Shown here: positions 1 to 64,000 of the stretch, one piece after another
Layout: each line of letters starts with the position of its first letter
Numbering within the stretch: the stretch's first letter is position 1
Position numbers and translations under genes: made by a program
Assembly: GCF_014695385.1 (NCBI RefSeq)
Contig: NZ_JACJOD010000031.1
Coordinates: 310,001 to 374,000 of the forward strand
Source: Trichocoleus sp. FACHB-46
Lineage (GTDB): Bacteria; Cyanobacteriota; Cyanobacteriia; FACHB-46
Direction of reading: 5' to 3'
DNA: 64,000 nucleotides
The notes under the pieces: generated by a model
Database searches by the model: none
The model's input: the letters and a program-made list of their open reading frames with translations, nothing else
Told to the model about the DNA's origin: nothing

Positions 1-1374
1 GGTGGAAGCTATTTATATCGACTGGTCGGCCCATTACAAGCATGGCGGCAAAGTAGTTGGCTGATGCAATGGTCGGAACCCATTGGAGCCTTACTGCTGA
101 GTTTTGTCTTTGGCCTCGCTCCGTTCGTCTCTAATGGCTTGATCGGCATGCTGCTGGCTGCCTGTCTGGGCTATTGGGCACTCCTGACAATTTCAGACTC
201 AGCTGAGTCAAAATTTAGCACCCCCATTCACTTATTAGTCTTGTTGTACTGGGGTGTTTCGACAGTTGCAACGGCTCTATCTCCGGTGAAGCAAGCCGCG
301 TTGGTGGGTTGGGGCAAGCTAACCCTTTATCTGGTGCTGTTTGCTCTGATGGCCCGTATACTGCGATCGCCTAGACTCCGCTCTTGGGTGATTACGCTCT
401 ACTTACACGTATCGTTGATTGTCAGTGTGTACGGCTTACAACAGTGGCGTCTAGGCACGACTGCCTTGGCTACTTGGGTTGATCCAGAATCACCCCTGGC
501 TAAGACAACGCGGGTATATAGCTATCTAGGCAATCCCAACTTGCTAGCAGGATATTTAGTTCCAGCAGTCGCTTTTAGTTTGGCAGCTTGCTTTGCTTGG
601 CGACGATGGCCCGCGAAGGCTTTGGCCGCGACCATGACTTTAGTCAACACGAGCTGCTTGATGTTGACCTTTAGTCGGGGTGGCTGGATTGGAGTCGTGG
701 CCGCTGGCTTTGTCTTGTTGATGCTCTTAACCCATTGGTTGAGTACACGGCTACCTCGCTTCTGGCAAACTTGGCTGCTACCCATGGTTTTGGGGGGAGT
801 CACAGGCTTTCTAGTGCTGGCTGTGCTGTTGGTGGAGCCATTGCGCGATCGCGTGGCTAGTATCTTTGCAGGTAGGGGAGACAGTAGCAATAATTTTCGG
901 ATCAACGTGTGGGCTGGGGTGATTCGGCTGATCCAAGATGATCCAGATAATCGTTTGTTGCCTAACTACATCTTGGGAGTGGGTCCAGGCAATACCGTCT
1001 TTAACAAAATCTATCCCACCTACATGGTGTCGCCCCGCTACAGTGCCTTGAGCGCTTACTCGATTCTCCTGGAAATCATAGTAGAGACGGGGCTTATTGG
1101 CCTAACCTGTTTTGCTTGGTTGTTATTAACTACGTTTACTCAAGGATGGCTGCAACTGCAACGTCTACGCAACATAGGCAGCCGAGAGGGCTTTTGGCTA
1201 ATGGCTGCGATCGCCAGCCTTGTCGGTATGTTGGTGCATGGCCTTGTCGATACGGTTTGGTATCGGCCTCAAATCAGTACGCTTTGGTGGCTGATGATCG
1301 CGATTATTGCTAGTTACTATGTACCTCAACCCTTGGCAGACAAAAACTCATCTGCTGAGTTACCCCAAACCTAA
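1..1374 (+). CDS. ictB: IctB-type membrane protein (O-antigen ligase/Wzy superfamily), 5' end outside window
   Basis: This is a polytopic inner-membrane protein of the IctB family, linked in cyanobacteria to inorganic-carbon accumulation. Its direct role as a transporter is disputed, because the fold is that of O-antigen ligases. An internal ATG lies at 64, but the same frame stays open to base 1. The residues encoded there (YRLVGPLQAWRQSSWL) resemble the N-terminus of known IctB proteins, so the real start lies upstream of the window. Family hallmarks include YSYLGNPNLLAGYLVP, the SRGGW segment typical of Wzy-like proteins, and DSSNNFRINVW. About ten hydrophobic segments are visible. It lies 1.9 kb from the cmp operon on the same strand. 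Confidence 0.9.
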   Translation, partial: GGSYLYRLVGPLQAWRQSSWLMQWSEPIGALLLSFVFGLAPFVSNGLIGMLLAACLGYWALLTISDSAESKFSTPIHLLVLLYWGVSTVATALSPVKQAALVGWGKLTLYLVLFALMARILRSPRLRSWVITLYLHVSLIVSVYGLQQWRLGTTALATWVDPESPLAKTTRVYSYLGNPNLLAGYLVPAVAFSLAACFAWRRWPAKALAATMTLVNTSCLMLTFSRGGWIGVVAAGFVLLMLLTHWLSTRLPRFWQTWLLPMVLGGVTGFLVLAVLLVEPLRDRVASIFAGRGDSSNNFRINVWAGVIRLIQDDPDNRLLPNYILGVGPGNTVFNKIYPTYMVSPRYSALSAYSILLEIIVETGLIGLTCFAWLLLTTFTQGWLQLQRLRNIGSREGFWLMAAIASLVGMLVHGLVDTVWYRPQISTLWWLMIAIIASYYVPQPLADKNSSAELPQT

Positions 1375-1381
1375 TCTGACT

Positions 1382-1407
1382 GTAGGGGCGAACGGCTGTT
1401 CGCCCTT
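1382..1407. repeat. Imperfect palindromic repeat GGGGCGAACGG/CTGTTCGCCC
   Basis: A short GC-rich palindrome lies between the convergent ictB and smpB genes. A longer, perfect version of the same unit lies at 31779-31806, also between convergent genes. This is a dispersed intergenic palindrome of the kind common in cyanobacteria. The RNA could fold into a hairpin and help end transcription on both strands, but there is no clear U-tract. Confidence 0.6.
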
Positions 1408-1448
1408 GTTGGCTTTGTGAAACAAACCGTTGCGAAATAGTAAGGGCT

Positions 1449-1913
1449 TTAGCGCTTCATTGCTCGTTCCATGTCTCGCTTGTCGTCTCGGCGCTTGAGA
1501 TCTTCCCGCTTGTCGTGCAACTTCTTGCCTTTCACGAGGGCCAAATCAACTTTGACCCAACCCCGCTTCATATACATTTTTAGCGGCACTAAAGTTAATC
1601 CTTGCTGCTCTACCTTGCCAATCAGCTTGCGAATTTCTTCGCGATGCATCAGTAGCTTGCGGGTGCGGCGAGGGTCGTGGTTAAACGCTTGGTTAGTGGT
1701 TTCATGAGGAGAGATATGGACATTGAGCAACACCACTTCTCCATCTCGCACCAAAGCAAATCCATCTCGCAAGTTGACTTGTCCGGCTCGAATAGATTTG
1801 ACTTCGGTTCCCCTTAGCTCAATCCCTGTTTCATAGGTTTCAAGAATCTCGTACTGAAACCGAGCTTGACGGTTATCACTAACGATTTTGTAGCCTGTAC
1901 TATCCTTACTCAT
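1449..1913 (-). CDS. smpB: SsrA-binding protein SmpB
   Basis: SmpB binds tmRNA (SsrA) and brings it to stalled ribosomes for trans-translation in the cytoplasm. The 154-residue length is usual for the family. The OB-fold hallmarks are present: [20 protein letters not shown] near residues 28-47, the [12 protein letters not shown] segment, and [21 protein letters not shown] basic C-terminal tail ([21 protein letters not shown] region) is expected to become helical in the mRNA channel. The ATG at 1913 has no strong ribosome-binding site. No ssrA gene is seen nearby. The gene converges with ictB. Confidence 0.97.
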
Positions 1914-1973
1914 AATTTACGCTTCAATAAAAAATAAAACTTTGTGACTGCCAGCAATTAATTTAACTACAGC

Positions 1974-2240
1974 TTATTCAACTACAACTCGCCACTCGTA
2001 AAGTTGATAATCCACACAGCCATTTTGTACGAGTGGGTCTTGAGCCACGATCGCAGCCGCTTCATCCATTGACTCTGCCTTAAAGAGCAACATCCCTCCT
2101 CCTCGTTGTGCCCAATAACCCGTTTTGGCTTGATGTCCCTTCTCAATCAGAGATTGCACATAAGCTTTGTGATCTGGGACGTATTTGTCAAAAAGCGGTT
2201 TATCTACTAAACCTTTTTCAATTTTCACGAACCAGGGCAT
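1974..2240 (-). CDS. YciI family protein
   Basis: An 88-residue protein of the YciI-like (ferredoxin-like, dimeric alpha-beta barrel) family. The start is MPWFVKIEKG, followed by the family's H-x-A-Y-V-Q segment and the GGGMLLFKAESMDEA strand-turn region. A Shine-Dalgarno-like AAGGAAG precedes the ATG. The biochemical role of the family is largely unknown; some members are linked to dehalogenation or act as fusion domains. It lies 60 bases upstream of smpB on the same strand and may be co-transcribed with it. Confidence 0.85.
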   Translation of the reverse strand: MPWFVKIEKGLVDKPLFDKYVPDHKAYVQSLIEKGHQAKTGYWAQRGGGMLLFKAESMDEAAAIVAQDPLVQNGCVDYQLYEWRVVVE

Positions 2241-2299
2241 GCATGTCTTCCTTATAACGGTGTATCAATTTAGGTAGCCTGTCTAGATTAGCTTGCACT

Positions 2300-2881
2300 T
2301 TGAACCAGCAAAAACGTCGCTTCTTTGTTGCCTTGTTGCCGCCGCAGCCAATTCAGGACTATGCGAACGAGATTAAGCAGCACTTCGCCGAGCAATACGC
2401 CAGTCGAGCTGCCCAAAAATCTCCGCCGCATATCACGTTACAGGCTCCCTTCGAGTGGTCAATGGATGAGATTGACACACTGAGGCAGAGTTTGAGTGAG
2501 TTTGCGATCGCTCAAACCCCTATCCCTATCTCATTATCCGGGTTTAGTGCCTTTGTGCCACGGGTGATTTATATCAATGTTTTAAGAACTCCCGCCCTGC
2601 TCGATCTGCACCAAGCTTTGATCGCTCATATGGAAACAGCACTGGGAATTGTTGATCAGAAAGCAAAACAACGTCCGTTTGCCCCACACATGACGGTAGC
2701 GTTCCGAGACTTATCTAAGCAAAACTTCCGCGCCGCTTGGCCAGAGTTTCGACATCGGTCTTTAGAGTTTGAGTTCCTTGCGTTGCACCTAACCTTACTG
2801 CTGCATAACGGCCAGCGCTGGAACAGCTACGAAAACTTCCCCTTGGCATCATCTACTTCTACCCCTCTGCGGACGGATTAG
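2300..2881 (+). CDS. 2'-5' RNA ligase family / 2H phosphoesterase (ThpR-like)
   Basis: A 193-residue cytoplasmic protein of the 2H phosphoesterase superfamily. The two signature HxT[L/V] motifs are visible: HITL near residue 44 and HMTV near residue 130, spaced as in ThpR/LigT. Members act as cyclic nucleotide phosphodiesterases on 2',3'-cyclic ends or as 2'-5' RNA ligases; the true substrate here cannot be read from sequence. The only plausible start is TTG at 2300, since stops lie just upstream, and no good ribosome-binding site is seen. It ends about 400 bases before cmpA. Confidence 0.85.
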   Translation: MNQQKRRFFVALLPPQPIQDYANEIKQHFAEQYASRAAQKSPPHITLQAPFEWSMDEIDTLRQSLSEFAIAQTPIPISLSGFSAFVPRVIYINVLRTPALLDLHQALIAHMETALGIVDQKAKQRPFAPHMTVAFRDLSKQNFRAAWPEFRHRSLEFEFLALHLTLLLHNGQRWNSYENFPLASSTSTPLRTD

Positions 2882-2931
2882 TCGCTCACCCGATTGCTGC
2901 CAACAGCTTCCCTACTCCAGAGATTTAATGC

Positions 2932-2944
2932 CTCTATCATAGAG
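2932..2944. promoter_or_regulatory. Palindrome CTCTAT-C-ATAGAG upstream of cmpA
   Basis: A perfect 6-bp inverted repeat with a one-base spacer lies 332 bases before the cmpA start. The same half-sites recur in the ndhF3 leader at 10385-10403, and a further ATAGAG half-site lies at 3013-3018. Being shared by two low-CO2 operons makes it a candidate operator. The cognate regulator is not in the window; CmpR or NdhR/CcmR (LysR family) are the obvious candidates by pathway. Confidence 0.45.
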
Positions 2945-2982
2945 AATAATCTATGCCATAAATCAGAAACATTGTATTTTCT

Positions 2983-2996
2983 TTATGGGATTCTAA
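2983..2996. promoter_or_regulatory. CmpR-like site TTA-N8-TAA upstream of cmpA
   Basis: The sequence TTATGGGATTCTAA fits the TTA-N7/8-TAA core reported for CmpR binding at the cmp promoter of Synechococcus elongatus. It lies about 280 bases before the cmpA ATG, between the CTCTAT palindrome and the ATAGAG half-site at 3013. The motif is short and AT-rich, so a chance match is possible; position before cmpA is the main support. Confidence 0.4.
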
Positions 2997-3184
2997 GAGT
3001 ATTATCTTGACTATAGAGAAGTTCAATTCCCTTCCACAAGACGTTGCACAGTCCCAAATCGCAGGCTTTGGGGTTGTGCTTTCCCTCCTGACTTTTACCT
3101 ATTTCAGCAGCAAGAGTCCGTCAAACTGATGATTCGGCATTGGGTCTAGTCATCCGTTCACGAAACTCTGCCTCAGCTTAATTG

Positions 3185-3211
3185 CCTCTAGAGCCTCTTT
3201 GTCTCTAGAGG
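3185..3211. promoter_or_regulatory. 9-bp inverted repeat in cmpA leader
   Basis: CCTCTAGAG (3185-3193) and CTCTAGAGG (3203-3211) form a perfect 9-bp stem with a 9-base loop, 65 bases before the cmpA start. It could be an mRNA hairpin in the 5' untranslated region or a protein-binding dyad. No U-tract follows, so it is not an obvious terminator. Confidence 0.4.
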
Positions 3212-3275
3212 ATTGATATTGGCGTTCTTTCGAGGACAGCTGCGCTATTCACCTCTGAGTTTCTAAGGATAGGAT

Positions 3276-4634
3276 ATGAGCCCGTTTGATCGTTCGGTTT
3301 CGCGTCGCAAGTTTCTGATCACGGCTGGAGCCTCTGCGGTGGGCTCTATATTTCTCCACGGCTGTTTAGGAAATCCTCCCGATTCACTTACTAGGTCTCA
3401 AGCCGTACAACCTGTCTCAGCAGCTAACTTGAGCCCAGAGCAAAGGCCAGAAACCACCACGATCAAGCTGGGTTACATCCCTATTATCGAGTCTGCTCCG
3501 CTGATCATTGCCAAAGAAAAAGGCTTTTTTGCGAGGCATGGCATGAGTGATGTGGTGCTTGATAAGCAGTCTTCTTGGGGCACCATGCGAGACAACACAG
3601 AAACGGGCTTCGAAGGTGGCGGCGTGCATGGAGGGCAATATCAAATGCCAATGCCTCACCTGATCTCAGAAGGAATCATCACGAAGGGCAACAAAAAAAT
3701 CCCGATGTACAACCTATTGCAACTCGTTACACATGGCAATGGGATTGCGATCGCGAATAAGTATCGGGAAGCTGGGTTTGCTTTAAATGCGAGTCAGGCA
3801 AAAGGGGTGATCAGCAAAGAGAAATCTCTAGGAGCCCAGTTTGTGGCGGCGCACACTTTCCCCCATGTGAACCAAGACTTCTGGATTCGTTACTGGTTCG
3901 CCGCAGGCGGGATTGATCCAGATAATGACATCAGCCTGCTACCAGTTCCCTCAGCCCAAACGGTTTCCAACATGAAGACTGGCACAATGGGAGCTTTTAG
4001 CACCGGAGATCCTTGGCCCTACCGGATTGTGGCTGACAAGGTTGGTTATATGGCAGCTTTGACGGCTGAGATGTGGAAGGAGCACCCGGAGGAATATTTA
4101 GCGATTCGGGCTGATTGGGTAGATAAACACCCCAAGGCTACTAGAGCAATTCTTAAAGCCGTGATGGAAGCCCAGCAGTGGTGCGATGACTTCAACAATC
4201 GCCAAGAATTGTCTGAAATCCTAGCCAGTCGGCAATACCTCAATGTGTCCGTCAAAATCCTCCTCGATCCTTTCATGGGCAAAATCGACATGGGCACAGG
4301 TCGCGTAATTGACGACCGCTCAATGGCACCTCTGTATTGGAAAGGCGAGAAAGGAAGCGTTTCTTATCCTTTCAAGAGTCATGAACTCTGGTTCCTCACA
4401 GAGAGCGTGCGTTGGAATTTCCTACCTCCGGATACCTTGGCGAGAGCTAAAACCATCATCGACGCAGTTAACCGAGAAGACTTGTGGCGAGAAGCTGCCA
4501 AGGAATTAGGAGTTGCTGCTGCGGATATCCCTCAAAGTACTTCCCGTGGTGTGGAAACCTTCTTTGATGGCATCAAATTTGACCCGGAAAACCCCAAAGC
4601 TTATCTCGACAGTCTCCAGATTAAACGTGTGTAA
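3276..4634 (+). CDS. cmpA: CmpA, bicarbonate-binding lipoprotein of the BCT1 ABC transporter
   Basis: The 452-residue substrate-binding protein of a high-affinity bicarbonate importer, facing the periplasm. The N-terminus has a twin-arginine motif (SRRKFL, residues 9-14) and a lipobox-like LHGC with Cys30. CmpA and NrtA (nitrate) are close homologues. The discriminating residue is Glu in CmpA and Lys in NrtA in the HPE(E/K) segment; here it is HPEE (Glu273). Trp101, Thr194 and Gln200 fit the positions of known CmpA bicarbonate ligands. [12 protein letters not shown] and FSTGDPWP also match CmpA rather than NrtA. The ATG at 3276 follows AGGAT. It heads cmpABCD. Confidence 0.93.
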
Positions 4635-4693
4635 GTAGACCATTTTAGTTCTGCTCCAAACCCTAAGAAGCAACATCAAGGAGAGTTTTTCAA

Positions 4694-5521
4694 ATGACTA
4701 TCAGCCTCAAAAGCCGCCGTCGTAGCTTTGATCTACTTGGTTCTATTGGTAGCCTATTCAAGGCAGTTAAGTCACCTGCGATCGCGATCGCCGTCTTTTT
4801 AGCGATTTGGCAACTATTTAGCTGGCTGCCTGGGGCCACACTTCCCGGTCCGATTCAGGTGGTGCAAGAGACTTGGATTTTAATTTTGTATCCTTTTTAC
4901 GATCGCGGTGGCACCGATGTTGGTTTGTTCTGGCAGTTATTGGCTAGCTTAAAGCGAGTTGCTGTGGGCTTTACAGCTTCTGCTATCGTTGGCATCGGCC
5001 TCGGTATTTTGATTGGGGTTAATACCGGGATTTACAAATCCCTTGACCCCCTCTTTCAGTTGTTACGCACCATTCCTCCCCTGGCTTGGTTGCCCCTCTC
5101 CCTAGCAGCGTTGCAGAAAAACGAACCTGCGGCTATCTTCGTCATCTTCATTACTTCTATCTGGCCGATTTTGATCAATACATCGGTAGGCGTTCGGCAA
5201 ATCCCTCAAGACTACAACAACGTAGCTAGAGTCTTACAGCTCTCGAAACAGGAATATTTCACCAGCATTCTAATTCCCTCTGCCTTGCCATACATCTTTA
5301 CAGGTCTGAGAATCGGGATTGGTTTATCTTGGTTGGCGATTATTGCGGCAGAGATGTTGGTCGGAGGTGTGGGAATTGGCTTCTTTATCTGGGATTCCTG
5401 GAACGCCAATAAGATCAGCGAAATCATCTTGGCCTTGGTTTACATCGGTGTGGTGGGTCTCTTACTAGATAAAGCAATGGCTTATGTCGAATCATTAATT
5501 GTCCCTGCGGAACAGAAATAG
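4694..5521 (+). CDS. cmpB: CmpB, bicarbonate ABC transporter permease
   Basis: A 275-residue inner-membrane permease of the NrtB/CmpB/SsuC family, forming the transport channel for CmpA cargo as a dimer. About six hydrophobic helices are visible, with the family segment TLPGPIQVVQETW after the first helix and the cytoplasmic EAA-type loop near ARVLQLSKQEYFTSILIPSA. AAGGAGAG lies just before the ATG. It begins 59 bases after cmpA and ends about 115 bases before cmpC, in the canonical order. Confidence 0.93.
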   Translation: MTISLKSRRRSFDLLGSIGSLFKAVKSPAIAIAVFLAIWQLFSWLPGATLPGPIQVVQETWILILYPFYDRGGTDVGLFWQLLASLKRVAVGFTASAIVGIGLGILIGVNTGIYKSLDPLFQLLRTIPPLAWLPLSLAALQKNEPAAIFVIFITSIWPILINTSVGVRQIPQDYNNVARVLQLSKQEYFTSILIPSALPYIFTGLRIGIGLSWLAIIAAEMLVGGVGIGFFIWDSWNANKISEIILALVYIGVVGLLLDKAMAYVESLIVPAEQK

Positions 5522-5637
5522 CGGCGATCGCTCCATCACTCATTGCATTCGCTAGCAGGACTCCACTTACAAACTCACGCCTTTGCCAGTTCAGAGGATA
5601 CAGGCAGGCGTTGTTAACCCTACCTCCGAGATGAATC

Positions 5638-7641
5638 ATGTCTACCTTTGTTGCCGTTGATCAAATTGATAAAGTCTTTCACCTGTCCGGCGGTCAAGAG
5701 TATATTGCGCTGAAAGGCATTGACCTGCAAATCAAAAAAGGAGAATTTGTCTCCCTGATTGGTCACTCCGGATGTGGCAAATCCACGCTCCTGAACATGG
5801 TGGCAGGGCTAGATCTCCCGACAGAAGGCATCGTGACCCTAGAAGGGAAGAAGATCACCCAACCAGGCCCCGATCGCATGGTGGTGTTTCAAAACTATTC
5901 TCTGTTACCCTGGCGAACTGTGCGCGAGAACATTGCCTTGGCGGTGAACGCGGTGATGAAAGATTTATCGGTGAGTGAGCGCCGCTCCATTGTGGAACAG
6001 CACATCGACATGGTGGGATTACGCCCCCACGCCGATAAGCCACCTGCCATGTTATCCGGAGGTCAAAAACAGCGAGTTGCGATCGCCCGTGCCTTGGCAA
6101 TTCGGCCCAAGCTGCTGCTGCTCGACGAACCCTTTGGAGCTTTAGATGCTCTAACTCGTGGCAACTTGCAAGAACAGTTAATGAAAATCTGCGAGGAAAA
6201 CCAAGTCACAGCGATTATGGTGACGCACGATGTGGATGAAGCCGTATTGCTCTCCGATCGGATTGTCATGCTCACCAACGGGCCAGAATCTAAGATTGGG
6301 CAGATTTTAGAGGTGGATATCCCTCGGCCCCGCAAGCGCTTGGAAGTGGTGGAACATCCCAGCTACTACAGCTTACGCAGTGAAATTATTTACTTCCTAA
6401 ACCAACAAAAGCGCATTAAAAAGCTCCGGGCGCGAAAAACTACTGCGATCGCCCGTCACGGCCTAGAAAAAGTCAATTTAGAAATCGGTTTTGTGCCGTT
6501 GACCGCTTGTGCGCCTCTGGCGATCGCCAAAGAAAAAGGATTCTTTGCCAAGCATGGCTTAGATGAAGTCACCCTGGTGCGGGAAACCAGTTGGCGCGGC
6601 ATTGTCGATGGCGTTGCTGGCGGATATTTGGATGCGGCGCAGATGCCCTCTGGAATGCCAATGTGGTTAACGCTGGGAGGACATGAGAACCGCTCGCTAC
6701 CTACAGTCACCTCTCTCACCATGACCCGGAATGGCAACGCCATTACCCTAGCCAAGCGCTTTTATGAGGCAGGCGTGTATAGCCTCTCGGATTTCCGGAA
6801 ATATCTTCAGCGCACCGCTCACCAGCGGCACACAATGGGGATTGTCCATCCCTCTTCAATGCACAACCTGCTGTTGCGGTACTGGTTAGCGGCTGGAGGC
6901 ATTGACCCGGATCAAGATGTCTCTCTCACCACGATTCCACCCGCACAAATGGTGGCAGACCTTCAGGCAGGGACGATTGATGGCTATTGTGTGGGCGAGC
7001 CTTGGAATATGCGTGCTACGGAAGAAGGAGCAGGTTTCGTCATTGCCACGGATCTAGAAATTTGGCTAGGGCATCCAGGAAAAGTGCTGGGCGTGCGGGA
7101 AGAGTGGGCCGCCGCTTACCCCAATACTCATATCGCCTTAGTCAAAGCGTTGCTAGAAGCAGGTCAATATTGTGCTGACCCCGCCAATGCCGCAGAAGTT
7201 CGCGAAATCCTAGCTCGCCGCGAGTATCTCAGCACAGACATGGCCTATATCCAGATTGAGGAGCATGACCCCACTATCTGTGACCTCGATCGGCCCATGC
7301 AAGAGTATGCCCACCATCAGTTTTATGGAGAAGGGGTGATTAACCGCCCCAGTCGCACCGAACAGTTGTGGATTATGACTCAGTTGGCCCGCTGGGGAGA
7401 CACGCCATTTCCGCGTAATTGGGTGGAAATTTTGGAGCGGATCTGTCGAGTTGGAGTCTTCAGCACGGCTGCTCGCGAATTAGGCCTAGAAGTGAACTAC
7501 AACCGCAGCCCAATTCAACTGTTTGATCAGGTGCCATTTAACGCCGATGACCCAATCGCCTATCTCAATCACTTGAAGATCAAACGTGCCTTCAGCGTCG
7601 CAGATGTAGCAGTTCAGGCTTCCACCCGCACAGCTGCCTAG
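5638..7641 (+). CDS. cmpC: CmpC, ATPase fused to a CmpA/NrtA-like solute-binding domain
   Basis: A 667-residue fusion typical of CmpC/NrtC. The N-terminal ABC ATPase has Walker A GHSGCGKST (42-50), signature LSGGQ (139-143), Walker B LLLLDEP (159-165) and H-loop His197. From about residue 278 a cytoplasmic solute-binding domain follows ([34 protein letters not shown]). In NrtC this domain mediates regulation of transport; in CmpC a similar sensory role is assumed. Oddly, the segment equivalent to HPEE in CmpA reads HPGK (Lys482), and VGEPWN is NrtA-like, so this domain may not bind the same ion as CmpA. Confidence 0.93.
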   Translation: MSTFVAVDQIDKVFHLSGGQEYIALKGIDLQIKKGEFVSLIGHSGCGKSTLLNMVAGLDLPTEGIVTLEGKKITQPGPDRMVVFQNYSLLPWRTVRENIALAVNAVMKDLSVSERRSIVEQHIDMVGLRPHADKPPAMLSGGQKQRVAIARALAIRPKLLLLDEPFGALDALTRGNLQEQLMKICEENQVTAIMVTHDVDEAVLLSDRIVMLTNGPESKIGQILEVDIPRPRKRLEVVEHPSYYSLRSEIIYFLNQQKRIKKLRARKTTAIARHGLEKVNLEIGFVPLTACAPLAIAKEKGFFAKHGLDEVTLVRETSWRGIVDGVAGGYLDAAQMPSGMPMWLTLGGHENRSLPTVTSLTMTRNGNAITLAKRFYEAGVYSLSDFRKYLQRTAHQRHTMGIVHPSSMHNLLLRYWLAAGGIDPDQDVSLTTIPPAQMVADLQAGTIDGYCVGEPWNMRATEEGAGFVIATDLEIWLGHPGKVLGVREEWAAAYPNTHIALVKALLEAGQYCADPANAAEVREILARREYLSTDMAYIQIEEHDPTICDLDRPMQEYAHHQFYGEGVINRPSRTEQLWIMTQLARWGDTPFPRNWVEILERICRVGVFSTAARELGLEVNYNRSPIQLFDQVPFNADDPIAYLNHLKIKRAFSVADVAVQASTRTAA

Positions 7642-7724
7642 TATTTTGCCCCCTAGCCCCCCAATCCTGGGGAGCTGAACTTCAGGCTTTTCTCCACCCA
7701 ATCTTAAAAAGTTGAGCTCCACCG

Positions 7725-8591
7725 ATGCACAATCGTCCCCTTGCTTATACAAACTCCGAGACCAGCAGCACCAAACAGCGCAGCTCAGTTGCTACCTCCT
7801 CCGAACCGTTTCTCAGCATTCAAGATGTCGCCAAGATCTACCCAACTGCTAACGGTCCTTATCCCGTTTTGCAAGGCGTGAACTTGACGGTGCAGCAGGG
7901 AGAGTTCATCTGTGTAATTGGTCACTCTGGCTGTGGCAAGTCAACGCTGCTGAACATGATATCTGGGTTTGCCACTCCTACCCGTGGGGAGGTGCGGCTG
8001 CGATCGCAACCCATCACTCAACCCGGACCCGATCGCATGGTCGTGTTTCAGAATTATGCGTTGCTGCCGTGGAAAACCGCGCTGGAAAACGTCTACATTG
8101 CCATTGACGCGGTGCATAAGCAAAAGTCTAAAGCCGAAAAAATGGCGATCGCCCGTGACCACCTCGCCTTGGTAGGGCTGACGGAGGCGGCTGACAAAAA
8201 GCCAACACAACTGTCTGGCGGGATGAAACAACGGGTAGCGATCGCCCGCGCTCTAGCCGTTCGGCCAGAGGTGTTGATTTTGGATGAACCCTTTGGCGCG
8301 TTAGATGCCATCACCAAGGAAGAACTCCAAGAAGAACTGCTCAAAATCTGGAATGACCACCGTTGTACGGTCTTGATGATCACCCACGATATTGATGAAG
8401 CGCTATTCTTAGCGGATCGCTTAGTCATGATGACCAACGGCCCTGCTGCCAATATTGGGGAGATCATGACCATTCCCTTCCCTCGCCCCCGCGATCGCGC
8501 CCGGATTATGGAAGATCCACACTACTACAAGTTACGCAACCAAGCGCTTGACTTTCTCTACCATCGTTTTGCCCATGATGACGTTGGTTGA
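7725..8591 (+). CDS. cmpD: CmpD, bicarbonate ABC transporter ATPase
   Basis: A 288-residue ABC ATPase that pairs with the ATPase half of CmpC to power the transporter. Walker A GHSGCGKST is at 66-74, signature LSGGM at 163-167, Walker B LILDEP at 184-189 and H-loop His221. The family QPGPDRMVVFQNY segment is shared with CmpC. An N-terminal extension of about 25 residues rich in Ser/Thr suggests the start may lie further in, but no clearly better start was found. It is the last canonical gene of cmpABCD, 83 bases after cmpC. Confidence 0.93.
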   Translation: MHNRPLAYTNSETSSTKQRSSVATSSEPFLSIQDVAKIYPTANGPYPVLQGVNLTVQQGEFICVIGHSGCGKSTLLNMISGFATPTRGEVRLRSQPITQPGPDRMVVFQNYALLPWKTALENVYIAIDAVHKQKSKAEKMAIARDHLALVGLTEAADKKPTQLSGGMKQRVAIARALAVRPEVLILDEPFGALDAITKEELQEELLKIWNDHRCTVLMITHDIDEALFLADRLVMMTNGPAANIGEIMTIPFPRPRDRARIMEDPHYYKLRNQALDFLYHRFAHDDVG

Positions 8592-8661
8592 GCTATTTCT
8601 CCCGGTGGTTTGTTTTTAACCCAGTGTGCTGCTAACTCCTTGATTTTTGAGGTATCTAGTC

Positions 8662-8808
8662 ATGGCTTCGGCAACTTCTAGCTTACTCTTCATGCTCAAT
8701 TGGGCTACGCAAGAATCGACTCCCACGCTTAACTTCACCAGTTTTCTCTTTGTTCTTAGCAGCGCGATTGCCCTGGCAACCTTACAAATCGCCCACAAAC
8801 ACAACTAG
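8662..8808 (+). CDS. Small single-helix membrane protein candidate (48 aa)
   Basis: A short ORF between cmpD and the PsiE-like gene. The ATG at 8662 follows GAGG at a fitting distance. The product starts MASATSSLLFMLNWATQ and contains a hydrophobic stretch (FLFVLSSAIALATL) able to span the membrane, ending in a polar HKHN tail. I do not recognise it. Its place in the same-strand series after cmpD is compatible with an accessory subunit, but it could also be a chance ORF in a 278-base gap. Confidence 0.35.
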   Translation: MASATSSLLFMLNWATQESTPTLNFTSFLFVLSSAIALATLQIAHKHN

Positions 8809-8846
8809 AAACCTAAACCCCAACCTCTCTAAGACAAGACTTAAAG

Positions 8847-8868
8847 CCCCTCTCCTGTAAGAGAGGGG
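8847..8868. repeat. Dispersed hairpin CCCCTCTC...GAGAGGGG
   Basis: An 8-bp perfect stem with a 6-base loop. Related hairpins occur at 34901-34916 and 51223-51244 in other intergenic gaps. This is a common cyanobacterial intergenic hairpin family of unknown function. Here it lies just before the PsiE-like gene, and a TTG within its flank extends that reading frame artificially. Confidence 0.6.
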
Positions 8869-8896
8869 TTTGGGGAGAGGTTTTTCTAAACAGTGG

Positions 8897-9376
8897 ATGA
8901 GCAAGCAAATGTGGAAAGAAATTAGAAGCCAAATTTCTGATTGGAGCGATGATGAAGCTTTTCTCATCCGTGTGAAACAGCTGGAGAATCTGGCTTCCAA
9001 AGCTCTGTCGATCGCGATGGTAGTGGTTATTTTATTTGCGATCGTTGATTTGGGAGTTGTCCTAATAAAGGATTTACTATTACCGCCTTATAATATCCTG
9101 GGTAAAGATTTACTTGAGATCTTTGGGCTGTTCTTAAATGTTTTGATTGCTCTGGAGATTCTGGAAAATATTACGGCTTATCTCCGAAAGCATGTGATTC
9201 AGGTTGAGTTGGTTATTGTCACTTCAATTATTGCGGTCGCTCGCAAAATTATTATTTTAGATTTTGGCAAAACGTCAGGGCTAGATTTAATTGGTCTGGC
9301 GATCGCAATCTTCGCCTTGGCCGTCAGTTATTGGGTGATTCACAATACCAATTCCAAGTCATCTCATCATCCGTAA
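8897..9376 (+). CDS. PsiE-like (phosphate-starvation-inducible E family) membrane protein
   Basis: A 159-residue protein with about four hydrophobic segments, including VVVILFAIVDLGVVLIKDLL, IFGLFLNVLIALEILENITAY and a C-terminal LIGLAIAIFALAVSYWVI. The pattern and length match the PsiE family, whose biochemical role is unknown. I chose the ATG at 8897; an upstream TTG at 8870 lies inside a repeat element and is unlikely. The stop is only 9 bases from the next start, so it is probably translated with the DUF6671 gene. It sits between the two carbon-uptake operons. Confidence 0.7.
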   Translation: MSKQMWKEIRSQISDWSDDEAFLIRVKQLENLASKALSIAMVVVILFAIVDLGVVLIKDLLLPPYNILGKDLLEIFGLFLNVLIALEILENITAYLRKHVIQVELVIVTSIIAVARKIIILDFGKTSGLDLIGLAIAIFALAVSYWVIHNTNSKSSHHP

Positions 9377-9385
9377 CAGCAGCAA

Positions 9386-10249
9386 ATGTCAGAGCCTTCT
9401 TGCTTTACTAATCGAGTTGCCGTCCTAGCGACGATGCATTACAAAGAAAAGGTCATTGCTCCAATTTTAGAATTGGAATTGGGCCTCAAAATTGTGGTGC
9501 CACCCCACCTAGATACCGATCGCTTTGGTACCTTTACTAGAGAACAACCTCGTCCTGGCAACCAGCTAGAAACTGCCCAATTAAAGGCACAACAAGCCTT
9601 AGCTCTAACTGGAGAAACACTGGCGATCGCGAGTGAAGGAGCCTTTGGACCTCACCCACAAATTCTTTGGTTATCCTGCGATCGCGAAATTGTTTTGTTG
9701 CTAGATCAACGGCAAGGAATTGAAATTGTGGGGCAAACCCTTTCCACAGAAACTAATTTTGCCTCGCAGACTATTGCCAGCTATGCAGAAGCTCAAGCCT
9801 TTGCTGCCAAAGCGGGATTTCCGACTCATGGCTTGATTATCATGAGCGATCGCGACACTAAAAATTCATCCGCGATCTATAAAGGAATCCGAACAGAAAC
9901 AGCACTTTACGAAGCTGTGAAGCAAGCTTTGGCACAATCCACGACAGGCCGTATCCATATCGAAACCGACATGCGAGCCATGCATAATCCCACTCGGATG
10001 CAGGCGATTGCTGCCGCAACTGAAGACTTGGTGAGAAATATTCGTCAGGTTTGTCCTCAATGCGGTTGCCCTGGGTTCGCGATCGTAGAGGCTCTACCAG
10101 GTCTACTTTGTGCCCATTGTCACTCCCCAACTCGGTTGACTCGTAGCGTGAGATATGAATGCCAGAAATGTCATTCTTCTGAAGAAGTTCTCTTTCCCAA
10201 CGGTCTAACCACTGCCGACCCAGCACAATGTCTATACTGCAACCCCTAA
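9386..10249 (+). CDS. DUF6671 family protein with C-terminal zinc ribbons
   Basis: A 287-residue protein of unknown function. The N-terminal part (NRVAVLATMHYKEKVIAPIL, TFTREQPRPGNQLETAQLKA) matches the DUF6671 family as I remember it. The C-terminal 65 residues hold four CxxC knuckles (CPQC, CAHC, CQKC, CLYC), typical of paired zinc ribbons and suggesting nucleic-acid or protein binding. It follows the PsiE-like gene by 9 bases and precedes the ndhF3 leader. A role in carbon uptake is possible by context only. Confidence 0.7.
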   Translation: MSEPSCFTNRVAVLATMHYKEKVIAPILELELGLKIVVPPHLDTDRFGTFTREQPRPGNQLETAQLKAQQALALTGETLAIASEGAFGPHPQILWLSCDREIVLLLDQRQGIEIVGQTLSTETNFASQTIASYAEAQAFAAKAGFPTHGLIIMSDRDTKNSSAIYKGIRTETALYEAVKQALAQSTTGRIHIETDMRAMHNPTRMQAIAAATEDLVRNIRQVCPQCGCPGFAIVEALPGLLCAHCHSPTRLTRSVRYECQKCHSSEEVLFPNGLTTADPAQCLYCNP

Positions 10250-10320
10250 AATTTGCATGATTTACTACTGCCTTTGGGCATAACTATTTAAGCAATCACA
10301 ATTTTGCAGTAATAAAAGGG

Positions 10321-10348
10321 TTTTCCATAGACTTAAGCCTATGGAAAA
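10321..10348. promoter_or_regulatory. 10-bp inverted repeat in the ndhF3 leader
   Basis: TTTTCCATAG (10321-10330) and CTATGGAAAA (10339-10348) form a perfect inverted repeat around ACTTAAGC, whose core CTTAAG is itself palindromic. The dyad lies about 155 bases before ndhF3. Reading it as a large regulator-binding dyad fits a LysR-controlled promoter. Reading it as a terminator for the DUF6671 gene is also possible, since the 3' arm ends AAAA and the 5' arm begins TTTT. Confidence 0.5.
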
Positions 10349-10384
10349 TATTTGACATATTGACTTTTACTTATAACGAAGTCA

Positions 10385-10403
10385 CTCTATGATGCTCATA
10401 GAG
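10385..10403. promoter_or_regulatory. Palindrome CTCTATGA-TGC-TCATAGAG upstream of ndhF3
   Basis: A perfect 8-bp inverted repeat with a 3-base spacer, about 100 bases before the ndhF3 start. It satisfies the LysR T-N11-A rule (T at 10388, A at 10400). The outer half-sites CTCTAT/ATAGAG also form the palindrome before cmpA at 2932-2944. By pathway, NdhR/CcmR is the expected repressor of ndhF3-ndhD3-cupA. TTGACA at 10352 and TATAAC at 10372 could belong to the promoter, though their 14-base spacing is short. Confidence 0.5.
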
Positions 10404-10504
10404 CGAACTAGTTGATTGCTTCCAAGCTATCTGTCGGGTGCCCCCTGAGCTTGCAAGTAGTTAACTCGTTTTAACTGCTGTTTTTTCACAATTAGGCACT
10501 TGCT

Positions 10505-12337
10505 ATGAGCCAGCTTCTCTTGGAGAGCATCTGGTTGATTCCTTGCTATGCCTTAGTGGGCACGGTACTGGCGATTCCTTGGTCACCAGGCTTGCTAGAC
10601 CGCGTCGGTCCACGGCCCGCAGGCTATCTCAACCTACTAATGACCACTTTGGCGTTTGGCCACAGTCTGTTGGCCCTTTGGTCGATCGGACAACAAGCGC
10701 CTCAACAAATCTTTTTCCCTTGGCTACATGCCGCAGGTTTGCAAATTGATCTTGCATTCTTGGTATCCCCGGTGACTCTTAGCGCGATCGCCGTCGTCAC
10801 TGGGCTGAACTTACTCACCCAACTCTTTGCGATCGGCTATCTAGAGATGGACTGGGGTTGGGCTCGCTTTTTTGCCCTGATGGGCTTTTTTGAAGCGGGG
10901 GTATGCAGTCTAGCTCTCTGTAACTCTTTGTTTTTTAGTTACGTTTTTCTAGAACTGCTAACCCTGGCAACCTACCTTTTAGTCGGATTTTGGTTCGCAC
11001 AGCCATTGGTCATGACTGGAGCCAGAGATGCCTTCTGGACGAAGCGAGTCGGCGATTTGATCCTCTTTATGGGCGTAATCGCACTTTTCCCTTTAGCAGG
11101 CACCTGGAATTTTACAGAGCTAGGAGAATGGGCTGCAACTGCCAATCTTTCTCCCTTAAGCGCGACACTACTAGGCTTGGCGCTGATTTCAGGCCCACTA
11201 GGTAAATGTGCCCAATTTCCCTTTCAATTGTGGCTAGATGAAGCGATGGAAGCGCCAATCCCCGCTTCAATTTTGCGGAACTCAGTGGTAGTCGGGGCAG
11301 GGGCTTATGTGCTAATCAAACTACAACCTGTTTTAGCCCTCTCTCCCGTGGCTTTGACGGCTTTGGTAGTGTTCGGGACTGCGACAGCTCTAGGAGCTTC
11401 GTTAATCGCGATCGCCCAGATTGACATCAAGCGGGCGCTGTCTTACTTGGTTAGCGCTTACATGGGCTTGGTGTTTATTGCAGTGGGCACTCAACACCCA
11501 GAGGCAGCTCAGTTACTGCTGTTAACTCAGTCCTGTTCATTCGCCCTGTTGTTTATGGCCGCAGGAGCGGTGATTTGGACCACGATTAGCCAAGACTTAA
11601 CTCAGCTAGGCGGTTTGTGGTCTCGGCGACCCATCTCCGGTTTAGCTTTGCTAGTCGGTGGCGGTGGGTTGATTGCGCTCCCTCCATTCGGCGGTTTTTG
11701 GGGATTGTTGCAGCTAGCCGATTCTCTATGGACAACCCGACCCTGGTTAGTGGGTGTGTTGTTAATCGTGAATGGGCTGACGACCTTCAGTTTGATGCGC
11801 GTCTTTGGCCTAACGTTTGGTGGCCAGCCAACCCCAATGACCGAGCGATCGCCAGAGGTAAGTTGGCCAATGGCTTTACCCATGACTGTGCTGACTGTCT
11901 TCACCTTGCTGCTGCCTTTGGTGTTAGAGCAATTTAATCTATTACCAAACTGGGCAGACCTGAACAAACAACTAGCTCCGTTGATCGTTTGGTCAAGTGT
12001 TTTGGGCGGTAGTTTAGGTGGCGCAATTTATCTCGGCAACGCGTTACCCAAGCCTGTCAAGTTGTTTTGGCAACCCCTGCAAGAGTTCTTTGCCCACGAC
12101 TTTTACATTCAGCGGCTCTACCAACTGACCATCGTGAGCTTGGTGAATTACAGCGCTCGGTTAACCGCTTGGTTCGATCGCCATGTGGTCGATGGTGCGG
12201 TGAACGCCGTGGGTTTTGTGACTTTGTTTAGTGGCCAAGCGTTGCGATATACCGCATCTGGTCAGTCGCAGTTATATGTTCTGTTGGTGGTTTTTAGTTT
12301 GATTGCGATCGGATTTCTAGTCAGTTGGTCTTTCTAG
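10505..12337 (+). CDS. ndhF: NdhF3, NDH-1MS membrane subunit for CO2 uptake
   Basis: A 610-residue multi-span proton-translocating subunit of the NDH-1 complex specialised for low-CO2-inducible CO2 hydration at the thylakoid membrane. It shows the antiporter-like architecture, with conserved Glu150 in FLELLTLATY, GKCAQFPFQLWLDEAMEAP near 233-251, and a terminal long-helix/anchor region. The match to F3 rather than F1 is judged from the linked ndhD3-cupA-cupS genes and the divergent AMEAPIPASILRNS segment. The start at 10505 has a weak AGG upstream. A carbonic anhydrase gene follows after 59 bases. Confidence 0.92.
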   Translation: MSQLLLESIWLIPCYALVGTVLAIPWSPGLLDRVGPRPAGYLNLLMTTLAFGHSLLALWSIGQQAPQQIFFPWLHAAGLQIDLAFLVSPVTLSAIAVVTGLNLLTQLFAIGYLEMDWGWARFFALMGFFEAGVCSLALCNSLFFSYVFLELLTLATYLLVGFWFAQPLVMTGARDAFWTKRVGDLILFMGVIALFPLAGTWNFTELGEWAATANLSPLSATLLGLALISGPLGKCAQFPFQLWLDEAMEAPIPASILRNSVVVGAGAYVLIKLQPVLALSPVALTALVVFGTATALGASLIAIAQIDIKRALSYLVSAYMGLVFIAVGTQHPEAAQLLLLTQSCSFALLFMAAGAVIWTTISQDLTQLGGLWSRRPISGLALLVGGGGLIALPPFGGFWGLLQLADSLWTTRPWLVGVLLIVNGLTTFSLMRVFGLTFGGQPTPMTERSPEVSWPMALPMTVLTVFTLLLPLVLEQFNLLPNWADLNKQLAPLIVWSSVLGGSLGGAIYLGNALPKPVKLFWQPLQEFFAHDFYIQRLYQLTIVSLVNYSARLTAWFDRHVVDGAVNAVGFVTLFSGQALRYTASGQSQLYVLLVVFSLIAIGFLVSWSF

Positions 12338-12396
12338 ACCCCATCGTTTTTAGTTCCTCGTTGACAGCATTTGTAAGCATAAAAGGATAAACAGTC

Positions 12397-13143
12397 ATGG
12401 CTCAGCAGCAATCACAGTTTTCTCGCCGCAACATGTTGAAGTTTGGAGCAGGTGCTTTAGGCAGTGGTGCGATCGCCGTGGGCTTAGGTGCTAAGTCGCA
12501 AGCAAAGGAGCCAGCAGTTGCCAAACCAGCCGCTCAACCCGCCGCTGCCAAGCCCAAAGTTGACAAAAAGGACCTCACTCCCGACCAAGCGCTGAAACTA
12601 TTAATGGATGGCAACAAGCGCTTTGTTACCCGCAAACTGGAAAAGCCTCGTCAAGATTGGGCCAGGATCCAGGAAGTTGCTAAAGGCCAAAATCCCTTTG
12701 CTGCTGTTCTAAGCTGTGCAGATTCACGCATCCCTTCTGAGATTGTTTTTGATCAGGGATTTGGCGATTTATTTGTCTGCCGCGTTGCAGGTAATGTCGC
12801 AACTCCTGAAGAGATTGGCAGTTTGGAATTTGGGGCGGCGGTGCTCGGAACCAAAGTAATTATGGTAATCGGTCACGAACGATGTGGAGCTGTAGAAGCC
12901 ACAATGAAGGGTGCCCAGGTGCCAGGACAAATTGGCAGCTTGATCGATGCGATTAAACCTGCTCTAAGTCGCTCCAACAAGTTTACAGGTGATCCGCTGG
13001 CAAAGTCAGTGAAGGCCAATGTGTCACTGCAAGTTAGCAAGCTTAAAGCCTCCACAGTACTAGCCGATCTGATCGCATCAGGCCAACTGAAAGTGGTGGG
13101 CGCTTACTACGACTTAGATGCTGGAACGATCACGCTCGTTTAA
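12397..13143 (+). CDS. Beta-class carbonic anhydrase with twin-arginine signal (EcaB-like)
   Basis: A 248-residue zinc enzyme interconverting CO2 and bicarbonate. Catalytic residues are intact: Cys107 and the Asp109/Arg111 dyad in SCADSR, and His160 and Cys163 in GHERCGAVEA. The N-terminus carries a Tat motif (FSRRNMLKF, Arg10-Arg11) and a hydrophobic stretch, then an Ala/Pro/Lys-rich linker up to about residue 58, so export to the periplasm or thylakoid lumen is predicted. AGGA precedes the ATG. It lies between ndhF3 and ndhD3 with gaps of 59 and 30 bases, which is not the textbook layout and implies work with the NDH-1MS complex. Confidence 0.92.
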   Translation: MAQQQSQFSRRNMLKFGAGALGSGAIAVGLGAKSQAKEPAVAKPAAQPAAAKPKVDKKDLTPDQALKLLMDGNKRFVTRKLEKPRQDWARIQEVAKGQNPFAAVLSCADSRIPSEIVFDQGFGDLFVCRVAGNVATPEEIGSLEFGAAVLGTKVIMVIGHERCGAVEATMKGAQVPGQIGSLIDAIKPALSRSNKFTGDPLAKSVKANVSLQVSKLKASTVLADLIASGQLKVVGAYYDLDAGTITLV

Positions 13144-13173
13144 TTGATTCATCTTGCTGGAGTAAATCGCGTC

Positions 13174-14688
13174 ATGCTCAGTACAATCATTTGGCTGCCT
13201 GTGTTGGGCGCTGCTTTAATCGGATTTTGGCCGCAAACCTGGAGCCCGCAGCGATCGCGTCTTGTGGCTTGGGCGATCGCGGGTCTGACTTTCCTCGTTA
13301 CGGTGTTCTTAGCGCTCAAGTTCGACTTTCAAGCATCAGGTCTGCAATTTCAAGAACATATTAGTTGGATTGCTCCGCTGGGCTTAGATTATCGGCTCGG
13401 AGTTGATGGCTTGTCACTGCCGTTGGTAGTGATGAATGGATTGTTGATCTGGATCGCGATCCAAAGTACACCGGAGCAAGTGTCCCGCCCTCGGCTGTTT
13501 TATTCGCTGATCTTCCTACTCAGTGCAGCGGTGGCAGGAGCCTTCCTCGCTCAGAACTTGCTGTTATTCTTCTTGTTCTATGAGATAGAGCTGATTCCCA
13601 TCTATTTACTCATCGTGATTTGGGGTGGCGATCGCCGAGGCTATGCAGCAACCAAGTTTCTGATCTACCAAGCGCTGTCTGGAATTGTCTTGCTGGTTGG
13701 ATTCTTAGCTTGGGCTTGGGCGAGTGGCTCCAGCACCTTTACGGTGGAAGTGGAAGCGCTGGCTTCTACCTTACCGATGGGACTGCAACTCATATTGCTC
13801 TCGATTTTAATCTTGGGCTTTGGCATCAAAATGCCGCTGGTGCCGTTCCATACTTGGCTACCGGATGCCTATGTCGAAGCTTCCACGCCTGTTTCAATTT
13901 TGTTAGGTGGCATTGTTTCCAAACTGGGCACTTATGGCTTGATCCGCTTCGGCCTCAGCTTGTTTCCGGATGCCTGGAATGTGGTGGCACCTTGGCTGGC
14001 TAACGCTGCGGTCGTCACCGCTCTGTATGGAGCTTTAGTCGCGATCGCGCAAACCGACATGAAGAAGATGATCGCCTACAGCTCGGTCTCCCACCTCAGC
14101 TATGTTTTGCTGGCCAGTGCGGCTGCTACGGAACTGAGCCTCTTGGGTGCGGTCTGCCAGATGGTGGCTCACGGCTTAATCTTGGCGCTCCTGTTCTATC
14201 TAGTGGGTGTGATTGAGGCCAAGACGGGCAGCCGCGAGTTAACCCAACTGCAAGGATTGTTGAACCCCAAGCGGGGATTGCCACTGATCAGTGGAGCCTT
14301 AATCTTGGGGACAATGGCAAGTGCTGGAATTCCTGGAATGGTCGGATTTGTTGGTGAGTTTCTCAGCTTCCAAGGCAGCTACAGTAGGTTTTCGGCGCAA
14401 ACGCTGCTCTGCTTAGCCAGTACGGGGCTGACCTCAGTTTATTTTGTGATTTTGATTAACCGAGCTTTGTTTGGTCGTTTAGAAGGCAAACTCAGCTACC
14501 TGCCTAAAGTCACTTGGGAAGAAAAAATTCCAGCGATCGCCCTAGTCGCGTTAATTGTTCTATTAGGGGTACAACCAAATGCCCTAGTGCGCTGGAGCCA
14601 AAACACCACCAGTTCCCTCGTGGCAATGGTGGCTGAACACAGTCCCCAGCAAGTCGCCCTCACCCCTCCATCCGCTCAATCCGATTAG
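13174..14688 (+). CDS. ndhD: NdhD3, NDH-1MS membrane subunit
   Basis: A 504-residue multi-span proton-pumping subunit (NuoM/NdhD family) of the inducible CO2-uptake NDH-1 complex. The quinone-oxidoreductase signature is clear: LFFLFYEIELIPIYLLI with the conserved Glu, and GIKMPLVPFHTWLPDAYVEA. I chose ATG 13174, preceded by GGAG at 13159-13162; a TTG directly after the carbonic anhydrase stop would add ten residues that do not look like the family's N-terminus. It is followed by cupA after 112 bases. Confidence 0.93.
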   Translation: MLSTIIWLPVLGAALIGFWPQTWSPQRSRLVAWAIAGLTFLVTVFLALKFDFQASGLQFQEHISWIAPLGLDYRLGVDGLSLPLVVMNGLLIWIAIQSTPEQVSRPRLFYSLIFLLSAAVAGAFLAQNLLLFFLFYEIELIPIYLLIVIWGGDRRGYAATKFLIYQALSGIVLLVGFLAWAWASGSSTFTVEVEALASTLPMGLQLILLSILILGFGIKMPLVPFHTWLPDAYVEASTPVSILLGGIVSKLGTYGLIRFGLSLFPDAWNVVAPWLANAAVVTALYGALVAIAQTDMKKMIAYSSVSHLSYVLLASAAATELSLLGAVCQMVAHGLILALLFYLVGVIEAKTGSRELTQLQGLLNPKRGLPLISGALILGTMASAGIPGMVGFVGEFLSFQGSYSRFSAQTLLCLASTGLTSVYFVILINRALFGRLEGKLSYLPKVTWEEKIPAIALVALIVLLGVQPNALVRWSQNTTSSLVAMVAEHSPQQVALTPPSAQSD

Positions 14689-14800
14689 AAAACAGTGGAC
14701 CCACGATGTCCTGAGCAATGTTCACGCCCTGAAAATACGACGCGATCGCTTAACTACAGCTTCTTGAATTAATCCCTATCTCGGAAAGGAGATCTGCAAC

Positions 14801-16087
14801 ATGACAACTGCAACCGCAACCAAACTGCCTCCTTCTAACCATGAATTCGCCGACGTGATTCATCGGCTAGAAGCGGGTGGTGCCATGCTGCCTGATACGC
14901 CAGAAAACCTGATGCAAATTATCGGTATCTACAAAGCCTACGCAGTGCCGATGGATTTCTACTGGCGCGATCTCCTTTACATTGCCGAGCGCGTCTTCCT
15001 CAATCCCTTGCCCTTTTTCAAATACTTCCTACCTCAAGAATATTTAGACCTGCACAACCACTACGCCGGAGATGACGCCGATTTGCGGATTTGGCGAGGG
15101 GAAGCAACCGCCCATCCAGAACTCCTAGCATTCATGCAGAAGGGCGAAACTACCCAGATGCCCAAGTTGTTCCATCACCTGTTGCACGATCGCGTCAACA
15201 TGGAGTTTGCCGAAGCTTGTATGCGAGCGATGCTGTGGCATCGGGGCATGGGTGGCAAATTTGACCCCTATCTCGACACTCCCGAATATAAAGCCGCCGC
15301 CGATCGCGCCATCAAGGCTTACTTCAAGGGCAATCCCGCCATGCTGGGCCTCTACAAGCTGTTCCCAGAAATGTTTATTGAGCAGGTGCGGCAGTTGTCT
15401 TACTACGCCAACCTAGGGTTGTTCTGGGAAGTGATGGCTCCGGTGTTCTTTGAGATGAGCGATCGCTACGATTGCGGCGAAATCACTAGCGTCCCAGAAG
15501 CAATGAATTTCTTGGTGAATGGTATCTTTGCAGTCGCAGGCCGCCCCATCTACCATCATGTCTATATTGACGGAGAGTGCTACGAAATCATCCCTAAATC
15601 CTGTGGTTTTACCTGGCTGTACGAAGCCGCGCTCCCTTATGTGGAAGCTGTGTTTTACCGCACCGCCCCCTTCCGAGGCACCAAGTCCTACAACGCTCAA
15701 GCTGAGCAAGTGCCAGCCGAGCAAAAAGATTTCCACTACGGTATTCTTTACGCCGATGTGAATCCAGTAGGGACGGCAGGGATTCCCCCCACATTACTGA
15801 TGCAGGATATGTTGCACTTTCTGCCGCCTTACTTGGTGGATTATTACCAGAAGCATTGCCGAGGCGAAGATGACATGCTGATCCAGCTAGGGGTGAGCTT
15901 CCAGCGATCGATGTATTGTGTCACCTCAGCGGTGATTCAAGCGCTACGGACAGCGTTGCTTTATCCCTTAGATGATCAAAATCCGAAGCATTTGCAAGCC
16001 AACCGAGATTTCTTTGAAGCCCAGATCGATCGCTTTAAGCGTCCAGAAGCTCGGTTGCGGGATGTTCAGGCTCAGTCTTATCGCTAA
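14801..16087 (+). CDS. cupA: CupA (ChpY), CO2 hydration protein of NDH-1MS
   Basis: A 428-residue cytoplasm-facing subunit that docks on NdhF3/NdhD3 and couples CO2 hydration to bicarbonate with proton pumping. The family is Cyanobacteria-specific. Visible hallmarks include YKAYAVPMDFYWRDLLYIAE near the N-terminus, LHNHYAGDDADLRIWRGEA, and the His/Glu-rich LFHHLLHDRVNMEFAEACM region that may include metal ligands. AAAGGAG lies 8-12 bases before the ATG. Linkage to ndhD3 identifies it as CupA rather than the constitutive CupB. Confidence 0.95.
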   Translation: MTTATATKLPPSNHEFADVIHRLEAGGAMLPDTPENLMQIIGIYKAYAVPMDFYWRDLLYIAERVFLNPLPFFKYFLPQEYLDLHNHYAGDDADLRIWRGEATAHPELLAFMQKGETTQMPKLFHHLLHDRVNMEFAEACMRAMLWHRGMGGKFDPYLDTPEYKAAADRAIKAYFKGNPAMLGLYKLFPEMFIEQVRQLSYYANLGLFWEVMAPVFFEMSDRYDCGEITSVPEAMNFLVNGIFAVAGRPIYHHVYIDGECYEIIPKSCGFTWLYEAALPYVEAVFYRTAPFRGTKSYNAQAEQVPAEQKDFHYGILYADVNPVGTAGIPPTLLMQDMLHFLPPYLVDYYQKHCRGEDDMLIQLGVSFQRSMYCVTSAVIQALRTALLYPLDDQNPKHLQANRDFFEAQIDRFKRPEARLRDVQAQSYR

Positions 16088-16122
16088 GCAGACTCATTCA
16101 CAAACGTTTCACCGAGAAAGCC

Positions 16123-16185
16123 GGTGAAGCATTCGGGTGAGGCTCCTCCGAGCAGTTTTACACATACTTAGCCGAATGCTTCACC
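16123..16185. repeat. 14-bp inverted repeat between cupA and cupS
   Basis: GGTGAAGCATTCGG (16123-16136) and CCGAATGCTTCACC (16172-16185) are perfect complements around a 35-base loop. It belongs to the type of dispersed hairpin repeats common in cyanobacterial gaps. Its position inside the operon means the transcript would carry a strong stem, which could reduce or stabilise expression of cupS relative to cupA. Confidence 0.65.
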
Positions 16186-16234
16186 CCTACAACCCTATTG
16201 TTCTTTAGTTCCTATCCCTTCAACTCCAAACGCT

Positions 16235-16636
16235 ATGGCAGACATTGTTGATATTGCAGTAGGTGCAGGCTCCTTTAATACGTTGGTGGCAGCAGTACAA
16301 GCGGCTGGTCTCGTTGAAACGCTTAAAAGCCCAGGACCGTTTACCGTTTTTGCGCCGAATGATGCCGCCTTCGCCAAGCTCCCTCCTGGAACCATCCACA
16401 CGCTGTTGCAAAATATCCCGCAGCTGGCGCGAATCCTGACTTATCATGTCGTGTCGGGGAAATGGACTCAAGCTGACTTGGCTAAGGTAGACTCTCTGAC
16501 TTCGGTAGAAGGTTCACCGATTCGCCTTGATCTATCCGATGGATTTGAAGTCAAAAACGCCACGGTGGTTGCTCCCGACATCGAAGCCGATAATGGCATT
16601 ATTCACGTCATTGACAATGTGATTCTGATGGGCTGA
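16235..16636 (+). CDS. cupS: CupS, fasciclin-domain subunit of NDH-1MS
   Basis: A 133-residue single fasciclin (FAS1) domain protein without signal peptide, matching the small cytosolic-side subunit of the NDH-1MS complex. The FAS1 H1 and H2 regions are visible: [19 protein letters not shown] near residues 34-52 and [14 protein letters not shown] at the C-terminus, with the YHV motif between. It follows cupA after 147 bases that contain a hairpin repeat, and closes the operon. No clear ribosome-binding site is seen before the ATG. Confidence 0.92.
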
Positions 16637-16700
16637 ATCGACTTAGCAAAGGCGATCGCTCTAGACTGAAATCAACTGCGATCGCTCTATTTATCTCGGT

Positions 16701-17669
16701 CTACTTGTCCCGTCGAATCCGATTGATCTCTTTTTGTAGTTCCGCCAATTGCCGCCGTAGCTCCTCTGCTTCGGCTTGGGAGGATTTGGCAGAAGTATTG
16801 ACGGCTCCTGCGGCTTCGGCGTGTTGATAGTGTCCTTGGCGAATTTGACGGTACTCTTCTGAGCTGGCCCATTCGCGGATGTAGCGGATGCGCTCAACGG
16901 GGAAGGGATGGCTGAGCATGGAGCCTTGAGAGCCGTTGCCGTTGTAAAGCAAAAACTTGTAAATCTGATTCAGACCATCTTGGTCTAGCTCTTGGTAGCT
17001 TTCGGACTGGCGGATAAACTCGTTTAAGCTGCATTCTTGCAGATGTTTGCTACTGCCACCCGCGATTTTCATCATGGTTTGCATCACCAGTGTCAGGTCA
17101 TCGGTGGCAAGAAGTGCAGCGCGATCGGAGGTCAGTTCGGCTTTGCGTCGCCATTCGTAAAAGGCATAGATTAACCCACTACCGACGATATTGCCCAAAC
17201 CCATCGTCATTTCTCCGATCGCCGCCACCATCTGAATCGCCCAGTTTGCCATCTGGATCAGTGTGGTATGACCGCATTTGATGTGACCTAATTCATGGGC
17301 CAACACTACCCGAATTTCTGCATCGGTGAGTAAGTCCAGCAGTCCCGTGTGAAGGACGATATAAGGATGCTCTTCTCCCAAGGCATAACTGTTGGCTAGG
17401 GGATTTTGCACCACAAACAGGGAAGGTTCTGGGTAGATGTCTAGGTCACGGACACATTCGCGAAAAATGTGATAGATCGAGGCGTACTGACGGGGACCAA
17501 CCTGAATGCCATTGCCCATGAGGTAAATCAGTTGGGGCCGTTCGTAGAGGAATTCCACAAATTTCCGCGCCACGAGATCAAAGCCAGGGACATTGCGTAA
17601 AGCTTGCTCTGCTTGGCGATCCAGGGGATGCCGAAATGCTTCACTCGAAATTCCTGGATAGGTAGGCAT
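16701..17669 (-). CDS. M48 family zinc metallopeptidase
   Basis: A 322-residue metalloprotease. The zinc-binding HELGH motif lies at residues 125-129, in VVLAHELGHIKCGH. A downstream Glu in the AFYEWRRKAELTSDRAA segment is the likely third ligand, as in HtpX/Ste24 relatives. A hydrophobic stretch after the motif may touch the membrane. The C-terminal 27 residues (from about 296) form a charged coiled coil not present in minimal M48 proteins. It converges with cupS and probably has no role in carbon uptake. Confidence 0.9.
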   Translation of the reverse strand: MPTYPGISSEAFRHPLDRQAEQALRNVPGFDLVARKFVEFLYERPQLIYLMGNGIQVGPRQYASIYHIFRECVRDLDIYPEPSLFVVQNPLANSYALGEEHPYIVLHTGLLDLLTDAEIRVVLAHELGHIKCGHTTLIQMANWAIQMVAAIGEMTMGLGNIVGSGLIYAFYEWRRKAELTSDRAALLATDDLTLVMQTMMKIAGGSSKHLQECSLNEFIRQSESYQELDQDGLNQIYKFLLYNGNGSQGSMLSHPFPVERIRYIREWASSEEYRQIRQGHYQHAEAAGAVNTSAKSSQAEAEELRRQLAELQKEINRIRRDK

Positions 17670-17832
17670 CGCAACACTCCTTAATGGTTGATCTCAAAAA
17701 TCCAGAAAACTGTCAATACTGGTATAGCAAGTCAGAGAGCGCTTTTGAGTGATTTTGAACCACAAGTTAAAGAAAGGCGATCGCTTTTTGTAGCTTACGA
17801 TTCTACATTGCTCGCGATCGCGCGGAATAATA

Positions 17833-18084
17833 ATGGCAATTGGGATTCTTCAACCGCCTATGAAGCCATACCAAACCCTAGCCACACTGCTTTCTACCGT
17901 CACCGGGCGTTTAACTGTGACCAGCAATCACAGGCGTAGTGGCTTCTTGGAAGCAAATCCGAGGCTACATGCTTTGCTACTAGAACATCCGGAATTGGAG
18001 CATCCCGAAATTCTGTTGACTGAGTTGCCTAAAGAAGCTGCTTTCTCTTCCGTCACAGATCAAGATTTGCTGTTAACTCGCTAG
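17833..18084 (+). CDS. Hypothetical protein, 83 aa
   Basis: A plus-strand ORF with product MAIGILQPPMKPYQTLATLL at its start and a Glu/Leu-rich C-terminal half (LLLEHPELEHPEILLTELPKE is part of it). I do not recognise a family. GGAA sits 6 bases before the ATG, and a good plus-strand terminator lies at 18163-18191, which supports transcription in this direction. An overlapping ORF in another frame starts at 17688; the present one has the more protein-like composition. Confidence 0.35.
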   Translation: MAIGILQPPMKPYQTLATLLSTVTGRLTVTSNHRRSGFLEANPRLHALLLEHPELEHPEILLTELPKEAAFSSVTDQDLLLTR

Positions 18085-18162
18085 TTAGCAGTCTAGTTAG
18101 GGGCACTACCGCATTGGTCATAGACTAACTACCTGTTTCTCCGAAGCGCGATCTCACACAGT

Positions 18163-18191
18163 TCTCCAGTCGTAAGGCTGGAGATTTTTTT
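18163..18191 (+). terminator. Rho-independent terminator (plus strand)
   Basis: TCTCCAG (18163-18169) and CTGGAGA (18178-18184) form a 7-bp stem with an 8-base loop, followed directly by seven T residues. It ends transcription coming from the small ORF at 17833. Confidence 0.8.
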
Positions 18192-18215
18192 GTTTAATTA
18201 GCCTTTGATGTTTGT

Positions 18216-18249
18216 CCAAAACTAAAAGCCCCAGTCAAAGACTGAGGCT
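18216..18249 (-). terminator. Rho-independent terminator of psb34 (minus strand)
   Basis: On the minus strand AGCCTCAGTC pairs with GACTGGGGCT (one G-T wobble) around a TTT loop and is followed by TTTTAGTTTT. It lies 50 bases after the psb34 stop codon. Confidence 0.8.
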
Positions 18250-18298
18250 GGGAAGTCGTATGCTAGCTAGCGATTTTTATACAAGTTCAGCAGCGATG

Positions 18299-18469
18299 TT
18301 AGCTAGCTGAAAGTGCAACAAATACAGAAGTGGCAACCAAAAGAACTGCGATCGCGGCTTGGAACAGGTAACGCTGTTGTTGTGCTGGGGAGGGATATTC
18401 TGAGTAGTACATGGCAGGCTCTACTGCGTAGTTGTTGAGAACGCCGTGTTCGTCGGTGGTGTAGCGCAT
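18299..18469 (-). CDS. psb34: Psb34 (ssl1498 family), Hli-like photosystem II assembly protein
   Basis: A 56-residue one-helix thylakoid protein of the ssl1498 family, known as Psb34, which binds photosystem II assembly intermediates near CP47. The N-terminal cytoplasmic part reads MRYTTDEHGVLNNYAVEP, then MYYSEYPSPAQQQRYLFQ, and a helix AAIAVLLVATSVFVALSA closes the protein. AGGGAG lies 7 bases before the ATG. An HLR1-type light-regulation box precedes it and a terminator follows it, so it is a single-gene unit. It is short and easily missed in gene prediction. Confidence 0.85.
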   Translation of the reverse strand: MRYTTDEHGVLNNYAVEPAMYYSEYPSPAQQQRYLFQAAIAVLLVATSVFVALSAS

Positions 18470-18491
18470 GTTTTGGCTCCCTTTGTTACTC

Positions 18492-18509
18492 TATGTAAAT
18501 TAATGTAAC
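18492..18509 (-). promoter_or_regulatory. HLR1-like box (RpaB site) upstream of psb34
   Basis: On the minus strand GTTACATTAATTTACATA matches the HLR1 pattern (two TTACA repeats spaced by two bases after the AT dinucleotide) at every defined position. It lies 23-40 bases before the psb34 ATG. TTGCAA and TACATT, 16 bases apart, could be the -35 and -10 elements, in which case the box overlaps the -10, a place where RpaB represses under low light. Confidence 0.65.
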
Positions 18510-18762
18510 AGATTATTTACAAATTGCAACACTTTTCCAATTTTCTGCTAGCCATTTTTCTGGGGGCAGTTATAAGCATGTCTTAACTGTGCCTTTAACC
18601 CCAGATGGGAAGGCGATCGCAGGTTTAGCTAGAAGCTGGGGTAGCAGTATTTCTAAAGCCAATACGTAAAAAACCGCTACCCCAAGGGGTGCGGCTATGT
18701 TTACACAAGCTGCCTACGTAGCCTCAGAGTTTCGAGTTACAAGGTAGTCGAGCCGTAAAGAA

Positions 18763-19623
18763 TTACAGACTATTAGCAGCGAAGGTATTGCATTGATCGG
18801 GGTCGCCACTCTGAACACCCCGGCGAAACCATTCGACTCGTTGTGCGGCACTCCCGTGTGTGAAGGATTCAGGCACTACATAACCTTTAGAGCGGCTTTG
18901 TAAGCGATCGTCGCCGATGCTACTCGCAGCAGTTAGGGCTTCTTCGATGTCACCTGTTTCCAAAACTTGGCGGGAACGGTTGGCTTGGTTGGCCCAAACG
19001 CCTGCAAAACAATCGGCCTGTAGTTCTAAGCGCACAGAGAGTTGATTGACTTCTACTTTACTCCTGGCTTGGCTTTGAAGCGATCGCACTTTATCGGAGA
19101 TACCCAGCAAGTTCTGGACGTGATGGCCTACTTCATGGGCGACGACATAAGCCTGAGCAAAGTCTCCGGGTGCGTCAAAACGATTTTGCAGGTCTTCGTA
19201 GAAACTCAAGTCGATGTAAACTTTCTGGTCTCTAGGGCAATAAAATGGCCCGACTGCTGCTTCGGCGTAGCCACAGGCAGATTCCACGGCTCCCGAAAAC
19301 AGCACGAGTTTAGGTTCAACGTAATTTTCGCCTGCCTGCTGGAAAATCTGATTCCAGGTGTCTTCGGTGTCGGCAAGCACGACTGAAACGAAGTCAGCCA
19401 TTTTGTCTTGAGTTGGGGAATTGGTCGTTTGGGGGGAGTCGGGGTAGGAGCGATCGCCTGAGGGAGCTGCTTGATCCAGAATCACGCTGGGGTCACCACC
19501 TAAGAATGCCACGACCAACGCTAAAAGAATGGAACCAATACCGCCGCCAACGAGGGGGCCAGAAACTCTAGAACCACGCCGATCTTCAACGTTTTCGCTT
19601 CTACGACCAAATTCCCAACGCAT
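18763..19623 (-). CDS. Neutral zinc metallopeptidase (YpfJ-like)
   Basis: A 286-residue membrane-anchored putative peptidase. The N-terminus MRWEFGRRSENVEDRRG is typical of the neutral zinc metallopeptidase family, followed by one transmembrane helix (about residues 22-42). The zinc motif HEVGH is at 163-167 in VVAHEVGHHVQNLLG, and the distal ELQADCFAGVWA segment holds the probable third ligand. The catalytic domain should lie outside the cytoplasm. A 370-base gap upstream (19624-19994) separates it from its neighbour and contains the dispersed repeat at 19803. Confidence 0.9.
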   Translation of the reverse strand: MRWEFGRRSENVEDRRGSRVSGPLVGGGIGSILLALVVAFLGGDPSVILDQAAPSGDRSYPDSPQTTNSPTQDKMADFVSVVLADTEDTWNQIFQQAGENYVEPKLVLFSGAVESACGYAEAAVGPFYCPRDQKVYIDLSFYEDLQNRFDAPGDFAQAYVVAHEVGHHVQNLLGISDKVRSLQSQARSKVEVNQLSVRLELQADCFAGVWANQANRSRQVLETGDIEEALTAASSIGDDRLQSRSKGYVVPESFTHGSAAQRVEWFRRGVQSGDPDQCNTFAANSL

Positions 19624-19802
19624 GGCAGCTTTCCGAATGGTTTTATTGGTCTAGTTTGGCTTTCCTAGGCTAGCGATATCACTCTCTCTAGACTTAATGT
19701 TTGGGTGACGTTAGATCTGTCAGTCTATGTAAACAGGCAGAGTTTGTCTCTTCTACGCAGGTTATTGTGGCTTTTGCGATCGCTGCCATCTTTTGCGGAA
19801 CC

Positions 19803-19872
19803 GAACTCTTGGGGACGCTTGCCCCCAAACCCCCGCTGAGGGACGGTTGCGTCCCCCAGACCCCCTCCAAAA
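19803..19872. repeat. Dispersed GC-rich repeat, copy 1
   Basis: About 70 bases, rich in runs of C and G (CCCCCAAACCCCCGCTGAGG core), lie in the gap between two minus-strand genes. A reverse-complement copy at 29800-29871 shares nearly all positions. Nothing else is recognisable in the rest of the 19624-19994 gap. Confidence 0.75.
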
Positions 19873-19994
19873 GCTAAGTCTACATCCAGTTTCCTCCAGA
19901 TTTGGGTGGTAGGGGGGCTAGAAGTCAGATCAGGATAAGAAGGAGGATACGTGTGTATGCAACAGGTTTAGATGGGTGGAATGGTTAATTTACT

Positions 19995-20951
19995 TTAAGG
20001 AGCAGTTGGGCGATCGCTTTCTTTTGGCAGCACTAGCAAGACAGATTTGACAGGGCGCTGAACGGGATCTCCTTCGGTGCCAACTTTGCCGTACCAAGTT
20101 TTGCCTTTGTAATAAAAGGAGGATGAGCTACCTCCATCTAGGTTCATGGCTTGTTCTATGCCTAGGGTTTTCAGAAAGGCGATCAATTCGGTGAAGGTCA
20201 TGCCTGAATCAGTAGGGGATTCTGACTTTTGAGCCACCATGACCCAAAGCACATCTCCTGTTTGGGTGAGGGCGATCGCGGTTCTGGCGTTGGGTTGGTT
20301 GCTGCCTAATGGATCTCGAATCACTTCTCCATTGACGGTATCCACAAATCCTTCTGGCTGTGCGGTCAGCTCTGGGAGCAGGCGAGGGCCACCGCCCAAA
20401 GCATCGATTAGCTGGCAGTTGGCAGGGAGAGGTGCGTTGTGTGGAGCAATATCATAGCGAAAAGTGGAACCGCATTGATAGCGACGAAACTCGGTGCGGT
20501 TAAAAATTTGGCTTAGGTAAGGAGATAGATCTGGGTTGTTGACTAAGCGCTCATTTAGTTTTGGATCGGCTGCTAATTTGCCTTCTAGGATCACATAAGA
20601 AGTTGATTTCTGATTGGTTGGGTCAAAGAAGCCACCGTTTAGAACTGCGATCGCGCCATATTGTTTGGCAAAACTGTCCAAAGTATCAACGCTTTCTGAC
20701 AGGGCTGGAACTACTACAAATGAACTTTGCGCCGGAATCAGCAGGGTATGCACCACGCTATGCGCCAAGGTGTAAGTTTTGTATTGCAATGGCAAGCTCT
20801 GTTGAGGTTGAGGCGAGGTAGGCGACACGGTTTGCGACGTGGGAGATTGGGCAGATGGGGTTCCAGCGAATACCAGCAGGGCGATCGCCAAACTTCCTAA
20901 CCCTGCTACCACCCAACTCAGTCGCCACATCTTACTCACAAATGGTTGCAA
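19995..20951 (-). CDS. Phosphodiester glycosidase family (NAGPA-like) exported protein
   Basis: A 318-residue protein with an N-terminal signal or anchor helix (about residues 8-30), then a Ser/Pro/Gln-rich linker and a phosphodiester glycosidase (NAGPA/DUF2233) domain. Hallmarks are GAIAVLNGGFFDP, RTAIALTQTGDVLWVMV and the C-terminal QAMNLDGGSSSSFYYKG, where Asp and Gly residues form the active centre. The family cleaves sugar phosphodiesters; in cyanobacteria the substrate is unknown, possibly cell-envelope glycans. It ends with a basic, Lys/Pro-rich tail. Confidence 0.88.
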   Translation of the reverse strand: MQPFVSKMWRLSWVVAGLGSLAIALLVFAGTPSAQSPTSQTVSPTSPQPQQSLPLQYKTYTLAHSVVHTLLIPAQSSFVVVPALSESVDTLDSFAKQYGAIAVLNGGFFDPTNQKSTSYVILEGKLAADPKLNERLVNNPDLSPYLSQIFNRTEFRRYQCGSTFRYDIAPHNAPLPANCQLIDALGGGPRLLPELTAQPEGFVDTVNGEVIRDPLGSNQPNARTAIALTQTGDVLWVMVAQKSESPTDSGMTFTELIAFLKTLGIEQAMNLDGGSSSSFYYKGKTWYGKVGTEGDPVQRPVKSVLLVLPKESDRPTAP

Positions 20952-21196
20952 ACCTTAGGATTTTAACTGGTTACAGCCCAGAAGGATTTAGAGTGCCGAG
21001 ATCAAACAAGTCGTGATTTCTGTACTCTACCAGTCGCCGTATCTCAAACAGCCTTTGGATACTGCACTTCTTGTGCAAGTTATTCGCGGTATTGTCCCAC
21101 TCTCTGTCTCCTGACGCGAAGAACTGCTGCAACGGAGAGCGATCGCCAAAGAACGGTTTGTCAGCGTCAAGTAAGGCGACCGCCGCTAATGATGAA

Positions 21197-22840
21197 CTAT
21201 TCAGAAAATGCGGCTTCAATAGGAAACTTTGTTTTTATTTGTTCAATCATCTGTGCTTCTTCTGGCGTAGTTACACCATCAAGTTCAGCAATTTTCTGGC
21301 TTAACGCAATTAAGGGTACTGCAAAGTCAGGTTCAAGCTGATTTAACAATGTTTCCAGAGCTATTGGTGATTTGATATGAACAGCGATCGCCTCTAGAGA
21401 AGTTGGACTCAAGCTTAAAGTTTGCAGTTCTGGTAGAATCTGCTGCCAAGTCTTGCTAGGATTACCTGCCAAAATGAGGTGGGCTAGGATCTGATCCATG
21501 ACAGCTTGCTGAGCCACTACTTGCTTTAGATACTCTTCGCTCTCAACGGGAGAAGCGGCTGCTTTGGCATCAGGACTAGTTGGATTGAGCTTAGCTTCAT
21601 AGAAATGACAAGCGGCATAGCCAACGGCATAAAGAGCGGCTGCATTACTACTTGCACCAATTACAGCACCAGCCATCGGAATATTACGCAGGAAGCCAAG
21701 GCCAGCTTTGAGGGCATAGCTACCACCCAACGCCAGTCCAAAAACGGCCACAATCTCTCCTTTGCGGGCTGGTTCGTTGAGGTCAAAACCATAAGCACAA
21801 GCAATTTGATAACCCATCTCAGCTTGAATGGCAGTGGTTGCTGCTAAGTCTACTGCAAATAGAGCCGCCGCAAATCCTGGTACTAAACTACTGCTTAATC
21901 CGGAGCCACCTACATACAGCGCTTTTTCTAGCATGAGACGGTGGGCAATATCGCTCGGTTTTTCTTGAGGATATTTCCGTTGAAGATTTTTGACATGCGT
22001 TTCAGCCTTAACGACATCAACTTGATCAATAATCCTAACCAGCCAGTCAACTTTTACCGCTTTTGTCAGTTCCTGCAACTGTGGGCTGTGGCTAATCGTA
22101 TCAAGGACGTAGCCAATTCCATCAGTTGCATGCCAAGCAGCATTGCCCACTGCTCCGCCAACACCAACCGCCGTTCCAACCACTGCTCCACCCGCTTGGA
22201 CAGCAGCATTTCCAATCGCGCCACCTGCACCAATGGCAGTACCTACAACAGCGCCACCTGCTTGAGCAGCAGTATTTCCAACCACACTACCAATGCCAAC
22301 CGCAGTGCCTACAACCGCACCACCCGCATGAGTCGCTGCACTTCCGACAGTTCCCGCCGCACCTGTCACTGCGCCAAAGACTGAACCCCAAAGCGATCGC
22401 TGCGGCTGTTCTGATTTTTGTGGTTGGGATGCTGTTTCAGGTAAGCTTTTCAGGATTGACGTTACTTCTGGTATTGCTACAGCCATTTCCTCCACCGAAA
22501 TTTGCTCAGAATCAATACTAGAGGCTAGAGAGAGGGTTGCTTGAGATACATCTAGCTCTTGTTGCCACGCTGGAAAATCCTCACCAATTTGTCTTCCATA
22601 AACACGGAGCTTTTGAATAGACTCTAATCCCAAAACCACTGTGCTTTTTCGCACAAACTCGACCAGGACTTGCTGGTTAGGGACTTGTTCTGATTCGAGC
22701 ATCATTTGCAGGCAGTTGTCTTTAAGAGATGCCTTGGCAGTAATATTTTTAGGCTGTAATAACCGATTCATTAAAGCGGCGATCGCTTCTATGTTGCCTT
22801 GCTTAGCGGGTTTTAGAAGATCAGGTTGTGAGGATGTCAT
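21197..22840 (-). CDS. EcsC family protein with glycine-rich 22-residue repeats
   Basis: A 547-residue protein with three parts. The N-terminal 90 residues (DLLKPAKQGNIEAIAALMNR onward) form a domain found in many cyanobacterial proteins. Residues of about 172-238 are three imperfect 22-residue repeats of the AGGAVVGTAVG type. The remainder is an EcsC-like domain (VKNLQRKYPQEKPSDIAHRL, LEKALYVGGSGLSSSLVPGF) with hydrophobic helices, and a terminal segment resembling TerB-like stress domains. I prefer ATG 22840 because the shared N-terminal domain begins right after it; a TTG nine codons upstream has no better signal. Function is unknown. Confidence 0.8.
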   Translation of the reverse strand: MTSSQPDLLKPAKQGNIEAIAALMNRLLQPKNITAKASLKDNCLQMMLESEQVPNQQVLVEFVRKSTVVLGLESIQKLRVYGRQIGEDFPAWQQELDVSQATLSLASSIDSEQISVEEMAVAIPEVTSILKSLPETASQPQKSEQPQRSLWGSVFGAVTGAAGTVGSAATHAGGAVVGTAVGIGSVVGNTAAQAGGAVVGTAIGAGGAIGNAAVQAGGAVVGTAVGVGGAVGNAAWHATDGIGYVLDTISHSPQLQELTKAVKVDWLVRIIDQVDVVKAETHVKNLQRKYPQEKPSDIAHRLMLEKALYVGGSGLSSSLVPGFAAALFAVDLAATTAIQAEMGYQIACAYGFDLNEPARKGEIVAVFGLALGGSYALKAGLGFLRNIPMAGAVIGASSNAAALYAVGYAACHFYEAKLNPTSPDAKAAASPVESEEYLKQVVAQQAVMDQILAHLILAGNPSKTWQQILPELQTLSLSPTSLEAIAVHIKSPIALETLLNQLEPDFAVPLIALSQKIAELDGVTTPEEAQMIEQIKTKFPIEAAFSE

Positions 22841-22927
22841 GAGTGGAGTTTGGAGAAATTGCAGCAACGTCTTTCATAAGATGCCCTCTCCCAAACTTTG
22901 GCTAACGAATATCAGTTCGTCTGCAAA

Positions 22928-24376
22928 TTACAAATACTTTTTCAGTAGTTGACCTAAGACCGAAATGCCTCGCTCAATTTCGGCGGGTGTAGAGGAATAA
23001 TTTAAGCGCATGGCGGTGTAGCCCTTTTGGTCAGGGAAGAAGAGAGAGCCGCAGGACATCACAACTTTTTGGGCGATCGCTTCTTGGCGGATCATTTCCA
23101 TTGGTAATTGAGATGGCAGATGCACCCAGAGAAACAGCCCGCCATTGGGCACAGTCCAAGATGCTTCTTGAGGAAAATAGCGTTCTAGGGCTTGCAGCAT
23201 GGCATTGCGGCTTTGCAAATTCTCGGTGCGGAGATGGTTGAGATGCCGCCGATAGTGACCAGAGGCTAGATACTCACTGATGATGGCTTGCGAAACTGTG
23301 GAGACATGCAGATCATTCAGCAACTTGCGCTCCACTAACGGGCGGTAATGCTTCCCAGTCACCACCATGTAGCCGACTCGTAATCCAGGCATCAGTGTTT
23401 TAGAAAAGGTGCCAATGTAAGTGACTAAATCCTGGCGATCGATCGCCTTAATCGGAGCAGGCACAGGCTCAAAATTCAGTCCTTCATAGGCGTTATCTTC
23501 CAAAATGGGGCAGGCATACTGTTCTGCCAGTTCTAACAACCGTTGCCGATGCACTTGGGAAGTTGTAATCCCAGTAGGATTGTGCAGCGTGCTAATCGTG
23601 TAAATCAGCTTCGGGCGATGACTGCCAAGATATTGTTCTAGCAGTTCCAAATTCATCCCGGTTGCGGTCATCGGGATGCCAATCACTCTCGCACCCAAAT
23701 TCTCTAGGACTGCGATCGCCCCATGATAGGTGGGACTCTCCACAATCACCCAATCTCCCGGTTGCACATAGTAGTGCATCACCAAGGACAGCCCTTGCTT
23801 GGAACCGCTGGTAATGATGATGTTGTCTGTCGAAACTTGTAACCCCTGTTGCCACACCAGCATTTGGGCAATCTGTTTCCGCAGCACCAAGCGCCCTTGA
23901 GGCAAATCATAATTGAATAAAGCTGTGTCTATATCTGCGATCGCGCGTCTAGCAATCCGCCGCAAATCCTCTGACTCTGGTGGCCGAGGGAAACCACAGC
24001 CTAGATTGATCACACCCTTTTGGGTTTGCGCTAGCATCGAGTCCGCGTAGACATCAAAAAAAGAGATGCTACGTTGTTGCGGAATGATCACATCCTGCGC
24101 TGGGGCAAAGGTAGGCTCCGACTGTGGGGCAGGAATGGAGGAAGAGTTGACAAAATATCCCGCACCTTGACGAGCAGACACCAAACCATCCGCCTCTAAC
24201 ACGCCATAAGCTTCAATCACTGTCAGTTTGTTGACTTGAGCATTTTCAGCCAACATCCGAATCGACGGCAGGCGTTCTCCTGGCTGCATCGCTCCTGATT
24301 GAATCAAATGACGAAGGCGATCGCGGATTTGCAAATAAACAGGTTTTGGTGACTGTCGGTCTAACGGAATTCTCAT
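22928..24376 (-). CDS. MocR/GntR-type regulator with aminotransferase domain
   Basis: A 482-residue PLP-dependent protein. Residues of about 1-75 are a GntR winged helix (LRHLIQSGAMQPGERLPSIR, VIEAYGVLEADGLVSARQG), and the rest is a class I aminotransferase fold with Schiff-base Lys326 in YIGTFSKTLMPGLRVGY. Such proteins are either MocR regulators (PdxR, GabR) or 2-aminoadipate-type transaminases. The ATG at 24376 follows GGAG at a good distance; a TTG four codons upstream is less likely. Its target may be itself or the gene across the divergent 580-base gap. Confidence 0.9.
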   Translation of the reverse strand: MRIPLDRQSPKPVYLQIRDRLRHLIQSGAMQPGERLPSIRMLAENAQVNKLTVIEAYGVLEADGLVSARQGAGYFVNSSSIPAPQSEPTFAPAQDVIIPQQRSISFFDVYADSMLAQTQKGVINLGCGFPRPPESEDLRRIARRAIADIDTALFNYDLPQGRLVLRKQIAQMLVWQQGLQVSTDNIIITSGSKQGLSLVMHYYVQPGDWVIVESPTYHGAIAVLENLGARVIGIPMTATGMNLELLEQYLGSHRPKLIYTISTLHNPTGITTSQVHRQRLLELAEQYACPILEDNAYEGLNFEPVPAPIKAIDRQDLVTYIGTFSKTLMPGLRVGYMVVTGKHYRPLVERKLLNDLHVSTVSQAIISEYLASGHYRRHLNHLRTENLQSRNAMLQALERYFPQEASWTVPNGGLFLWVHLPSQLPMEMIRQEAIAQKVVMSCGSLFFPDQKGYTAMRLNYSSTPAEIERGISVLGQLLKKYL

Positions 24377-24956
24377 CACTCGCTCCAATAACAGAAGCAG
24401 CAGTTAAAAACAGTTGGAGCCGAAATCTACTAACAGCTCTAAGCAGAATTCAAGCATTACTAGCTGCCACAAATTGAAATATATATGATTCTTTTCAAAT
24501 TAACCTGGTACAGTTTTGCTCAGTTTCTACTAGAACAGTTTTTGGACTTGCACAACTGTATTAGTTACTATCTCTAAGTTTCAAAATTTTCTGACAATCC
24601 TCACCCAAACCTGAATAGCCAAAGCTAAATCCAAATCAAAGCCTAGCTTGCGATTCAGTAGAACCCAACCTTACTCTTGCACACATCCCCCGATCGCATG
24701 AATCTTCTGAACGAGGTAAATCTTTAACAGTTTACTTAGCTTAGAAGAATCAGTCCCACTACAAAAATTCAGATTTCTTCCCTACTACAGCCAATCAGAA
24801 ATCACTTGAAACTACCAAGTAATTGCTGCACTTGAACAATTTTTAGGATTAAAAACTGTACTAGTCAAATTGATTCATTTTTGTACCTTTTCAGTCAATT
24901 ACAACACCATCCATAGTAATTAACAAGAACTTGAATTACCTTTCGTGAGGTTCATC
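24377..24956. other. AT-rich divergent intergenic region
   Basis: A stretch of 580 bases between the MocR-type gene and the divergent small gene at 24957. It is AT-rich, has no ORF worth reporting and should hold both promoters. A GTACAG at 24508-24513 and a CTGTAC at 24856-24861 are the only related short motifs I noticed. Confidence 0.6.
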
Positions 24957-25181
24957 ATGAAAACCTTAAGATTTACTTCTTCAACATCTCAATATCTCTC
25001 TAACCTGTGGCAATCATTGAGGCGAGTGATTGCTCGTTATACAGAGATTCGAGTTTGGCAGAAAAGCGATCGCCAGGGAAATCTCTATTGGCATGGCTAC
25101 AACCCCAACAACGGCGACTATGTTTCCTTTGGCACAGAAGCGGAAATTCGCATGTGGATTGAGGAGCATTACTACAGATAA
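24957..25181 (+). CDS. Conserved-looking small protein, 74 aa
   Basis: A basic, aromatic-rich protein of unknown function. The product begins MKTLRFTSSTSQYLSNLWQS and ends with the folded-looking segment GTEAEIRMWIEEHYYR. The middle part, VWQKSDRQGNLYWHGYNP, resembles small cyanobacterial proteins of unknown role. I chose ATG 24957, since GTGAGG sits 7-12 bases before it as a ribosome-binding site; the GTG at 24945 would lie within that signal. Confidence 0.65.
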   Translation: MKTLRFTSSTSQYLSNLWQSLRRVIARYTEIRVWQKSDRQGNLYWHGYNPNNGDYVSFGTEAEIRMWIEEHYYR

Positions 25182-25245
25182 ACCCAGTTTTCCGATAGGC
25201 TCTTAAGTGTTGCTGAGTCATCCAGGCTAAGAAACTGGAACATTT

Positions 25246-26040
25246 ATGGGACTGACAATTACGCAGGTAGACGCATTTACCAATCAACCCTTTAGTGGCA
25301 ACCCTGCCGCTATTTGTGTCTTACCTGAGTCACGAGATGATCAATGGATGCAAAACGTTGCCAGAGAAATGAACTTATCGGAAACCGCTTTTCTGCTGCA
25401 ACAGGAAGATGGCTTTAATCTCCGTTGGTTCACCCCTACCGTTGAAGTTGATCTGTGCGGTCATGCTACTCTAGCTAGCGCTCATGCGTTGTGGGAATTG
25501 GGATATCTAAAACCTGACCAAGAAGCACAATTTCATACTCGCAGCGGACTCCTCACCGCCCAGCACCAAGGAGACTGGATTGTGCTCAACTTTCCCGCTC
25601 AACCCGCCACCGCGATCGCGCCTCCACCAGATCTAGCTGCTGCTCTCGGTGTCACCAACCTCAACTATGTCGGCAGCAACCAAATTGATTATTTAGTAGA
25701 GCTAGAGTCAGAAGCAGTAGTCCGCGATCTCCAACCCAATCTGACTTTACTCAAAACATTTCCTGTCCGAGGCATCATTGTCACTAGTCGAGCTGATGCT
25801 GGAGAATACGACTTTGTCTCCCGTTTCTTCGCTCCGCAATCGGGCATTGACGAAGATCCAGTCACAGGTTCCGCCCATTGCTGCCTTGGCCCCTATTGGC
25901 AAGAACGCCTCAAAAAAGATGAGTTTTTGGCTTACCAAGCTTCTCCCCGTGGTGGGGTATTGCGAGTTCATTGCCAAGACGATCGCGTTGCCATTGCTGG
26001 GCAAGCGGTTACTGTCCTGAAAGGGGAACTGATTCACTAG
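25246..26040 (+). CDS. PhzF family epimerase/isomerase
   Basis: A 264-residue cytoplasmic enzyme of the PhzF family (diaminopimelate-epimerase fold). The signature N-terminus VDAFTNQPFSGNPAAICVLP is present, with catalytic Glu46 in MNLSETAFLL, then DLCGHATLASAHALW and the C-terminal half motif DEDPVTGSAHCCLGPYW. Members isomerise phenazine precursors or act on amino-acid-like substrates; no phenazine genes are nearby, so the substrate is unknown. It is followed by a methyltransferase gene after 24 bases and probably shares its transcript. Confidence 0.92.
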   Translation: MGLTITQVDAFTNQPFSGNPAAICVLPESRDDQWMQNVAREMNLSETAFLLQQEDGFNLRWFTPTVEVDLCGHATLASAHALWELGYLKPDQEAQFHTRSGLLTAQHQGDWIVLNFPAQPATAIAPPPDLAAALGVTNLNYVGSNQIDYLVELESEAVVRDLQPNLTLLKTFPVRGIIVTSRADAGEYDFVSRFFAPQSGIDEDPVTGSAHCCLGPYWQERLKKDEFLAYQASPRGGVLRVHCQDDRVAIAGQAVTVLKGELIH

Positions 26041-26064
26041 GAAGTGAGGAGTGAGGAGTAGCAA

Positions 26065-26796
26065 GTGGGTATTAAATTAGAAACTATTGTGCCTTGGGGG
26101 CGATCGCTGAGCGAATACATCGCTATGTTTAACCTGACCGCCACAGATCTCAGCCGCAAAATTCTGGACTGTGGCGCTGGCCCCGCTAGCTTCAATGCTG
26201 AAATGACCCGCCAAGGTTACACCGTCACATCCTGCGATCCCATTTACCAATTCAGCACCGACGAAATCTCCCAACGCATCCAGGCAACCTACCCCCAAAT
26301 CATCAATGGAGTTACAGCTAGCCGGGACAGCTACATCTGGGACGCGATCGCCTCTCCCGAACAGCTAGGAGAAGTCCGCATGGCCGCTATGAACCAATTT
26401 CTCCAAGATTTTCCAATGGGCTTTGCGGCAGGACGCTACCTCACCGCCGAGCTCCCCCATCTCCTTTTTTCAAACCAGCAGTTTGACCTAGCCCTCTGCT
26501 CCCACCTGCTATTCACCTACTCCGATCAGCTCTCGACCGAGTTTCACATCCAAGCGATCGCAGAACTTTGTCGAGTTGCCACCGAAGTTCGTATCTTCCC
26601 AATTTTAGATATTTCTGGCGCAACCTCTCCCCACCTCCAACCCGTACTGGATCATTTCCAGCAACAAGGCCACCAGACAGAAATCCAGCTAGTTTCCTAC
26701 GAGTTTCAAAAAGGAGGCAACCAACTTCTCAAAATCAGCCAACCTTACCAATCTGCCAACTGTCACAGTCCCACTCAAGCAAAACCCAGAGTTTAG
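26065..26796 (+). CDS. SAM-dependent methyltransferase-like protein
   Basis: A 243-residue class I methyltransferase-like protein. Motif I, KILDCGAGPASFNAEM, is near residues 32-47 and binds S-adenosylmethionine; an acidic residue ends the next strand in SCDPIYQF. The later FDLALCSHLLFTYSD segment corresponds to motif IV. The start is GTG at 26065, preceded by GAGGAG in a short tandem GTGAGGA repeat. The substrate is unknown. It follows the phzF-like gene closely. Confidence 0.75.
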   Translation: MGIKLETIVPWGRSLSEYIAMFNLTATDLSRKILDCGAGPASFNAEMTRQGYTVTSCDPIYQFSTDEISQRIQATYPQIINGVTASRDSYIWDAIASPEQLGEVRMAAMNQFLQDFPMGFAAGRYLTAELPHLLFSNQQFDLALCSHLLFTYSDQLSTEFHIQAIAELCRVATEVRIFPILDISGATSPHLQPVLDHFQQQGHQTEIQLVSYEFQKGGNQLLKISQPYQSANCHSPTQAKPRV

Positions 26797-26928
26797 GCCT
26801 GCGATCGCCATCCTGAATCAGCCAATTGAAGTTCTGGATCAACCACCGCACCTCACTTGCTGCTAGCGAGATTTACTCAAGCTATAGAACTTCCACCAAG
26901 TTCAACGTGCATCAGCGAGGTAAACTCC

Positions 26929-27114
26929 ATGAACTTCAAGCAGACAGTTCTCAGCTTCTTCCCTTGGGTCAAGTCCAACTCAGAATCCAACCCAGAGCCA
27001 CCAGCCGCTGCTCCTGAAGCTAATCTTACCCCTCAGCCTCCCGTCACTATGTCCTTCTACGCCGTTAGGTCCCGAAGGATTCCTGGCCGTCGTAGCCCAG
27101 CAGGGTCTCGCTAG
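26929..27114 (+). CDS. Hypothetical 61-aa protein, possibly frameshifted at its 3' end
   Basis: The ATG at 26929 has GAGG 8 bases upstream. The product starts MNFKQTVLSFFPWVKSNSES, continues with a Pro/Ala-rich linker, then VTMSFYAV and a very basic end (RSRRIPGRRSPAGSR). In the neighbouring frame, from 27068, the DNA reads GPEGFLAVVAQQGLAS before a stop at 27116-27118, which looks more like a protein end. One extra base near 27067 would explain this. Function unknown. Confidence 0.45.
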   Translation: MNFKQTVLSFFPWVKSNSESNPEPPAAAPEANLTPQPPVTMSFYAVRSRRIPGRRSPAGSR

Positions 27115-27139
27115 CTAGTCAGGATGATACGAATGTGAG

Positions 27140-27397
27140 CTATTTGGTCATACCACAGCACGATCGCAGGCTGACCCAGACGGCACAACTACCTTGAGAA
27201 CGGGTTAGAACCGTTTTACCCCCATGTTGAGCCAAGTCAATTCCTAAAGCGTATGCCTGACGATGTTGCTCAATTTCAAAGGAAGCGACATGGCGATAAA
27301 GCTCCGAGCGGTGCCGCATCCCATCTTGCAAGTCACCTTGAGCCCCCAGAAATTTAAAACGATGAATTGTTAATTCAGGAATAACTGGAAGCAACAT
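27140..27397 (-). CDS. Conserved-looking hypothetical protein, 85 aa
   Basis: A small protein beginning MLLPVIPELTIHRFKFLGAQ and containing HRSELYRHVASFEIEQHRQ and ALGIDLAQHGGKTVLTRSQG. Composition and codon use are protein-like, and the pattern resembles a family of small cyanobacterial proteins of unknown function. It has an ATG start without a strong ribosome-binding site. It converges with the small gene at 26929. Confidence 0.6.
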   Translation of the reverse strand: MLLPVIPELTIHRFKFLGAQGDLQDGMRHRSELYRHVASFEIEQHRQAYALGIDLAQHGGKTVLTRSQGSCAVWVSLRSCCGMTK

Positions 27398-27646
27398 AGC
27401 TCTACACCAAAGCCTACCTGGCTCAACTCATAAGCTCAGCTTAGGTATTTCTGGTTTACTTCTATTCAGTTATTTGGCCTAAATTAGCTCCGCAATAGTG
27501 CCAACTTTACTGATTGCGTGCAGTTTGGTTAAACCTGCATTTCTAGGATCACTGACTGGCTTTAGTTGCCTGCGGAGCTACACCAAAACTTGCTCATGCC
27601 ACCAACGAGAGAACCGCTGCATCCCTTCACTCGTTTGCCCTAGCAA

Positions 27647-27802
27647 TTAATCCTTCAAAGAATCTAATAACTCTGTTAAAGCTGAAAAAGTATCTGGATT
27701 GCCGATGATCAAGTCACCATTCGCATCCATAGAGAAGTCTTCGCCAAACTCGAAGCCGCTGCGAATGAGAAAGAGTACTATATCAACCTTAAAGTCATCC
27801 AT
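27647..27802 (-). CDS. Small acidic protein candidate, 51 aa
   Basis: A minus-strand ORF starting with ATG at 27802. The product reads MDDFKVDIVLFLIRSGFEFG, then EDFSMDANGDLIIGNPDTFS and an amphipathic ALTELLDSLKD end. It is acidic and has a regular strand-turn-helix look. No family is recognised and no strong ribosome-binding site is seen. The gaps on either side (27398-27646 and 27803-28085) hold nothing else recognisable. Confidence 0.4.
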   Translation of the reverse strand: MDDFKVDIVLFLIRSGFEFGEDFSMDANGDLIIGNPDTFSALTELLDSLKD

Positions 27803-28085
27803 GATCTGTAGATGAAAGCCTATATCTGATCTAAATAGAAATAAGATTTATAGCCACCCCTCTATAGGATTAACTTAGGTAATCGCTTCTCTAACCTACG
27901 ATCCCCACATCGCGAGTTACTGCGTTTTGGGAACTTTAGAACCTCGAATTCTTCAAACCTAGGGGAGACTGGACAAACTGAATTGCTACGAAAGTTCTCC
28001 ATTTTGTTTGTCTTGATGGCAGTGCTTAGGGTGCCAGCTTTTAGTCGTAAGCCCAACTCTTAACTAGCCATTTGTGGAGGTGTCA

Positions 28086-29597
28086 ATGAATCGCTCAAGC
28101 TTAGAATCCCCAATCCGGTGGTATCTCCAAGCCATAGCGCTGGGACCAACTCAACAATCTAGACGACCCCAGCAACGGGTCAAAGCCGCAAAGCAGCTAG
28201 TATTATTGGCGCTGGTGGGCTTGATTGCCTGGCCTGCTCCCGGTGTGGCGCAATTTGCCCAGACAGTCCCCAACCTACAACCAAGTGCAGCAACAACCGG
28301 AGACGCTGGGTACATTTTGGGAGCGGGCGATCGCATTCGAGTTGATTTCTTTGAAGTCCCAGAGTACAGCGGCGAGTTTCTTGTCTTGCCGAGTGGCACT
28401 GTAAACCTACCCCAAGTAGGTGCCGTCTCGGTGCAAGGCAAAACCTTAAAACAAGCTTCTAACGACATTGGCGCTAAATTTGCGCCTTATCTCAGACAGC
28501 CTCTAGTCACGATTAGTTTATTAGCAGCTCGCCCCATCAAAGTCGCGATCGCGGGTGAAGTCAATCGTCCTGGTTCTTACAATACCAAGCCAGAAGCCTC
28601 AGCTACCGACATTGGCGCAACTTCAGTCACAAGGATGATCGAACTTGCAGGCGGCATTACCCAAGCGGCAGATGTGCGTCGTGTACAAATTCGCCGAGCT
28701 AGACCTGGCAGTACTGGTGCTGCTGTGCTCAATGTTGACCTGTGGCAGCTCTTAAAAACAGGGGATATCAATCAAGATGTTGCCTTACGGGATGGCGACA
28801 GTATCTTCATTCCTGCTTCTGAAAGTATCAATTTAGACGAGGCATCGCAGTTAGCCTCTGCGAGTTTCTCCACGACTGAAACTCGTCCCCTCAAAGTTGC
28901 CATTGTGGGTCAGGTGCAACGTCCAGGACCTTATATTATTAGCGGCGCAACTGATAATGAGACTGGTATCAACACCAATACTCAACAAAAAATTCCTACC
29001 ATTACTAAGGCGATTCAGGTCGCTGGCGGCATCACCCAAACTGCCGATATCCGCAATATCGAACTGCGTCGTCGCACTAATTCTGGGCCAGCTCAAATTA
29101 CCAAAATTGACTTCTGGCAACTTTTAGCAGGAGGCGATCTGCGTCAGGATCTACCCTTACAAGATGGCGACACGATTGTCATTCCTACCGCCACAGCCCT
29201 TAGCGCAAAGGAAGCCACAGAACTAGCCGCTGCAAGTTTCTCCCCGGACAAGATCACAGTCAATATTGTGGGTGAAGTTGTCAAACCAGGAGCGGTAGAA
29301 GTGCCACCCAATACGCCGTTAAATCAGGCAGTACTAGCAGCAGGGGGCTTTAATAAGCGTCGGGCTAAGCAAAGCGCTGTAACGCTGGTTCGCCTTAATC
29401 CTGACGGTACCGTGTCCAAGCGACTCATTTCAGTTAACCTGGCCCAAGGCTTGAATAACAACAGCAATCCGCCCCTCCGCAACAATGACACAGTCATTAT
29501 TGGTCGCTCCTCTCTAGCAGGTATCTCCGATACCGTGGGGAATGTTCTATCACCTCTAAGCAATGTCTTTGGACTCTTTAGGTTGCTAGGGCTCTAA
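28086..29597 (+). CDS. Wza-like polysaccharide export protein with SLBB domains
   Basis: A 503-residue periplasmic/outer-membrane protein for polysaccharide export. A hydrophobic signal segment (LVLLALVGLIAWPAPGVAQ) lies near residues 40-58. A Poly_export domain follows (AGDRIRVDFFEVPEYSGEF), then three SLBB-type beta-grasp units, each starting like KVAIAGEVNRPGSY, KVAIVGQVQRPGPY or TVNIVGEVVKPGAV. Family members with Wzc form the export channel. GGAGG lies 5 bases before ATG 28086. It is separate from, but functionally linked to, the minus-strand exopolysaccharide cluster starting 2.3 kb downstream. Confidence 0.92.
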   Translation: MNRSSLESPIRWYLQAIALGPTQQSRRPQQRVKAAKQLVLLALVGLIAWPAPGVAQFAQTVPNLQPSAATTGDAGYILGAGDRIRVDFFEVPEYSGEFLVLPSGTVNLPQVGAVSVQGKTLKQASNDIGAKFAPYLRQPLVTISLLAARPIKVAIAGEVNRPGSYNTKPEASATDIGATSVTRMIELAGGITQAADVRRVQIRRARPGSTGAAVLNVDLWQLLKTGDINQDVALRDGDSIFIPASESINLDEASQLASASFSTTETRPLKVAIVGQVQRPGPYIISGATDNETGINTNTQQKIPTITKAIQVAGGITQTADIRNIELRRRTNSGPAQITKIDFWQLLAGGDLRQDLPLQDGDTIVIPTATALSAKEATELAAASFSPDKITVNIVGEVVKPGAVEVPPNTPLNQAVLAAGGFNKRRAKQSAVTLVRLNPDGTVSKRLISVNLAQGLNNNSNPPLRNNDTVIIGRSSLAGISDTVGNVLSPLSNVFGLFRLLGL

Positions 29598-29928
29598 CTT
29601 CTGGCTCAACAACCATCTCTTGACCCAGCGATCGCTTGCCGTTAGGATACAAGCAGTCATACCAACTTTGTCTTATGCGCACACAGCAGCGATCGCTACG
29701 CCAGTCCTCAACCCTACTCCTAGGGCTGGGACTGCTGCTGCGCCTTGCGCGCAAATAATTCTGTGAGCTGAATCTAGTTTTTTTCCAATCTAACCACCCT
29801 TCTGGAGGGGGTCTGGGGGACGCAGCCGTCCCTCAACGGGGGTTTGAGGGCAGGTGCCCCCAAGCTCTTGGTTTTAGAGTTTCAGAATATTTAGCTATCC
29901 ATTGTCTTAACGTGACTGGAGATCTCTC
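29598..29928. other. Intergenic region between the SLBB gene and the leuA leader ORF
   Basis: A 331-base gap. Apart from the repeat at 29800-29871 and two HIP1-like octamers, I see no gene. A 27-codon ORF near 29676 is too short and too biased to trust. Confidence 0.6.
29800..29871. repeat. Dispersed GC-rich repeat, copy 2 (inverted relative to copy 1)
   Basis: The reverse complement of this stretch matches 19803-19872 at most positions (for example the core ACGGGGGTTTGAGGG against CCCCCAAACCCCCG). The copies are 10 kb apart in opposite orientation, each in an intergenic gap. Confidence 0.75.
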
Positions 29929-30093
29929 ATGCAACTGCAACAAACATTTGAGGCATTACTGCGACTGTGGGTGGGTTGTCAGGCTCGGACTGAGTGGCAA
30001 CCTACATTGCAATCTGACAACCCCAATCTTTTAATTACCACCGCCACAACACCTCATCAACCGCAAAAATTAAGGATTTGTCGATCATGTTGA
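29929..30093 (+). CDS. Small ORF (54 aa) overlapping the leuA start
   Basis: The ATG at 29929 has GGAGA 6 bases upstream. The product begins [20 protein letters not shown] and ends KLRICRSC. Its stop (30091-30093) overlaps the leuA start in the ATGTTGA arrangement, typical of translational coupling. I do not recognise a family. It could be a leader peptide, although its leucines are spread out rather than in a run, or a small independent protein. Confidence 0.45.
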
Positions 30094-31742
30094 AACAGCC
30101 TGCTAACAAATACCGCTCCTTTCCCCCAGTCGCCTTACACGATCGCACTTGGCCCGACACCATCATTACCCAGCCTCCTATCTGGCTCAGCACCGACTTG
30201 CGCGATGGTAATCAAGCGCTGATCGAGCCGATGAACGGAGAGCAAAAATTACAGATGTTCAATTTGCTAGTGCAGATTGGCTTCAAAGAAATCGAAGTTG
30301 CGTTTCCCTCCGCCTCACAAACTGACTTCGACTTTGTGCGTCATCTGATTGAGCAAAACTTGATTCCCGATGATGTCACGATTCAAGTTTTGACTCCTGC
30401 CCGCGAAGCCTTGATTCGCCGCACTTTCGAGTCTCTACGCGGTGCCAAACGCGCGATTGTACATCTCTACAACGCCACCGCTCCCGTGTTTCGTCGTGTT
30501 GTGTTTGGACTCGATCGCCCCGGCACTATTAACCTCGCAGTCACCGCCGCCCAACTCTTTAACGAACTCGCTGCCGAGCAACCAGACACCAACTGGCGAT
30601 TCCAATATTCTCCTGAAGTCTTTACCTCGACAGAGTTGGACTTTGCGAGGGAGATCTGTAATGCGGTGCTAGAAGTTTGGCAACCTGCTCCCGAACGCAA
30701 AGCTATCATCAATCTTCCTGCCACGGTGGAAGTGTCAACTCCCAATATCTTTGCAGATCAGGTGGAGTGGATGCATCGTCATCTAACCATGCGAGACAAC
30801 GTGATTTTGAGCGTGCACCCTCATAATGACCGGGGTTGTGCGATCGCGGCAGCAGAGTTGGCCCAAATGGCAGGGGCTGATCGCGTCGAAGGCTGTCTAT
30901 TCGGCAACGGTGAACGTACAGGTAACGTAGATTTGGTGACGCTCGCCCTCAATCTCTACACCCAAGGCGTTGCCCCAGGTTTAGACTTCTCTCAAATTAA
31001 TCACGTCGCCAGATTGGTAGAGGATTGCACACAACTCCCGATCCATCCTCGTCATCTCTATGTAGGCGATTTGGTCTTCACAGCCTTCTCTGGCTCGCAT
31101 CAAGACGCAATTAAAAAAGGATTCTCCGCCCAATCATCAGATGACATTTGGGAAGTCCCTTATTTACCCCTTGATCCAGCCGATGTCGGACGCACTTATG
31201 AATCTGTAATTCGAGTGAATAGCCAGTCTGGCAAAGGTGGAATTGCCTTCTTGTTAGAGCGAGACTATAACTTGGTGTTGCCTCGACGCTTACAGATTGA
31301 GTTTAGTCGGATGGTGCAACAAGCCGTAGACACACATGGGCAGGAGATGGCCGCGGCTGACTTGTGGAAGTTGTTTGAGCAGGAATATTTGCAAGCAGTT
31401 TCACCTATCAAATATCTCGCTCATCACCTTGAGGAAGTGGATTCACAGCAAACGATCAGCGTGACATTGGAGAGGGATGGCCAGCCAGCCACACTACAAG
31501 GCCAAGGCAACGGTCCGATAGATGCTTTCCTCCAAGCCTTAAACCTAGACATCCGCGTAGACCATTACGAGGAGCACTCCCTCAACCAAGGCAGTGATGC
31601 AGCAGCGATCGCCTATGTCGAAGTCACGAGCGATTGCATCTCCGGTTCGTTGCATGGCGTGGGGATTCATTCCAACATCGTCACTGCATCTCTATTAGCC
31701 ATTCTCAGCGGCGTGAATCGGGTGTTGTCACACAGGCGCTAA
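30087..31742 (+). CDS. leuA: 2-isopropylmalate synthase
   Basis: A 551-residue enzyme making 2-isopropylmalate from acetyl-CoA and 2-oxoisovalerate, the first step of leucine synthesis. The TIM-barrel part has [17 protein letters not shown] near the N-terminus, [16 protein letters not shown], and [16 protein letters not shown] with the metal-binding HxH. The C-terminal dimer domain for leucine feedback is present ([20 protein letters not shown]). The N-terminus [16 protein letters not shown] fits the long LeuA class known from Pseudomonas and actinobacteria. ATG 30087 is preceded by AAGGA; TTG 30078 is too close to that signal. Confidence 0.95.
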
Positions 31743-31778
31743 AGATACATAAACTCACTGATTCAATCCGTTGTAAGA

Positions 31779-31806
31779 GTAGGGGCGAACGGCCGTTCGC
31801 CCCTAC
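31779..31806. repeat. Perfect 28-base palindrome between convergent genes
   Basis: Two perfect 14-base complementary arms (GTAGGGGCGAACGG and its complement) without loop. It lies between leuA and the ABC exporter, which converge, and is related to the imperfect palindrome at 1382-1407. It may act as a bidirectional transcription barrier. Confidence 0.75.
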
Positions 31807-31850
31807 AATAATCTGTAATTTGAGTTTAGAGAATTGGTATAGCACCATTC

Positions 31851-33641
31851 CTAGAGCTGAGCATTGCGATATTGCAAGCGATATAACTGGGCAAATAAGC
31901 GATCGCGCTTGAGCAGTTCTGCCATCGTTCCCTGCTCCGTCACTTGTCCCTCCTCAATCACAATAATCTGGTCGGCTTGCTCAATTGTCGAGAGACGATG
32001 GGCAATCACAATCAAGGTGCAACGCTGGCTCAGAGCATTGATGGCTTCCTGGATCAAATGCTCAGAGATACTGTCGAGGGCATTGGTGGCTTCATCTAGA
32101 ATCAAGATTTCGGGGTTCCGAATAATGGCGCGAGCTAGAGCCAGGCGTTGGCGTTGACCTCCTGACAGCCGCACTCCCTGATCGCCTACCTGAGTCTGAT
32201 ATCCCTGCGGTAGTTGGCTGATAAATTCATGAGCATTAGCCTGTTTGGCAGCGGCGATCACCTCTGCTTCTGTCGCTTCAGGCCGACCATAGGCAATATT
32301 TTCATAAACCGTAGTGCTGAAGATATGTACGCTTTGGCTCACAACCGCAATGCGATCGCGCCAATCGGCCAGATTGAGCTGTGGCAAAGGCTGACCATCA
32401 ATCTCAATTTCGCCACTAGTGGGGTCATAAAACCGACAAATCAGACTGATCAAAGTAGATTTACCTGCTCCAGAAGGTCCCACGATCGCCGTTGTTTTAC
32501 CTTTAGGGATACAAATCGAGATGTTTTGCAGTGCTGTCTTTTCACCTGGGCCATAACAAAAATCTACAGCTCGAAATGCGATCGCCTGACGCAATCCTGT
32601 AAACCGAGTTTTGCCAGAGCGAATATAAGGCTTATCACTGCGATCGAGCAGAGACATGACATCATCGATCGCCGTAGTCAGCGACATCAAATTGACTCGC
32701 GCTCCATCTACATGCCGCACCTGCGGTTGCAGTCGATAGAGCATAAACACAAAGGTGAGTAAGGTAGGCAGATTCACTTGTTGCTGCAAGGCAATGACTA
32801 AAATGCCAGCCAGCAATCCGGTAGACAGCACTTCGGAGAGCGGATAAACTGCTCCAGAAATGCGATCGAGTTCCATAAAGGAGTGACAGACTTGCCGAGA
32901 AGCTTGATCGAAGCGGGCCTGCTCATAGGATTCGCGGCCAAACTCCCGAATCACCCGCATCCCTAGTAATCCTTCCCACACCCGTTGCACAAAGACGGCG
33001 TTTGCCTTCTCAGCCTGTTTGCCCAACTGCTTAACTTGGCGAGTCATAAATTGAATCATGCTGGAAATTAGTAGCATGACCGCTGCTACCAAAAGCGTCA
33101 GTCTCCAGGAAATGAGCAGCAGCAAAATTGTAAACACAACGACTGTGCAGCTACTAATAATGAGACCCACCAACACAGATAGCGCTTGACTAGTGCGCCA
33201 GGTTTCATTATCTAAAGTACTGAGAAACTTGCCCGACGGATAACGCTCTAAAAAGCTATAACCAACACTTAATAGCTGTCTAAAAATACCCGAACGCAAC
33301 TGATAGCTAATCCGCCAATTCAACCAGGAAAATAGGAGAGTGTTGCCATACAACAAAGCATTTTTCAGCAAAACGCTGCCAAAGATAAATCCAGCAGTAA
33401 TGGGTAAACGGTTTTGAATCGGAATTTGAGCAAAAATTCGATCAAAAAAAGCAATCAAGACATTACTCTGAGCAGTTTGAGCCGTGCCAGCATCAAAACT
33501 TTGCAATAAAGGAATAAATAAACTAATTCCTAACCCTTCAGAGAGAGAAGCTAAAATTCCCAAGACTACAATAACTGGGATTGCCCAAGGATACAGCTTC
33601 AATAAAGGAAACAATTTTCTGATTACTTTCGCCTCTTTCAT
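31851..33641 (-). CDS. HepA/MsbA-type ABC exporter (permease-ATPase fusion), copy 1
   Basis: A 596-residue half-transporter for lipid-linked glycans or polysaccharides. The N-terminal six-helix membrane domain starts after MKEAKVIRKLFPLLKLYPW; the N-terminal LASLSEGLGISLFIPLLQSF resembles the HepA family needed for heterocyst envelope polysaccharide. The ATPase has Walker A GPSGAGKST, signature RLSGGQRQRLALARA and Walker B ILILDEATNALD. AGGAA precedes the ATG. It is the last gene of the minus-strand cluster, 22 bases after the preceding glycosyltransferase. A second homologue lies at 49305. Confidence 0.9.
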   Translation of the reverse strand: MKEAKVIRKLFPLLKLYPWAIPVIVVLGILASLSEGLGISLFIPLLQSFDAGTAQTAQSNVLIAFFDRIFAQIPIQNRLPITAGFIFGSVLLKNALLYGNTLLFSWLNWRISYQLRSGIFRQLLSVGYSFLERYPSGKFLSTLDNETWRTSQALSVLVGLIISSCTVVVFTILLLLISWRLTLLVAAVMLLISSMIQFMTRQVKQLGKQAEKANAVFVQRVWEGLLGMRVIREFGRESYEQARFDQASRQVCHSFMELDRISGAVYPLSEVLSTGLLAGILVIALQQQVNLPTLLTFVFMLYRLQPQVRHVDGARVNLMSLTTAIDDVMSLLDRSDKPYIRSGKTRFTGLRQAIAFRAVDFCYGPGEKTALQNISICIPKGKTTAIVGPSGAGKSTLISLICRFYDPTSGEIEIDGQPLPQLNLADWRDRIAVVSQSVHIFSTTVYENIAYGRPEATEAEVIAAAKQANAHEFISQLPQGYQTQVGDQGVRLSGGQRQRLALARAIIRNPEILILDEATNALDSISEHLIQEAINALSQRCTLIVIAHRLSTIEQADQIIVIEEGQVTEQGTMAELLKRDRLFAQLYRLQYRNAQL

Positions 33642-33663
33642 AAATTCCTATTTTGCTAAAAGT

Positions 33664-34833
33664 TTAATGCGAAAGTAGCAATTCTTGTAATTTTTTTGAT
33701 TTAGTAGAGACAAGCTGTTGACAAATTTTCATTGCTTTTGTCCAACGCCATAAAAGTACCCAATCATAGGGTTTCAGAATTGGCAGGGGCTTTGTCTCCT
33801 GATTGTTAATCTCTTCAATCGTTAGCGGACGCGGCGGCAATCTAAAGCGCTGTCTAAATTTTAGCCAAGAGCGATGATCAGGCCAAATCAAGGAAGTAAC
33901 TGGTTTAGCGGCAATTTTGAGTAAGCAGGTCAGGATCATCGGATACAAACCAGGACGCAGTAGCAAGCTCAGATCATCCTTGAGTGTCAGAGCCAGCCAC
34001 TCTAATGTGTGCCAGTGCGCTCCAGATTTATAGCTTTTACCCATCAAATAGTGATAGAAGCATCCCCTAGACCAACGATAGATAGTAGGTGGGATTTCAG
34101 CGTGGCGAGTCCGCACTTCTGCTATGACCAACTGATAAGATTTAGCCATCGCTCGGCAATTGCTAGCCATACTACCGAGCAACTGCCGATACCCAACTAA
34201 AAACTCAGGCACAACGCGAAATTCATAAGCATCAGCGATGCGTAAATACAACTCCCAATCTTCGCAGCCTTGAGCATTTTGTGCCCGCAATTCTGGATTA
34301 AATCCTCCCACTCGATCTAGGCAAGTGCGACGGATCAGTGGGTTACTAGCATTATCCAAAAAATTGGAATAAACCAAAATTGGATAAATAGAACCCTCTG
34401 GTTTATAAGCTCGTTCTAGATTATATTTGCCAATAATGGCTCCCGCTTCATCGATATGCACAGACCAGGTATAGACTAGACCGACTTCTGGACCCGATCG
34501 CAACATACATTGCACTTGTTTTTCTAGCTTTTGGGGATACCAAACATCATCGGCATCAATCGGAGCAATGTATTCTCCCTGAGCATGGGCGATCGCTAGG
34601 TTCCGAGCCGCTGCCACTCCAGCATTCTTCTGCCTCAGTAGCTGCACGCGCGGATCTCTTTGCACAAAAGATTCAACAATTTCGGCAGTTCGATCCTGCG
34701 AACCATCGTCTACTACCAAAACTTCAATGTTTTGATACGTTTGTGACAGAACTGATTCCAAAGCTGGGCCAATATAGGATTCAGTGTTATATGCAGGGAT
34801 AATCACTGAAACAAGCGGAGACTGAAAACTCAT
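33664..34833 (-). CDS. Family 2 glycosyltransferase
   Basis: A 389-residue inverting glycosyltransferase of the GT-A fold. The N-terminus VSVIIPAYNTESYIGPALES is typical; DDGS (42-45) and DADD (93-96) bind the nucleotide sugar and metal. The C-terminal 150 residues form a helical extension that may touch the membrane (TLKDDLSLLLRPGLYPMIL). It presumably adds one sugar to the exopolysaccharide repeat; donor and acceptor are unknown. A 195-base gap with a hairpin repeat precedes it in the operon. Confidence 0.88.
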   Translation of the reverse strand: MSFQSPLVSVIIPAYNTESYIGPALESVLSQTYQNIEVLVVDDGSQDRTAEIVESFVQRDPRVQLLRQKNAGVAAARNLAIAHAQGEYIAPIDADDVWYPQKLEKQVQCMLRSGPEVGLVYTWSVHIDEAGAIIGKYNLERAYKPEGSIYPILVYSNFLDNASNPLIRRTCLDRVGGFNPELRAQNAQGCEDWELYLRIADAYEFRVVPEFLVGYRQLLGSMASNCRAMAKSYQLVIAEVRTRHAEIPPTIYRWSRGCFYHYLMGKSYKSGAHWHTLEWLALTLKDDLSLLLRPGLYPMILTCLLKIAAKPVTSLIWPDHRSWLKFRQRFRLPPRPLTIEEINNQETKPLPILKPYDWVLLWRWTKAMKICQQLVSTKSKKLQELLLSH

Positions 34834-34900
34834 GGGTTATGGCTGAAGTACTGGATGAGTGAGATTTGTCCATGCCAACCTCACCCCGCCTACAGCACCC

Positions 34901-34916
34901 CTCTCCTGAAGGAGAG
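34901..34916. repeat. Hairpin CTCTCC-TGAA-GGAGAG
   Basis: A 6-bp stem with a TGAA loop within a stretch of CCCC/GGGG-rich sequence (34880-34932), in the largest gap of the exopolysaccharide cluster. It is related to the hairpins at 8847 and 51223. Confidence 0.55.
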
Positions 34917-35028
34917 AAGACGGGGACAGGGCTACATAGGATGTCTGGTTTAACGAGTTGTTCTACTTGACTAGATAGAGACCCACCTTCAAGCCAGTGC
35001 CTGAATTCAACGGAGGAAACAGCAAATA

Positions 35029-36126
35029 TTACAATTCAAAACTGGTAAATGCTTTAGAGCGATCGCGTTCTGCTATCAGCTCTTGGTAGACTGCTAAAGT
35101 TTCTTGATGCACACGCGACACACTCAGCCAAGCTAAGTTGCGTTGGGCCTGTTCCTTCCAGGCTTGCAACTGCTGAGAACACTGAAGCAATTCTAATAAA
35201 GCTGCCGCGATCGCTGCACTATCTTTAGGGTGAACTAATAAACCTGCGGCCCCCTGATCTAATGCTTCTGGGATACCATCTACATTGCTGGCGATGATGG
35301 CGCATCCCGCATCCCGCGCCTCCGACAGCACCAGACCAAATGGTTCTTGATGAGAAGCCAACACAAAAATATCTGTAGATTGCAAATATCTTTGGGGCTG
35401 AGGTTGAAACCCTAGAAAATGGATGCGCTCTGATACTGGCGTAGCCTGAGCTTGGGCTTCAAACATCTGGCGGTCAGGCCCCTCGCCAATTAAATACAGA
35501 TGTGCCTCCGGGAAATCTGCGGCAATTTGAGCAAAAGCTGTAATCAATTCTGTAATGCCTTTGCGCTGATACATTCCTGCCACGGTAGCGATCGCAGGAT
35601 GCTGGAGAGAGATCGTAGGGAGAGAAGAAGAACGCTGGCGAGGACTACCCAAAGTGCCATTGCGAATCACTCGCAGCTTCCTCTGCGGAATGCCCCGTCG
35701 CTCCATCGAATCAGCCACCGCTTGACTCACCGCAATCACGCGATCGGCCACGCCCATTAAAGTGGCGCTGCGCTGAAACTCATTATGAACGGTAGAAACT
35801 AGCTTATAGTTGCCAAATCTGCGTAAGCAGCGCGCCAAAACCACTCCAGTCATCATGTGGGCATGCACGATATCCGGTTGGAACGTTTGGGCGATCGCTC
35901 GGTATTCCTTGGTAGCTCGGAGGAGATTCCCCAATTGCCGCTGCTGATTCAAGGGGAAATGTGTGACACCGTAGTCTGCTAAAAGGGTTTCGTACTCGCC
36001 ACCATCAGAGGCTACGGCTACCTCAAGCCCCGCTTTGGCTTGCAAACAGGCCAGATCGATCGCCACATTGATAATGCCGTTTCCGAGTTCTCGGACATCA
36101 TTCAGGATATGGAGAATTCGCATCAC
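35029..36126 (-). CDS. Family 4 glycosyltransferase
   Basis: A 365-residue GT-B enzyme with MRILHILNDVRELGNGIINV at the N-terminus, an acceptor-site His in DIVHAHMMTGVVLAR, and the donor-binding segment EPFGLVLSEARDAGCAIIAS carrying the E-x7-E motif. The IATVAGMYQRKGITELITAF linker marks the C-terminal Rossmann domain. It is one of several retaining transferases in the cluster. It starts 33 bases after the next upstream gene. Confidence 0.9.
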   Translation of the reverse strand: MMRILHILNDVRELGNGIINVAIDLACLQAKAGLEVAVASDGGEYETLLADYGVTHFPLNQQRQLGNLLRATKEYRAIAQTFQPDIVHAHMMTGVVLARCLRRFGNYKLVSTVHNEFQRSATLMGVADRVIAVSQAVADSMERRGIPQRKLRVIRNGTLGSPRQRSSSLPTISLQHPAIATVAGMYQRKGITELITAFAQIAADFPEAHLYLIGEGPDRQMFEAQAQATPVSERIHFLGFQPQPQRYLQSTDIFVLASHQEPFGLVLSEARDAGCAIIASNVDGIPEALDQGAAGLLVHPKDSAAIAAALLELLQCSQQLQAWKEQAQRNLAWLSVSRVHQETLAVYQELIAERDRSKAFTSFEL

Positions 36127-36159
36127 GTTCTCTGCTCAACGACTTAGCTGTCTTGTAGA

Positions 36160-37326
36160 TTAGCTAGCTTGAAGAGCATCTTGGCGGCTGAGGTTCTCCA
36201 GCACATCCAGATATTGCCCCACGATATTGTCCATAGCAAAAGCATTGGCCCGCTGCTGTAACACTTCAGCATCGGTTGGTTGCTCTAGCGCAGCAATAAT
36301 TCCATCTGCCAAAGCTTTGAAATCACCGACAGGAGCCAAGCGACCATATTTGCCATTGCTCAAGATCTCTGCGGGGCCACTTTCGCAATCTGTCGAAACG
36401 ACAGAAGTACCTGCGGCCAAGGCTTCTGCCACCACATTGCCAAATCCTTCATAAATCGAGGAGAGCACAAACACGGCTGACTGTGCCATGTAGGCATAAG
36501 GGTTTTCGACAAAGCCAGGCAACGATACATTATCTTGCAAGCCCAACTCTTGAATCAAAGCTTCCAACTCTGGCTTCACTAGAGGCTCGCGTGGATCGGC
36601 TTCTCCCAAAATCATCAATCGGGCGGGATGGCGTTGTCGCACCAAATCAAAAGCGCGGACTAAGGTGAGAAAATCTTTCTGCTTGACTAACCGCCCCACC
36701 CCCAAAACTACCGGAGGTTCTCCAGCCGCAAACCAGGGATGATCAATCGGTGCTTTAATTTTCTCGACCAAATTTGGCATCACGACTGGATTGTAGATGA
36801 CTTGCACCTTATCCTCAGACAAGCCTGCCATCTGCGCCACATCTCTCGCTGTTCCTTGAGAAGCAGCCACGATCGCATCAGCCCAAGGATAAAACTGCCG
36901 CACCAGAAAAGGCCGAACGTTGCCACTCCCTCCATGCCTATCTTGAAACTGCTGCGAGAGATTGGTTTGCACACACATCACAATCCGAGTTGGCACCCCT
37001 GCTAAGCGCTGGGCCAAGGTTGCGGAACTAGCGATATCTAAAGCTGAGAGCAAGAAATCGGGTTTTTCTTGCTGCAAGTAGCGTCTGAGCGCCCAAGTTT
37101 TAGAAACGATGACAGGGGACTTGGCTTTGAGGTTAATCAGACGGACATTGGCAGGCACCTTATCGAGATAAGCACCTTCTCCTTGAGCCAGCACTAAATC
37201 AGTTTTTAAGCCTCTTGCCGCAAAGCCTTGAGCCAAATGCAACATCGCTCGCTCTGCTCCGCCCCCCGCTAAGTTAGGGATAAATAAGCTCACAGATGGT
37301 TGCTGCGATCGCAAGGTTACAGGCAT
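36160..37326 (-). CDS. Family 4 glycosyltransferase
   Basis: A 388-residue GT-B fold enzyme. The N-terminal glycine-rich loop LFIPNLAGGGAERAMLHLAQ is classical for GT4 enzymes of exopolysaccharide clusters. The donor-site EGFGNVVAEALAAGTSVVST has the E-x7-E motif, and VLGVGRLVKQKDFLTLVRAF marks the second domain. It resembles N-acetylgalactosamine or glucosyl transferases of the WbnK/PglH type in general layout, but specificity cannot be told. It lies 33 bases after the glycosidase gene. Confidence 0.9.
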   Translation of the reverse strand: MPVTLRSQQPSVSLFIPNLAGGGAERAMLHLAQGFAARGLKTDLVLAQGEGAYLDKVPANVRLINLKAKSPVIVSKTWALRRYLQQEKPDFLLSALDIASSATLAQRLAGVPTRIVMCVQTNLSQQFQDRHGGSGNVRPFLVRQFYPWADAIVAASQGTARDVAQMAGLSEDKVQVIYNPVVMPNLVEKIKAPIDHPWFAAGEPPVVLGVGRLVKQKDFLTLVRAFDLVRQRHPARLMILGEADPREPLVKPELEALIQELGLQDNVSLPGFVENPYAYMAQSAVFVLSSIYEGFGNVVAEALAAGTSVVSTDCESGPAEILSNGKYGRLAPVGDFKALADGIIAALEQPTDAEVLQQRANAFAMDNIVGQYLDVLENLSRQDALQAS

Positions 37327-37359
37327 AGAATCCTCCAGTTGCTTGGGTTATCGGTTCAC

Positions 37360-38676
37360 TTACGCTGGAACTAGCTCAATCACGAGCGGCTGATCAGAGA
37401 TAGTCAAGTTTAATTGCTTGGGATTGGCGTATCGCTGTACAGGAGCGACAGACGCTAACGGTTTGTAGGTGGTTGCCTGACGCACTCGCGTTCCCAGAGT
37501 TACAGTCACGGTCTGCTGAGGAACGTAAACATCCAGTTTCGTTTGCAAATCAAAACTAGAAATCTCTTGCCATAGCGCTAAATAAAATCGACCATCCCGT
37601 TTTTGCAGCAGCGTATGATGCACAGCGGGACTTAGGGGAGCACTGCTGCCGCTCAGGCTGTAGCTCAGAGCCTGCGGAGCAAACTCAGAACCCGGATCTT
37701 TTAGCAAAGCAATCAAGTTCTTTAGGGAGTCAAAGGCAGGTTTAGCAGAGCCATTGTTCCGGAGCAGACCAAAGTTCTGTTCTTGGGTAGTGCCCTGGCG
37801 CTCGTTGATGAGTTCGTAAAGGAACGATCGCTGGATGCCCCGATTAAAATACTCCAGATAGAGTCTAGGGACGTATTTAGCTGCTGCAAGTTCCGAAATC
37901 CCTGGCTGAGACGCTTTGAGATCGCTGGTGGCATTATGCCAACCGCATTCTGTCGCCACAATTGGCTTAGCTACCCCCGTGACTGCCTGAGTCAAAGGCA
38001 CCCACTTTGTGTCTAGGTCCTGGCTGGGCAAGTTGCCCCCCGCATAGCTATGCATATTGCCCAGATCCGCCGAAGCCAGGGAGCCCAAGCGAGGAGCATA
38101 GTAGGGAATGGCCAAGGAAGGCATGAGCACAGGTAATGCGGCTGCCGTTGGATCTGCCTTGACTGCGGCATACAGTTCATCTTGGTAAGCCCGCAGCCCT
38201 TCCGGAAAAGCTTGGTTTTTATAAGTTGCTTGAGGATTCACATCCCACTCATTTGGCCCTTCGACTGCTTCAATCGAGGACAAGACAGGTTGAATCGCCT
38301 CTGCAACAACATTGGCAGGCGTAATGCCATCTCTAGAATCCATCACTAAGGTTGATTTGATTCCCAGGGTAGCTAAATCGTTGAGTCGGCGATAAAACTC
38401 TGAGTTCTTACCTCCGTCACGAATATGGCGCACTCCCAACTCTTGCAATTTGGGTCTGATAATCGTGTCGTAGTTGCCATAGGCAGTGTCAACATAGCGT
38501 AGATGAGTTGCCACGCCAATCGAGTTCACGAATGAGTCAGCACTGCGAGCCTGCTCTGGTTGTAATTGGGCCTGCGAGGGAGACCAGGAAGCGGTACAGG
38601 CAATTAGTAGAGCACTGAGTAAGGCTAGTAAGGGATAACGGTAGCGTTTCATGGAATAAGCAAGGGAAAACTTCAT
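37360..38676 (-). CDS. Clan GH-A-like glycosidase, probable lipoprotein
   Basis: A 438-residue exported protein. The N-terminus has a signal peptide with lipobox LIAC (Cys27). The TIM-barrel-like body shows the clan GH-A acid/base pair Asn142-Glu143 in VEGPNEWDVN and a nucleophile Glu243 in PIVATECGWHN, on the expected strands 4 and 7. A beta-rich C-terminal domain follows (from about residue 340). It could trim, release or remodel the polysaccharide made by this cluster. A second start at Met9 (38652) is possible; neither has a clear ribosome-binding site. Confidence 0.75.
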   Translation of the reverse strand: MKFSLAYSMKRYRYPLLALLSALLIACTASWSPSQAQLQPEQARSADSFVNSIGVATHLRYVDTAYGNYDTIIRPKLQELGVRHIRDGGKNSEFYRRLNDLATLGIKSTLVMDSRDGITPANVVAEAIQPVLSSIEAVEGPNEWDVNPQATYKNQAFPEGLRAYQDELYAAVKADPTAAALPVLMPSLAIPYYAPRLGSLASADLGNMHSYAGGNLPSQDLDTKWVPLTQAVTGVAKPIVATECGWHNATSDLKASQPGISELAAAKYVPRLYLEYFNRGIQRSFLYELINERQGTTQEQNFGLLRNNGSAKPAFDSLKNLIALLKDPGSEFAPQALSYSLSGSSAPLSPAVHHTLLQKRDGRFYLALWQEISSFDLQTKLDVYVPQQTVTVTLGTRVRQATTYKPLASVAPVQRYANPKQLNLTISDQPLVIELVPA

Positions 38677-38718
38677 AAGCTGGCAACTTGCGAATAACGA
38701 GGAAAAGTCTAGGTGTAA

Positions 38719-39876
38719 TTAAACCTGCGGGACTCGTGCGAGGGTTTGCCCTAGAAGTTGAGCAATTTTTTGGTTGATGATGTCTAGGTCAAAGCGTTGA
38801 CTAGCTTGAATTTGAGCGTGATGGGCGATCGCGCTGGAGCGTTCTGGTTGATTCCGACAGAGATTAATCACAGCTGCCAGTTGTTGAGGATTTCCAGGAG
38901 TCGCTAGCCAACCATCAACCTCAGGCGTAATTAATTCGATCGCACCGCCCGATTTAGCAGCAACCACTGGTTTGCCGCAGAGCATGGCTTCTACAATTAC
39001 CCGCCCAAACGGTTCTGGAGCTGTGGACGTGTGAGCAATCAGGTCACAAGATTTCATCAGGGTCACGACATCAGAACGAAACCCTAAAAAACGCACCCGT
39101 TTTTGTAAACCGAGCGTGTTGACTTGTTGATGCAGTTGTTCGACATATTGCTGCTCTCCAAATAAAGCGTCACCGACAAATAAAGCCATGACATCTTGTG
39201 GGCAGTGCGCCAAAGCCTCCAGCAAGACATGCTGCCCCTTCCAAGGCGAAAGCCGACTAAAATGACCCACTACAAACTGCCCCTCCAGACCCAGTTGCTG
39301 CCGCAATTGCGCAGCCTCAGCGTTGGAAGATTGATAGATTTGGGGTTCGAAGCCGTTATAAATGACTTGGGTTAACTCAGCACGACCACCCGCCGCAATA
39401 AAAGCGGTTTGGCTCGCCTCTGAGTTGGCAATCACTAAGGAGGAAAACCGATTTGCCAAAGTGACAGCAAGCCGCCGATTCATGGAGCTGAAGTGGTCGG
39501 GTGAGAGAATATCATGCAAGTGATAAACCAAAGGCCGACGACCGAGCCAAGCAGCCAAAGCTCCCACAACAAGAGCTTTCTGGGTGTTGGCATAGATCAA
39601 GTCGTAGTTGCGGCTCAACTGCACCACTTGGGTAATTAGGGGCAGGAGTTGAGCCAAGCTACCAAAGCCTTGCCGCCAACCGCTATCTTTTCGCACTTGG
39701 ATGCCTTCAGAGCTAAGCACCTGTACCGGAATCTGATGTTGCTCTAGGAGATCCCGGAAGGGGCCATCTGCCAATAAAGCGACTAAACAGCGATCGCGAT
39801 AGGGTTTCGCAATATCCAGCAGACATAATTCTGCCCCTCCTGGCTTGCCGCTTTGATCTAAGAAGAGAATCTTCAT
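38719..39876 (-). CDS. Family 4 glycosyltransferase
   Basis: A 385-residue GT-B enzyme with MKILFLDQSGKPGGAELCLL at the N-terminus, the acceptor-side His in RPLVYHLHDILSPDHF, and the donor motif EPFGRVIVEAMLCGKPVVAA with E-x7-E. VVGHFSRLSPWKGQHVLLEA is the hinge strand. The enzyme belongs to the minus-strand cluster, 42 bases before the glycosidase gene. Confidence 0.9.
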   Translation of the reverse strand: MKILFLDQSGKPGGAELCLLDIAKPYRDRCLVALLADGPFRDLLEQHQIPVQVLSSEGIQVRKDSGWRQGFGSLAQLLPLITQVVQLSRNYDLIYANTQKALVVGALAAWLGRRPLVYHLHDILSPDHFSSMNRRLAVTLANRFSSLVIANSEASQTAFIAAGGRAELTQVIYNGFEPQIYQSSNAEAAQLRQQLGLEGQFVVGHFSRLSPWKGQHVLLEALAHCPQDVMALFVGDALFGEQQYVEQLHQQVNTLGLQKRVRFLGFRSDVVTLMKSCDLIAHTSTAPEPFGRVIVEAMLCGKPVVAAKSGGAIELITPEVDGWLATPGNPQQLAAVINLCRNQPERSSAIAHHAQIQASQRFDLDIINQKIAQLLGQTLARVPQV

Positions 39877-39953
39877 AAGAAATCCTTAGAAACGCCAGAA
39901 TCAATTCAGAACTAAATAAGCTGGTTTTTTATCAACACTGAATTCAACTGAAG

Positions 39954-41114
39954 TTATTGAGCATTAACCCAAGCAGATTGCTTCGGAACTAATTTACGTC
40001 GTAGCCAGGTAATTAACGGTTTTTCAAGATACAAGTAGGTCAACCAACCAACAATGACTGCGATCACAGTCAACAGGCTCATGGTGAGGAAATTCCCAAA
40101 TAAACTGACAAGATTTAGCGCGATCGCCACCTTGAAACAGGCAGCCAAACAGGGATAATGCACTAAATAAATCGAGTAGGAAGCATCTCCTAATCCGTTC
40201 AGCCAAGTAGGAGTTTTCCAGCCTTGATTCAAATCAATCGAGGCTGCCCCTAATACAACTAACATCGAGGGTAACCCATAAGCAATCACATCAAGAATTT
40301 CTACGTTTGTGTAGTTATCACCTAACCCCGAAGTGATAAATAATACTACTCCTGCAATCAAGTAGATTACTCCTGGTTTTATTCTTTTCCCTACTACCCA
40401 ATAAGCCGCCAAACAACCAAAAGCAAACTCTAGATTGTGCGGATTAAAAATAAAGTTCAAGAGCAGGGGTGGCTGTACAGCGGAGGCGCGATCGCTGACA
40501 CTCAACCAGAAAAAGGTCAGAGTTCCGCCTAGCCAACTACAAAGCACAAATCGAGAAACTTTAGGTGTGAGCCAAATTGCTAAACCAAAGATAAAGTAGA
40601 AGAAAATTTCGTGGCTTAGGGTCCAGCCAACGATTAAAACCGGAAAGTTTTCTTGAGGCACTAACAAAAGTGACTTTAAAATTACACCTAAATCCCGCTC
40701 GTAGCCTTTGCCAAATGAGGGAATTAAAAAGTAAATTGGCAATAAAGTCAGGGTGATGATCCAATAGAGGGGGTACACACGAATAACCCGTTTAACCATG
40801 AAAGCGTTAAGTTTTTGTTTCTGCCCAATATCAGCTTGGTGAGCGAAGAAGATAATAAATCCACTCAACACAAAAAAGAAATCAACGCCTGAACCCCCAA
40901 AAGCAAATAGCCCTGACAGGAAGTTTTGATTTAACTTTTCCTGGCTAAATTCGGTGACGTGAAACAACACCACTAACAACGCTGCAATACCTCGACAAGC
41001 CTGAATTAGTTCTAGCTTTTTCTTGGTAGATGAACCTGAGATTACTCCCTTAGCTGAAGTGCCTAACTGTACTGGACTGAGTGCAGTCGCAGGATAATTT
41101 GAAGTATCTTTCAT
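39954..41114 (-). CDS. Acyltransferase 3 family membrane protein
   Basis: A 386-residue integral membrane acyltransferase, likely placing acetyl or similar groups on a sugar of the exopolysaccharide. The family start ELIQACRGIAALLVVLFHVT is near residue 35, followed by GGSGVDFFFVLSGFIIFFA and about ten membrane helices. The catalytic His lies in LFHV. The N-terminal 33 residues are cytoplasmic and polar. Within the cluster it follows the polymerase-like gene by 74 bases. Confidence 0.92.
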   Translation of the reverse strand: MKDTSNYPATALSPVQLGTSAKGVISGSSTKKKLELIQACRGIAALLVVLFHVTEFSQEKLNQNFLSGLFAFGGSGVDFFFVLSGFIIFFAHQADIGQKQKLNAFMVKRVIRVYPLYWIITLTLLPIYFLIPSFGKGYERDLGVILKSLLLVPQENFPVLIVGWTLSHEIFFYFIFGLAIWLTPKVSRFVLCSWLGGTLTFFWLSVSDRASAVQPPLLLNFIFNPHNLEFAFGCLAAYWVVGKRIKPGVIYLIAGVVLFITSGLGDNYTNVEILDVIAYGLPSMLVVLGAASIDLNQGWKTPTWLNGLGDASYSIYLVHYPCLAACFKVAIALNLVSLFGNFLTMSLLTVIAVIVGWLTYLYLEKPLITWLRRKLVPKQSAWVNAQ

Positions 41115-41188
41115 TCATTTCTCCTGAAACTAAGTGAAATCCAGCGCGATCAAGAACGAGAGAGTCGCGATCGCTTTTTCTAAAATTT

Positions 41189-42601
41189 TCATCCTGACTG
41201 CAAAGCTGTTAACCGTTGGTAGCGATGGTATTGGCTAGCAGCCAGGGCCATACCCGCAAAACCCCAGAACACAACTCCTGAAAGGGCCAATGTGACGCTG
41301 CCTAGGCCAATTTGAGCAAATACGCCCAAACTGATCGCACGAGCGGCACTAGCAAAGGTATCGGCCCGAATATCGACAGACTGAAATAAGCTAAACAGCA
41401 GCAAAATAATGCCACCTAAATAAGGAATGGTGCCGAACCAACCGAGCGAGAAAAACATACTCAAAATGCCGCTGTCATTACTACCCAAACTGGTGCCTTC
41501 CAGCACAAATCCCAAGCCTTGGCCGAGAAATTGGGAGAGCGCTAAACTCAAGGTCGCGGCATACCCCTCGCTACGCTGGCTATAGCTGACATCTCCTTTG
41601 GTATTTGTGAGAGACTGCAAGCGGGCTCCAATCGTGTCGGCAAACGGATCAAGGTTGGCGAGCGGAATAATGCAAAGCGCCATCACTACAATCGTCACCA
41701 CCAGACGCATCTGTAGCTTTGGTTTCAGGGATGGCAAAAAGGTCAACATCGCGACTCCCCAACCAAGCCAAGCCGAGCGGACCAGAGACAAGAGAAACGA
41801 CAAATAGCCCACCCCAGAGGCAAAAAATCGCAGCTTGCCTTTGCCGCTTAGCAGCAACATTAAGCCTGCTAGCATGACTGTGGCGAAGGGTCCAGGGGAG
41901 TTCATGATGCTAAAGACCCGAATGCCCAAGGGTTCTGGGGTACCAAAGGCAATGGCTTTAGAATTGACTAGCCAAAATCGGTCCCATTGCGGTGCCACCA
42001 AATATTGATACACGCCGTAAGCCCCTGAAACTAAAACGCCCCAAAGAAATATGCGTTCTAAGCTTTGGCGGTAACTCGGATAACTCCGCCAATTGACAAA
42101 TAGATGAAACCCAAACAGGATCGGGGTGAACCAGTTCAGCATGGGGACTACTACAGCCGTTGGCGGATATTTGATCAGCCCCACCAAAAAGCCGTAGATG
42201 ACTCCCACAAAAGCCAAAATAAAGGGCAAACCTCCCTGGCGTGTGGCTCTAGGCAGCGATCGCACCAAAGTTGCTAGGGTCACTAACATGACCAAAAAAG
42301 GAGCCAGCAAGATAGTACTTGGGTCCACCCAACCACTGCTGTAATCCACCATGCGTCGCACCCAAGGCGACAAAAACGCAATCCACCAGGTAAAGCCTAG
42401 ATAGAGCAAGGGATAACGCCCATAGAGAAACAATCCCACCAGAAAAGCGCCCCCAGGAAACGCAATTCTGAGTAGCCCTGCTTTCACCACCAGACATAAG
42501 GCTGAAAACAAGGTAAAACCCAGGATTGCCATCCAAGCAGGGGCTGGTTTCAACCCAAAGTTAAAGCTTTTTGTGGCTGCTCTGGAGGAGCGAATTTGCA
42601 T
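41189..42601 (-). CDS. O-antigen ligase/polymerase-like membrane protein (Wzy candidate)
   Basis: A 470-residue protein with about eleven membrane helices and a large central loop near GTPEPLGIRVFSIMNSPGPF, a layout seen in Wzy polymerases and O-antigen ligases. LVRSAWLGWGVAMLTFLPSL is the conserved Arg-containing segment of this superfamily. In this cluster the likely role is polymerising lipid-linked repeat units at the outer face of the plasma membrane. It shares superfamily with ictB at the start of the window but is not its close relative. Confidence 0.8.
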   Translation of the reverse strand: MQIRSSRAATKSFNFGLKPAPAWMAILGFTLFSALCLVVKAGLLRIAFPGGAFLVGLFLYGRYPLLYLGFTWWIAFLSPWVRRMVDYSSGWVDPSTILLAPFLVMLVTLATLVRSLPRATRQGGLPFILAFVGVIYGFLVGLIKYPPTAVVVPMLNWFTPILFGFHLFVNWRSYPSYRQSLERIFLWGVLVSGAYGVYQYLVAPQWDRFWLVNSKAIAFGTPEPLGIRVFSIMNSPGPFATVMLAGLMLLLSGKGKLRFFASGVGYLSFLLSLVRSAWLGWGVAMLTFLPSLKPKLQMRLVVTIVVMALCIIPLANLDPFADTIGARLQSLTNTKGDVSYSQRSEGYAATLSLALSQFLGQGLGFVLEGTSLGSNDSGILSMFFSLGWFGTIPYLGGIILLLFSLFQSVDIRADTFASAARAISLGVFAQIGLGSVTLALSGVVFWGFAGMALAASQYHRYQRLTALQSG

Positions 42602-42642
42602 GAGCTTGTGAAGTAATTAATGACTAAAAAGGTACGAAAAAC

Positions 42643-43479
42643 TTAAGCTTGAACTTGATGAGTGGGTGTCACAGACAAACCAAATTCTTTTGGTTCTGGC
42701 TGAGTATTCCCTTTAGCTCGCCAATCAATTTCATAGAGCTTGATTTCCTTAAGAAAAATGTAATAACTCCACAAACTAGCTAATGTAAAACCTGCCAAAC
42801 CTTGGCGATACATGCCATACCAAAGATATTGTTGCAAAAACTTTGCAGGTGGCTTTAATAGCAATCTAATTAAACTAAATTTCTTGCCTAATAAATGAGC
42901 TTGGTTAGCATCCAAATCAGTATATTTATTAAATCGAATTACTAGATCACTCATATCTCGAAATCCTTGATGCCATAAAGTTCCTGGCAACAACGTCACA
43001 GGGTCGTCTTTGACATCAGGCCCTTCATGAACGAGCACATCTTTAATTCGACATTGAGTTTTGTCATACAAGCGCACATGGGCTTCGGCTCGGCTATCTA
43101 ACCATTTACCAAAAAAGTCTCCAACCCGTTTCACAGAGAGAGCTTTAGTAGTTGGCTCCAAACCCGTTTTCCAAGCTGAAATTGCGATCGCTAACTCTGT
43201 ATCTACCACCTCATCAGCATCGAGAAAAAAGATCCAATCATGCTTTGCTTGGTCTGCTCCAAAATTGCGTTGCTTCGAGTATCCTGGCCAAGGATTGGTA
43301 TAAACCTTACAGCCCAGGCTCTCAGAAATTTGCACTGTAGCATCTTGACTGCCACCATCAACCACAACAATCTCATCCGCAAAAGGTAAGCAAGATTGAA
43401 TGGCATTAGCAATACATTCTTCCTCATTTTGGGCAATGATAACTGTTGAGATTGAGCGAATTAGGGTGGCTTGAATCAT
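42643..43479 (-). CDS. Family 2 glycosyltransferase (WaaE-like)
   Basis: A 278-residue GT2 enzyme resembling the WaaE/KdtX group. Motifs are STVIIAQNEEECIANAIQSC near the start, VVVDGGSQDATVQISESLGC (Asp41) and WIFFLDADEVVD with the metal-binding DAD. The C-terminal region has an amphipathic patch and one hydrophobic stretch (GFTLASLWSYYIFLKEI), suggesting membrane association. Gaps to its neighbours are 41 and 108 bases. Confidence 0.88.
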   Translation of the reverse strand: MIQATLIRSISTVIIAQNEEECIANAIQSCLPFADEIVVVDGGSQDATVQISESLGCKVYTNPWPGYSKQRNFGADQAKHDWIFFLDADEVVDTELAIAISAWKTGLEPTTKALSVKRVGDFFGKWLDSRAEAHVRLYDKTQCRIKDVLVHEGPDVKDDPVTLLPGTLWHQGFRDMSDLVIRFNKYTDLDANQAHLLGKKFSLIRLLLKPPAKFLQQYLWYGMYRQGLAGFTLASLWSYYIFLKEIKLYEIDWRAKGNTQPEPKEFGLSVTPTHQVQA

Positions 43480-43587
43480 TTCTCTTTTCCTCTAAAGGTC
43501 TATTATCTAATAATTCAAAATTCAATAGATTTTCAAGTTTTCAGGACTTTAAAGCAACCATCTTCAGGAACAGAACAGATAGTTAAC

Positions 43588-44604
43588 CTACAAATGATTG
43601 GAATGCTCGGCAAAGACATTTCGCATTTGCAAAAAAGGACTTGCTAACGACTGAGGAATAAAGCTTAAAGCTAAAGCCACCATCGTCCGAAGATTCAATT
43701 TTTGGTATTGAAGCGATCGCAAGAGATAGGGCCGAGCCGCGATCGCTTGATTTGCCCGCAACAATCCAATCCCCAAAGTCGTATTAGCGTAGGCCCATTC
43801 CCGCTCAAAGTATTTCCGTAGCTTTGGATTAGGCGCATCAGCCATAAAGCTTTCATAGCAAGCAATTCCTGCCTTACCTTTACGAATTTTGGCTTGAGCG
43901 TTGCGATTCCCACTAGTCATGTTTTCCGACTGAGCGTGAATGCGGTAGCAAGCTAAGCGCTCTGGGCAGTAGTAAGCTCCCTGACCAGAACGACAAGCCA
44001 GATAGCTAATGTAGTAGTCCCAAAATACGCCTGCTTCCTGTAAACGCTCCCAAGCCACAGCCTCACAGCGAATTAAGGCCGCAGAAGCTGCAAATACCGA
44101 GCGATCGATTAAACCCAGTTCCCAAAAGGGCCGATAAATACCCGCCTGCAATTGATGCCGCTTTTCCCGGCAAGATTGTTTCTCTGTGGCTGGAGCGTCG
44201 ATCGTGCCCTCCGAGTTGATGATGAAGTAGTCACAGAATGCTAGAGCTAAATCTGGGTCAGCTTCCAACGGTGGTACCAATTTCTCTAGGAAATCTGGAC
44301 ACCAAAGATCATCATCATTCAGGCTTGCTACATATTTACCTTGAGCCTCTTTGAAGGCGTAGGTTGCATTCAAGCCAATGCCTAAGTTAGTCGGATTGCG
44401 GCGCAAGCGAATCCGCGCATCTTGAAAAGCATCAATAATTGGTTGGGGATGCTCCGGGCTACAGTCATCTGAAACGATGATTTCAAGATTGGTGTAAGTT
44501 TGCTGAACGACACTCGCGATCGCCTGCTTTAAGTAATCGGGGCGATTGTAGGTCGGAATAATCACACTGACGAGAGGCCCCTGATGCTTGGTCTCTGCGG
44601 TCAT
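43588..44604 (-). CDS. Family 2 glycosyltransferase
   Basis: A 338-residue GT2 enzyme with PLVSVIIPTYNRPDYLKQAI, then SDDCSPEHPQPIIDAF (DDCS replaces the usual DDGS) and SLNDDDLWCPDFL for metal binding. I chose ATG 44604, preceded by GGGGA; the TTG at 44619 lies within that signal. The Cys in place of Gly in the first motif is mild variation. Donor sugar unknown. Confidence 0.88.
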   Translation of the reverse strand: MTAETKHQGPLVSVIIPTYNRPDYLKQAIASVVQQTYTNLEIIVSDDCSPEHPQPIIDAFQDARIRLRRNPTNLGIGLNATYAFKEAQGKYVASLNDDDLWCPDFLEKLVPPLEADPDLALAFCDYFIINSEGTIDAPATEKQSCREKRHQLQAGIYRPFWELGLIDRSVFAASAALIRCEAVAWERLQEAGVFWDYYISYLACRSGQGAYYCPERLACYRIHAQSENMTSGNRNAQAKIRKGKAGIACYESFMADAPNPKLRKYFEREWAYANTTLGIGLLRANQAIAARPYLLRSLQYQKLNLRTMVALALSFIPQSLASPFLQMRNVFAEHSNHL

Positions 44605-44681
44605 AATCTGTTTCCCCAATCCTCACAAAGTTCCATCATTTATTGCTGTCAAAGCTTAGGCTCACTAAATTAACCAGGAAA

Positions 44682-45650
44682 TTAACCAGGCACTTCTTGT
44701 TTCAGCCAGGGCTTCTGCTTGCGGAGAGTATGCAACAGGTTTCTCAGCTTTTGGTAGCCTTGCGGACCTAACCAACGCATGGCGGTAATAATCAGACCCA
44801 AGCGCAGATAGCTTTTGGTGGAACGAAGTTGAGGATAGTAGGTCAAAGCCTGTCGCCGCAAGCTTAAAGCAGTGTCATAATCCTTCGCCAACAGAGGCTT
44901 CCAAGCGACCGACAGATGAGCCCGCCCATAGGCTCGATTTTTCAAATACTGGACTTCTGAGGAGGCAGAGGCAAAGGTTTTGTCGATTACCTTCAAACGG
45001 TGTTTGAGATGCCGCTGCAAGTTATTGGATTTACTGTTGGCATGCTGGCGATAAAACACCAACGGCTCCTTTACCACAGCAAAGTGATAGCGAGCGGCAA
45101 TGCGAATCCACATATCCCAGTCTTCCGCCGATCGCAGCGTTTGGTCAAAAACTCCCACCGTTTCAAAGCAGCTACGCCGCACCATCGGAGAGCTGCCACA
45201 AAAGATCTGATTTTCTTCCGCGATCGCTTGCCAAATCTCTCCCTCAGCATCCGACATCAGAACTTGGTCGGTTAGGTTGCCTGCCGCATCCATATTTACA
45301 ACCCAAGTATTGACCAAGCCAACGGCTGGATCTGCCTCCAAACACCGCACCTGTTTTTCTAGCTTGGTGGGTGCCCACAAGTCATCGGCATCCAGAAAGG
45401 CGATGTACTCTCCCTGAGCTTCCGCAATGCCTCTATTTCGCGCTCCCGCTGACCCTTGATTTTCCTGGGTAATCAGCCTGATGCGAGGATCGGTTAATGC
45501 AGATACCCATTCCACGGTGCGATCGGAACTGCCATCATCTACGATTAACAGTTCGAAGTCTGGATAAGTTTGCTCTAGGACACTAGCCACCGTATCGGGC
45601 AGGTAGGCGATCGCGTTGTAGGTGGGAATCACGACAGAAACTTGGGGCAT
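44682..45650 (-). CDS. Family 2 glycosyltransferase
   Basis: A 322-residue GT2 enzyme: MPQVSVVIPTYNAIAYLPDT, LLIVDDGSSDRTVEWV and IAFLDADDLWAPTKLEKQV are the nucleotide-sugar and metal motifs, and SAEDWDMWIRIAARYHF holds the catalytic base region. It is closely similar in layout to the proteins at 33664 and 46962, which suggests duplication within the cluster. It starts 19 bases after the GT4 stop upstream in the operon. Confidence 0.9.
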   Translation of the reverse strand: MPQVSVVIPTYNAIAYLPDTVASVLEQTYPDFELLIVDDGSSDRTVEWVSALTDPRIRLITQENQGSAGARNRGIAEAQGEYIAFLDADDLWAPTKLEKQVRCLEADPAVGLVNTWVVNMDAAGNLTDQVLMSDAEGEIWQAIAEENQIFCGSSPMVRRSCFETVGVFDQTLRSAEDWDMWIRIAARYHFAVVKEPLVFYRQHANSKSNNLQRHLKHRLKVIDKTFASASSEVQYLKNRAYGRAHLSVAWKPLLAKDYDTALSLRRQALTYYPQLRSTKSYLRLGLIITAMRWLGPQGYQKLRNLLHTLRKQKPWLKQEVPG

Positions 45651-45669
45651 AGGTCATCCTCTGAATTTA

Positions 45670-46911
45670 CTAACAGGGTTGAAGCAACAGTTGCTGGTAA
45701 ATTTCCACCAATCGGTCATTCAACTGGTTGATGTTGTAGTGAGTTTCTACATAAGAACGACCTGCGTGCCCCATTTGAGGCCAAATTTCCGGCTGCTCAA
45801 TTAAGTAGCTGAGCTTGCTAGCTAAAGTATCAGCATCCCGCTCAGGCACTAAAAAACCAGAACTGCCATGTTCGATTAGCTCTGGAATGCCACTGTGGAA
45901 TGTGCTAATTACAGGTAATCCCATTGCCATTGCTTCCATCAAAGCCACAGGAATTCCTTCTTGATCGCCGTCCTGGCTGGTGACACTCGGCGCTAGCAAA
46001 ATGTGAGCTTGGTTCAAAATCTCCAATACTTCTTGGTCTTGTTTCCAGCCCAGCAGCTTCACATGTTTCTGCACACCCAAGTTTTGAATCAAGTCAGATA
46101 AAGCGTCTCGCAGTGGTCCATCCCCAACTACGTGATACTCCAGGCTTGGGTACGTTTCGGCTAGTTGAGCCACAGCTCGAATGCCGTACTCAATTCCTTT
46201 TTTCTCCACTAAGCGGGCGATCGTGACTAAGCGAATGCTGCCATCGGCATCGGGTTGGCGCGGTGCAAAGGTAAACTTTTGGCAGTCAATCCCCATCCGG
46301 TGAACCATAATTTTTTGCTCATCACAACCCAATTCAATCAAGCGTTGCTGCCACCGCTGACTGATGGGCAGAAACAGGTTGCCCATGCGAAATAGAGGAT
46401 CGTAGAGGCGATCGCCAAACAGCTTCAAACTGGTCGTAATATCGAAGCCATGGAAGGTAGTGATTAGCTTTCCTCTGAGGGCACCAATATCCTTGAGAAA
46501 GGCACTTTGCAACCCACTCCAACCAAAGTGGCAATGAATAATGTCATAGGCAGGCCGCTCTTTGAGTAAGGGCAGAGTGGGGTAGAGCAATCGGAACGAG
46601 GCCGCTTCTTTGCCGTACTTCAACACATTGAGCGATCGCCCCAACAGCACTGGATCTTTGAAGCTATGCGTCAACAGCAACCCAGTCCCCTTGACCCATC
46701 GCCAGATTTGATTCTCAGGGATAGGGGGCCAATAGTGAGTATGGCGCAGCAAATCGTACTTCTCGACATCTGGATGGTTTTTAGGCTGCTTTTGCCCGAC
46801 GTTGGCATAAATATCGACTTGATGTCCTCGGTCAATTAATCCTGTAATTTGGCTCAGGATAAAAGTTTGAGATATAGAGGGAAATTCCCCGACGACAAAA
46901 GCAATTTTCAT
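45670..46911 (-). CDS. Family 4 glycosyltransferase (WcaL/AmsK-like)
   Basis: A 413-residue GT-B enzyme resembling colanic-acid/amylovoran transferases. It starts MKIAFVVGEFPSISQTFILS, the signature of that group. The acceptor side holds DIIHCHFGWSGLQSAFL and ITTFHGFDITT; the donor site holds EGIPVALMEAMAMGLPVIST, and RLVTIARLVEKKGIEYGIRA marks domain two. It probably adds a galactose-like sugar, judged by family only. Confidence 0.9.
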   Translation of the reverse strand: MKIAFVVGEFPSISQTFILSQITGLIDRGHQVDIYANVGQKQPKNHPDVEKYDLLRHTHYWPPIPENQIWRWVKGTGLLLTHSFKDPVLLGRSLNVLKYGKEAASFRLLYPTLPLLKERPAYDIIHCHFGWSGLQSAFLKDIGALRGKLITTFHGFDITTSLKLFGDRLYDPLFRMGNLFLPISQRWQQRLIELGCDEQKIMVHRMGIDCQKFTFAPRQPDADGSIRLVTIARLVEKKGIEYGIRAVAQLAETYPSLEYHVVGDGPLRDALSDLIQNLGVQKHVKLLGWKQDQEVLEILNQAHILLAPSVTSQDGDQEGIPVALMEAMAMGLPVISTFHSGIPELIEHGSSGFLVPERDADTLASKLSYLIEQPEIWPQMGHAGRSYVETHYNINQLNDRLVEIYQQLLLQPC

Positions 46912-46961
46912 GACTCAATTTCATCCCTAGCGACTCGTCTTACACCGCAAAGTTTTTGAGG

Positions 46962-47945
46962 TTACGATCGCACCAAGCTCTTGACCTGCCGCAGCCGATC
47001 CCGTAAACCAGGAGAGTCCATCAACCAGAGATGCACCTGGAGTTTGAGGTAGTCTCCCAAAAAATTCTGTGCCACTGGATAATTTTGCAAAAGCTGTTCT
47101 GCGGTGCCGCGATCGCCTGCCCGAATGCAACGCTCGGCAGCAATGACCGCTAAATAAGTCAAATAATGCTCCAGAGCTGAGTGATATTCAGGCGGACAAT
47201 CCATCCGTAAAGGCTGAGGATCGCTCAGCATCGGCCAAGGCGGCACAATCTTTCTCGTACTATAAGCCGAGATCTCAGAGGCTTCGGTATGCCACCAAAA
47301 GAGCGGCGTGGGATTGCGATAGATTTTGTAGTTCAGGGCAATTTGCACCCACAGATACACATCCTCGCCATAGTTGCAGCCATTCTTGGTATAAAAGCCA
47401 CCAAAACGTTCTAACACTTGTCGCCGACAGACAATCGCGCCTGGATGAAAGAAGTCTATGATTTGCTTGGTTGACTGACCATCCAGGTTAATCGGCATCC
47501 GCCACTCCCCTTCTGTCACTCCAAACCGTTGGCACTCAGCCTCCCAACTGGTGCGATCGCTACCCAAGAAGCGGCCAAAGGCACTCATCGCACAATCTGG
47601 ATGTGCTTGCAGTTGTTGCACAGACTCGGCCAAATAGGTTGGCAGCCACTCGTCATCCGCATCCAAAAAAGCGATCAGGGAAGCTCGACTTTCCCGAATT
47701 CCCCGGTTACGAGCCTCGCCTGGTCCTGCATTTGCCTGACGGATAAATTGCAGCCGAGGATCTGTGTAGCCCTGGACAATTTCTGGCCCGTTGTCCGTGG
47801 AGCCATCATCCACCACGATGATTTCAAAATTTTGATGTGTCTGAGCCAAGATAGAATTTAATGCTCTAGCAATATATTGGCCCTTGTTATAGAGCGGAAT
47901 AATGATCGAAACATCTGGGTTGCTGTGAGTTTCCACTAAATTCAT
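46962..47945 (-). CDS. Family 2 glycosyltransferase
   Basis: A 327-residue GT2 enzyme. It has VSIIIPLYNKGQYIARALNS, IIVVDDGSTDNGPEIVQGY and LIAFLDADDEWLPTYLAESV, with a later GEDVYLWVQIALNYKI segment for the catalytic base. The C-terminal quarter is helical and Leu-rich. It lies 50 bases upstream of the GT4 at 45670 and 70 bases after the GT4 at 48016 in operon direction. Confidence 0.9.
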   Translation of the reverse strand: MNLVETHSNPDVSIIIPLYNKGQYIARALNSILAQTHQNFEIIVVDDGSTDNGPEIVQGYTDPRLQFIRQANAGPGEARNRGIRESRASLIAFLDADDEWLPTYLAESVQQLQAHPDCAMSAFGRFLGSDRTSWEAECQRFGVTEGEWRMPINLDGQSTKQIIDFFHPGAIVCRRQVLERFGGFYTKNGCNYGEDVYLWVQIALNYKIYRNPTPLFWWHTEASEISAYSTRKIVPPWPMLSDPQPLRMDCPPEYHSALEHYLTYLAVIAAERCIRAGDRGTAEQLLQNYPVAQNFLGDYLKLQVHLWLMDSPGLRDRLRQVKSLVRS

Positions 47946-48015
47946 CGGGTACCTCTGAGATTTAGACCTTGCGACTGGAGCTAGTTGGCGATCGCTTGCA
48001 TACGATTGGGGATTG

Positions 48016-49263
48016 CTACCGAGTCACTAATCCAGCCAACGCTGTCGGATTGGTCACGACTTCGTGCTCCCAAGCTTGCAGGCTTTCGGGCGAGGGACCT
48101 AACCGCACCGGACCTGCCTCGACTGCTTCCTGCAACACGGTTTCTACTTCAGCCACCATCCGCTCCACCGGAAAACGCTTCTCGACATAGGCGCGACACC
48201 GCTGGCCTAAAGTCGGATCTGTTTCTTGCCAATTTCTCAGAGACCGCAGGCGATCGCTCAGTCCCGCCACATCTCCGACAGCAATCTGAAACTTTTCAAA
48301 TTCATCCGAGAGAACATCTGGAATGCCACCATATTTGAGGCCGAGGGCTGGAGTTCCACAGGCCATCGACTCGGCTAAGACCAACCCGAAGGTATCTGGC
48401 AATAAACTGGGCAATACCGAAACATCGGCAGCCCGGAATATTTCAGGGAGATCGGTGCGGCGGCCTAACCAATTCACACTGTCGCTGATACGCAGTTGGC
48501 TGCACAAGTCTTTAAGTTCCTGGACATACGCTGTTGCCGCTTCGGGTGAGGAGTGAACCACAGGACTGCCGACAATCATCAACCGTGCTTGCTCAGGGGG
48601 CAATCCCAGTTGAGCAAAGGCCCGGATCAGCATTTCAATGTTTTTAGGGCGATCGATGCGACCTGCATAGAGCACGGCAAAAGCATCTGGAGGTACGTCT
48701 AGCCGCTGCCGAGTTTGCTGGCGATCGCCCTGCATCGAAAACCGTTTCAGGTCAATGCCGTTGTAAACCACTTGCAGCGTTTTGGGGTCAAATCCAGCTC
48801 GCAAGTAGCCTTGAAGCGTGGCCTGCGAAACCGTCATAAACCGGGTGACATGTTGCAACCCCCACTTAATCTGTGGCCGAAATGTTTTGTGGGGAAAGAT
48901 ATGTAGGTGACAGACCAGTGGCACATGCTTCAGCCGAGCCACAGCGCCGCCAAAAAAGGCTTCTCTCGTCTGATTAATATAAACCACATCAGGATTAATC
49001 TTGAGTGCTGGCAAGAGGGAGCCGAGCCAGGACAGCGACGAGAGGATGAGGTGACGTTTTCCGGTCGTATCAATTACATAACGTCGTACCTTAGTCATCG
49101 ACTTACAAAATTGCTGGTACTTGGGCAAAAAATCTCCATCTTCTCGATAGATCAGATGAATTTCATGCCCCCGCTGCGCTAAACCTGTACAAACTTCGAG
49201 CAAACACCATTCCTGTCCGCCTCGACGAGAAGAAGGTTCATTTTCTAAGACCAAAATTTTCAT
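48016..49263 (-). CDS. Family 4 glycosyltransferase
   Basis: A 415-residue GT-B enzyme: MKILVLENEPSSRRGGQEWC at the N-terminus, VPLVCHLHIFPHKTF on the acceptor side, and DTFGLVLAESMACGTPALGL with E-x7-E at the donor site. ATG 49263 has AAGGAG 6-7 bases upstream and matches the usual GT4 start; an upstream start near 49308 would overlap the stop of the ABC exporter gene and add a basic, unlikely leader. Confidence 0.9.
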   Translation of the reverse strand: MKILVLENEPSSRRGGQEWCLLEVCTGLAQRGHEIHLIYREDGDFLPKYQQFCKSMTKVRRYVIDTTGKRHLILSSLSWLGSLLPALKINPDVVYINQTREAFFGGAVARLKHVPLVCHLHIFPHKTFRPQIKWGLQHVTRFMTVSQATLQGYLRAGFDPKTLQVVYNGIDLKRFSMQGDRQQTRQRLDVPPDAFAVLYAGRIDRPKNIEMLIRAFAQLGLPPEQARLMIVGSPVVHSSPEAATAYVQELKDLCSQLRISDSVNWLGRRTDLPEIFRAADVSVLPSLLPDTFGLVLAESMACGTPALGLKYGGIPDVLSDEFEKFQIAVGDVAGLSDRLRSLRNWQETDPTLGQRCRAYVEKRFPVERMVAEVETVLQEAVEAGPVRLGPSPESLQAWEHEVVTNPTALAGLVTR

Positions 49264-49304
49264 AGCAATCTCCTTGGCTAAACGGTTGCGACTCCTTGCA
49301 TGCT

Positions 49305-51158
49305 TCATCCAGCGGTTGAGCCAACTTCATGCTGCATTTGGTGATATTTCCACAGCTTGCCACCTTGAGCGAGCAATTCCTGATAGGTGCCCTGCTCAAC
49401 AATTCGCCCTTGCTCTAACACCACCACCTTGTCCGCTCGGACAATCGTGGAGAGTCGGTGCGCGATCGCAATCACCGTGCGACCTGTAGACAGTTTTTCT
49501 AAAGACTCCTGAATTAAACGCTCTGAAACTGAGTCCAGCGCACTCGTGGCTTCATCGAGAATCAAAATCTCTGGATTGCGGAGGAGTGCCCGCGCGATCG
49601 CCAGTCGTTGTCGTTGACCCCCAGAGAGCCGCACCCCGCGATCGCCCAGTTGGGTATCAAATCCTTCTGGCATTTCCTGAATGAACTCTAGAGCATTGGC
49701 AAATTTAGCGGCTTCCCAAATTGCAGCTTCATCCACCCCGTCTAAGCCATAAGCAATGTTGTTACGGACAGAAGTATTAAAGATAAACGTATCTTGGCTA
49801 ACCACTGCCATGCGGCGACGGACCGAGTTGGTGTCAAACTCGCGCAGATCTACGCCGTCCATCAAAACTTTGCCTTGAGTCGGGTCGTAGAAGCGGGGAA
49901 TCAAATCAACCAATGTGGTTTTTCCGGCGCCTGATGCCCCCACTAAAGCGGTCATTTGGCCGCGATTAATCGTGAGAGTAACATTTTGCAGCACCAAATG
50001 AATTGGGTCATAACCAAAGTCAACGGAGACCAATTCGATCGCTTTTTTGACTCCAGTAAACTCTCGAACTCCATTGGGTAAATATGGTTTATTATCAGTG
50101 CGCAGAAGCTCTTTAATATTGTCTACTGAGCCGCGAAAGCTACTAATTAATGCGCGGTTGCCATTGATTTCGTGAACTGCGGGTACTAGCCGAAACAAGA
50201 TGAATAGAAATGTGAGCAACGAAGCGGTTTGCATCGTGCCATTGGCGACAAATACAGTCAGTGCCACAATGATCATGCCGATCAAAATAGTGGTCGCTAA
50301 TCCTTCTGCTAGAGGACGCACGATCGCCCAGCCCATGACTGCGTTGGTTCCTGCCTCCACAATGTCATCACTGGCTTTATAGAACCGCCTGCGCTCAAAA
50401 TCCTGTGTCGCAAAAGATTGGACGGTACGAATTCCATTAATAAATTCCATCGCGATCGAAGCAAACCGACCGTTGGCTTGCGACACCGGAAAACTTGCTT
50501 CTCGCACTTGCTTATTGAGCGTGGATAACCCTACCCCTAGTAGGACAAATAGCATCACCGAACTAATCGATAGCTGCCAGGAGATGCTAAATATAATCGC
50601 CACGTAGACTAAAAGGGTTAAGCCTTTAGTCATAATGAAAGCGCTTAAATTAAAAACTTGCCTCAACCGCCCAATTTCACTAGTGATGCTATTCAGCAGT
50701 TCACCCGATTGGGATTTACTAAAGTAACTCAGGCTCAAGGATTGCCACTGCTCAAAAATTCGCTTGTGTAAGCGATTCACCAAGTGCATTTGGGCTTTTT
50801 CGGTATACACATAAGTCAGGTAGTTAAATCCTGCTCGCAACCAAGTTGATAACAAAATTAAGCCAGAGACCCGAAACAAACGGCTGGTCTCTGATGTGTT
50901 TATACCTAAAATCCAAAGATCAAACCAACGAATTCCGGTTTGAAAAGGTTCAGCACTAGGGTTGACCAAGTTTTGTAAGAACGCCAACAAGAACCCTAAT
51001 CCGAATCCCTCAAATGCTGCCGCTAGAAGCGAGAAAACCACAGCCAATATTGCGATTTTTGGAAAATACTGAAACTCGCGTAGAATCAGGTCGTTATCTT
51101 TCCAAAAACTTGTCGCTTTTAGCAACTGACGGAGAAACGCTGGAAGCTTGAACTGCAT
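49305..51158 (-). CDS. HepA/MsbA-type ABC exporter, copy 2
   Basis: A 617-residue membrane-ATPase half-transporter. The N-terminus (FQYFPKIAILAVVFSLLAAA) leads into SLLAAAFEGFGLGFLLAFLQ, the HepA-type first helix. Motifs are Walker A GASGAGKTT, signature VRLSGGQRQRLAIARA, and Walker B ILILDEATSALDS. It follows the sugar transferase gene, which is the order hepC-hepA of the Anabaena heterocyst polysaccharide island as I remember it. It is the more likely main exporter of the cluster; its partner copy is at 31851. Confidence 0.92.
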   Translation of the reverse strand: MQFKLPAFLRQLLKATSFWKDNDLILREFQYFPKIAILAVVFSLLAAAFEGFGLGFLLAFLQNLVNPSAEPFQTGIRWFDLWILGINTSETSRLFRVSGLILLSTWLRAGFNYLTYVYTEKAQMHLVNRLHKRIFEQWQSLSLSYFSKSQSGELLNSITSEIGRLRQVFNLSAFIMTKGLTLLVYVAIIFSISWQLSISSVMLFVLLGVGLSTLNKQVREASFPVSQANGRFASIAMEFINGIRTVQSFATQDFERRRFYKASDDIVEAGTNAVMGWAIVRPLAEGLATTILIGMIIVALTVFVANGTMQTASLLTFLFILFRLVPAVHEINGNRALISSFRGSVDNIKELLRTDNKPYLPNGVREFTGVKKAIELVSVDFGYDPIHLVLQNVTLTINRGQMTALVGASGAGKTTLVDLIPRFYDPTQGKVLMDGVDLREFDTNSVRRRMAVVSQDTFIFNTSVRNNIAYGLDGVDEAAIWEAAKFANALEFIQEMPEGFDTQLGDRGVRLSGGQRQRLAIARALLRNPEILILDEATSALDSVSERLIQESLEKLSTGRTVIAIAHRLSTIVRADKVVVLEQGRIVEQGTYQELLAQGGKLWKYHQMQHEVGSTAG

Positions 51159-51222
51159 TATGTTTCTAGTGGGGTAAGAGTTGTCACGCTTCAGGAAAGG
51201 TCCTTGATAACCTCTCCTCCAA

Positions 51223-51244
51223 CCCCTCTCCTACAGGAGAGGGG
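51223..51244. repeat. Hairpin CCCCTCTCCT...AGGAGAGGGG
   Basis: A perfect 10-bp inverted repeat with two bases between the arms, in the 131-base gap between the sugar transferase and ABC exporter genes. It belongs to the same family as 8847-8868. In the operon transcript it would form a strong stem. Confidence 0.65.
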
Positions 51245-51289
51245 AGTTGAAGACGGGATAATGGGGGGATGGCATATCATCCAACGACC

Positions 51290-52204
51290 TTAGTAGGCAC
51301 CGAAACCAGTTAGAACCTTAGGCACTGTGAGCAGGAGAATTTTTAAGTCCTGCCAAAGTGACCAGTGACGGAGATATTTCAAATCAGAGCGATTGACTGT
51401 ATCAATGTCTCGCATATTGGAACGAGCCATCACCTGCCACGGTCCGGTAATTCCGGGGAGCGCATTCAGTCGCTGCCTGACTTCGGGGCTGATCCGGACT
51501 GCGTCATACAGCGCCCAAGGACGAGGACCAACAAAACTCATCTCTCCGCGCAGCACATTGAATAGTTGGGGTAGCTCATCCAGACTGTACTTGCGTAACC
51601 AACGACCATTAGGAGTGACGCGGGGATCGTTTTCATGTTTGTGCAAGCCTGGCTGATGGCCCATCACTTGGTGGTGCAGTTGCTCGGCATTCGCGCTCAT
51701 GGTGCGGAACTTATAGATCCGGAACAAACGACCTCGTTCGCCCACTCGCCACTGGCAGAAGAGAATTGGGCCAGGAGATTGCAAACGTACCAGTAAGGCG
51801 ATCGCAAGAAACACAGGACTGAGGAGGAGAATGGCGATCGCGGCGGCAACTCGGTCCAGCAGACGCTTAATCCGCCAACTCCTGCCAGATTGCTTCTTCG
51901 GTAATTCTGAGGTGTTGGGAATAGTGAGGAACAAAGACTTACCTGCTTGCTCACAGGCATCCGCCCAGAACCGGAGTTTCTCCTCTCCCACATCCGGAGC
52001 AAGACTGATCAGGCGAATGGGCGATCGCTTGAGGCAGGCGATTAGCCAACGCTGGCTTTCTAGGGAGGGTAGATGGTTGCTAGCGCTGTTGGGAGCGCGG
52101 CGGACTACCAGATGTTTTTGCCGCCATTTCAGTTCGTACTTAAAAGAGCGATCGCTCTTGGGGAGAGCCTTGACAGAATTTGTAGGGATTGAAAGTAGAT
52201 TCAT
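51290..52204 (-). CDS. Initiating sugar transferase (WbaP/HepC-like)
   Basis: A 304-residue polyprenyl-phosphate sugar-1-phosphate transferase, starting assembly of the repeat unit on the lipid carrier. The catalytic domain spans about residue 112 to the end: one membrane helix (AAAIAILLLSPVFLAIALLV), then the KFRTM motif, NDPRVTPNGRWLRKYSLDEL with the catalytic Asp-Glu pair, and SFVGPRPWALYD. The N-terminal 110 residues are a soluble region replacing the four extra helices of full WbaP. It lies between the Wzc-like kinase and the ABC exporter. Confidence 0.93.
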   Translation of the reverse strand: MNLLSIPTNSVKALPKSDRSFKYELKWRQKHLVVRRAPNSASNHLPSLESQRWLIACLKRSPIRLISLAPDVGEEKLRFWADACEQAGKSLFLTIPNTSELPKKQSGRSWRIKRLLDRVAAAIAILLLSPVFLAIALLVRLQSPGPILFCQWRVGERGRLFRIYKFRTMSANAEQLHHQVMGHQPGLHKHENDPRVTPNGRWLRKYSLDELPQLFNVLRGEMSFVGPRPWALYDAVRISPEVRQRLNALPGITGPWQVMARSNMRDIDTVNRSDLKYLRHWSLWQDLKILLLTVPKVLTGFGAY

Positions 52205-52311
52205 AGCGATTCAGAGGGATAAGGTGACTCGGATGAAATTCAATCGGTAACCAATTTCGACATCTGAAGTTGATAGATTCAAAGATTCAATCCACGGCAA
52301 CACGCAGAATA

Positions 52312-54510
52312 CTAGGCAGACCGGGCGTAGGGTAGATAGTTATTCGCTGGCATTTCAGCGCCATTGGCAATTACGCCAACCATGTTGAGTTTGCTCAGCA
52401 TGTTGGTGGCTTGAGTTAGCTCGCTACGGGTCACTTGTCCCATCCGTCCCACCATCAACACTCCACTACAGAAGGACGCTGTGAGAATGGCATCGACAAT
52501 GCCCAAAACTGGCGGAGCATCCAGTAACACGAGGTCGTAGGATTCCTCAAAAGTAGAGATTAGCTCTGCCATGCGGCGCGAACTCAGGAGCTTGGCGGGA
52601 TCAGCGGGCGTAGGGCCAGCCGTCAAGATGGAAATGTTGCTATAGGCGATCGCTGGCTGAATATAACTGTGCTCCTCCGTAATGGGGCGATCGCTGGCCA
52701 GCAAGGTAGACAGTCCTTGCTCATTGGGCAGGTTTAGTTGCTTGTGCAAACTGGGACGGCGGAGATCCGCATCAATTAGCAGCACCCGCTGGTGCAAGCG
52801 AGCCGCACTCATCGCCAACCCTAAAGCCAGAGTCGATTTACCTTCACCCGATAAAGCGGAGGTAACTACCAAGGAGCTAAAAGGGAAGGTGGAGTTGAGT
52901 AGCTGAATGTTTTTGTAAATCAGGTCCAGCGATTCCCGGAAGGGAGGCCAATCTACGACTTGAAGCGTGGCAGGAGCCAAAGCGGGAGTTTTGCGGAAGG
53001 ATAAGTTGAGCATCGGCTCGCTAAAGCCAGACCGAGGCACCGCCGGGATCAAGCCCAGTAAAGGTACTGCCACTTGTTTCTCCAGTTCATCGGAGCTGTG
53101 AACCGCATCATCAATGCCCTCCCGGACAAAGGCGGCGACACTGCCCAGAATTAAGCCTGCTACCGCTCCTAGAAGTAAGTTTTGCTTCAGGCTCGGGCCA
53201 ATTTGGGTTCCTAGTTGAGCCGCTTCTACCACTTGCCAGTCAAAGCCACCCCGCGCAATTTCTAGCGCTAGTTCTTGCTTCGCTTTCAGCAACTGTTGCA
53301 GTGTTTCTCGACCGACTTCCACATTCGGTTGTAGCCGCCCATATTCCGCTAGCAAGCGGGGAAAGCGCTTGAGTTCTGCCGTTAATTGCTGTTCAGTTTG
53401 GCTCAAGCTCTGACCCCGAGCCTGTAAAGCTCTGGTATTGACCTGAGCCTCAACCAATTGAGTAATCAGCGTTAAGTCTGTTGCGCCTAGTTGGCCTGCT
53501 TTGAGTAAGTCGTTCCCTGAGGCGTTAAATTGCGCGGGAACGGTTCCTAAAACACGGCTGACCTCGGCCCGCAATAACCCAAGTTGTCGTTGCCGCTGCT
53601 CTAGCAAAGACTTAATGTGCGGGTCAAAATCCTTAAAGCGGAGCCGTTGCTGCTCTAGGGTTAATTCACTTTTTTGCAGCTCGTTCAGTAAGGTTTGGTA
53701 GCGTGACGATTGGCTCAAGCGAGAGGCAACCAAGGCTTCTTGGGGCGATCGCTTGACTTGCTGTTGCAAAGCCACATAACGAGCCTGCATATCCTTGAGC
53801 TGCGCCTGATTGGTGCGTTGTTCTTGCCGCACACTATTCAGCGCATCAAACAAAGCTTTCGATTGGGCTTCGGGATCAATTAGGTTTTGGCGATCGCGGA
53901 ACTTCTCCAGCGCATCTTCCGCTTGATTGACCTGCCGTTGGACCTTCGGCACTTGGTCAGTAATAAAAGACAAACCTTTGGATAAGCGTTGCTGTTGCTG
54001 CTCCCGGTTGTAGTCTTGGTAAACCTTTTGAATGGCTTGCAAAACTTTTTTGGTTTTCTCTGGATCAGAATCGGTATAGACCGCCTGAAACACCTTGGTC
54101 TTGACTTTGTCCTCCATCAGCTGAGTCAAGACCAACGATTTTTGAATCTCCGCCACCGTAACATCTGGATATTGCGGCTTCAGAATCTTAACCGCCCGCT
54201 GTAAGAGATGAGAACTCCGCATTAGAGTTAGTTGTGTGGCATTGTCCACCTCAACCGTAGCGTCCGCGAAGGGGACTTCTGTACTGCCGTTTTCTCCTTT
54301 TTTGCTTTGGTAGTTGGATTCCACCAGCAATTGCATGGAGCTTTGGTAAATAGGCTCAGCTAGAAATGTGAGGACCGCAGCGATCGATACAACGCCACTA
54401 AATACACCCAAGAGCCAGAAGCGTCGCCGCATTAAAACTGCAAACAGTTGTCCATATCCTGGATCTGTATCAGCAGCTTCTATGAGCTTGCTTTCAGTTA
54501 GGTCTACCAT
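52312..54510 (-). CDS. Wzc-type polysaccharide co-polymerase and tyrosine autokinase
   Basis: A 732-residue inner-membrane protein controlling chain length and export. The N-terminal Wzz domain starts after residue 20 with one helix (FWLLGVFSGVVSIAAVLTFL), a long coiled-coil periplasmic part spans about 150-430, and a second helix (LLLGAVAGLILGSVAAFV) follows. The BY-kinase domain has Walker A SGEGKST (554-560), Walker A' LLIDADLRRP and Walker B LVLLDAPP. The C-terminal tail is short with only Tyr725 and Tyr728, fewer than the usual tyrosine cluster. It should work with the Wza-like protein at 28086. Confidence 0.94.
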   Translation of the reverse strand: MVDLTESKLIEAADTDPGYGQLFAVLMRRRFWLLGVFSGVVSIAAVLTFLAEPIYQSSMQLLVESNYQSKKGENGSTEVPFADATVEVDNATQLTLMRSSHLLQRAVKILKPQYPDVTVAEIQKSLVLTQLMEDKVKTKVFQAVYTDSDPEKTKKVLQAIQKVYQDYNREQQQQRLSKGLSFITDQVPKVQRQVNQAEDALEKFRDRQNLIDPEAQSKALFDALNSVRQEQRTNQAQLKDMQARYVALQQQVKRSPQEALVASRLSQSSRYQTLLNELQKSELTLEQQRLRFKDFDPHIKSLLEQRQRQLGLLRAEVSRVLGTVPAQFNASGNDLLKAGQLGATDLTLITQLVEAQVNTRALQARGQSLSQTEQQLTAELKRFPRLLAEYGRLQPNVEVGRETLQQLLKAKQELALEIARGGFDWQVVEAAQLGTQIGPSLKQNLLLGAVAGLILGSVAAFVREGIDDAVHSSDELEKQVAVPLLGLIPAVPRSGFSEPMLNLSFRKTPALAPATLQVVDWPPFRESLDLIYKNIQLLNSTFPFSSLVVTSALSGEGKSTLALGLAMSAARLHQRVLLIDADLRRPSLHKQLNLPNEQGLSTLLASDRPITEEHSYIQPAIAYSNISILTAGPTPADPAKLLSSRRMAELISTFEESYDLVLLDAPPVLGIVDAILTASFCSGVLMVGRMGQVTRSELTQATNMLSKLNMVGVIANGAEMPANNYLPYARSA

Positions 54511-54553
54511 CCCTCACCTCGGAAACAGTTCAACAATCAAATCATCCGCAATC

Positions 54554-55636
54554 TTAGTAACAAGCCTGCTCCATCACCTGATCGACTTGGTCAAAGAAGG
54601 CCTCTTCCGAAAAGCGGCTCATCGCATGTTGGCGAATTTTGCCATAATCCCAAGTCATATCTGAGGCTTCAAATAAGGCAGTTTGCAACGCTTCGGGCGT
54701 TTGCCGATTGAAAAAGACACCCGTTTTTCCCGGCACTTGGGTATCTAGCACTCCCCCAGCTCCATAAGAGATGACTGGAGTACCGCTGGCGTTGGCTTCT
54801 ACAGGTACCAAACCGTAGTCTTCTAGAGCTGCTACTACCACTGAGCGGGCCTGAGCCATCAGTTGAGTGCGCTTGGCATCACTGACATGACCGAGAAATC
54901 GGATGTTGCTTAAGGCTTGAGCTTCTAAGCGCGATCGCTCTGGCCCATCGCCTGTAATCAACAAAGGCCATCCCAGCCAGTTAAACGCCTCAATAATCAC
55001 ATCCATCCGCTTATAACTAATCAACCGAGCCGAAGCTAGATAAAAGTCTGCTTTGTGGTTAGCAAACAGAAACTTACTGCTGTCAATCGGATAGTTAATT
55101 ACTAAAGCTGGCTTGCCATAGATTTGCTGAATGCGCTTTGCTACCACACTAGAATTGGCAATATATAGATCAGGTTCCTGAGCATATTGCAAATCCAAAT
55201 TTCGCATCCGGTGGAAAACATTTTCCAGCAAGGGATAGAACCTGTGATAGGTGCCATACTCCCGCAAATAAGTCTGGGTATCCCAAAGAAAGCGCGTCAC
55301 ATTGTGGCAAAAACAAACATGACGTGATCCTGGGCCTTTTTTAACTGCTTTAGCGAAACTAGTACTACTGCTAATGATTAAGTCATAGTCCCGTAAATCC
55401 AGCGATCGAAATGCTGGAAAATAGAACGGTGCCATCAATCGAAAGTATTTGCTAGCTCCTGGAATGCGCTGAAGTAAAGTTGTGTTGACAAAGCGATCGC
55501 CTAGGTCAATTGTTCGTTTAGGATCGTAGAGAGAGGTAAAAATATCGGCCTTAGGATATCGCTTGCAAAGCAGTTCAAAGACTCGCTCTGCACCACCTCG
55601 TTGCGTTAAATAGTCATGAACTAAAGCAACTCTCAT
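54554..55636 (-). CDS. Family 4 glycosyltransferase, first gene of the exopolysaccharide cluster
   Basis: A 360-residue GT-B enzyme. It begins MRVALVHDYLTQRGGAERVF, typical of mannosyltransferase-like GT4 proteins, and contains HVCFCHNVTRFLWDTQTYLR and the donor segment LVPVEANASGTPVISYGAGG. It is first in transcription order; 43 bases separate it from the Wzc gene, so it marks the start of the unit. The 110-base gap to the small cysteine-rich gene upstream could hold the promoter. Confidence 0.9.
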   Translation of the reverse strand: MRVALVHDYLTQRGGAERVFELLCKRYPKADIFTSLYDPKRTIDLGDRFVNTTLLQRIPGASKYFRLMAPFYFPAFRSLDLRDYDLIISSSTSFAKAVKKGPGSRHVCFCHNVTRFLWDTQTYLREYGTYHRFYPLLENVFHRMRNLDLQYAQEPDLYIANSSVVAKRIQQIYGKPALVINYPIDSSKFLFANHKADFYLASARLISYKRMDVIIEAFNWLGWPLLITGDGPERSRLEAQALSNIRFLGHVSDAKRTQLMAQARSVVVAALEDYGLVPVEANASGTPVISYGAGGVLDTQVPGKTGVFFNRQTPEALQTALFEASDMTWDYGKIRQHAMSRFSEEAFFDQVDQVMEQACY

Positions 55637-55746
55637 GGCTAACCAAGAATCATGGATTACGGTTTTACCCGGAAGCCAGCCTTTAAACTAGATAGTTTTC
55701 AACTCTTATGTTGCGTCTAGTTAAGGCTAGTAAAAACATTCCAGGG

Positions 55747-55980
55747 CTAGAGGGAGATGGGGATCATTTCTACCTTTAGTGAGATATTTGATGTCTGTAG
55801 CAATCGATGCCAAATCCACTCTGGACCTTTAGAAATACACCCAGGGCAGAGATCGCCACAGTTCTTTCCGCCTTCATTGCAAACGATGACTCTTGCTTCT
55901 TGCAACTCAAATTCTTGATTGCATAATAGGCAAGCTTGGTCTGTCAAGGAAGTGTTGTTACACTCAATTTGTAATTGCAT
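55747..55980 (-). CDS. Small cysteine-rich (zinc-binding) protein, 77 aa
   Basis: A small protein with seven cysteines, at residues 7, 17, 20, 34, 41, 45 and 48; CLLC and CPGC pairs suggest a zinc knuckle. The N-terminal part reads MQLQIECNNTSLTDQACLLC. ATG 55980 follows AAGGAGG at an ideal distance; a TTG two codons upstream is less likely. Family unknown to me. It lies just before the exopolysaccharide cluster on the same strand and might be co-transcribed or regulate it. Confidence 0.7.
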   Translation of the reverse strand: MQLQIECNNTSLTDQACLLCNQEFELQEARVIVCNEGGKNCGDLCPGCISKGPEWIWHRLLQTSNISLKVEMIPISL

Positions 55981-57149
55981 AAACAATCCTCCTTGGCCTT
56001 AGCCAATCTGGTGTCTAAAACTCACTTGAAACATGAATCAATAACTGATCAATATGCTCAGTTAAAATCCAACAATTGCAAGTAACAAAGCCTACAAAAT
56101 TTGCTTAACCTAGGCTTTATTTGCAGTGTAGTTTAAGCAGGACAAAATCTTTGTAGTCCACCCTACCTAAGAACCTCAAGATAGCCTTAGAAACTGAACT
56201 AAAGGATATTAAGAAATAGGGTAGCAAGCTCAAAAAATCAGGTTCTTGGTTCCACAATTGACATATCTCCTAGCTCAATTACCTCTAGTAATGAAGAAAC
56301 TGATCGACCGATTGAGTTTGTTTTATAGAGGTAGAGCAACTTCTGTAGCATTGGTTCTAAACGAGATCTAGTGACGGGACTGACTCACTGGATACTCTGC
56401 CATGCACTGGAGGGAACAAACATAAAAGGGAACTAAAGTGTGTACGTTCAACGGTAGATGGCTTACGGGTGCTGATACAAAGCCATACACTTGGCACGTA
56501 CCCTGTACTGCTAACGAGCGCAGCTTCTACGAACGATACGGAGTTTTTTAAGCGATCATCATCACCCTATAGAGTGATGTTGCTTTACATAACTAAATCC
56601 GCCCACAGAGGGACGACAGGTTTGTCACCGAGTAAAACTCATAAATGGATGGCGATCGCACTTTTCCTAGCTGCAACCTTTCCTAGTTCTCTAACGTCTA
56701 CCTCGTTCAGTGCCTAACTGCATTTCCTAAAGCGCTTAGCTAACCAGGATTGCAGTTGTTAATCTATTCGGCACCTCAAAGACTGACAGGGATAGGGTTT
56801 ATGAAGGGAGAGCAAATGCTGAATTGAAATAATTTTCGAGTTTAGGGTTATATTTTTCTGTGTTTCACCCTAATTTTTTAAGTATTCAATTTCCAGATTT
56901 GTCTTTTGAGTCTTGGTTTTTTAAGGGCAAACCTCCCTGTCTGACCGCAATACAGCTACAAAGTTCAACACCAAATTCAATGTCAGACTCCATGCCAGAG
57001 ATGAGCGCATGACACCAACTAGGATGACAACCCTCAGTAAACATTTGCTATGGTGTCCTCCAGAGTCAAAAGAGGTTTGTAAGGCAGCGCGATCGCTGGC
57101 TCAAACCCTCTAGATTTTTCGTTTTGAAGTAATTCCAGGGAGGAAAACT
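55981..57149. other. Gene-poor region of about 1.2 kb
   Basis: No convincing gene is seen between the cysteine-rich gene and the cupin gene. It contains an inverted repeat at 56087-56118, a TTGACA at 56258-56263 without a matching -10 box, AT-rich stretches near 56830-56900, and a weak GTG-started ORF at 56469-56717. It probably holds the divergent promoters of the polysaccharide cluster and the cupin gene. It could also hide an RNA gene or a decayed gene. Confidence 0.6.
56087..56118. repeat. 8-bp inverted repeat AAAGCCTA...TAGGCTTT
   Basis: Perfect arms with a 16-base spacer, about 110 bases upstream of the cysteine-rich gene start. It may be a regulator-binding dyad for the minus-strand transcripts. 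A terminator role is less likely because no gene ends here. Confidence 0.45.
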
Positions 57150-57593
57150 TTGGCTAAACCTCGAGAAATGACTCAAGTAACCTCACATCCTGCATCGATG
57201 GCTACATCCAGTCCTGTCTCGGCTAGTATCGCCGCCACCGAGCTACGTCCTTGGGGAGCTTTCACGATTCTCGAAGAAGGCAGAGGCTACAAGATTAAGC
57301 GCATTGAGGTCAAACCGGGTCATCGCCTCAGTCTGCAAATGCACCATCACCGCAGCGAACATTGGATTGTGCTCTCAGGTACAGCGCGGGTGCTTTGTGA
57401 TGGCCAAGAATTAACCTTATACAACAATCAATCTACTTATGTGCCTCAATGCACCCAACATCGGCTGGAAAACCCCGGTGTAATTCCGCTGGTCTTGATT
57501 GAAGTGCAAAACGGTGATTACTTGGGAGAAGACGACATTGTGCGGTTCCAGGATGATTACAATCGTCAGCCCAATTCGTCAGTCGCTTCTTAG
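57150..57593 (+). CDS. Mannose-6-phosphate isomerase-like cupin protein
   Basis: A 147-residue single-domain cupin matching the C-terminal domain of type II phosphomannose isomerase/GDP-mannose pyrophosphorylase. Motifs are RPWGAFTILEEGRGYKIKRI, the metal-binding VKPGHRLSLQMHHHRSEHW (His cluster with Glu), and VPQCTQHRLENPG. It could supply mannose phosphates for the polysaccharide, but stand-alone domains may lack this activity. The TTG at 57150 is preceded by GGAGG at a good distance; an ATG at 57168 is an alternative. Confidence 0.85.
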   Translation: MAKPREMTQVTSHPASMATSSPVSASIAATELRPWGAFTILEEGRGYKIKRIEVKPGHRLSLQMHHHRSEHWIVLSGTARVLCDGQELTLYNNQSTYVPQCTQHRLENPGVIPLVLIEVQNGDYLGEDDIVRFQDDYNRQPNSSVAS

Positions 57594-57703
57594 CATTTTG
57601 AGGTCAGGTTAAATTTCCCAGATCCGGGCAACGACTTGTGTAAGATGACAATAAGATTTCTGATCTGACACAGACTCGCTGGCTGGGAAAGCACGCTCAA
57701 TCA

Positions 57704-59233
57704 ATGCCTCACTCCTCACCCATTCATCCGGACCTGATTTTAGACAAGCGGTACAAAATTGTTCGCATGTTGGGCCAAGGGGGCTTCGGACGTGTCTATC
57801 TAGCGGAAAACCTCAACCGCTTTCATGAATATTGTGTCTTGAAGGAGTTCGCTCCCCAAGTCAAAGGGACGGCAGTTCTGCAAAGGGCGGCTGAGCTATT
57901 TCAGCGAGAAGCGGGGGTGCTCTACCAACTGCACCATCCTCAAATTCCTGAATTTCGTGAGTTAATTCAAACTCATTTAAATGGCGAAGACTATCTTTTC
58001 CTGGTTCAGCAATATATTGAAGGCCCCACTTACTGGGAACTGCTAGAGCAAGGACAAAAGTTTAGTGAAACGGATGCCCTGGGTCTCTTGCTCGATTTGT
58101 TGCCTGTGCTGGAGTATATTCATGCTCAAGGCGTGATTCATCGGGATATTTCTCCGGACAATTTAATTCAGCAACGATTTACGGGTAAGCCAGTTCTAAT
58201 AGATTTTGGGGGCGTGAAACAGGTAGCGGCGACCGCAGTGCGCCAGTTGACCCAACAGCCCATCCCCACACAGCTAGAGAAACCAGGCTACACCCCGATT
58301 GAGCAGAGATATGGCAAAGCTTCTGCAGCCAGTGATCTGTATGCTTTAGCCGTAACTATTTTGGTATTACTTACTGGCAAGAATCCGGCTGATTTATATG
58401 ATGCTCACCAACGTACTTGGTGCTGGCGGCAAACCTTAAGGCTGAACCCTCAATTTGCCGCTGTCTTGGAAAAGATGTTGGCGGAGCGCGAGTGCGATCG
58501 CTATGCATCCACCCAAGAAGTCAGACAAGCTCTCCAGCCTCTAGTGCGATCGCATCCGGTGTCTCAAGCTCAGACATTAGCGGTAGCCAGAGCCGCTCAA
58601 CCTGCTCAGCCTGCGGCTCCCGCTAGACAACCGAAAGCCAAGTCTAGTGTCTCTAGGGCAAAAACTTGGGTGGTTGCTCCGATCGCTCGGCAACCAGTCG
58701 CACCAACTCCTCCGCCAGCGCCTCCCGCCCCTGCTCTTGCTCCTGCTCCGGTCAGCCCTGCACCGAGTTCGGTTCAGCCACCGAAACGGTCATTTTTGGG
58801 GTTTTTGGGCAATCTGGTTTCCTGGCTCGTGATTAAACCCATCTATTATTTATTACTCAAACCTATTTGGTATCTGGTCAAAAAATTACTGATTTTAGGG
58901 ATCAGTGTTTTGGTGTTCGTAGGCGTGAGCTATTGGTTTGGCCCTGCTCTGTTGGCTTGGCTAAAAGACTCGATCATCCCCAGTTCTCAAGTTGCCGATT
59001 CCGTTGCAGGCTCCAGTTGCCAAGAGCAGGTGTTGAAACGTTATGAAGCCCTCAACCTGCCTACAGGCTCTTTCTATCCACAAGTGAATGAGAAGTTCTA
59101 CGCTCAGCACCCAGAACTGAAAGGACGCACCTTAACGAGCAAGCCAGAAGACGCGCCCTTACGACAGGATTGGTGCCAAATTGCCGATGAAGTTTTGGAC
59201 CAAACAGAGAGATCGCAACAGAAGCTGAAGTAA
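57704..59233 (+). CDS. Membrane-anchored Ser/Thr protein kinase
   Basis: A 509-residue Hanks-type kinase. The glycine loop LGQGGFGRVY is near 24-33, Lys47 is the ATP-binding lysine, HRDISPDN (146-153) is the catalytic loop and DFG is at 167-169. The Ser-Pro-Asp-Asn form of the catalytic loop is common in cyanobacterial kinases. A Pro/Ala-rich linker (about 295-360) leads to a hydrophobic hairpin or helix pair near 375-420 and an outer domain ending KLK. Targets are unknown; a pentapeptide-repeat gene lies next to it, convergent. Confidence 0.92.
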   Translation: MPHSSPIHPDLILDKRYKIVRMLGQGGFGRVYLAENLNRFHEYCVLKEFAPQVKGTAVLQRAAELFQREAGVLYQLHHPQIPEFRELIQTHLNGEDYLFLVQQYIEGPTYWELLEQGQKFSETDALGLLLDLLPVLEYIHAQGVIHRDISPDNLIQQRFTGKPVLIDFGGVKQVAATAVRQLTQQPIPTQLEKPGYTPIEQRYGKASAASDLYALAVTILVLLTGKNPADLYDAHQRTWCWRQTLRLNPQFAAVLEKMLAERECDRYASTQEVRQALQPLVRSHPVSQAQTLAVARAAQPAQPAAPARQPKAKSSVSRAKTWVVAPIARQPVAPTPPPAPPAPALAPAPVSPAPSSVQPPKRSFLGFLGNLVSWLVIKPIYYLLLKPIWYLVKKLLILGISVLVFVGVSYWFGPALLAWLKDSIIPSSQVADSVAGSSCQEQVLKRYEALNLPTGSFYPQVNEKFYAQHPELKGRTLTSKPEDAPLRQDWCQIADEVLDQTERSQQKLK

Positions 59234-59293
59234 TAGCGTTGGGAGAATTGCGATCGCGATCGCCAACACTTCCTCGACTCACCTAACCCCTGC

Positions 59294-59854
59294 CTAGCTG
59301 ATTAGGGTGCTATCTCCACTCTCTAGAACGGTGTCTTCTAGCTTGGCATCCTCCAGCTTGGCTCCGGCTAGATTGACATCCTCTAGATTGGCTCCTTCTA
59401 GATTGGCGCGTTCTAGGGCCGCTTTGCTTAAATTGGCTTGATGTAGATTCGCCACCTCTAAGTCGGCTCCGGTCAGATTGGCTGCTTCTAAATCTGCCTC
59501 GCTCAGATCTGCTTCACTGAGAACTGCCCCCGCTAAGTTAGCAGCTTTCAGATCAGCTTGATCTAAAATCGCGCTGTCGAGAATGGCTCCTTCTAAAATT
59601 GCTTCATCGAGCACAGCATCACTCAAATCCGCACCACTGAGGTCAGCTTGAGTCAAATCCGCACCCTTGAGGGCAGCTCCGCTCAATGTTGCTTGGCTGA
59701 GGTTGGCTCGCCGCAAGTTAGCTCCGTCCAGCATAGCTCCATGCAAAATGGCTCCACTCAAATTAATTTCTTCCAGAACAGCTCCTCTGAGGTCAATGAT
59801 GCTAAAGTCTCGCTCTCCAGCACTGTAGCGTTGCACAAGTTCTTCCACATTCAT
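59294..59854 (-). CDS. Pentapeptide-repeat protein
   Basis: A 186-residue protein that is almost entirely A(D/N)LxX pentapeptide repeats, about 27 of them (for example LRRANLSQATLSGAALKGAD), predicting a right-handed quadrilateral beta-helix. Residues 1-20 form a short cap (MNVEELVQRYSAGERDF). No signal peptide or membrane segment is seen. Function of such cyanobacterial proteins is mostly unknown. It converges with the kinase and diverges from the pentapeptide-MORN gene. Confidence 0.92.
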   Translation of the reverse strand: MNVEELVQRYSAGERDFSIIDLRGAVLEEINLSGAILHGAMLDGANLRRANLSQATLSGAALKGADLTQADLSGADLSDAVLDEAILEGAILDSAILDQADLKAANLAGAVLSEADLSEADLEAANLTGADLEVANLHQANLSKAALERANLEGANLEDVNLAGAKLEDAKLEDTVLESGDSTLIS

Positions 59855-60296
59855 CTGTGATCACTCCAGATTGATTAAACCAACGGTTAAATGACTCGCT
59901 GGCAGATTGCCTGAGCCAGCAATACAACAAAAGTAAGTGACCCGAAGTGCCCAAACGCCTGTCTAGAGGCACACCTTAGCAGATGGTGGTTCTCATTTCT
60001 GCCTGTGACCTAGAGGAGAGTGAGCCGAGGGTATTTGCTATTACTGAGCTAGGAAGAATATTCGTTGTGCCAGTTTAGACGGTGGAATAAGGGAGCAACC
60101 ACGAAAGTCTACTGATGGCTTAACCTAATGCAAGCGATTTTGCAGAGTCGCGATCGCTTGATTTAGACCAGTCATGTTGGGAACCATTCACCCTGTTCAG
60201 ACAACATTCTCAAGGGAGATGACAAGCTATATCATTTTTACTGATGCTAGTTATGCTCCCACGTCCCGATGTAGTTTGTGCGAGTAGGAGTTCTCC
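59855..60296. other. Divergent intergenic region
   Basis: A 442-base gap between the two divergent pentapeptide-repeat genes. No gene, tRNA or terminator is apparent. It should hold both promoters. One HIP1 octamer lies near 60150. Confidence 0.55.
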
Positions 60297-61577
60297 ATGA
60301 TAGAAACAGAGCACGAATTTCTGAGTCTGCTGGAACAAGGAGCAGACTCTTGGAATTCCTGGAGAGAGGAAAACCCTACGATCAAACCAGACCTCAGCAG
60401 AGCTTATCTGTTTGAGGCGAACTTAGCAGGGGCGAATCTGAGTGGTGTAGATTTGAGTCGCGCTTGCTTAATTGGCGCTAATTTGACAGGCGCAGATCTC
60501 TCAGGTGCCGATCTGCAAGGAGCTTATGCCAGTAGCGCCAAGTTGAACCAAGCTAATCTCTATCAGGCAAACTTAGAAGGTGCTGATCTCAGTCAAGCCA
60601 ATTTAAATCACGCCAACCTGACAGAAGCGATCGCGACATCTACCAATTTCAATCTGGCTGCACTAACGGGAGCTTGCCTTGAAGGTTGGCAAATTAACAG
60701 CGCCACACAATTAGAAGACATCACTTGTAAATATGTTTACTTGCAAAGGGAGCAACAGCAACGACAACCTGCCAAGGGAAAGTTCAAGCCAGATGAGTTG
60801 AGCCGACTCGTGCAGGCAGTTCCCCAAAGCGTGCGTTCGGGGAAGGTATCTCAGCTCTCAACGACTGCGATCGCCCTGGGTAGCGTCACTACAACCGCTG
60901 CTGTTTTAACTCGGGCAGACAACTTGGCCGCCCAATCTCCTCATCCCAGTCAAACCATCCCTGCTTTTACTCCACCACAGGAGCGTAAGTGGCGCTTAAT
61001 TGCGGCAGGAGTATTGATTGGTATCAGCCTAACCGCAGTTGCCAGCACCGTGATCCTCCGCTTGACCCAAGCTGAAGCGCCTACGGCACAAACGGATACA
61101 GCTCAGCGATCGCCCGCCACCACTGCGAACTTGCCCACTTTACCTTGCCAAGAACCACCGCCCCCTGCTTTGCCCAATCGTGCTCCTGACTACGAATACC
61201 AAACGGGGACGCAATATTTTGGCCCTCTGGCCAATGGCGAACCTACAGATGGGCGTGGCACGATGGCCTATAGCAGTGGCAATCGCTATGACGGCGAATA
61301 TCGCAACGGCAAACGTAATGGCTGCGGCACCTTTACTTTTGCCAATGGCAGAAGCTATGTCGGGCAATTTCAGGATGACTGGTTTCAGGGTCAAGGCCTT
61401 TGGACGCTGGAGAATGGCGATCGCTATGTCGGAGAGTTTCGCCAAAATAAATGCAACGGACGCGGAACATTCATCTTTGCGGATGGTTCATCTCAATCTG
61501 GCACTTGGCAGAATGGTAGCTTGGTAGGCACTAATCTCTCTTGCGATCGCACACCCCTAGAAATGCCTCGCTCTTGA
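60297..61577 (+). CDS. Pentapeptide-repeat and MORN-repeat membrane protein
   Basis: A 426-residue fusion. Residues of about 28-120 are pentapeptide repeats (LSRAYLFEANLAGANLSGVD). A linker follows, then one transmembrane helix (LIAAGVLIGISLTAVASTVI, about 234-253). After a Thr/Pro-rich spacer, residues of about 310-410 form four MORN repeats (YDGEYRNGKRNGCGTFTFAN, YVGEFRQNKCNGRGTFIFAD). The pentapeptide half should be cytoplasmic and the MORN half outside. MORN repeats bind lipids or proteins. Role unknown. Confidence 0.9.
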   Translation: MIETEHEFLSLLEQGADSWNSWREENPTIKPDLSRAYLFEANLAGANLSGVDLSRACLIGANLTGADLSGADLQGAYASSAKLNQANLYQANLEGADLSQANLNHANLTEAIATSTNFNLAALTGACLEGWQINSATQLEDITCKYVYLQREQQQRQPAKGKFKPDELSRLVQAVPQSVRSGKVSQLSTTAIALGSVTTTAAVLTRADNLAAQSPHPSQTIPAFTPPQERKWRLIAAGVLIGISLTAVASTVILRLTQAEAPTAQTDTAQRSPATTANLPTLPCQEPPPPALPNRAPDYEYQTGTQYFGPLANGEPTDGRGTMAYSSGNRYDGEYRNGKRNGCGTFTFANGRSYVGQFQDDWFQGQGLWTLENGDRYVGEFRQNKCNGRGTFIFADGSSQSGTWQNGSLVGTNLSCDRTPLEMPRS

Positions 61578-61637
61578 GAAGAGTCTCTCCACCTCGCATC
61601 CATTAGAAACAGCCCCAATTTTCAGGAGGACACATCC

Positions 61638-62132
61638 ATGAGTCAGCAGTCACCCCACATCTTTCAGTGGCTCTGTGGTTCCGTCGTCTCGCTATCTGTG
61701 GTGAGTTTAGCGCTTGCGGCTCCTCTATCCGCTCAAGCTCAAGATGCACCGCCCCCCACTCCCGCTTCTGAATCTCCTGCTTCACCCAGGCCCAGTGCTA
61801 CCCCAGAACCTACACCCGCGCCAGAAACAAGCCCTACCTCTCAGCCCACTAATACCTCTCAGCCCGCCACGACACCGCCAGGATCTTTCGTCGTGCCAGC
61901 GATCGAGGAACCCGTTCCTACCCCTGCTCCTGCCGCAGAAACATCTCCGACTTCAGAGCCTGTGACTTCTCCCCAAGCCCCCTCGAATATTGATGCTGCC
62001 CCGGTAGAAGAGAACGCAACACCAACAGATACTCCAACTGCCGCCCCAGAAGCTGAGCCAACTCAGCCAACTCAGGGCTCCGGGAGCACCCCAGCTCCGA
62101 TCACTGATCCAAATCCTGCCGCTCTCTGGTAA
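61638..62132 (+). CDS. Exported Pro/Thr/Ala-rich protein
   Basis: A 164-residue low-complexity protein. A signal peptide ends at about residue 33 (AAPLSAQAQD, AxA-type cleavage site). The mature part is made of Pro/Thr/Ser/Ala/Glu and ends NPAALW, with no recognisable domain. AGGAGG precedes the ATG. It may be a cell-wall spacer or linker protein. The next gene is an L,D-transpeptidase 63 bases downstream, so a cell-wall link is plausible. Confidence 0.75.
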   Translation: MSQQSPHIFQWLCGSVVSLSVVSLALAAPLSAQAQDAPPPTPASESPASPRPSATPEPTPAPETSPTSQPTNTSQPATTPPGSFVVPAIEEPVPTPAPAAETSPTSEPVTSPQAPSNIDAAPVEENATPTDTPTAAPEAEPTQPTQGSGSTPAPITDPNPAALW

Positions 62133-62195
62133 TGCCATTGCAGCAGCAGTAATTCCATCGCACCAGAATTTCGACCGTTAGGACAAAGCGTAGCC

Positions 62196-62792
62196 GTGTT
62201 TCCAGATCGTTCTCTGTGGGTTTGTTTTGGGGCAGCCATTTGCTTGAGTGCTGTTGCTACTCCAGCGGTTGGCCGAGTTGCTCAAACGAACCTCAACCGC
62301 AATCAAGCGCCAGCGCCTATGCCAGAGCTAAAAACTAAGGCGCTGACTCCCTATATTCCAGAGCTACCTCCGATTCGTCCGATTCTGCCAGACGTGACGA
62401 CGCAAGAAACTCGATTGGTGCTGAAGCTGAAGCAACGCCGCCTCTACGTCTACCAAGGCAAGCAACTTAAGGCCAGCTATCCGGTTGCAGTCGGTCGCTC
62501 TGGATGGGAGACGCCCACAGGTCAATTCCGCGTCATGGGGATGGTACAAAATCCTGGATGGACCAATCCTTTTACTCGAAAAGTGATGCCTCCAGGTCCT
62601 GGCAATCCTTTGGGCGATCGCTGGATTGCCTTTTGGACCGATGGTCGTAACTCGATTGGCTTTCATGGCACCCCCGATCGCGACTCTGTCGGTCAGGCGG
62701 CTTCGCATGGCTGTGTGCGGATGTTGAATGAAGACATTCGTGAATTGTATGAGATCGCGGTGTTGGGGACTCCCGTCAGGGTCGAGCTTTAA
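62196..62792 (+). CDS. L,D-transpeptidase (YkuD-type)
   Basis: A 198-residue exported enzyme that crosslinks peptidoglycan or attaches proteins to it. The N-terminal signal segment (CFGAAICLSAVATPAVG) is followed by a Pro-rich spacer and the YkuD domain from about residue 72. Catalytic motifs are GFHGTPD (His157) and SHGCVRM with Cys173 and Arg175. The start is GTG at 62196 without a strong ribosome-binding site. It is probably co-transcribed with the preceding Pro-rich gene. Confidence 0.92.
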   Translation: MFPDRSLWVCFGAAICLSAVATPAVGRVAQTNLNRNQAPAPMPELKTKALTPYIPELPPIRPILPDVTTQETRLVLKLKQRRLYVYQGKQLKASYPVAVGRSGWETPTGQFRVMGMVQNPGWTNPFTRKVMPPGPGNPLGDRWIAFWTDGRNSIGFHGTPDRDSVGQAASHGCVRMLNEDIRELYEIAVLGTPVRVEL

Positions 62793-62893
62793 AGGGAGCG
62801 GAGTTGAGGGGCGATCGCTGAGGGAAGTTCTGGATCTCACAATGCCTAGGATAGACTTGAAAGGTAAGGACATCACTTCACCTTAAGGTTTTC

Positions 62894-63940
62894 ATGACGG
62901 CTGAAGCAGACGTTGTTAAGCAAAGCGACTTGCTCAATCAATTAGTCCTCGATCGCAACAACATGGAAGAGTTGGGGCGAGTCGATATGCTGTGGATGTA
63001 TCCTGCAGCCCATCGTGTCCTCGGCTTTATTTGCAAGTCAGGCTTTTTAGGCGCAAAAAAGATTGTCTTTAAGCTGCCACAAATTCAGACGCTCGGTACC
63101 AATAGCATTCTGGTGCATTCCCAACCAGAGGAAACCGACGGCGAAAAAGTGAAGCAGCTAGATTCATTGCTCAATTGCGAAGTCTGGAGCGACGCTGGTA
63201 ACAAGGTTGGCCGCATCACCGATTACCGCTTCCAACTGAAAACCGGAGAAATCACGCAATATTTGTTTGTCTCTAGCGGCTGGAGTGGTATTACGGGAGA
63301 CATCTATCAACTGCCTCCGAGCCGCATTATCAGCTTTGGGCGTAAGCGGGTGCTGGTGCCAGAAGCGGCAGTGAAATCGTTTGAACTCTATCGACCTGGC
63401 ATTAAACAAACGCTAAGCAAAGCCCGAAACATCCTCAAAGACGATTACATCTCGCTGGTGAAGCAAGCCCAAAGCCTGACGGAACATGCCAAAGAACGGG
63501 CACAGGCGATCGCGGAACAAGCCAAAGAAACAGCACAGACCTTTACAGATCAACTCAAAGAAGAAACCCAAACCTTTACGGAGCAAGCGAAAACCACCAG
63601 TCAGACCGTGGCAGAGCAAGTGAAGGAGCGCACCCAAACGGTAGTAGATCAGGCAAATACAGGTTTTCAGAGCCCTTATCCGCCTAGTCAAGCGCCAACC
63701 ACCCCAGAACCATCTGTCAGTAAACCTGCCGTCTCTCCTCCGCCTCCTGCCTCAACCCCTCAGCCTCAAGCAGCAACAACACATGCCTTTGCCGATGAGG
63801 AAGACGATCCCTGGGACTTCCTAGAAGAGGATGAGCCTTTCACTCCCCCTCCTAGCTATCCAGAGACCTTCAGAAAAGCGGACACTAATCCCAAGACCAA
63901 GACAGAGACAGAGGATGACGATGACGAACCTTGGATTTAA
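62894..63940 (+). CDS. PRC-barrel protein with coiled-coil repeats
   Basis: A 348-residue protein with two PRC-barrel units in the first 175 residues (LVLDRNNMEELGRVDMLWMY, LLNCEVWSDAGNKVGRITDY). From about 195 to 255 an 11-residue repeat of the E(Q/H)AKE-type forms a long amphipathic helix (IAEQAKETAQTFTDQLKEET), resembling LEA-like or apolipoprotein-like helices. A Pro-rich linker and a very acidic end (DDDDEPWI) close the protein. PRC barrels often bind membranes or photosynthetic complexes; function here unknown. Confidence 0.88.
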   Translation: MTAEADVVKQSDLLNQLVLDRNNMEELGRVDMLWMYPAAHRVLGFICKSGFLGAKKIVFKLPQIQTLGTNSILVHSQPEETDGEKVKQLDSLLNCEVWSDAGNKVGRITDYRFQLKTGEITQYLFVSSGWSGITGDIYQLPPSRIISFGRKRVLVPEAAVKSFELYRPGIKQTLSKARNILKDDYISLVKQAQSLTEHAKERAQAIAEQAKETAQTFTDQLKEETQTFTEQAKTTSQTVAEQVKERTQTVVDQANTGFQSPYPPSQAPTTPEPSVSKPAVSPPPPASTPQPQAATTHAFADEEDDPWDFLEEDEPFTPPPSYPETFRKADTNPKTKTETEDDDDEPWI

Positions 63941-64000
63941 GCTGAAACTCTAACACAGCTCTAGAACAGCTTATGAACTGCTGCTTTGAGGTGCGATCGC

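Follow-up and report, generated by a model that had tools for sequence, protein, structure and literature searches.

Organization of the NDH-1MS locus

The window analysed, a 64,000-nucleotide stretch of the Trichocoleus sp. FACHB-46 genome, contains five genes on one strand in the order ndhF3, CA (carbonic anhydrase), ndhD3, cupA and a gene in the cupS position. The first of these, ndhF3 (10505..12337, + strand), encodes the distal antiporter-like subunit of NDH-1MS; it matches the TIGR01960 profile with 928 bits (cut-off 589) and is the top-scoring NdhF locus of the genome. The CA gene (12397..13143, +) begins with ATG and encodes a 248-residue exported-type beta-carbonic anhydrase assigned to the operon EcaB clade described below. 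A gap of 59 bp separates the ndhF3 stop codon from the CA start, and 30 bp separate the CA stop codon from the ATG of ndhD3 (13174..14688, +), which encodes an antiporter-like subunit of NDH-1MS (TIGR01972, 521 bits, cut-off 264). The ndhD3 start at ATG 13174, preceded by GGAG, was chosen from the sequence and from congeners over the mechanically assigned TTG at 13144. The operon continues with cupA (also chpY; 14801..16087, +), encoding the CO2-hydration subunit (TIGR01964, 778 bits, cut-off 294; PF10216), and ends with a gene for a fasciclin-domain protein (16235..16636, +; PF02469), homologues of which also lie 3' of cupA at other loci. All four genes of the textbook NDH-1MS (NDH-1(3)) operon, ndhF3-ndhD3-cupA-cupS, are thus present in the same order, whereas the exported-type CA gene between the first two is an addition to it.

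The first-pass annotation had placed a complete Tat-type beta-CA between ndhF3 and ndhD3 with short gaps, and the open reading frame, the profile matches, the active-site residues and the 59 and 30 bp spacings agree with that description. Its wording that the gene is in frame with the operon carries no meaning beyond location on the same strand, and its suggestion of a genetic fusion of CA and NDH functions does not hold, the CA being a separate ORF with its own start and stop. A CA-NDH fusion protein is ruled out by the separate ORFs, stops and starts.

The position of the CA gene and its short gaps suggest that it is co-transcribed with its neighbours and that the enzyme is made together with NdhF3, NdhD3, CupA and CupS. 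Promoter, terminator and RNA-fold scans returned nothing above shuffled sequences, the promoter scans performing at chance level, and a search for the RbcR motif gave chance numbers only, with no match upstream of ndhF3. Expression of ecaB in Microcystis was reported to be unchanged with CO2, as was that of most NDH-1MS genes there (PMC4419860). Approximately 1.9 kb 5' of ndhF3 lies a cmpABCD-type bicarbonate ABC transporter operon (3276..8591, +; ORFs 3276-4634, 4694-5521, 5638-7641 and 7725-8591), identified from its ORFs and from cmpB/cmpC similarity to another locus, with PsiE- and DUF6671-family genes in between.

The CA protein matches the Pro_CA family (PF00484) with 132.1 bits in a profile search (cut-off 25.7), and it is one of four beta-CAs encoded in the genome. 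Both by sequence and by fold, its best solved relative is Rv3588c of Mycobacterium tuberculosis (2a5v, 1ym3; E value of 1e-31 for the sequence). The AlphaFold model matches the Rv3588c fold with an E value of 5e-16 and confirms a beta-CA fold, although at a modest mean pLDDT of 66 it is too weak for interface claims. The two proteins share their Zn ligands and 34-36% sequence identity, but Rv3588c has neither a Tat signal nor an NDH context. Against the NCBI subfamily NF011765 (carbonic anhydrase family protein) the score of 170.9 bits falls below the curated cut-off of 221. In the alignment, the motif C107-A-D109-S-R111 (12715..12729, +) supplies the predicted first Zn ligand and the Asp-Arg dyad, and H160-E-R-C163 (12874..12885, +) the other two Zn ligands. 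These five residues (C107, D109, R111, H160 and C163) and the R10-R11 pair are unchanged in all 46 CAs of the operon clade, which is set apart from other Tat CAs by E139, F145, G146, K153 and Y237. By these criteria the operon protein is a beta-class carbonic anhydrase with a complete predicted active site.

The N-terminal sequence SRRNMLKFG is consistent with a Tat motif, and the genome has a gene for TatC. The putative Tat signal peptide (12397..12504, +) includes S9-R10-R11-N-M-L-K, a possible cleavage site after S-Q-A36, and no lipobox cysteine. The signal region contains no cysteine at all, unlike the lipoprotein attachment site reported for EcaB. Because such a cysteine occurs in only one of the 46 clade members (locus L035) and is missing from the Synechocystis copies tested, this feature does not define the clade. 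The predicted Tat motif does not tell lumen from periplasm.

Distribution and descent of the ndhF3-CA-ndhD3 order

A genome search for the ndhF3-CA-ndhD3 order had been proposed beforehand. Searches with the CA and with NdhF3 covered 386 genomes across the phylum, and the coordinates of the hits were compared. A CA match within 6 kb of NdhF3 was found in 37 of the 110 genomes having an NdhF3 top hit, and in 33 of the 110 an intact CA gene lies directly between ndhF3 and ndhD3. The remaining four comprise two truncated remnants in that position (genomes G289 and G195), an intact copy immediately upstream, on the same strand (G231) and a divergently oriented CA of another clade (G074). Intact operon CAs occur in seven GTDB-type families (f1, f6, f7, f8, f11, f28 and f29), relatives of Nostoc and Microcystis included, and the named loci include Oscillatoria, Nostoc, Scytonema, Brasilonema, Pantanalinema, Microcoleus and Microcystis. 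The same order recurs in two congeners of Trichocoleus sp. FACHB-46, whose CAs are 88-89% identical. A unique insertion or a chance neighbour is ruled out by the 33 genomes across the phylum together with these two congeners. In the same search, none of the 41 lower-scoring NdhF (NdhF4-type) loci had a CA within 8 kb, which excludes the CA as a general feature of NDH-1 CO2 complexes. Two loci of the survey deserve separate mention. Genome G157 (L282) carries two tandem CAs between ndhF3 and ndhD3, the second one diverged. A MAG labelled Candidatus Gracilibacteria (L043) bears a cyanobacterial ndhF3-CA-ndhD3-cupA contig that was probably misbinned.

In a maximum-likelihood tree built from 67 CAs (support given as bootstrap / SH-aLRT), every operon copy groups with the upstream copy of G231 and with five relocated copies in a single clade (96/91). 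The sister of this clade is a Leptolyngbya-type exported CA, and the other cyanobacterial Tat CAs fall outside. Across the 33 genomes, CA and NdhF3 tree distances are correlated with a Mantel r of 0.71, a value not reached in any of 2000 permutations. Mapping the CA state onto the NdhF3 tree requires at least 21 changes, and well supported branches make at least 15 of these unavoidable. The ndhF3-ndhD3 gaps of genomes without an intact CA were screened by profile search, and CA remnants were recovered in L182/G195, L183/G289, L228/G070, L194/G185, L227/G328 and L129/G074, with a tail in L234/G103; the losses therefore occurred from the same site, where at least six genomes beyond those with the complete gene retain it in a decaying form. 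The ndhF3-CA-ndhD3 order is ancient and recurrent, with one origin and many losses, and the earlier view of the CA as a special insertion in the window genome is to be abandoned. Repeated horizontal gain of the CA alone is disfavoured by the one clade, the one site and the NdhF3 correlation; block replacement by recombination between relatives may have taken place. In G074 (L129:3998-8704) only 56 codons of the operon CA remain; ~0.6 kb 5' of ndhF3, in divergent orientation, lies a CA of the other Tat clade, a possible replacement.

The loss record bears on the notion that the gene is a passenger, a once-useful CA retained through chance and because of polar constraints on the translation of ndhD3. 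The 21 changes on the NdhF3 tree attest to frequent loss, as this notion would have it. Of the six internal-deletion remnants, four retain the reading frame through to the original stop codon ahead of ndhD3; with an expectation of 1/3 this is not significant (P ~0.10) and is suggestive only of translational coupling with ndhD3. However, a passenger would decay, whereas the active-site residues and the RR pair are invariant in all full-length copies, and relocated copies have been kept intact. We regard retention as a passenger as very improbable.

Relation to EcaB and to other Ci-uptake operons

The only external CA gene reported for Synechocystis sp. PCC 6803 is ecaB, whose product contains a twin-arginine motif, and EcaB is described as located mainly in thylakoids, tied to NDH-1(3)/(4) function, catalytically active and interacting with CupA/B (PMC11360081, PMC10096703). 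Earlier work held it to be inactive and periplasmic, as cited in PMC9865033. EcaB (Slr0051) resembles the operon CA in being a beta-CA with a Tat-type signal. The comparison of the operon CA with EcaB-type proteins suggested in the first-pass annotation bears out the link between them: the relocated copies of Synechocystis G014 and of PCC 7338 (G076) nest inside the operon clade (96/91). Their genes lie away from ndhF3, whereas in the window the gene lies between ndhF3 and ndhD3. Because these EcaB-type copies nest within the operon clade, EcaB itself, as judged from its PCC 7338 and G014 relatives, most likely descends from an operon CA that was relocated. Two of the relocated clade members come from genus g6, which includes PCC 7338. 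PCC 7338 has one Tat-type CA hit and an ndhF3-ndhD3-cupA-cupS operon devoid of a CA gene, and its congener G080 (genus g6) still has ndhF3-CA-ndhD3. The textbook operon of Synechocystis looks like a derived, CA-less state. The association of EcaB with NDH-1MS is already known; the present data suggest that the CA has moved away or disappeared in Synechocystis and in the species from which the NDH-1MS structure was solved, making both of them reduced cases. In Synechocystis G014 (L120:530-4705) the EcaB-type gene is located directly upstream of sbtA-sbtB-Na+/H+ antiporter on the same strand.

Exported-type CAs also occur in other Ci-uptake operons. The second Tat beta-CA of the window genome (G000:C28, L153:2598-4738) is the third gene of a tight Sbt_1-P-II-CA cluster, and the order sbtA2-sbtB2-CA was found at all 20 loci examined in the clade to which this CA belongs, the sister of the operon clade; the label sbtA2 for these Sbt_1 genes rests on family and on the P-II neighbour. 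Like the operon CA, this is an exported-type enzyme in a Ci-uptake operon, but it belongs to a separate sister clade, is ~49% identical and is partnered with an Sbt_1 bicarbonate transporter and a P-II protein. The pairing of SbtA2 with SbtB2 was known previously (PMC13249358). Five genomes from two families of another order (L293:478-3580; L298-L302) have a Tat beta-CA between cmpB and cmpC of the BCT1 operon.

These clusters keep alive the main rival to a role at NDH-1MS, namely that the operon CA acts in the periplasm as a low-CO2 enzyme, shares the operon for regulation only, converts leaked or outside CO2 to HCO3- for BCT1 or SbtA and never touches the complex. Besides the sister clade and other copies in bicarbonate-transporter operons (sbt and cmp clusters), it is consistent with a Tat signal devoid of any thylakoid-specific feature, with the EcaB-type copy upstream of sbtA, with the cmpABCD genes just 5' of the operon in the window and with the recovery of EcaB from the periplasm by proteomics, as cited in PMC9865033. 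Nonetheless, the operon clade stays between two membrane-subunit genes in seven families and tracks the NdhF3 tree, and EcaB is reported to be mainly thylakoidal and to bind CupA/B (PMC10096703, PMC11360081). A purely periplasmic function is, in our judgement, unlikely, yet it is the alternative that carries the most weight.

Proposed role at NDH-1MS

Our preferred explanation, to which we give somewhat better than an even chance, is that the gene encodes the EcaB-type CA of the ancestral NDH-1MS operon, co-expressed with it at low CO2, and that the enzyme is lumenal (or periplasmic) and equilibrates HCO3- and CO2 at the mouth of the NdhF3 tunnel. A non-polar CO2 tunnel in NdhF3, leading from the lumenal side to CupA, was proposed from cryo-EM and MD (PMC6981117). 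The enzyme, produced along with the other operon subunits, would reach the lumenal face of the thylakoid through Tat, with a part of it perhaps going to the periplasm, as its signal and the EcaB reports suggest. It would then act on the trans side of NDH-1MS, at the mouth of the proposed hydrophobic tunnel, and hold HCO3- and CO2 in equilibrium there. Under illumination, when the lumen is acidic, net conversion at this site would run from HCO3- + H+ to CO2. CupA, on the side facing the cytoplasm, would hydrate this CO2 again as NDH-1MS pumps protons. Approximately two thirds of the NdhF3 genomes have no operon CA, so the enzyme is dispensable for the complex, which counts against this explanation. 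The solved NDH-1MS structure contains no CA subunit, and its source species seems to be without EcaB.

Instead of supplying CO2, the enzyme could serve to regulate the complex, one example being the removal of surplus HCO3- in high light. Reviews of EcaB ascribe to it a role in redox balancing and the conversion of CO2 to HCO3- under high light or high pH (PMC9283085, PMC10096703). However, the signal carried by every clade member would direct the enzyme to the side opposite CupA, and no sequence feature favours regulation; we consider this reading improbable.

Recent papers describe the role of EcaB-type external CAs as unknown, and opinions differ on whether the CO2 used by NDH-1MS comes from the cytoplasm or the lumen. 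Genetic evidence for a partner on the trans side is provided by a CA that bears an export signal, has its gene between those of the two distal membrane subunits and is co-inherited with NdhF3. No report of the ndhF3-CA-ndhD3 gene order was found in the literature searched, Sandrini 2014 having fallen outside its reach, nor was one found there of the conserved operon, its history or the family of exported CAs in Ci operons, that literature leaving out Rourke 2026. With public genomes having displayed this order for years, priority is uncertain.

Beyond the preferred reading of an enzyme equilibrating HCO3- and CO2 at the NdhF3 tunnel, a broader proposal can be offered tentatively, with somewhat less than even confidence: each Ci-uptake system may be paired on its trans side with a dedicated exported beta-CA, in the form of an NDH-1MS clade, an SbtA2 clade and a BCT1 (cmpB-CA-cmpC) clade. 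In the case of NDH-1MS, a lumenal partner would deliver CO2 to the NdhF3 tunnel, and the lumen rather than the cytoplasm would be the source from which the complex draws CO2. A functional analogue can be proposed in CAH3 of the Chlamydomonas thylakoid lumen, described in PMC10814762 as a CA of the lumen that converts HCO3- to CO2, although CAH3 is an alpha-class enzyme of an unrelated family without a tie to complex I. The operon-bearing species, in which the gene still resides in the operon, provide clean test strains.
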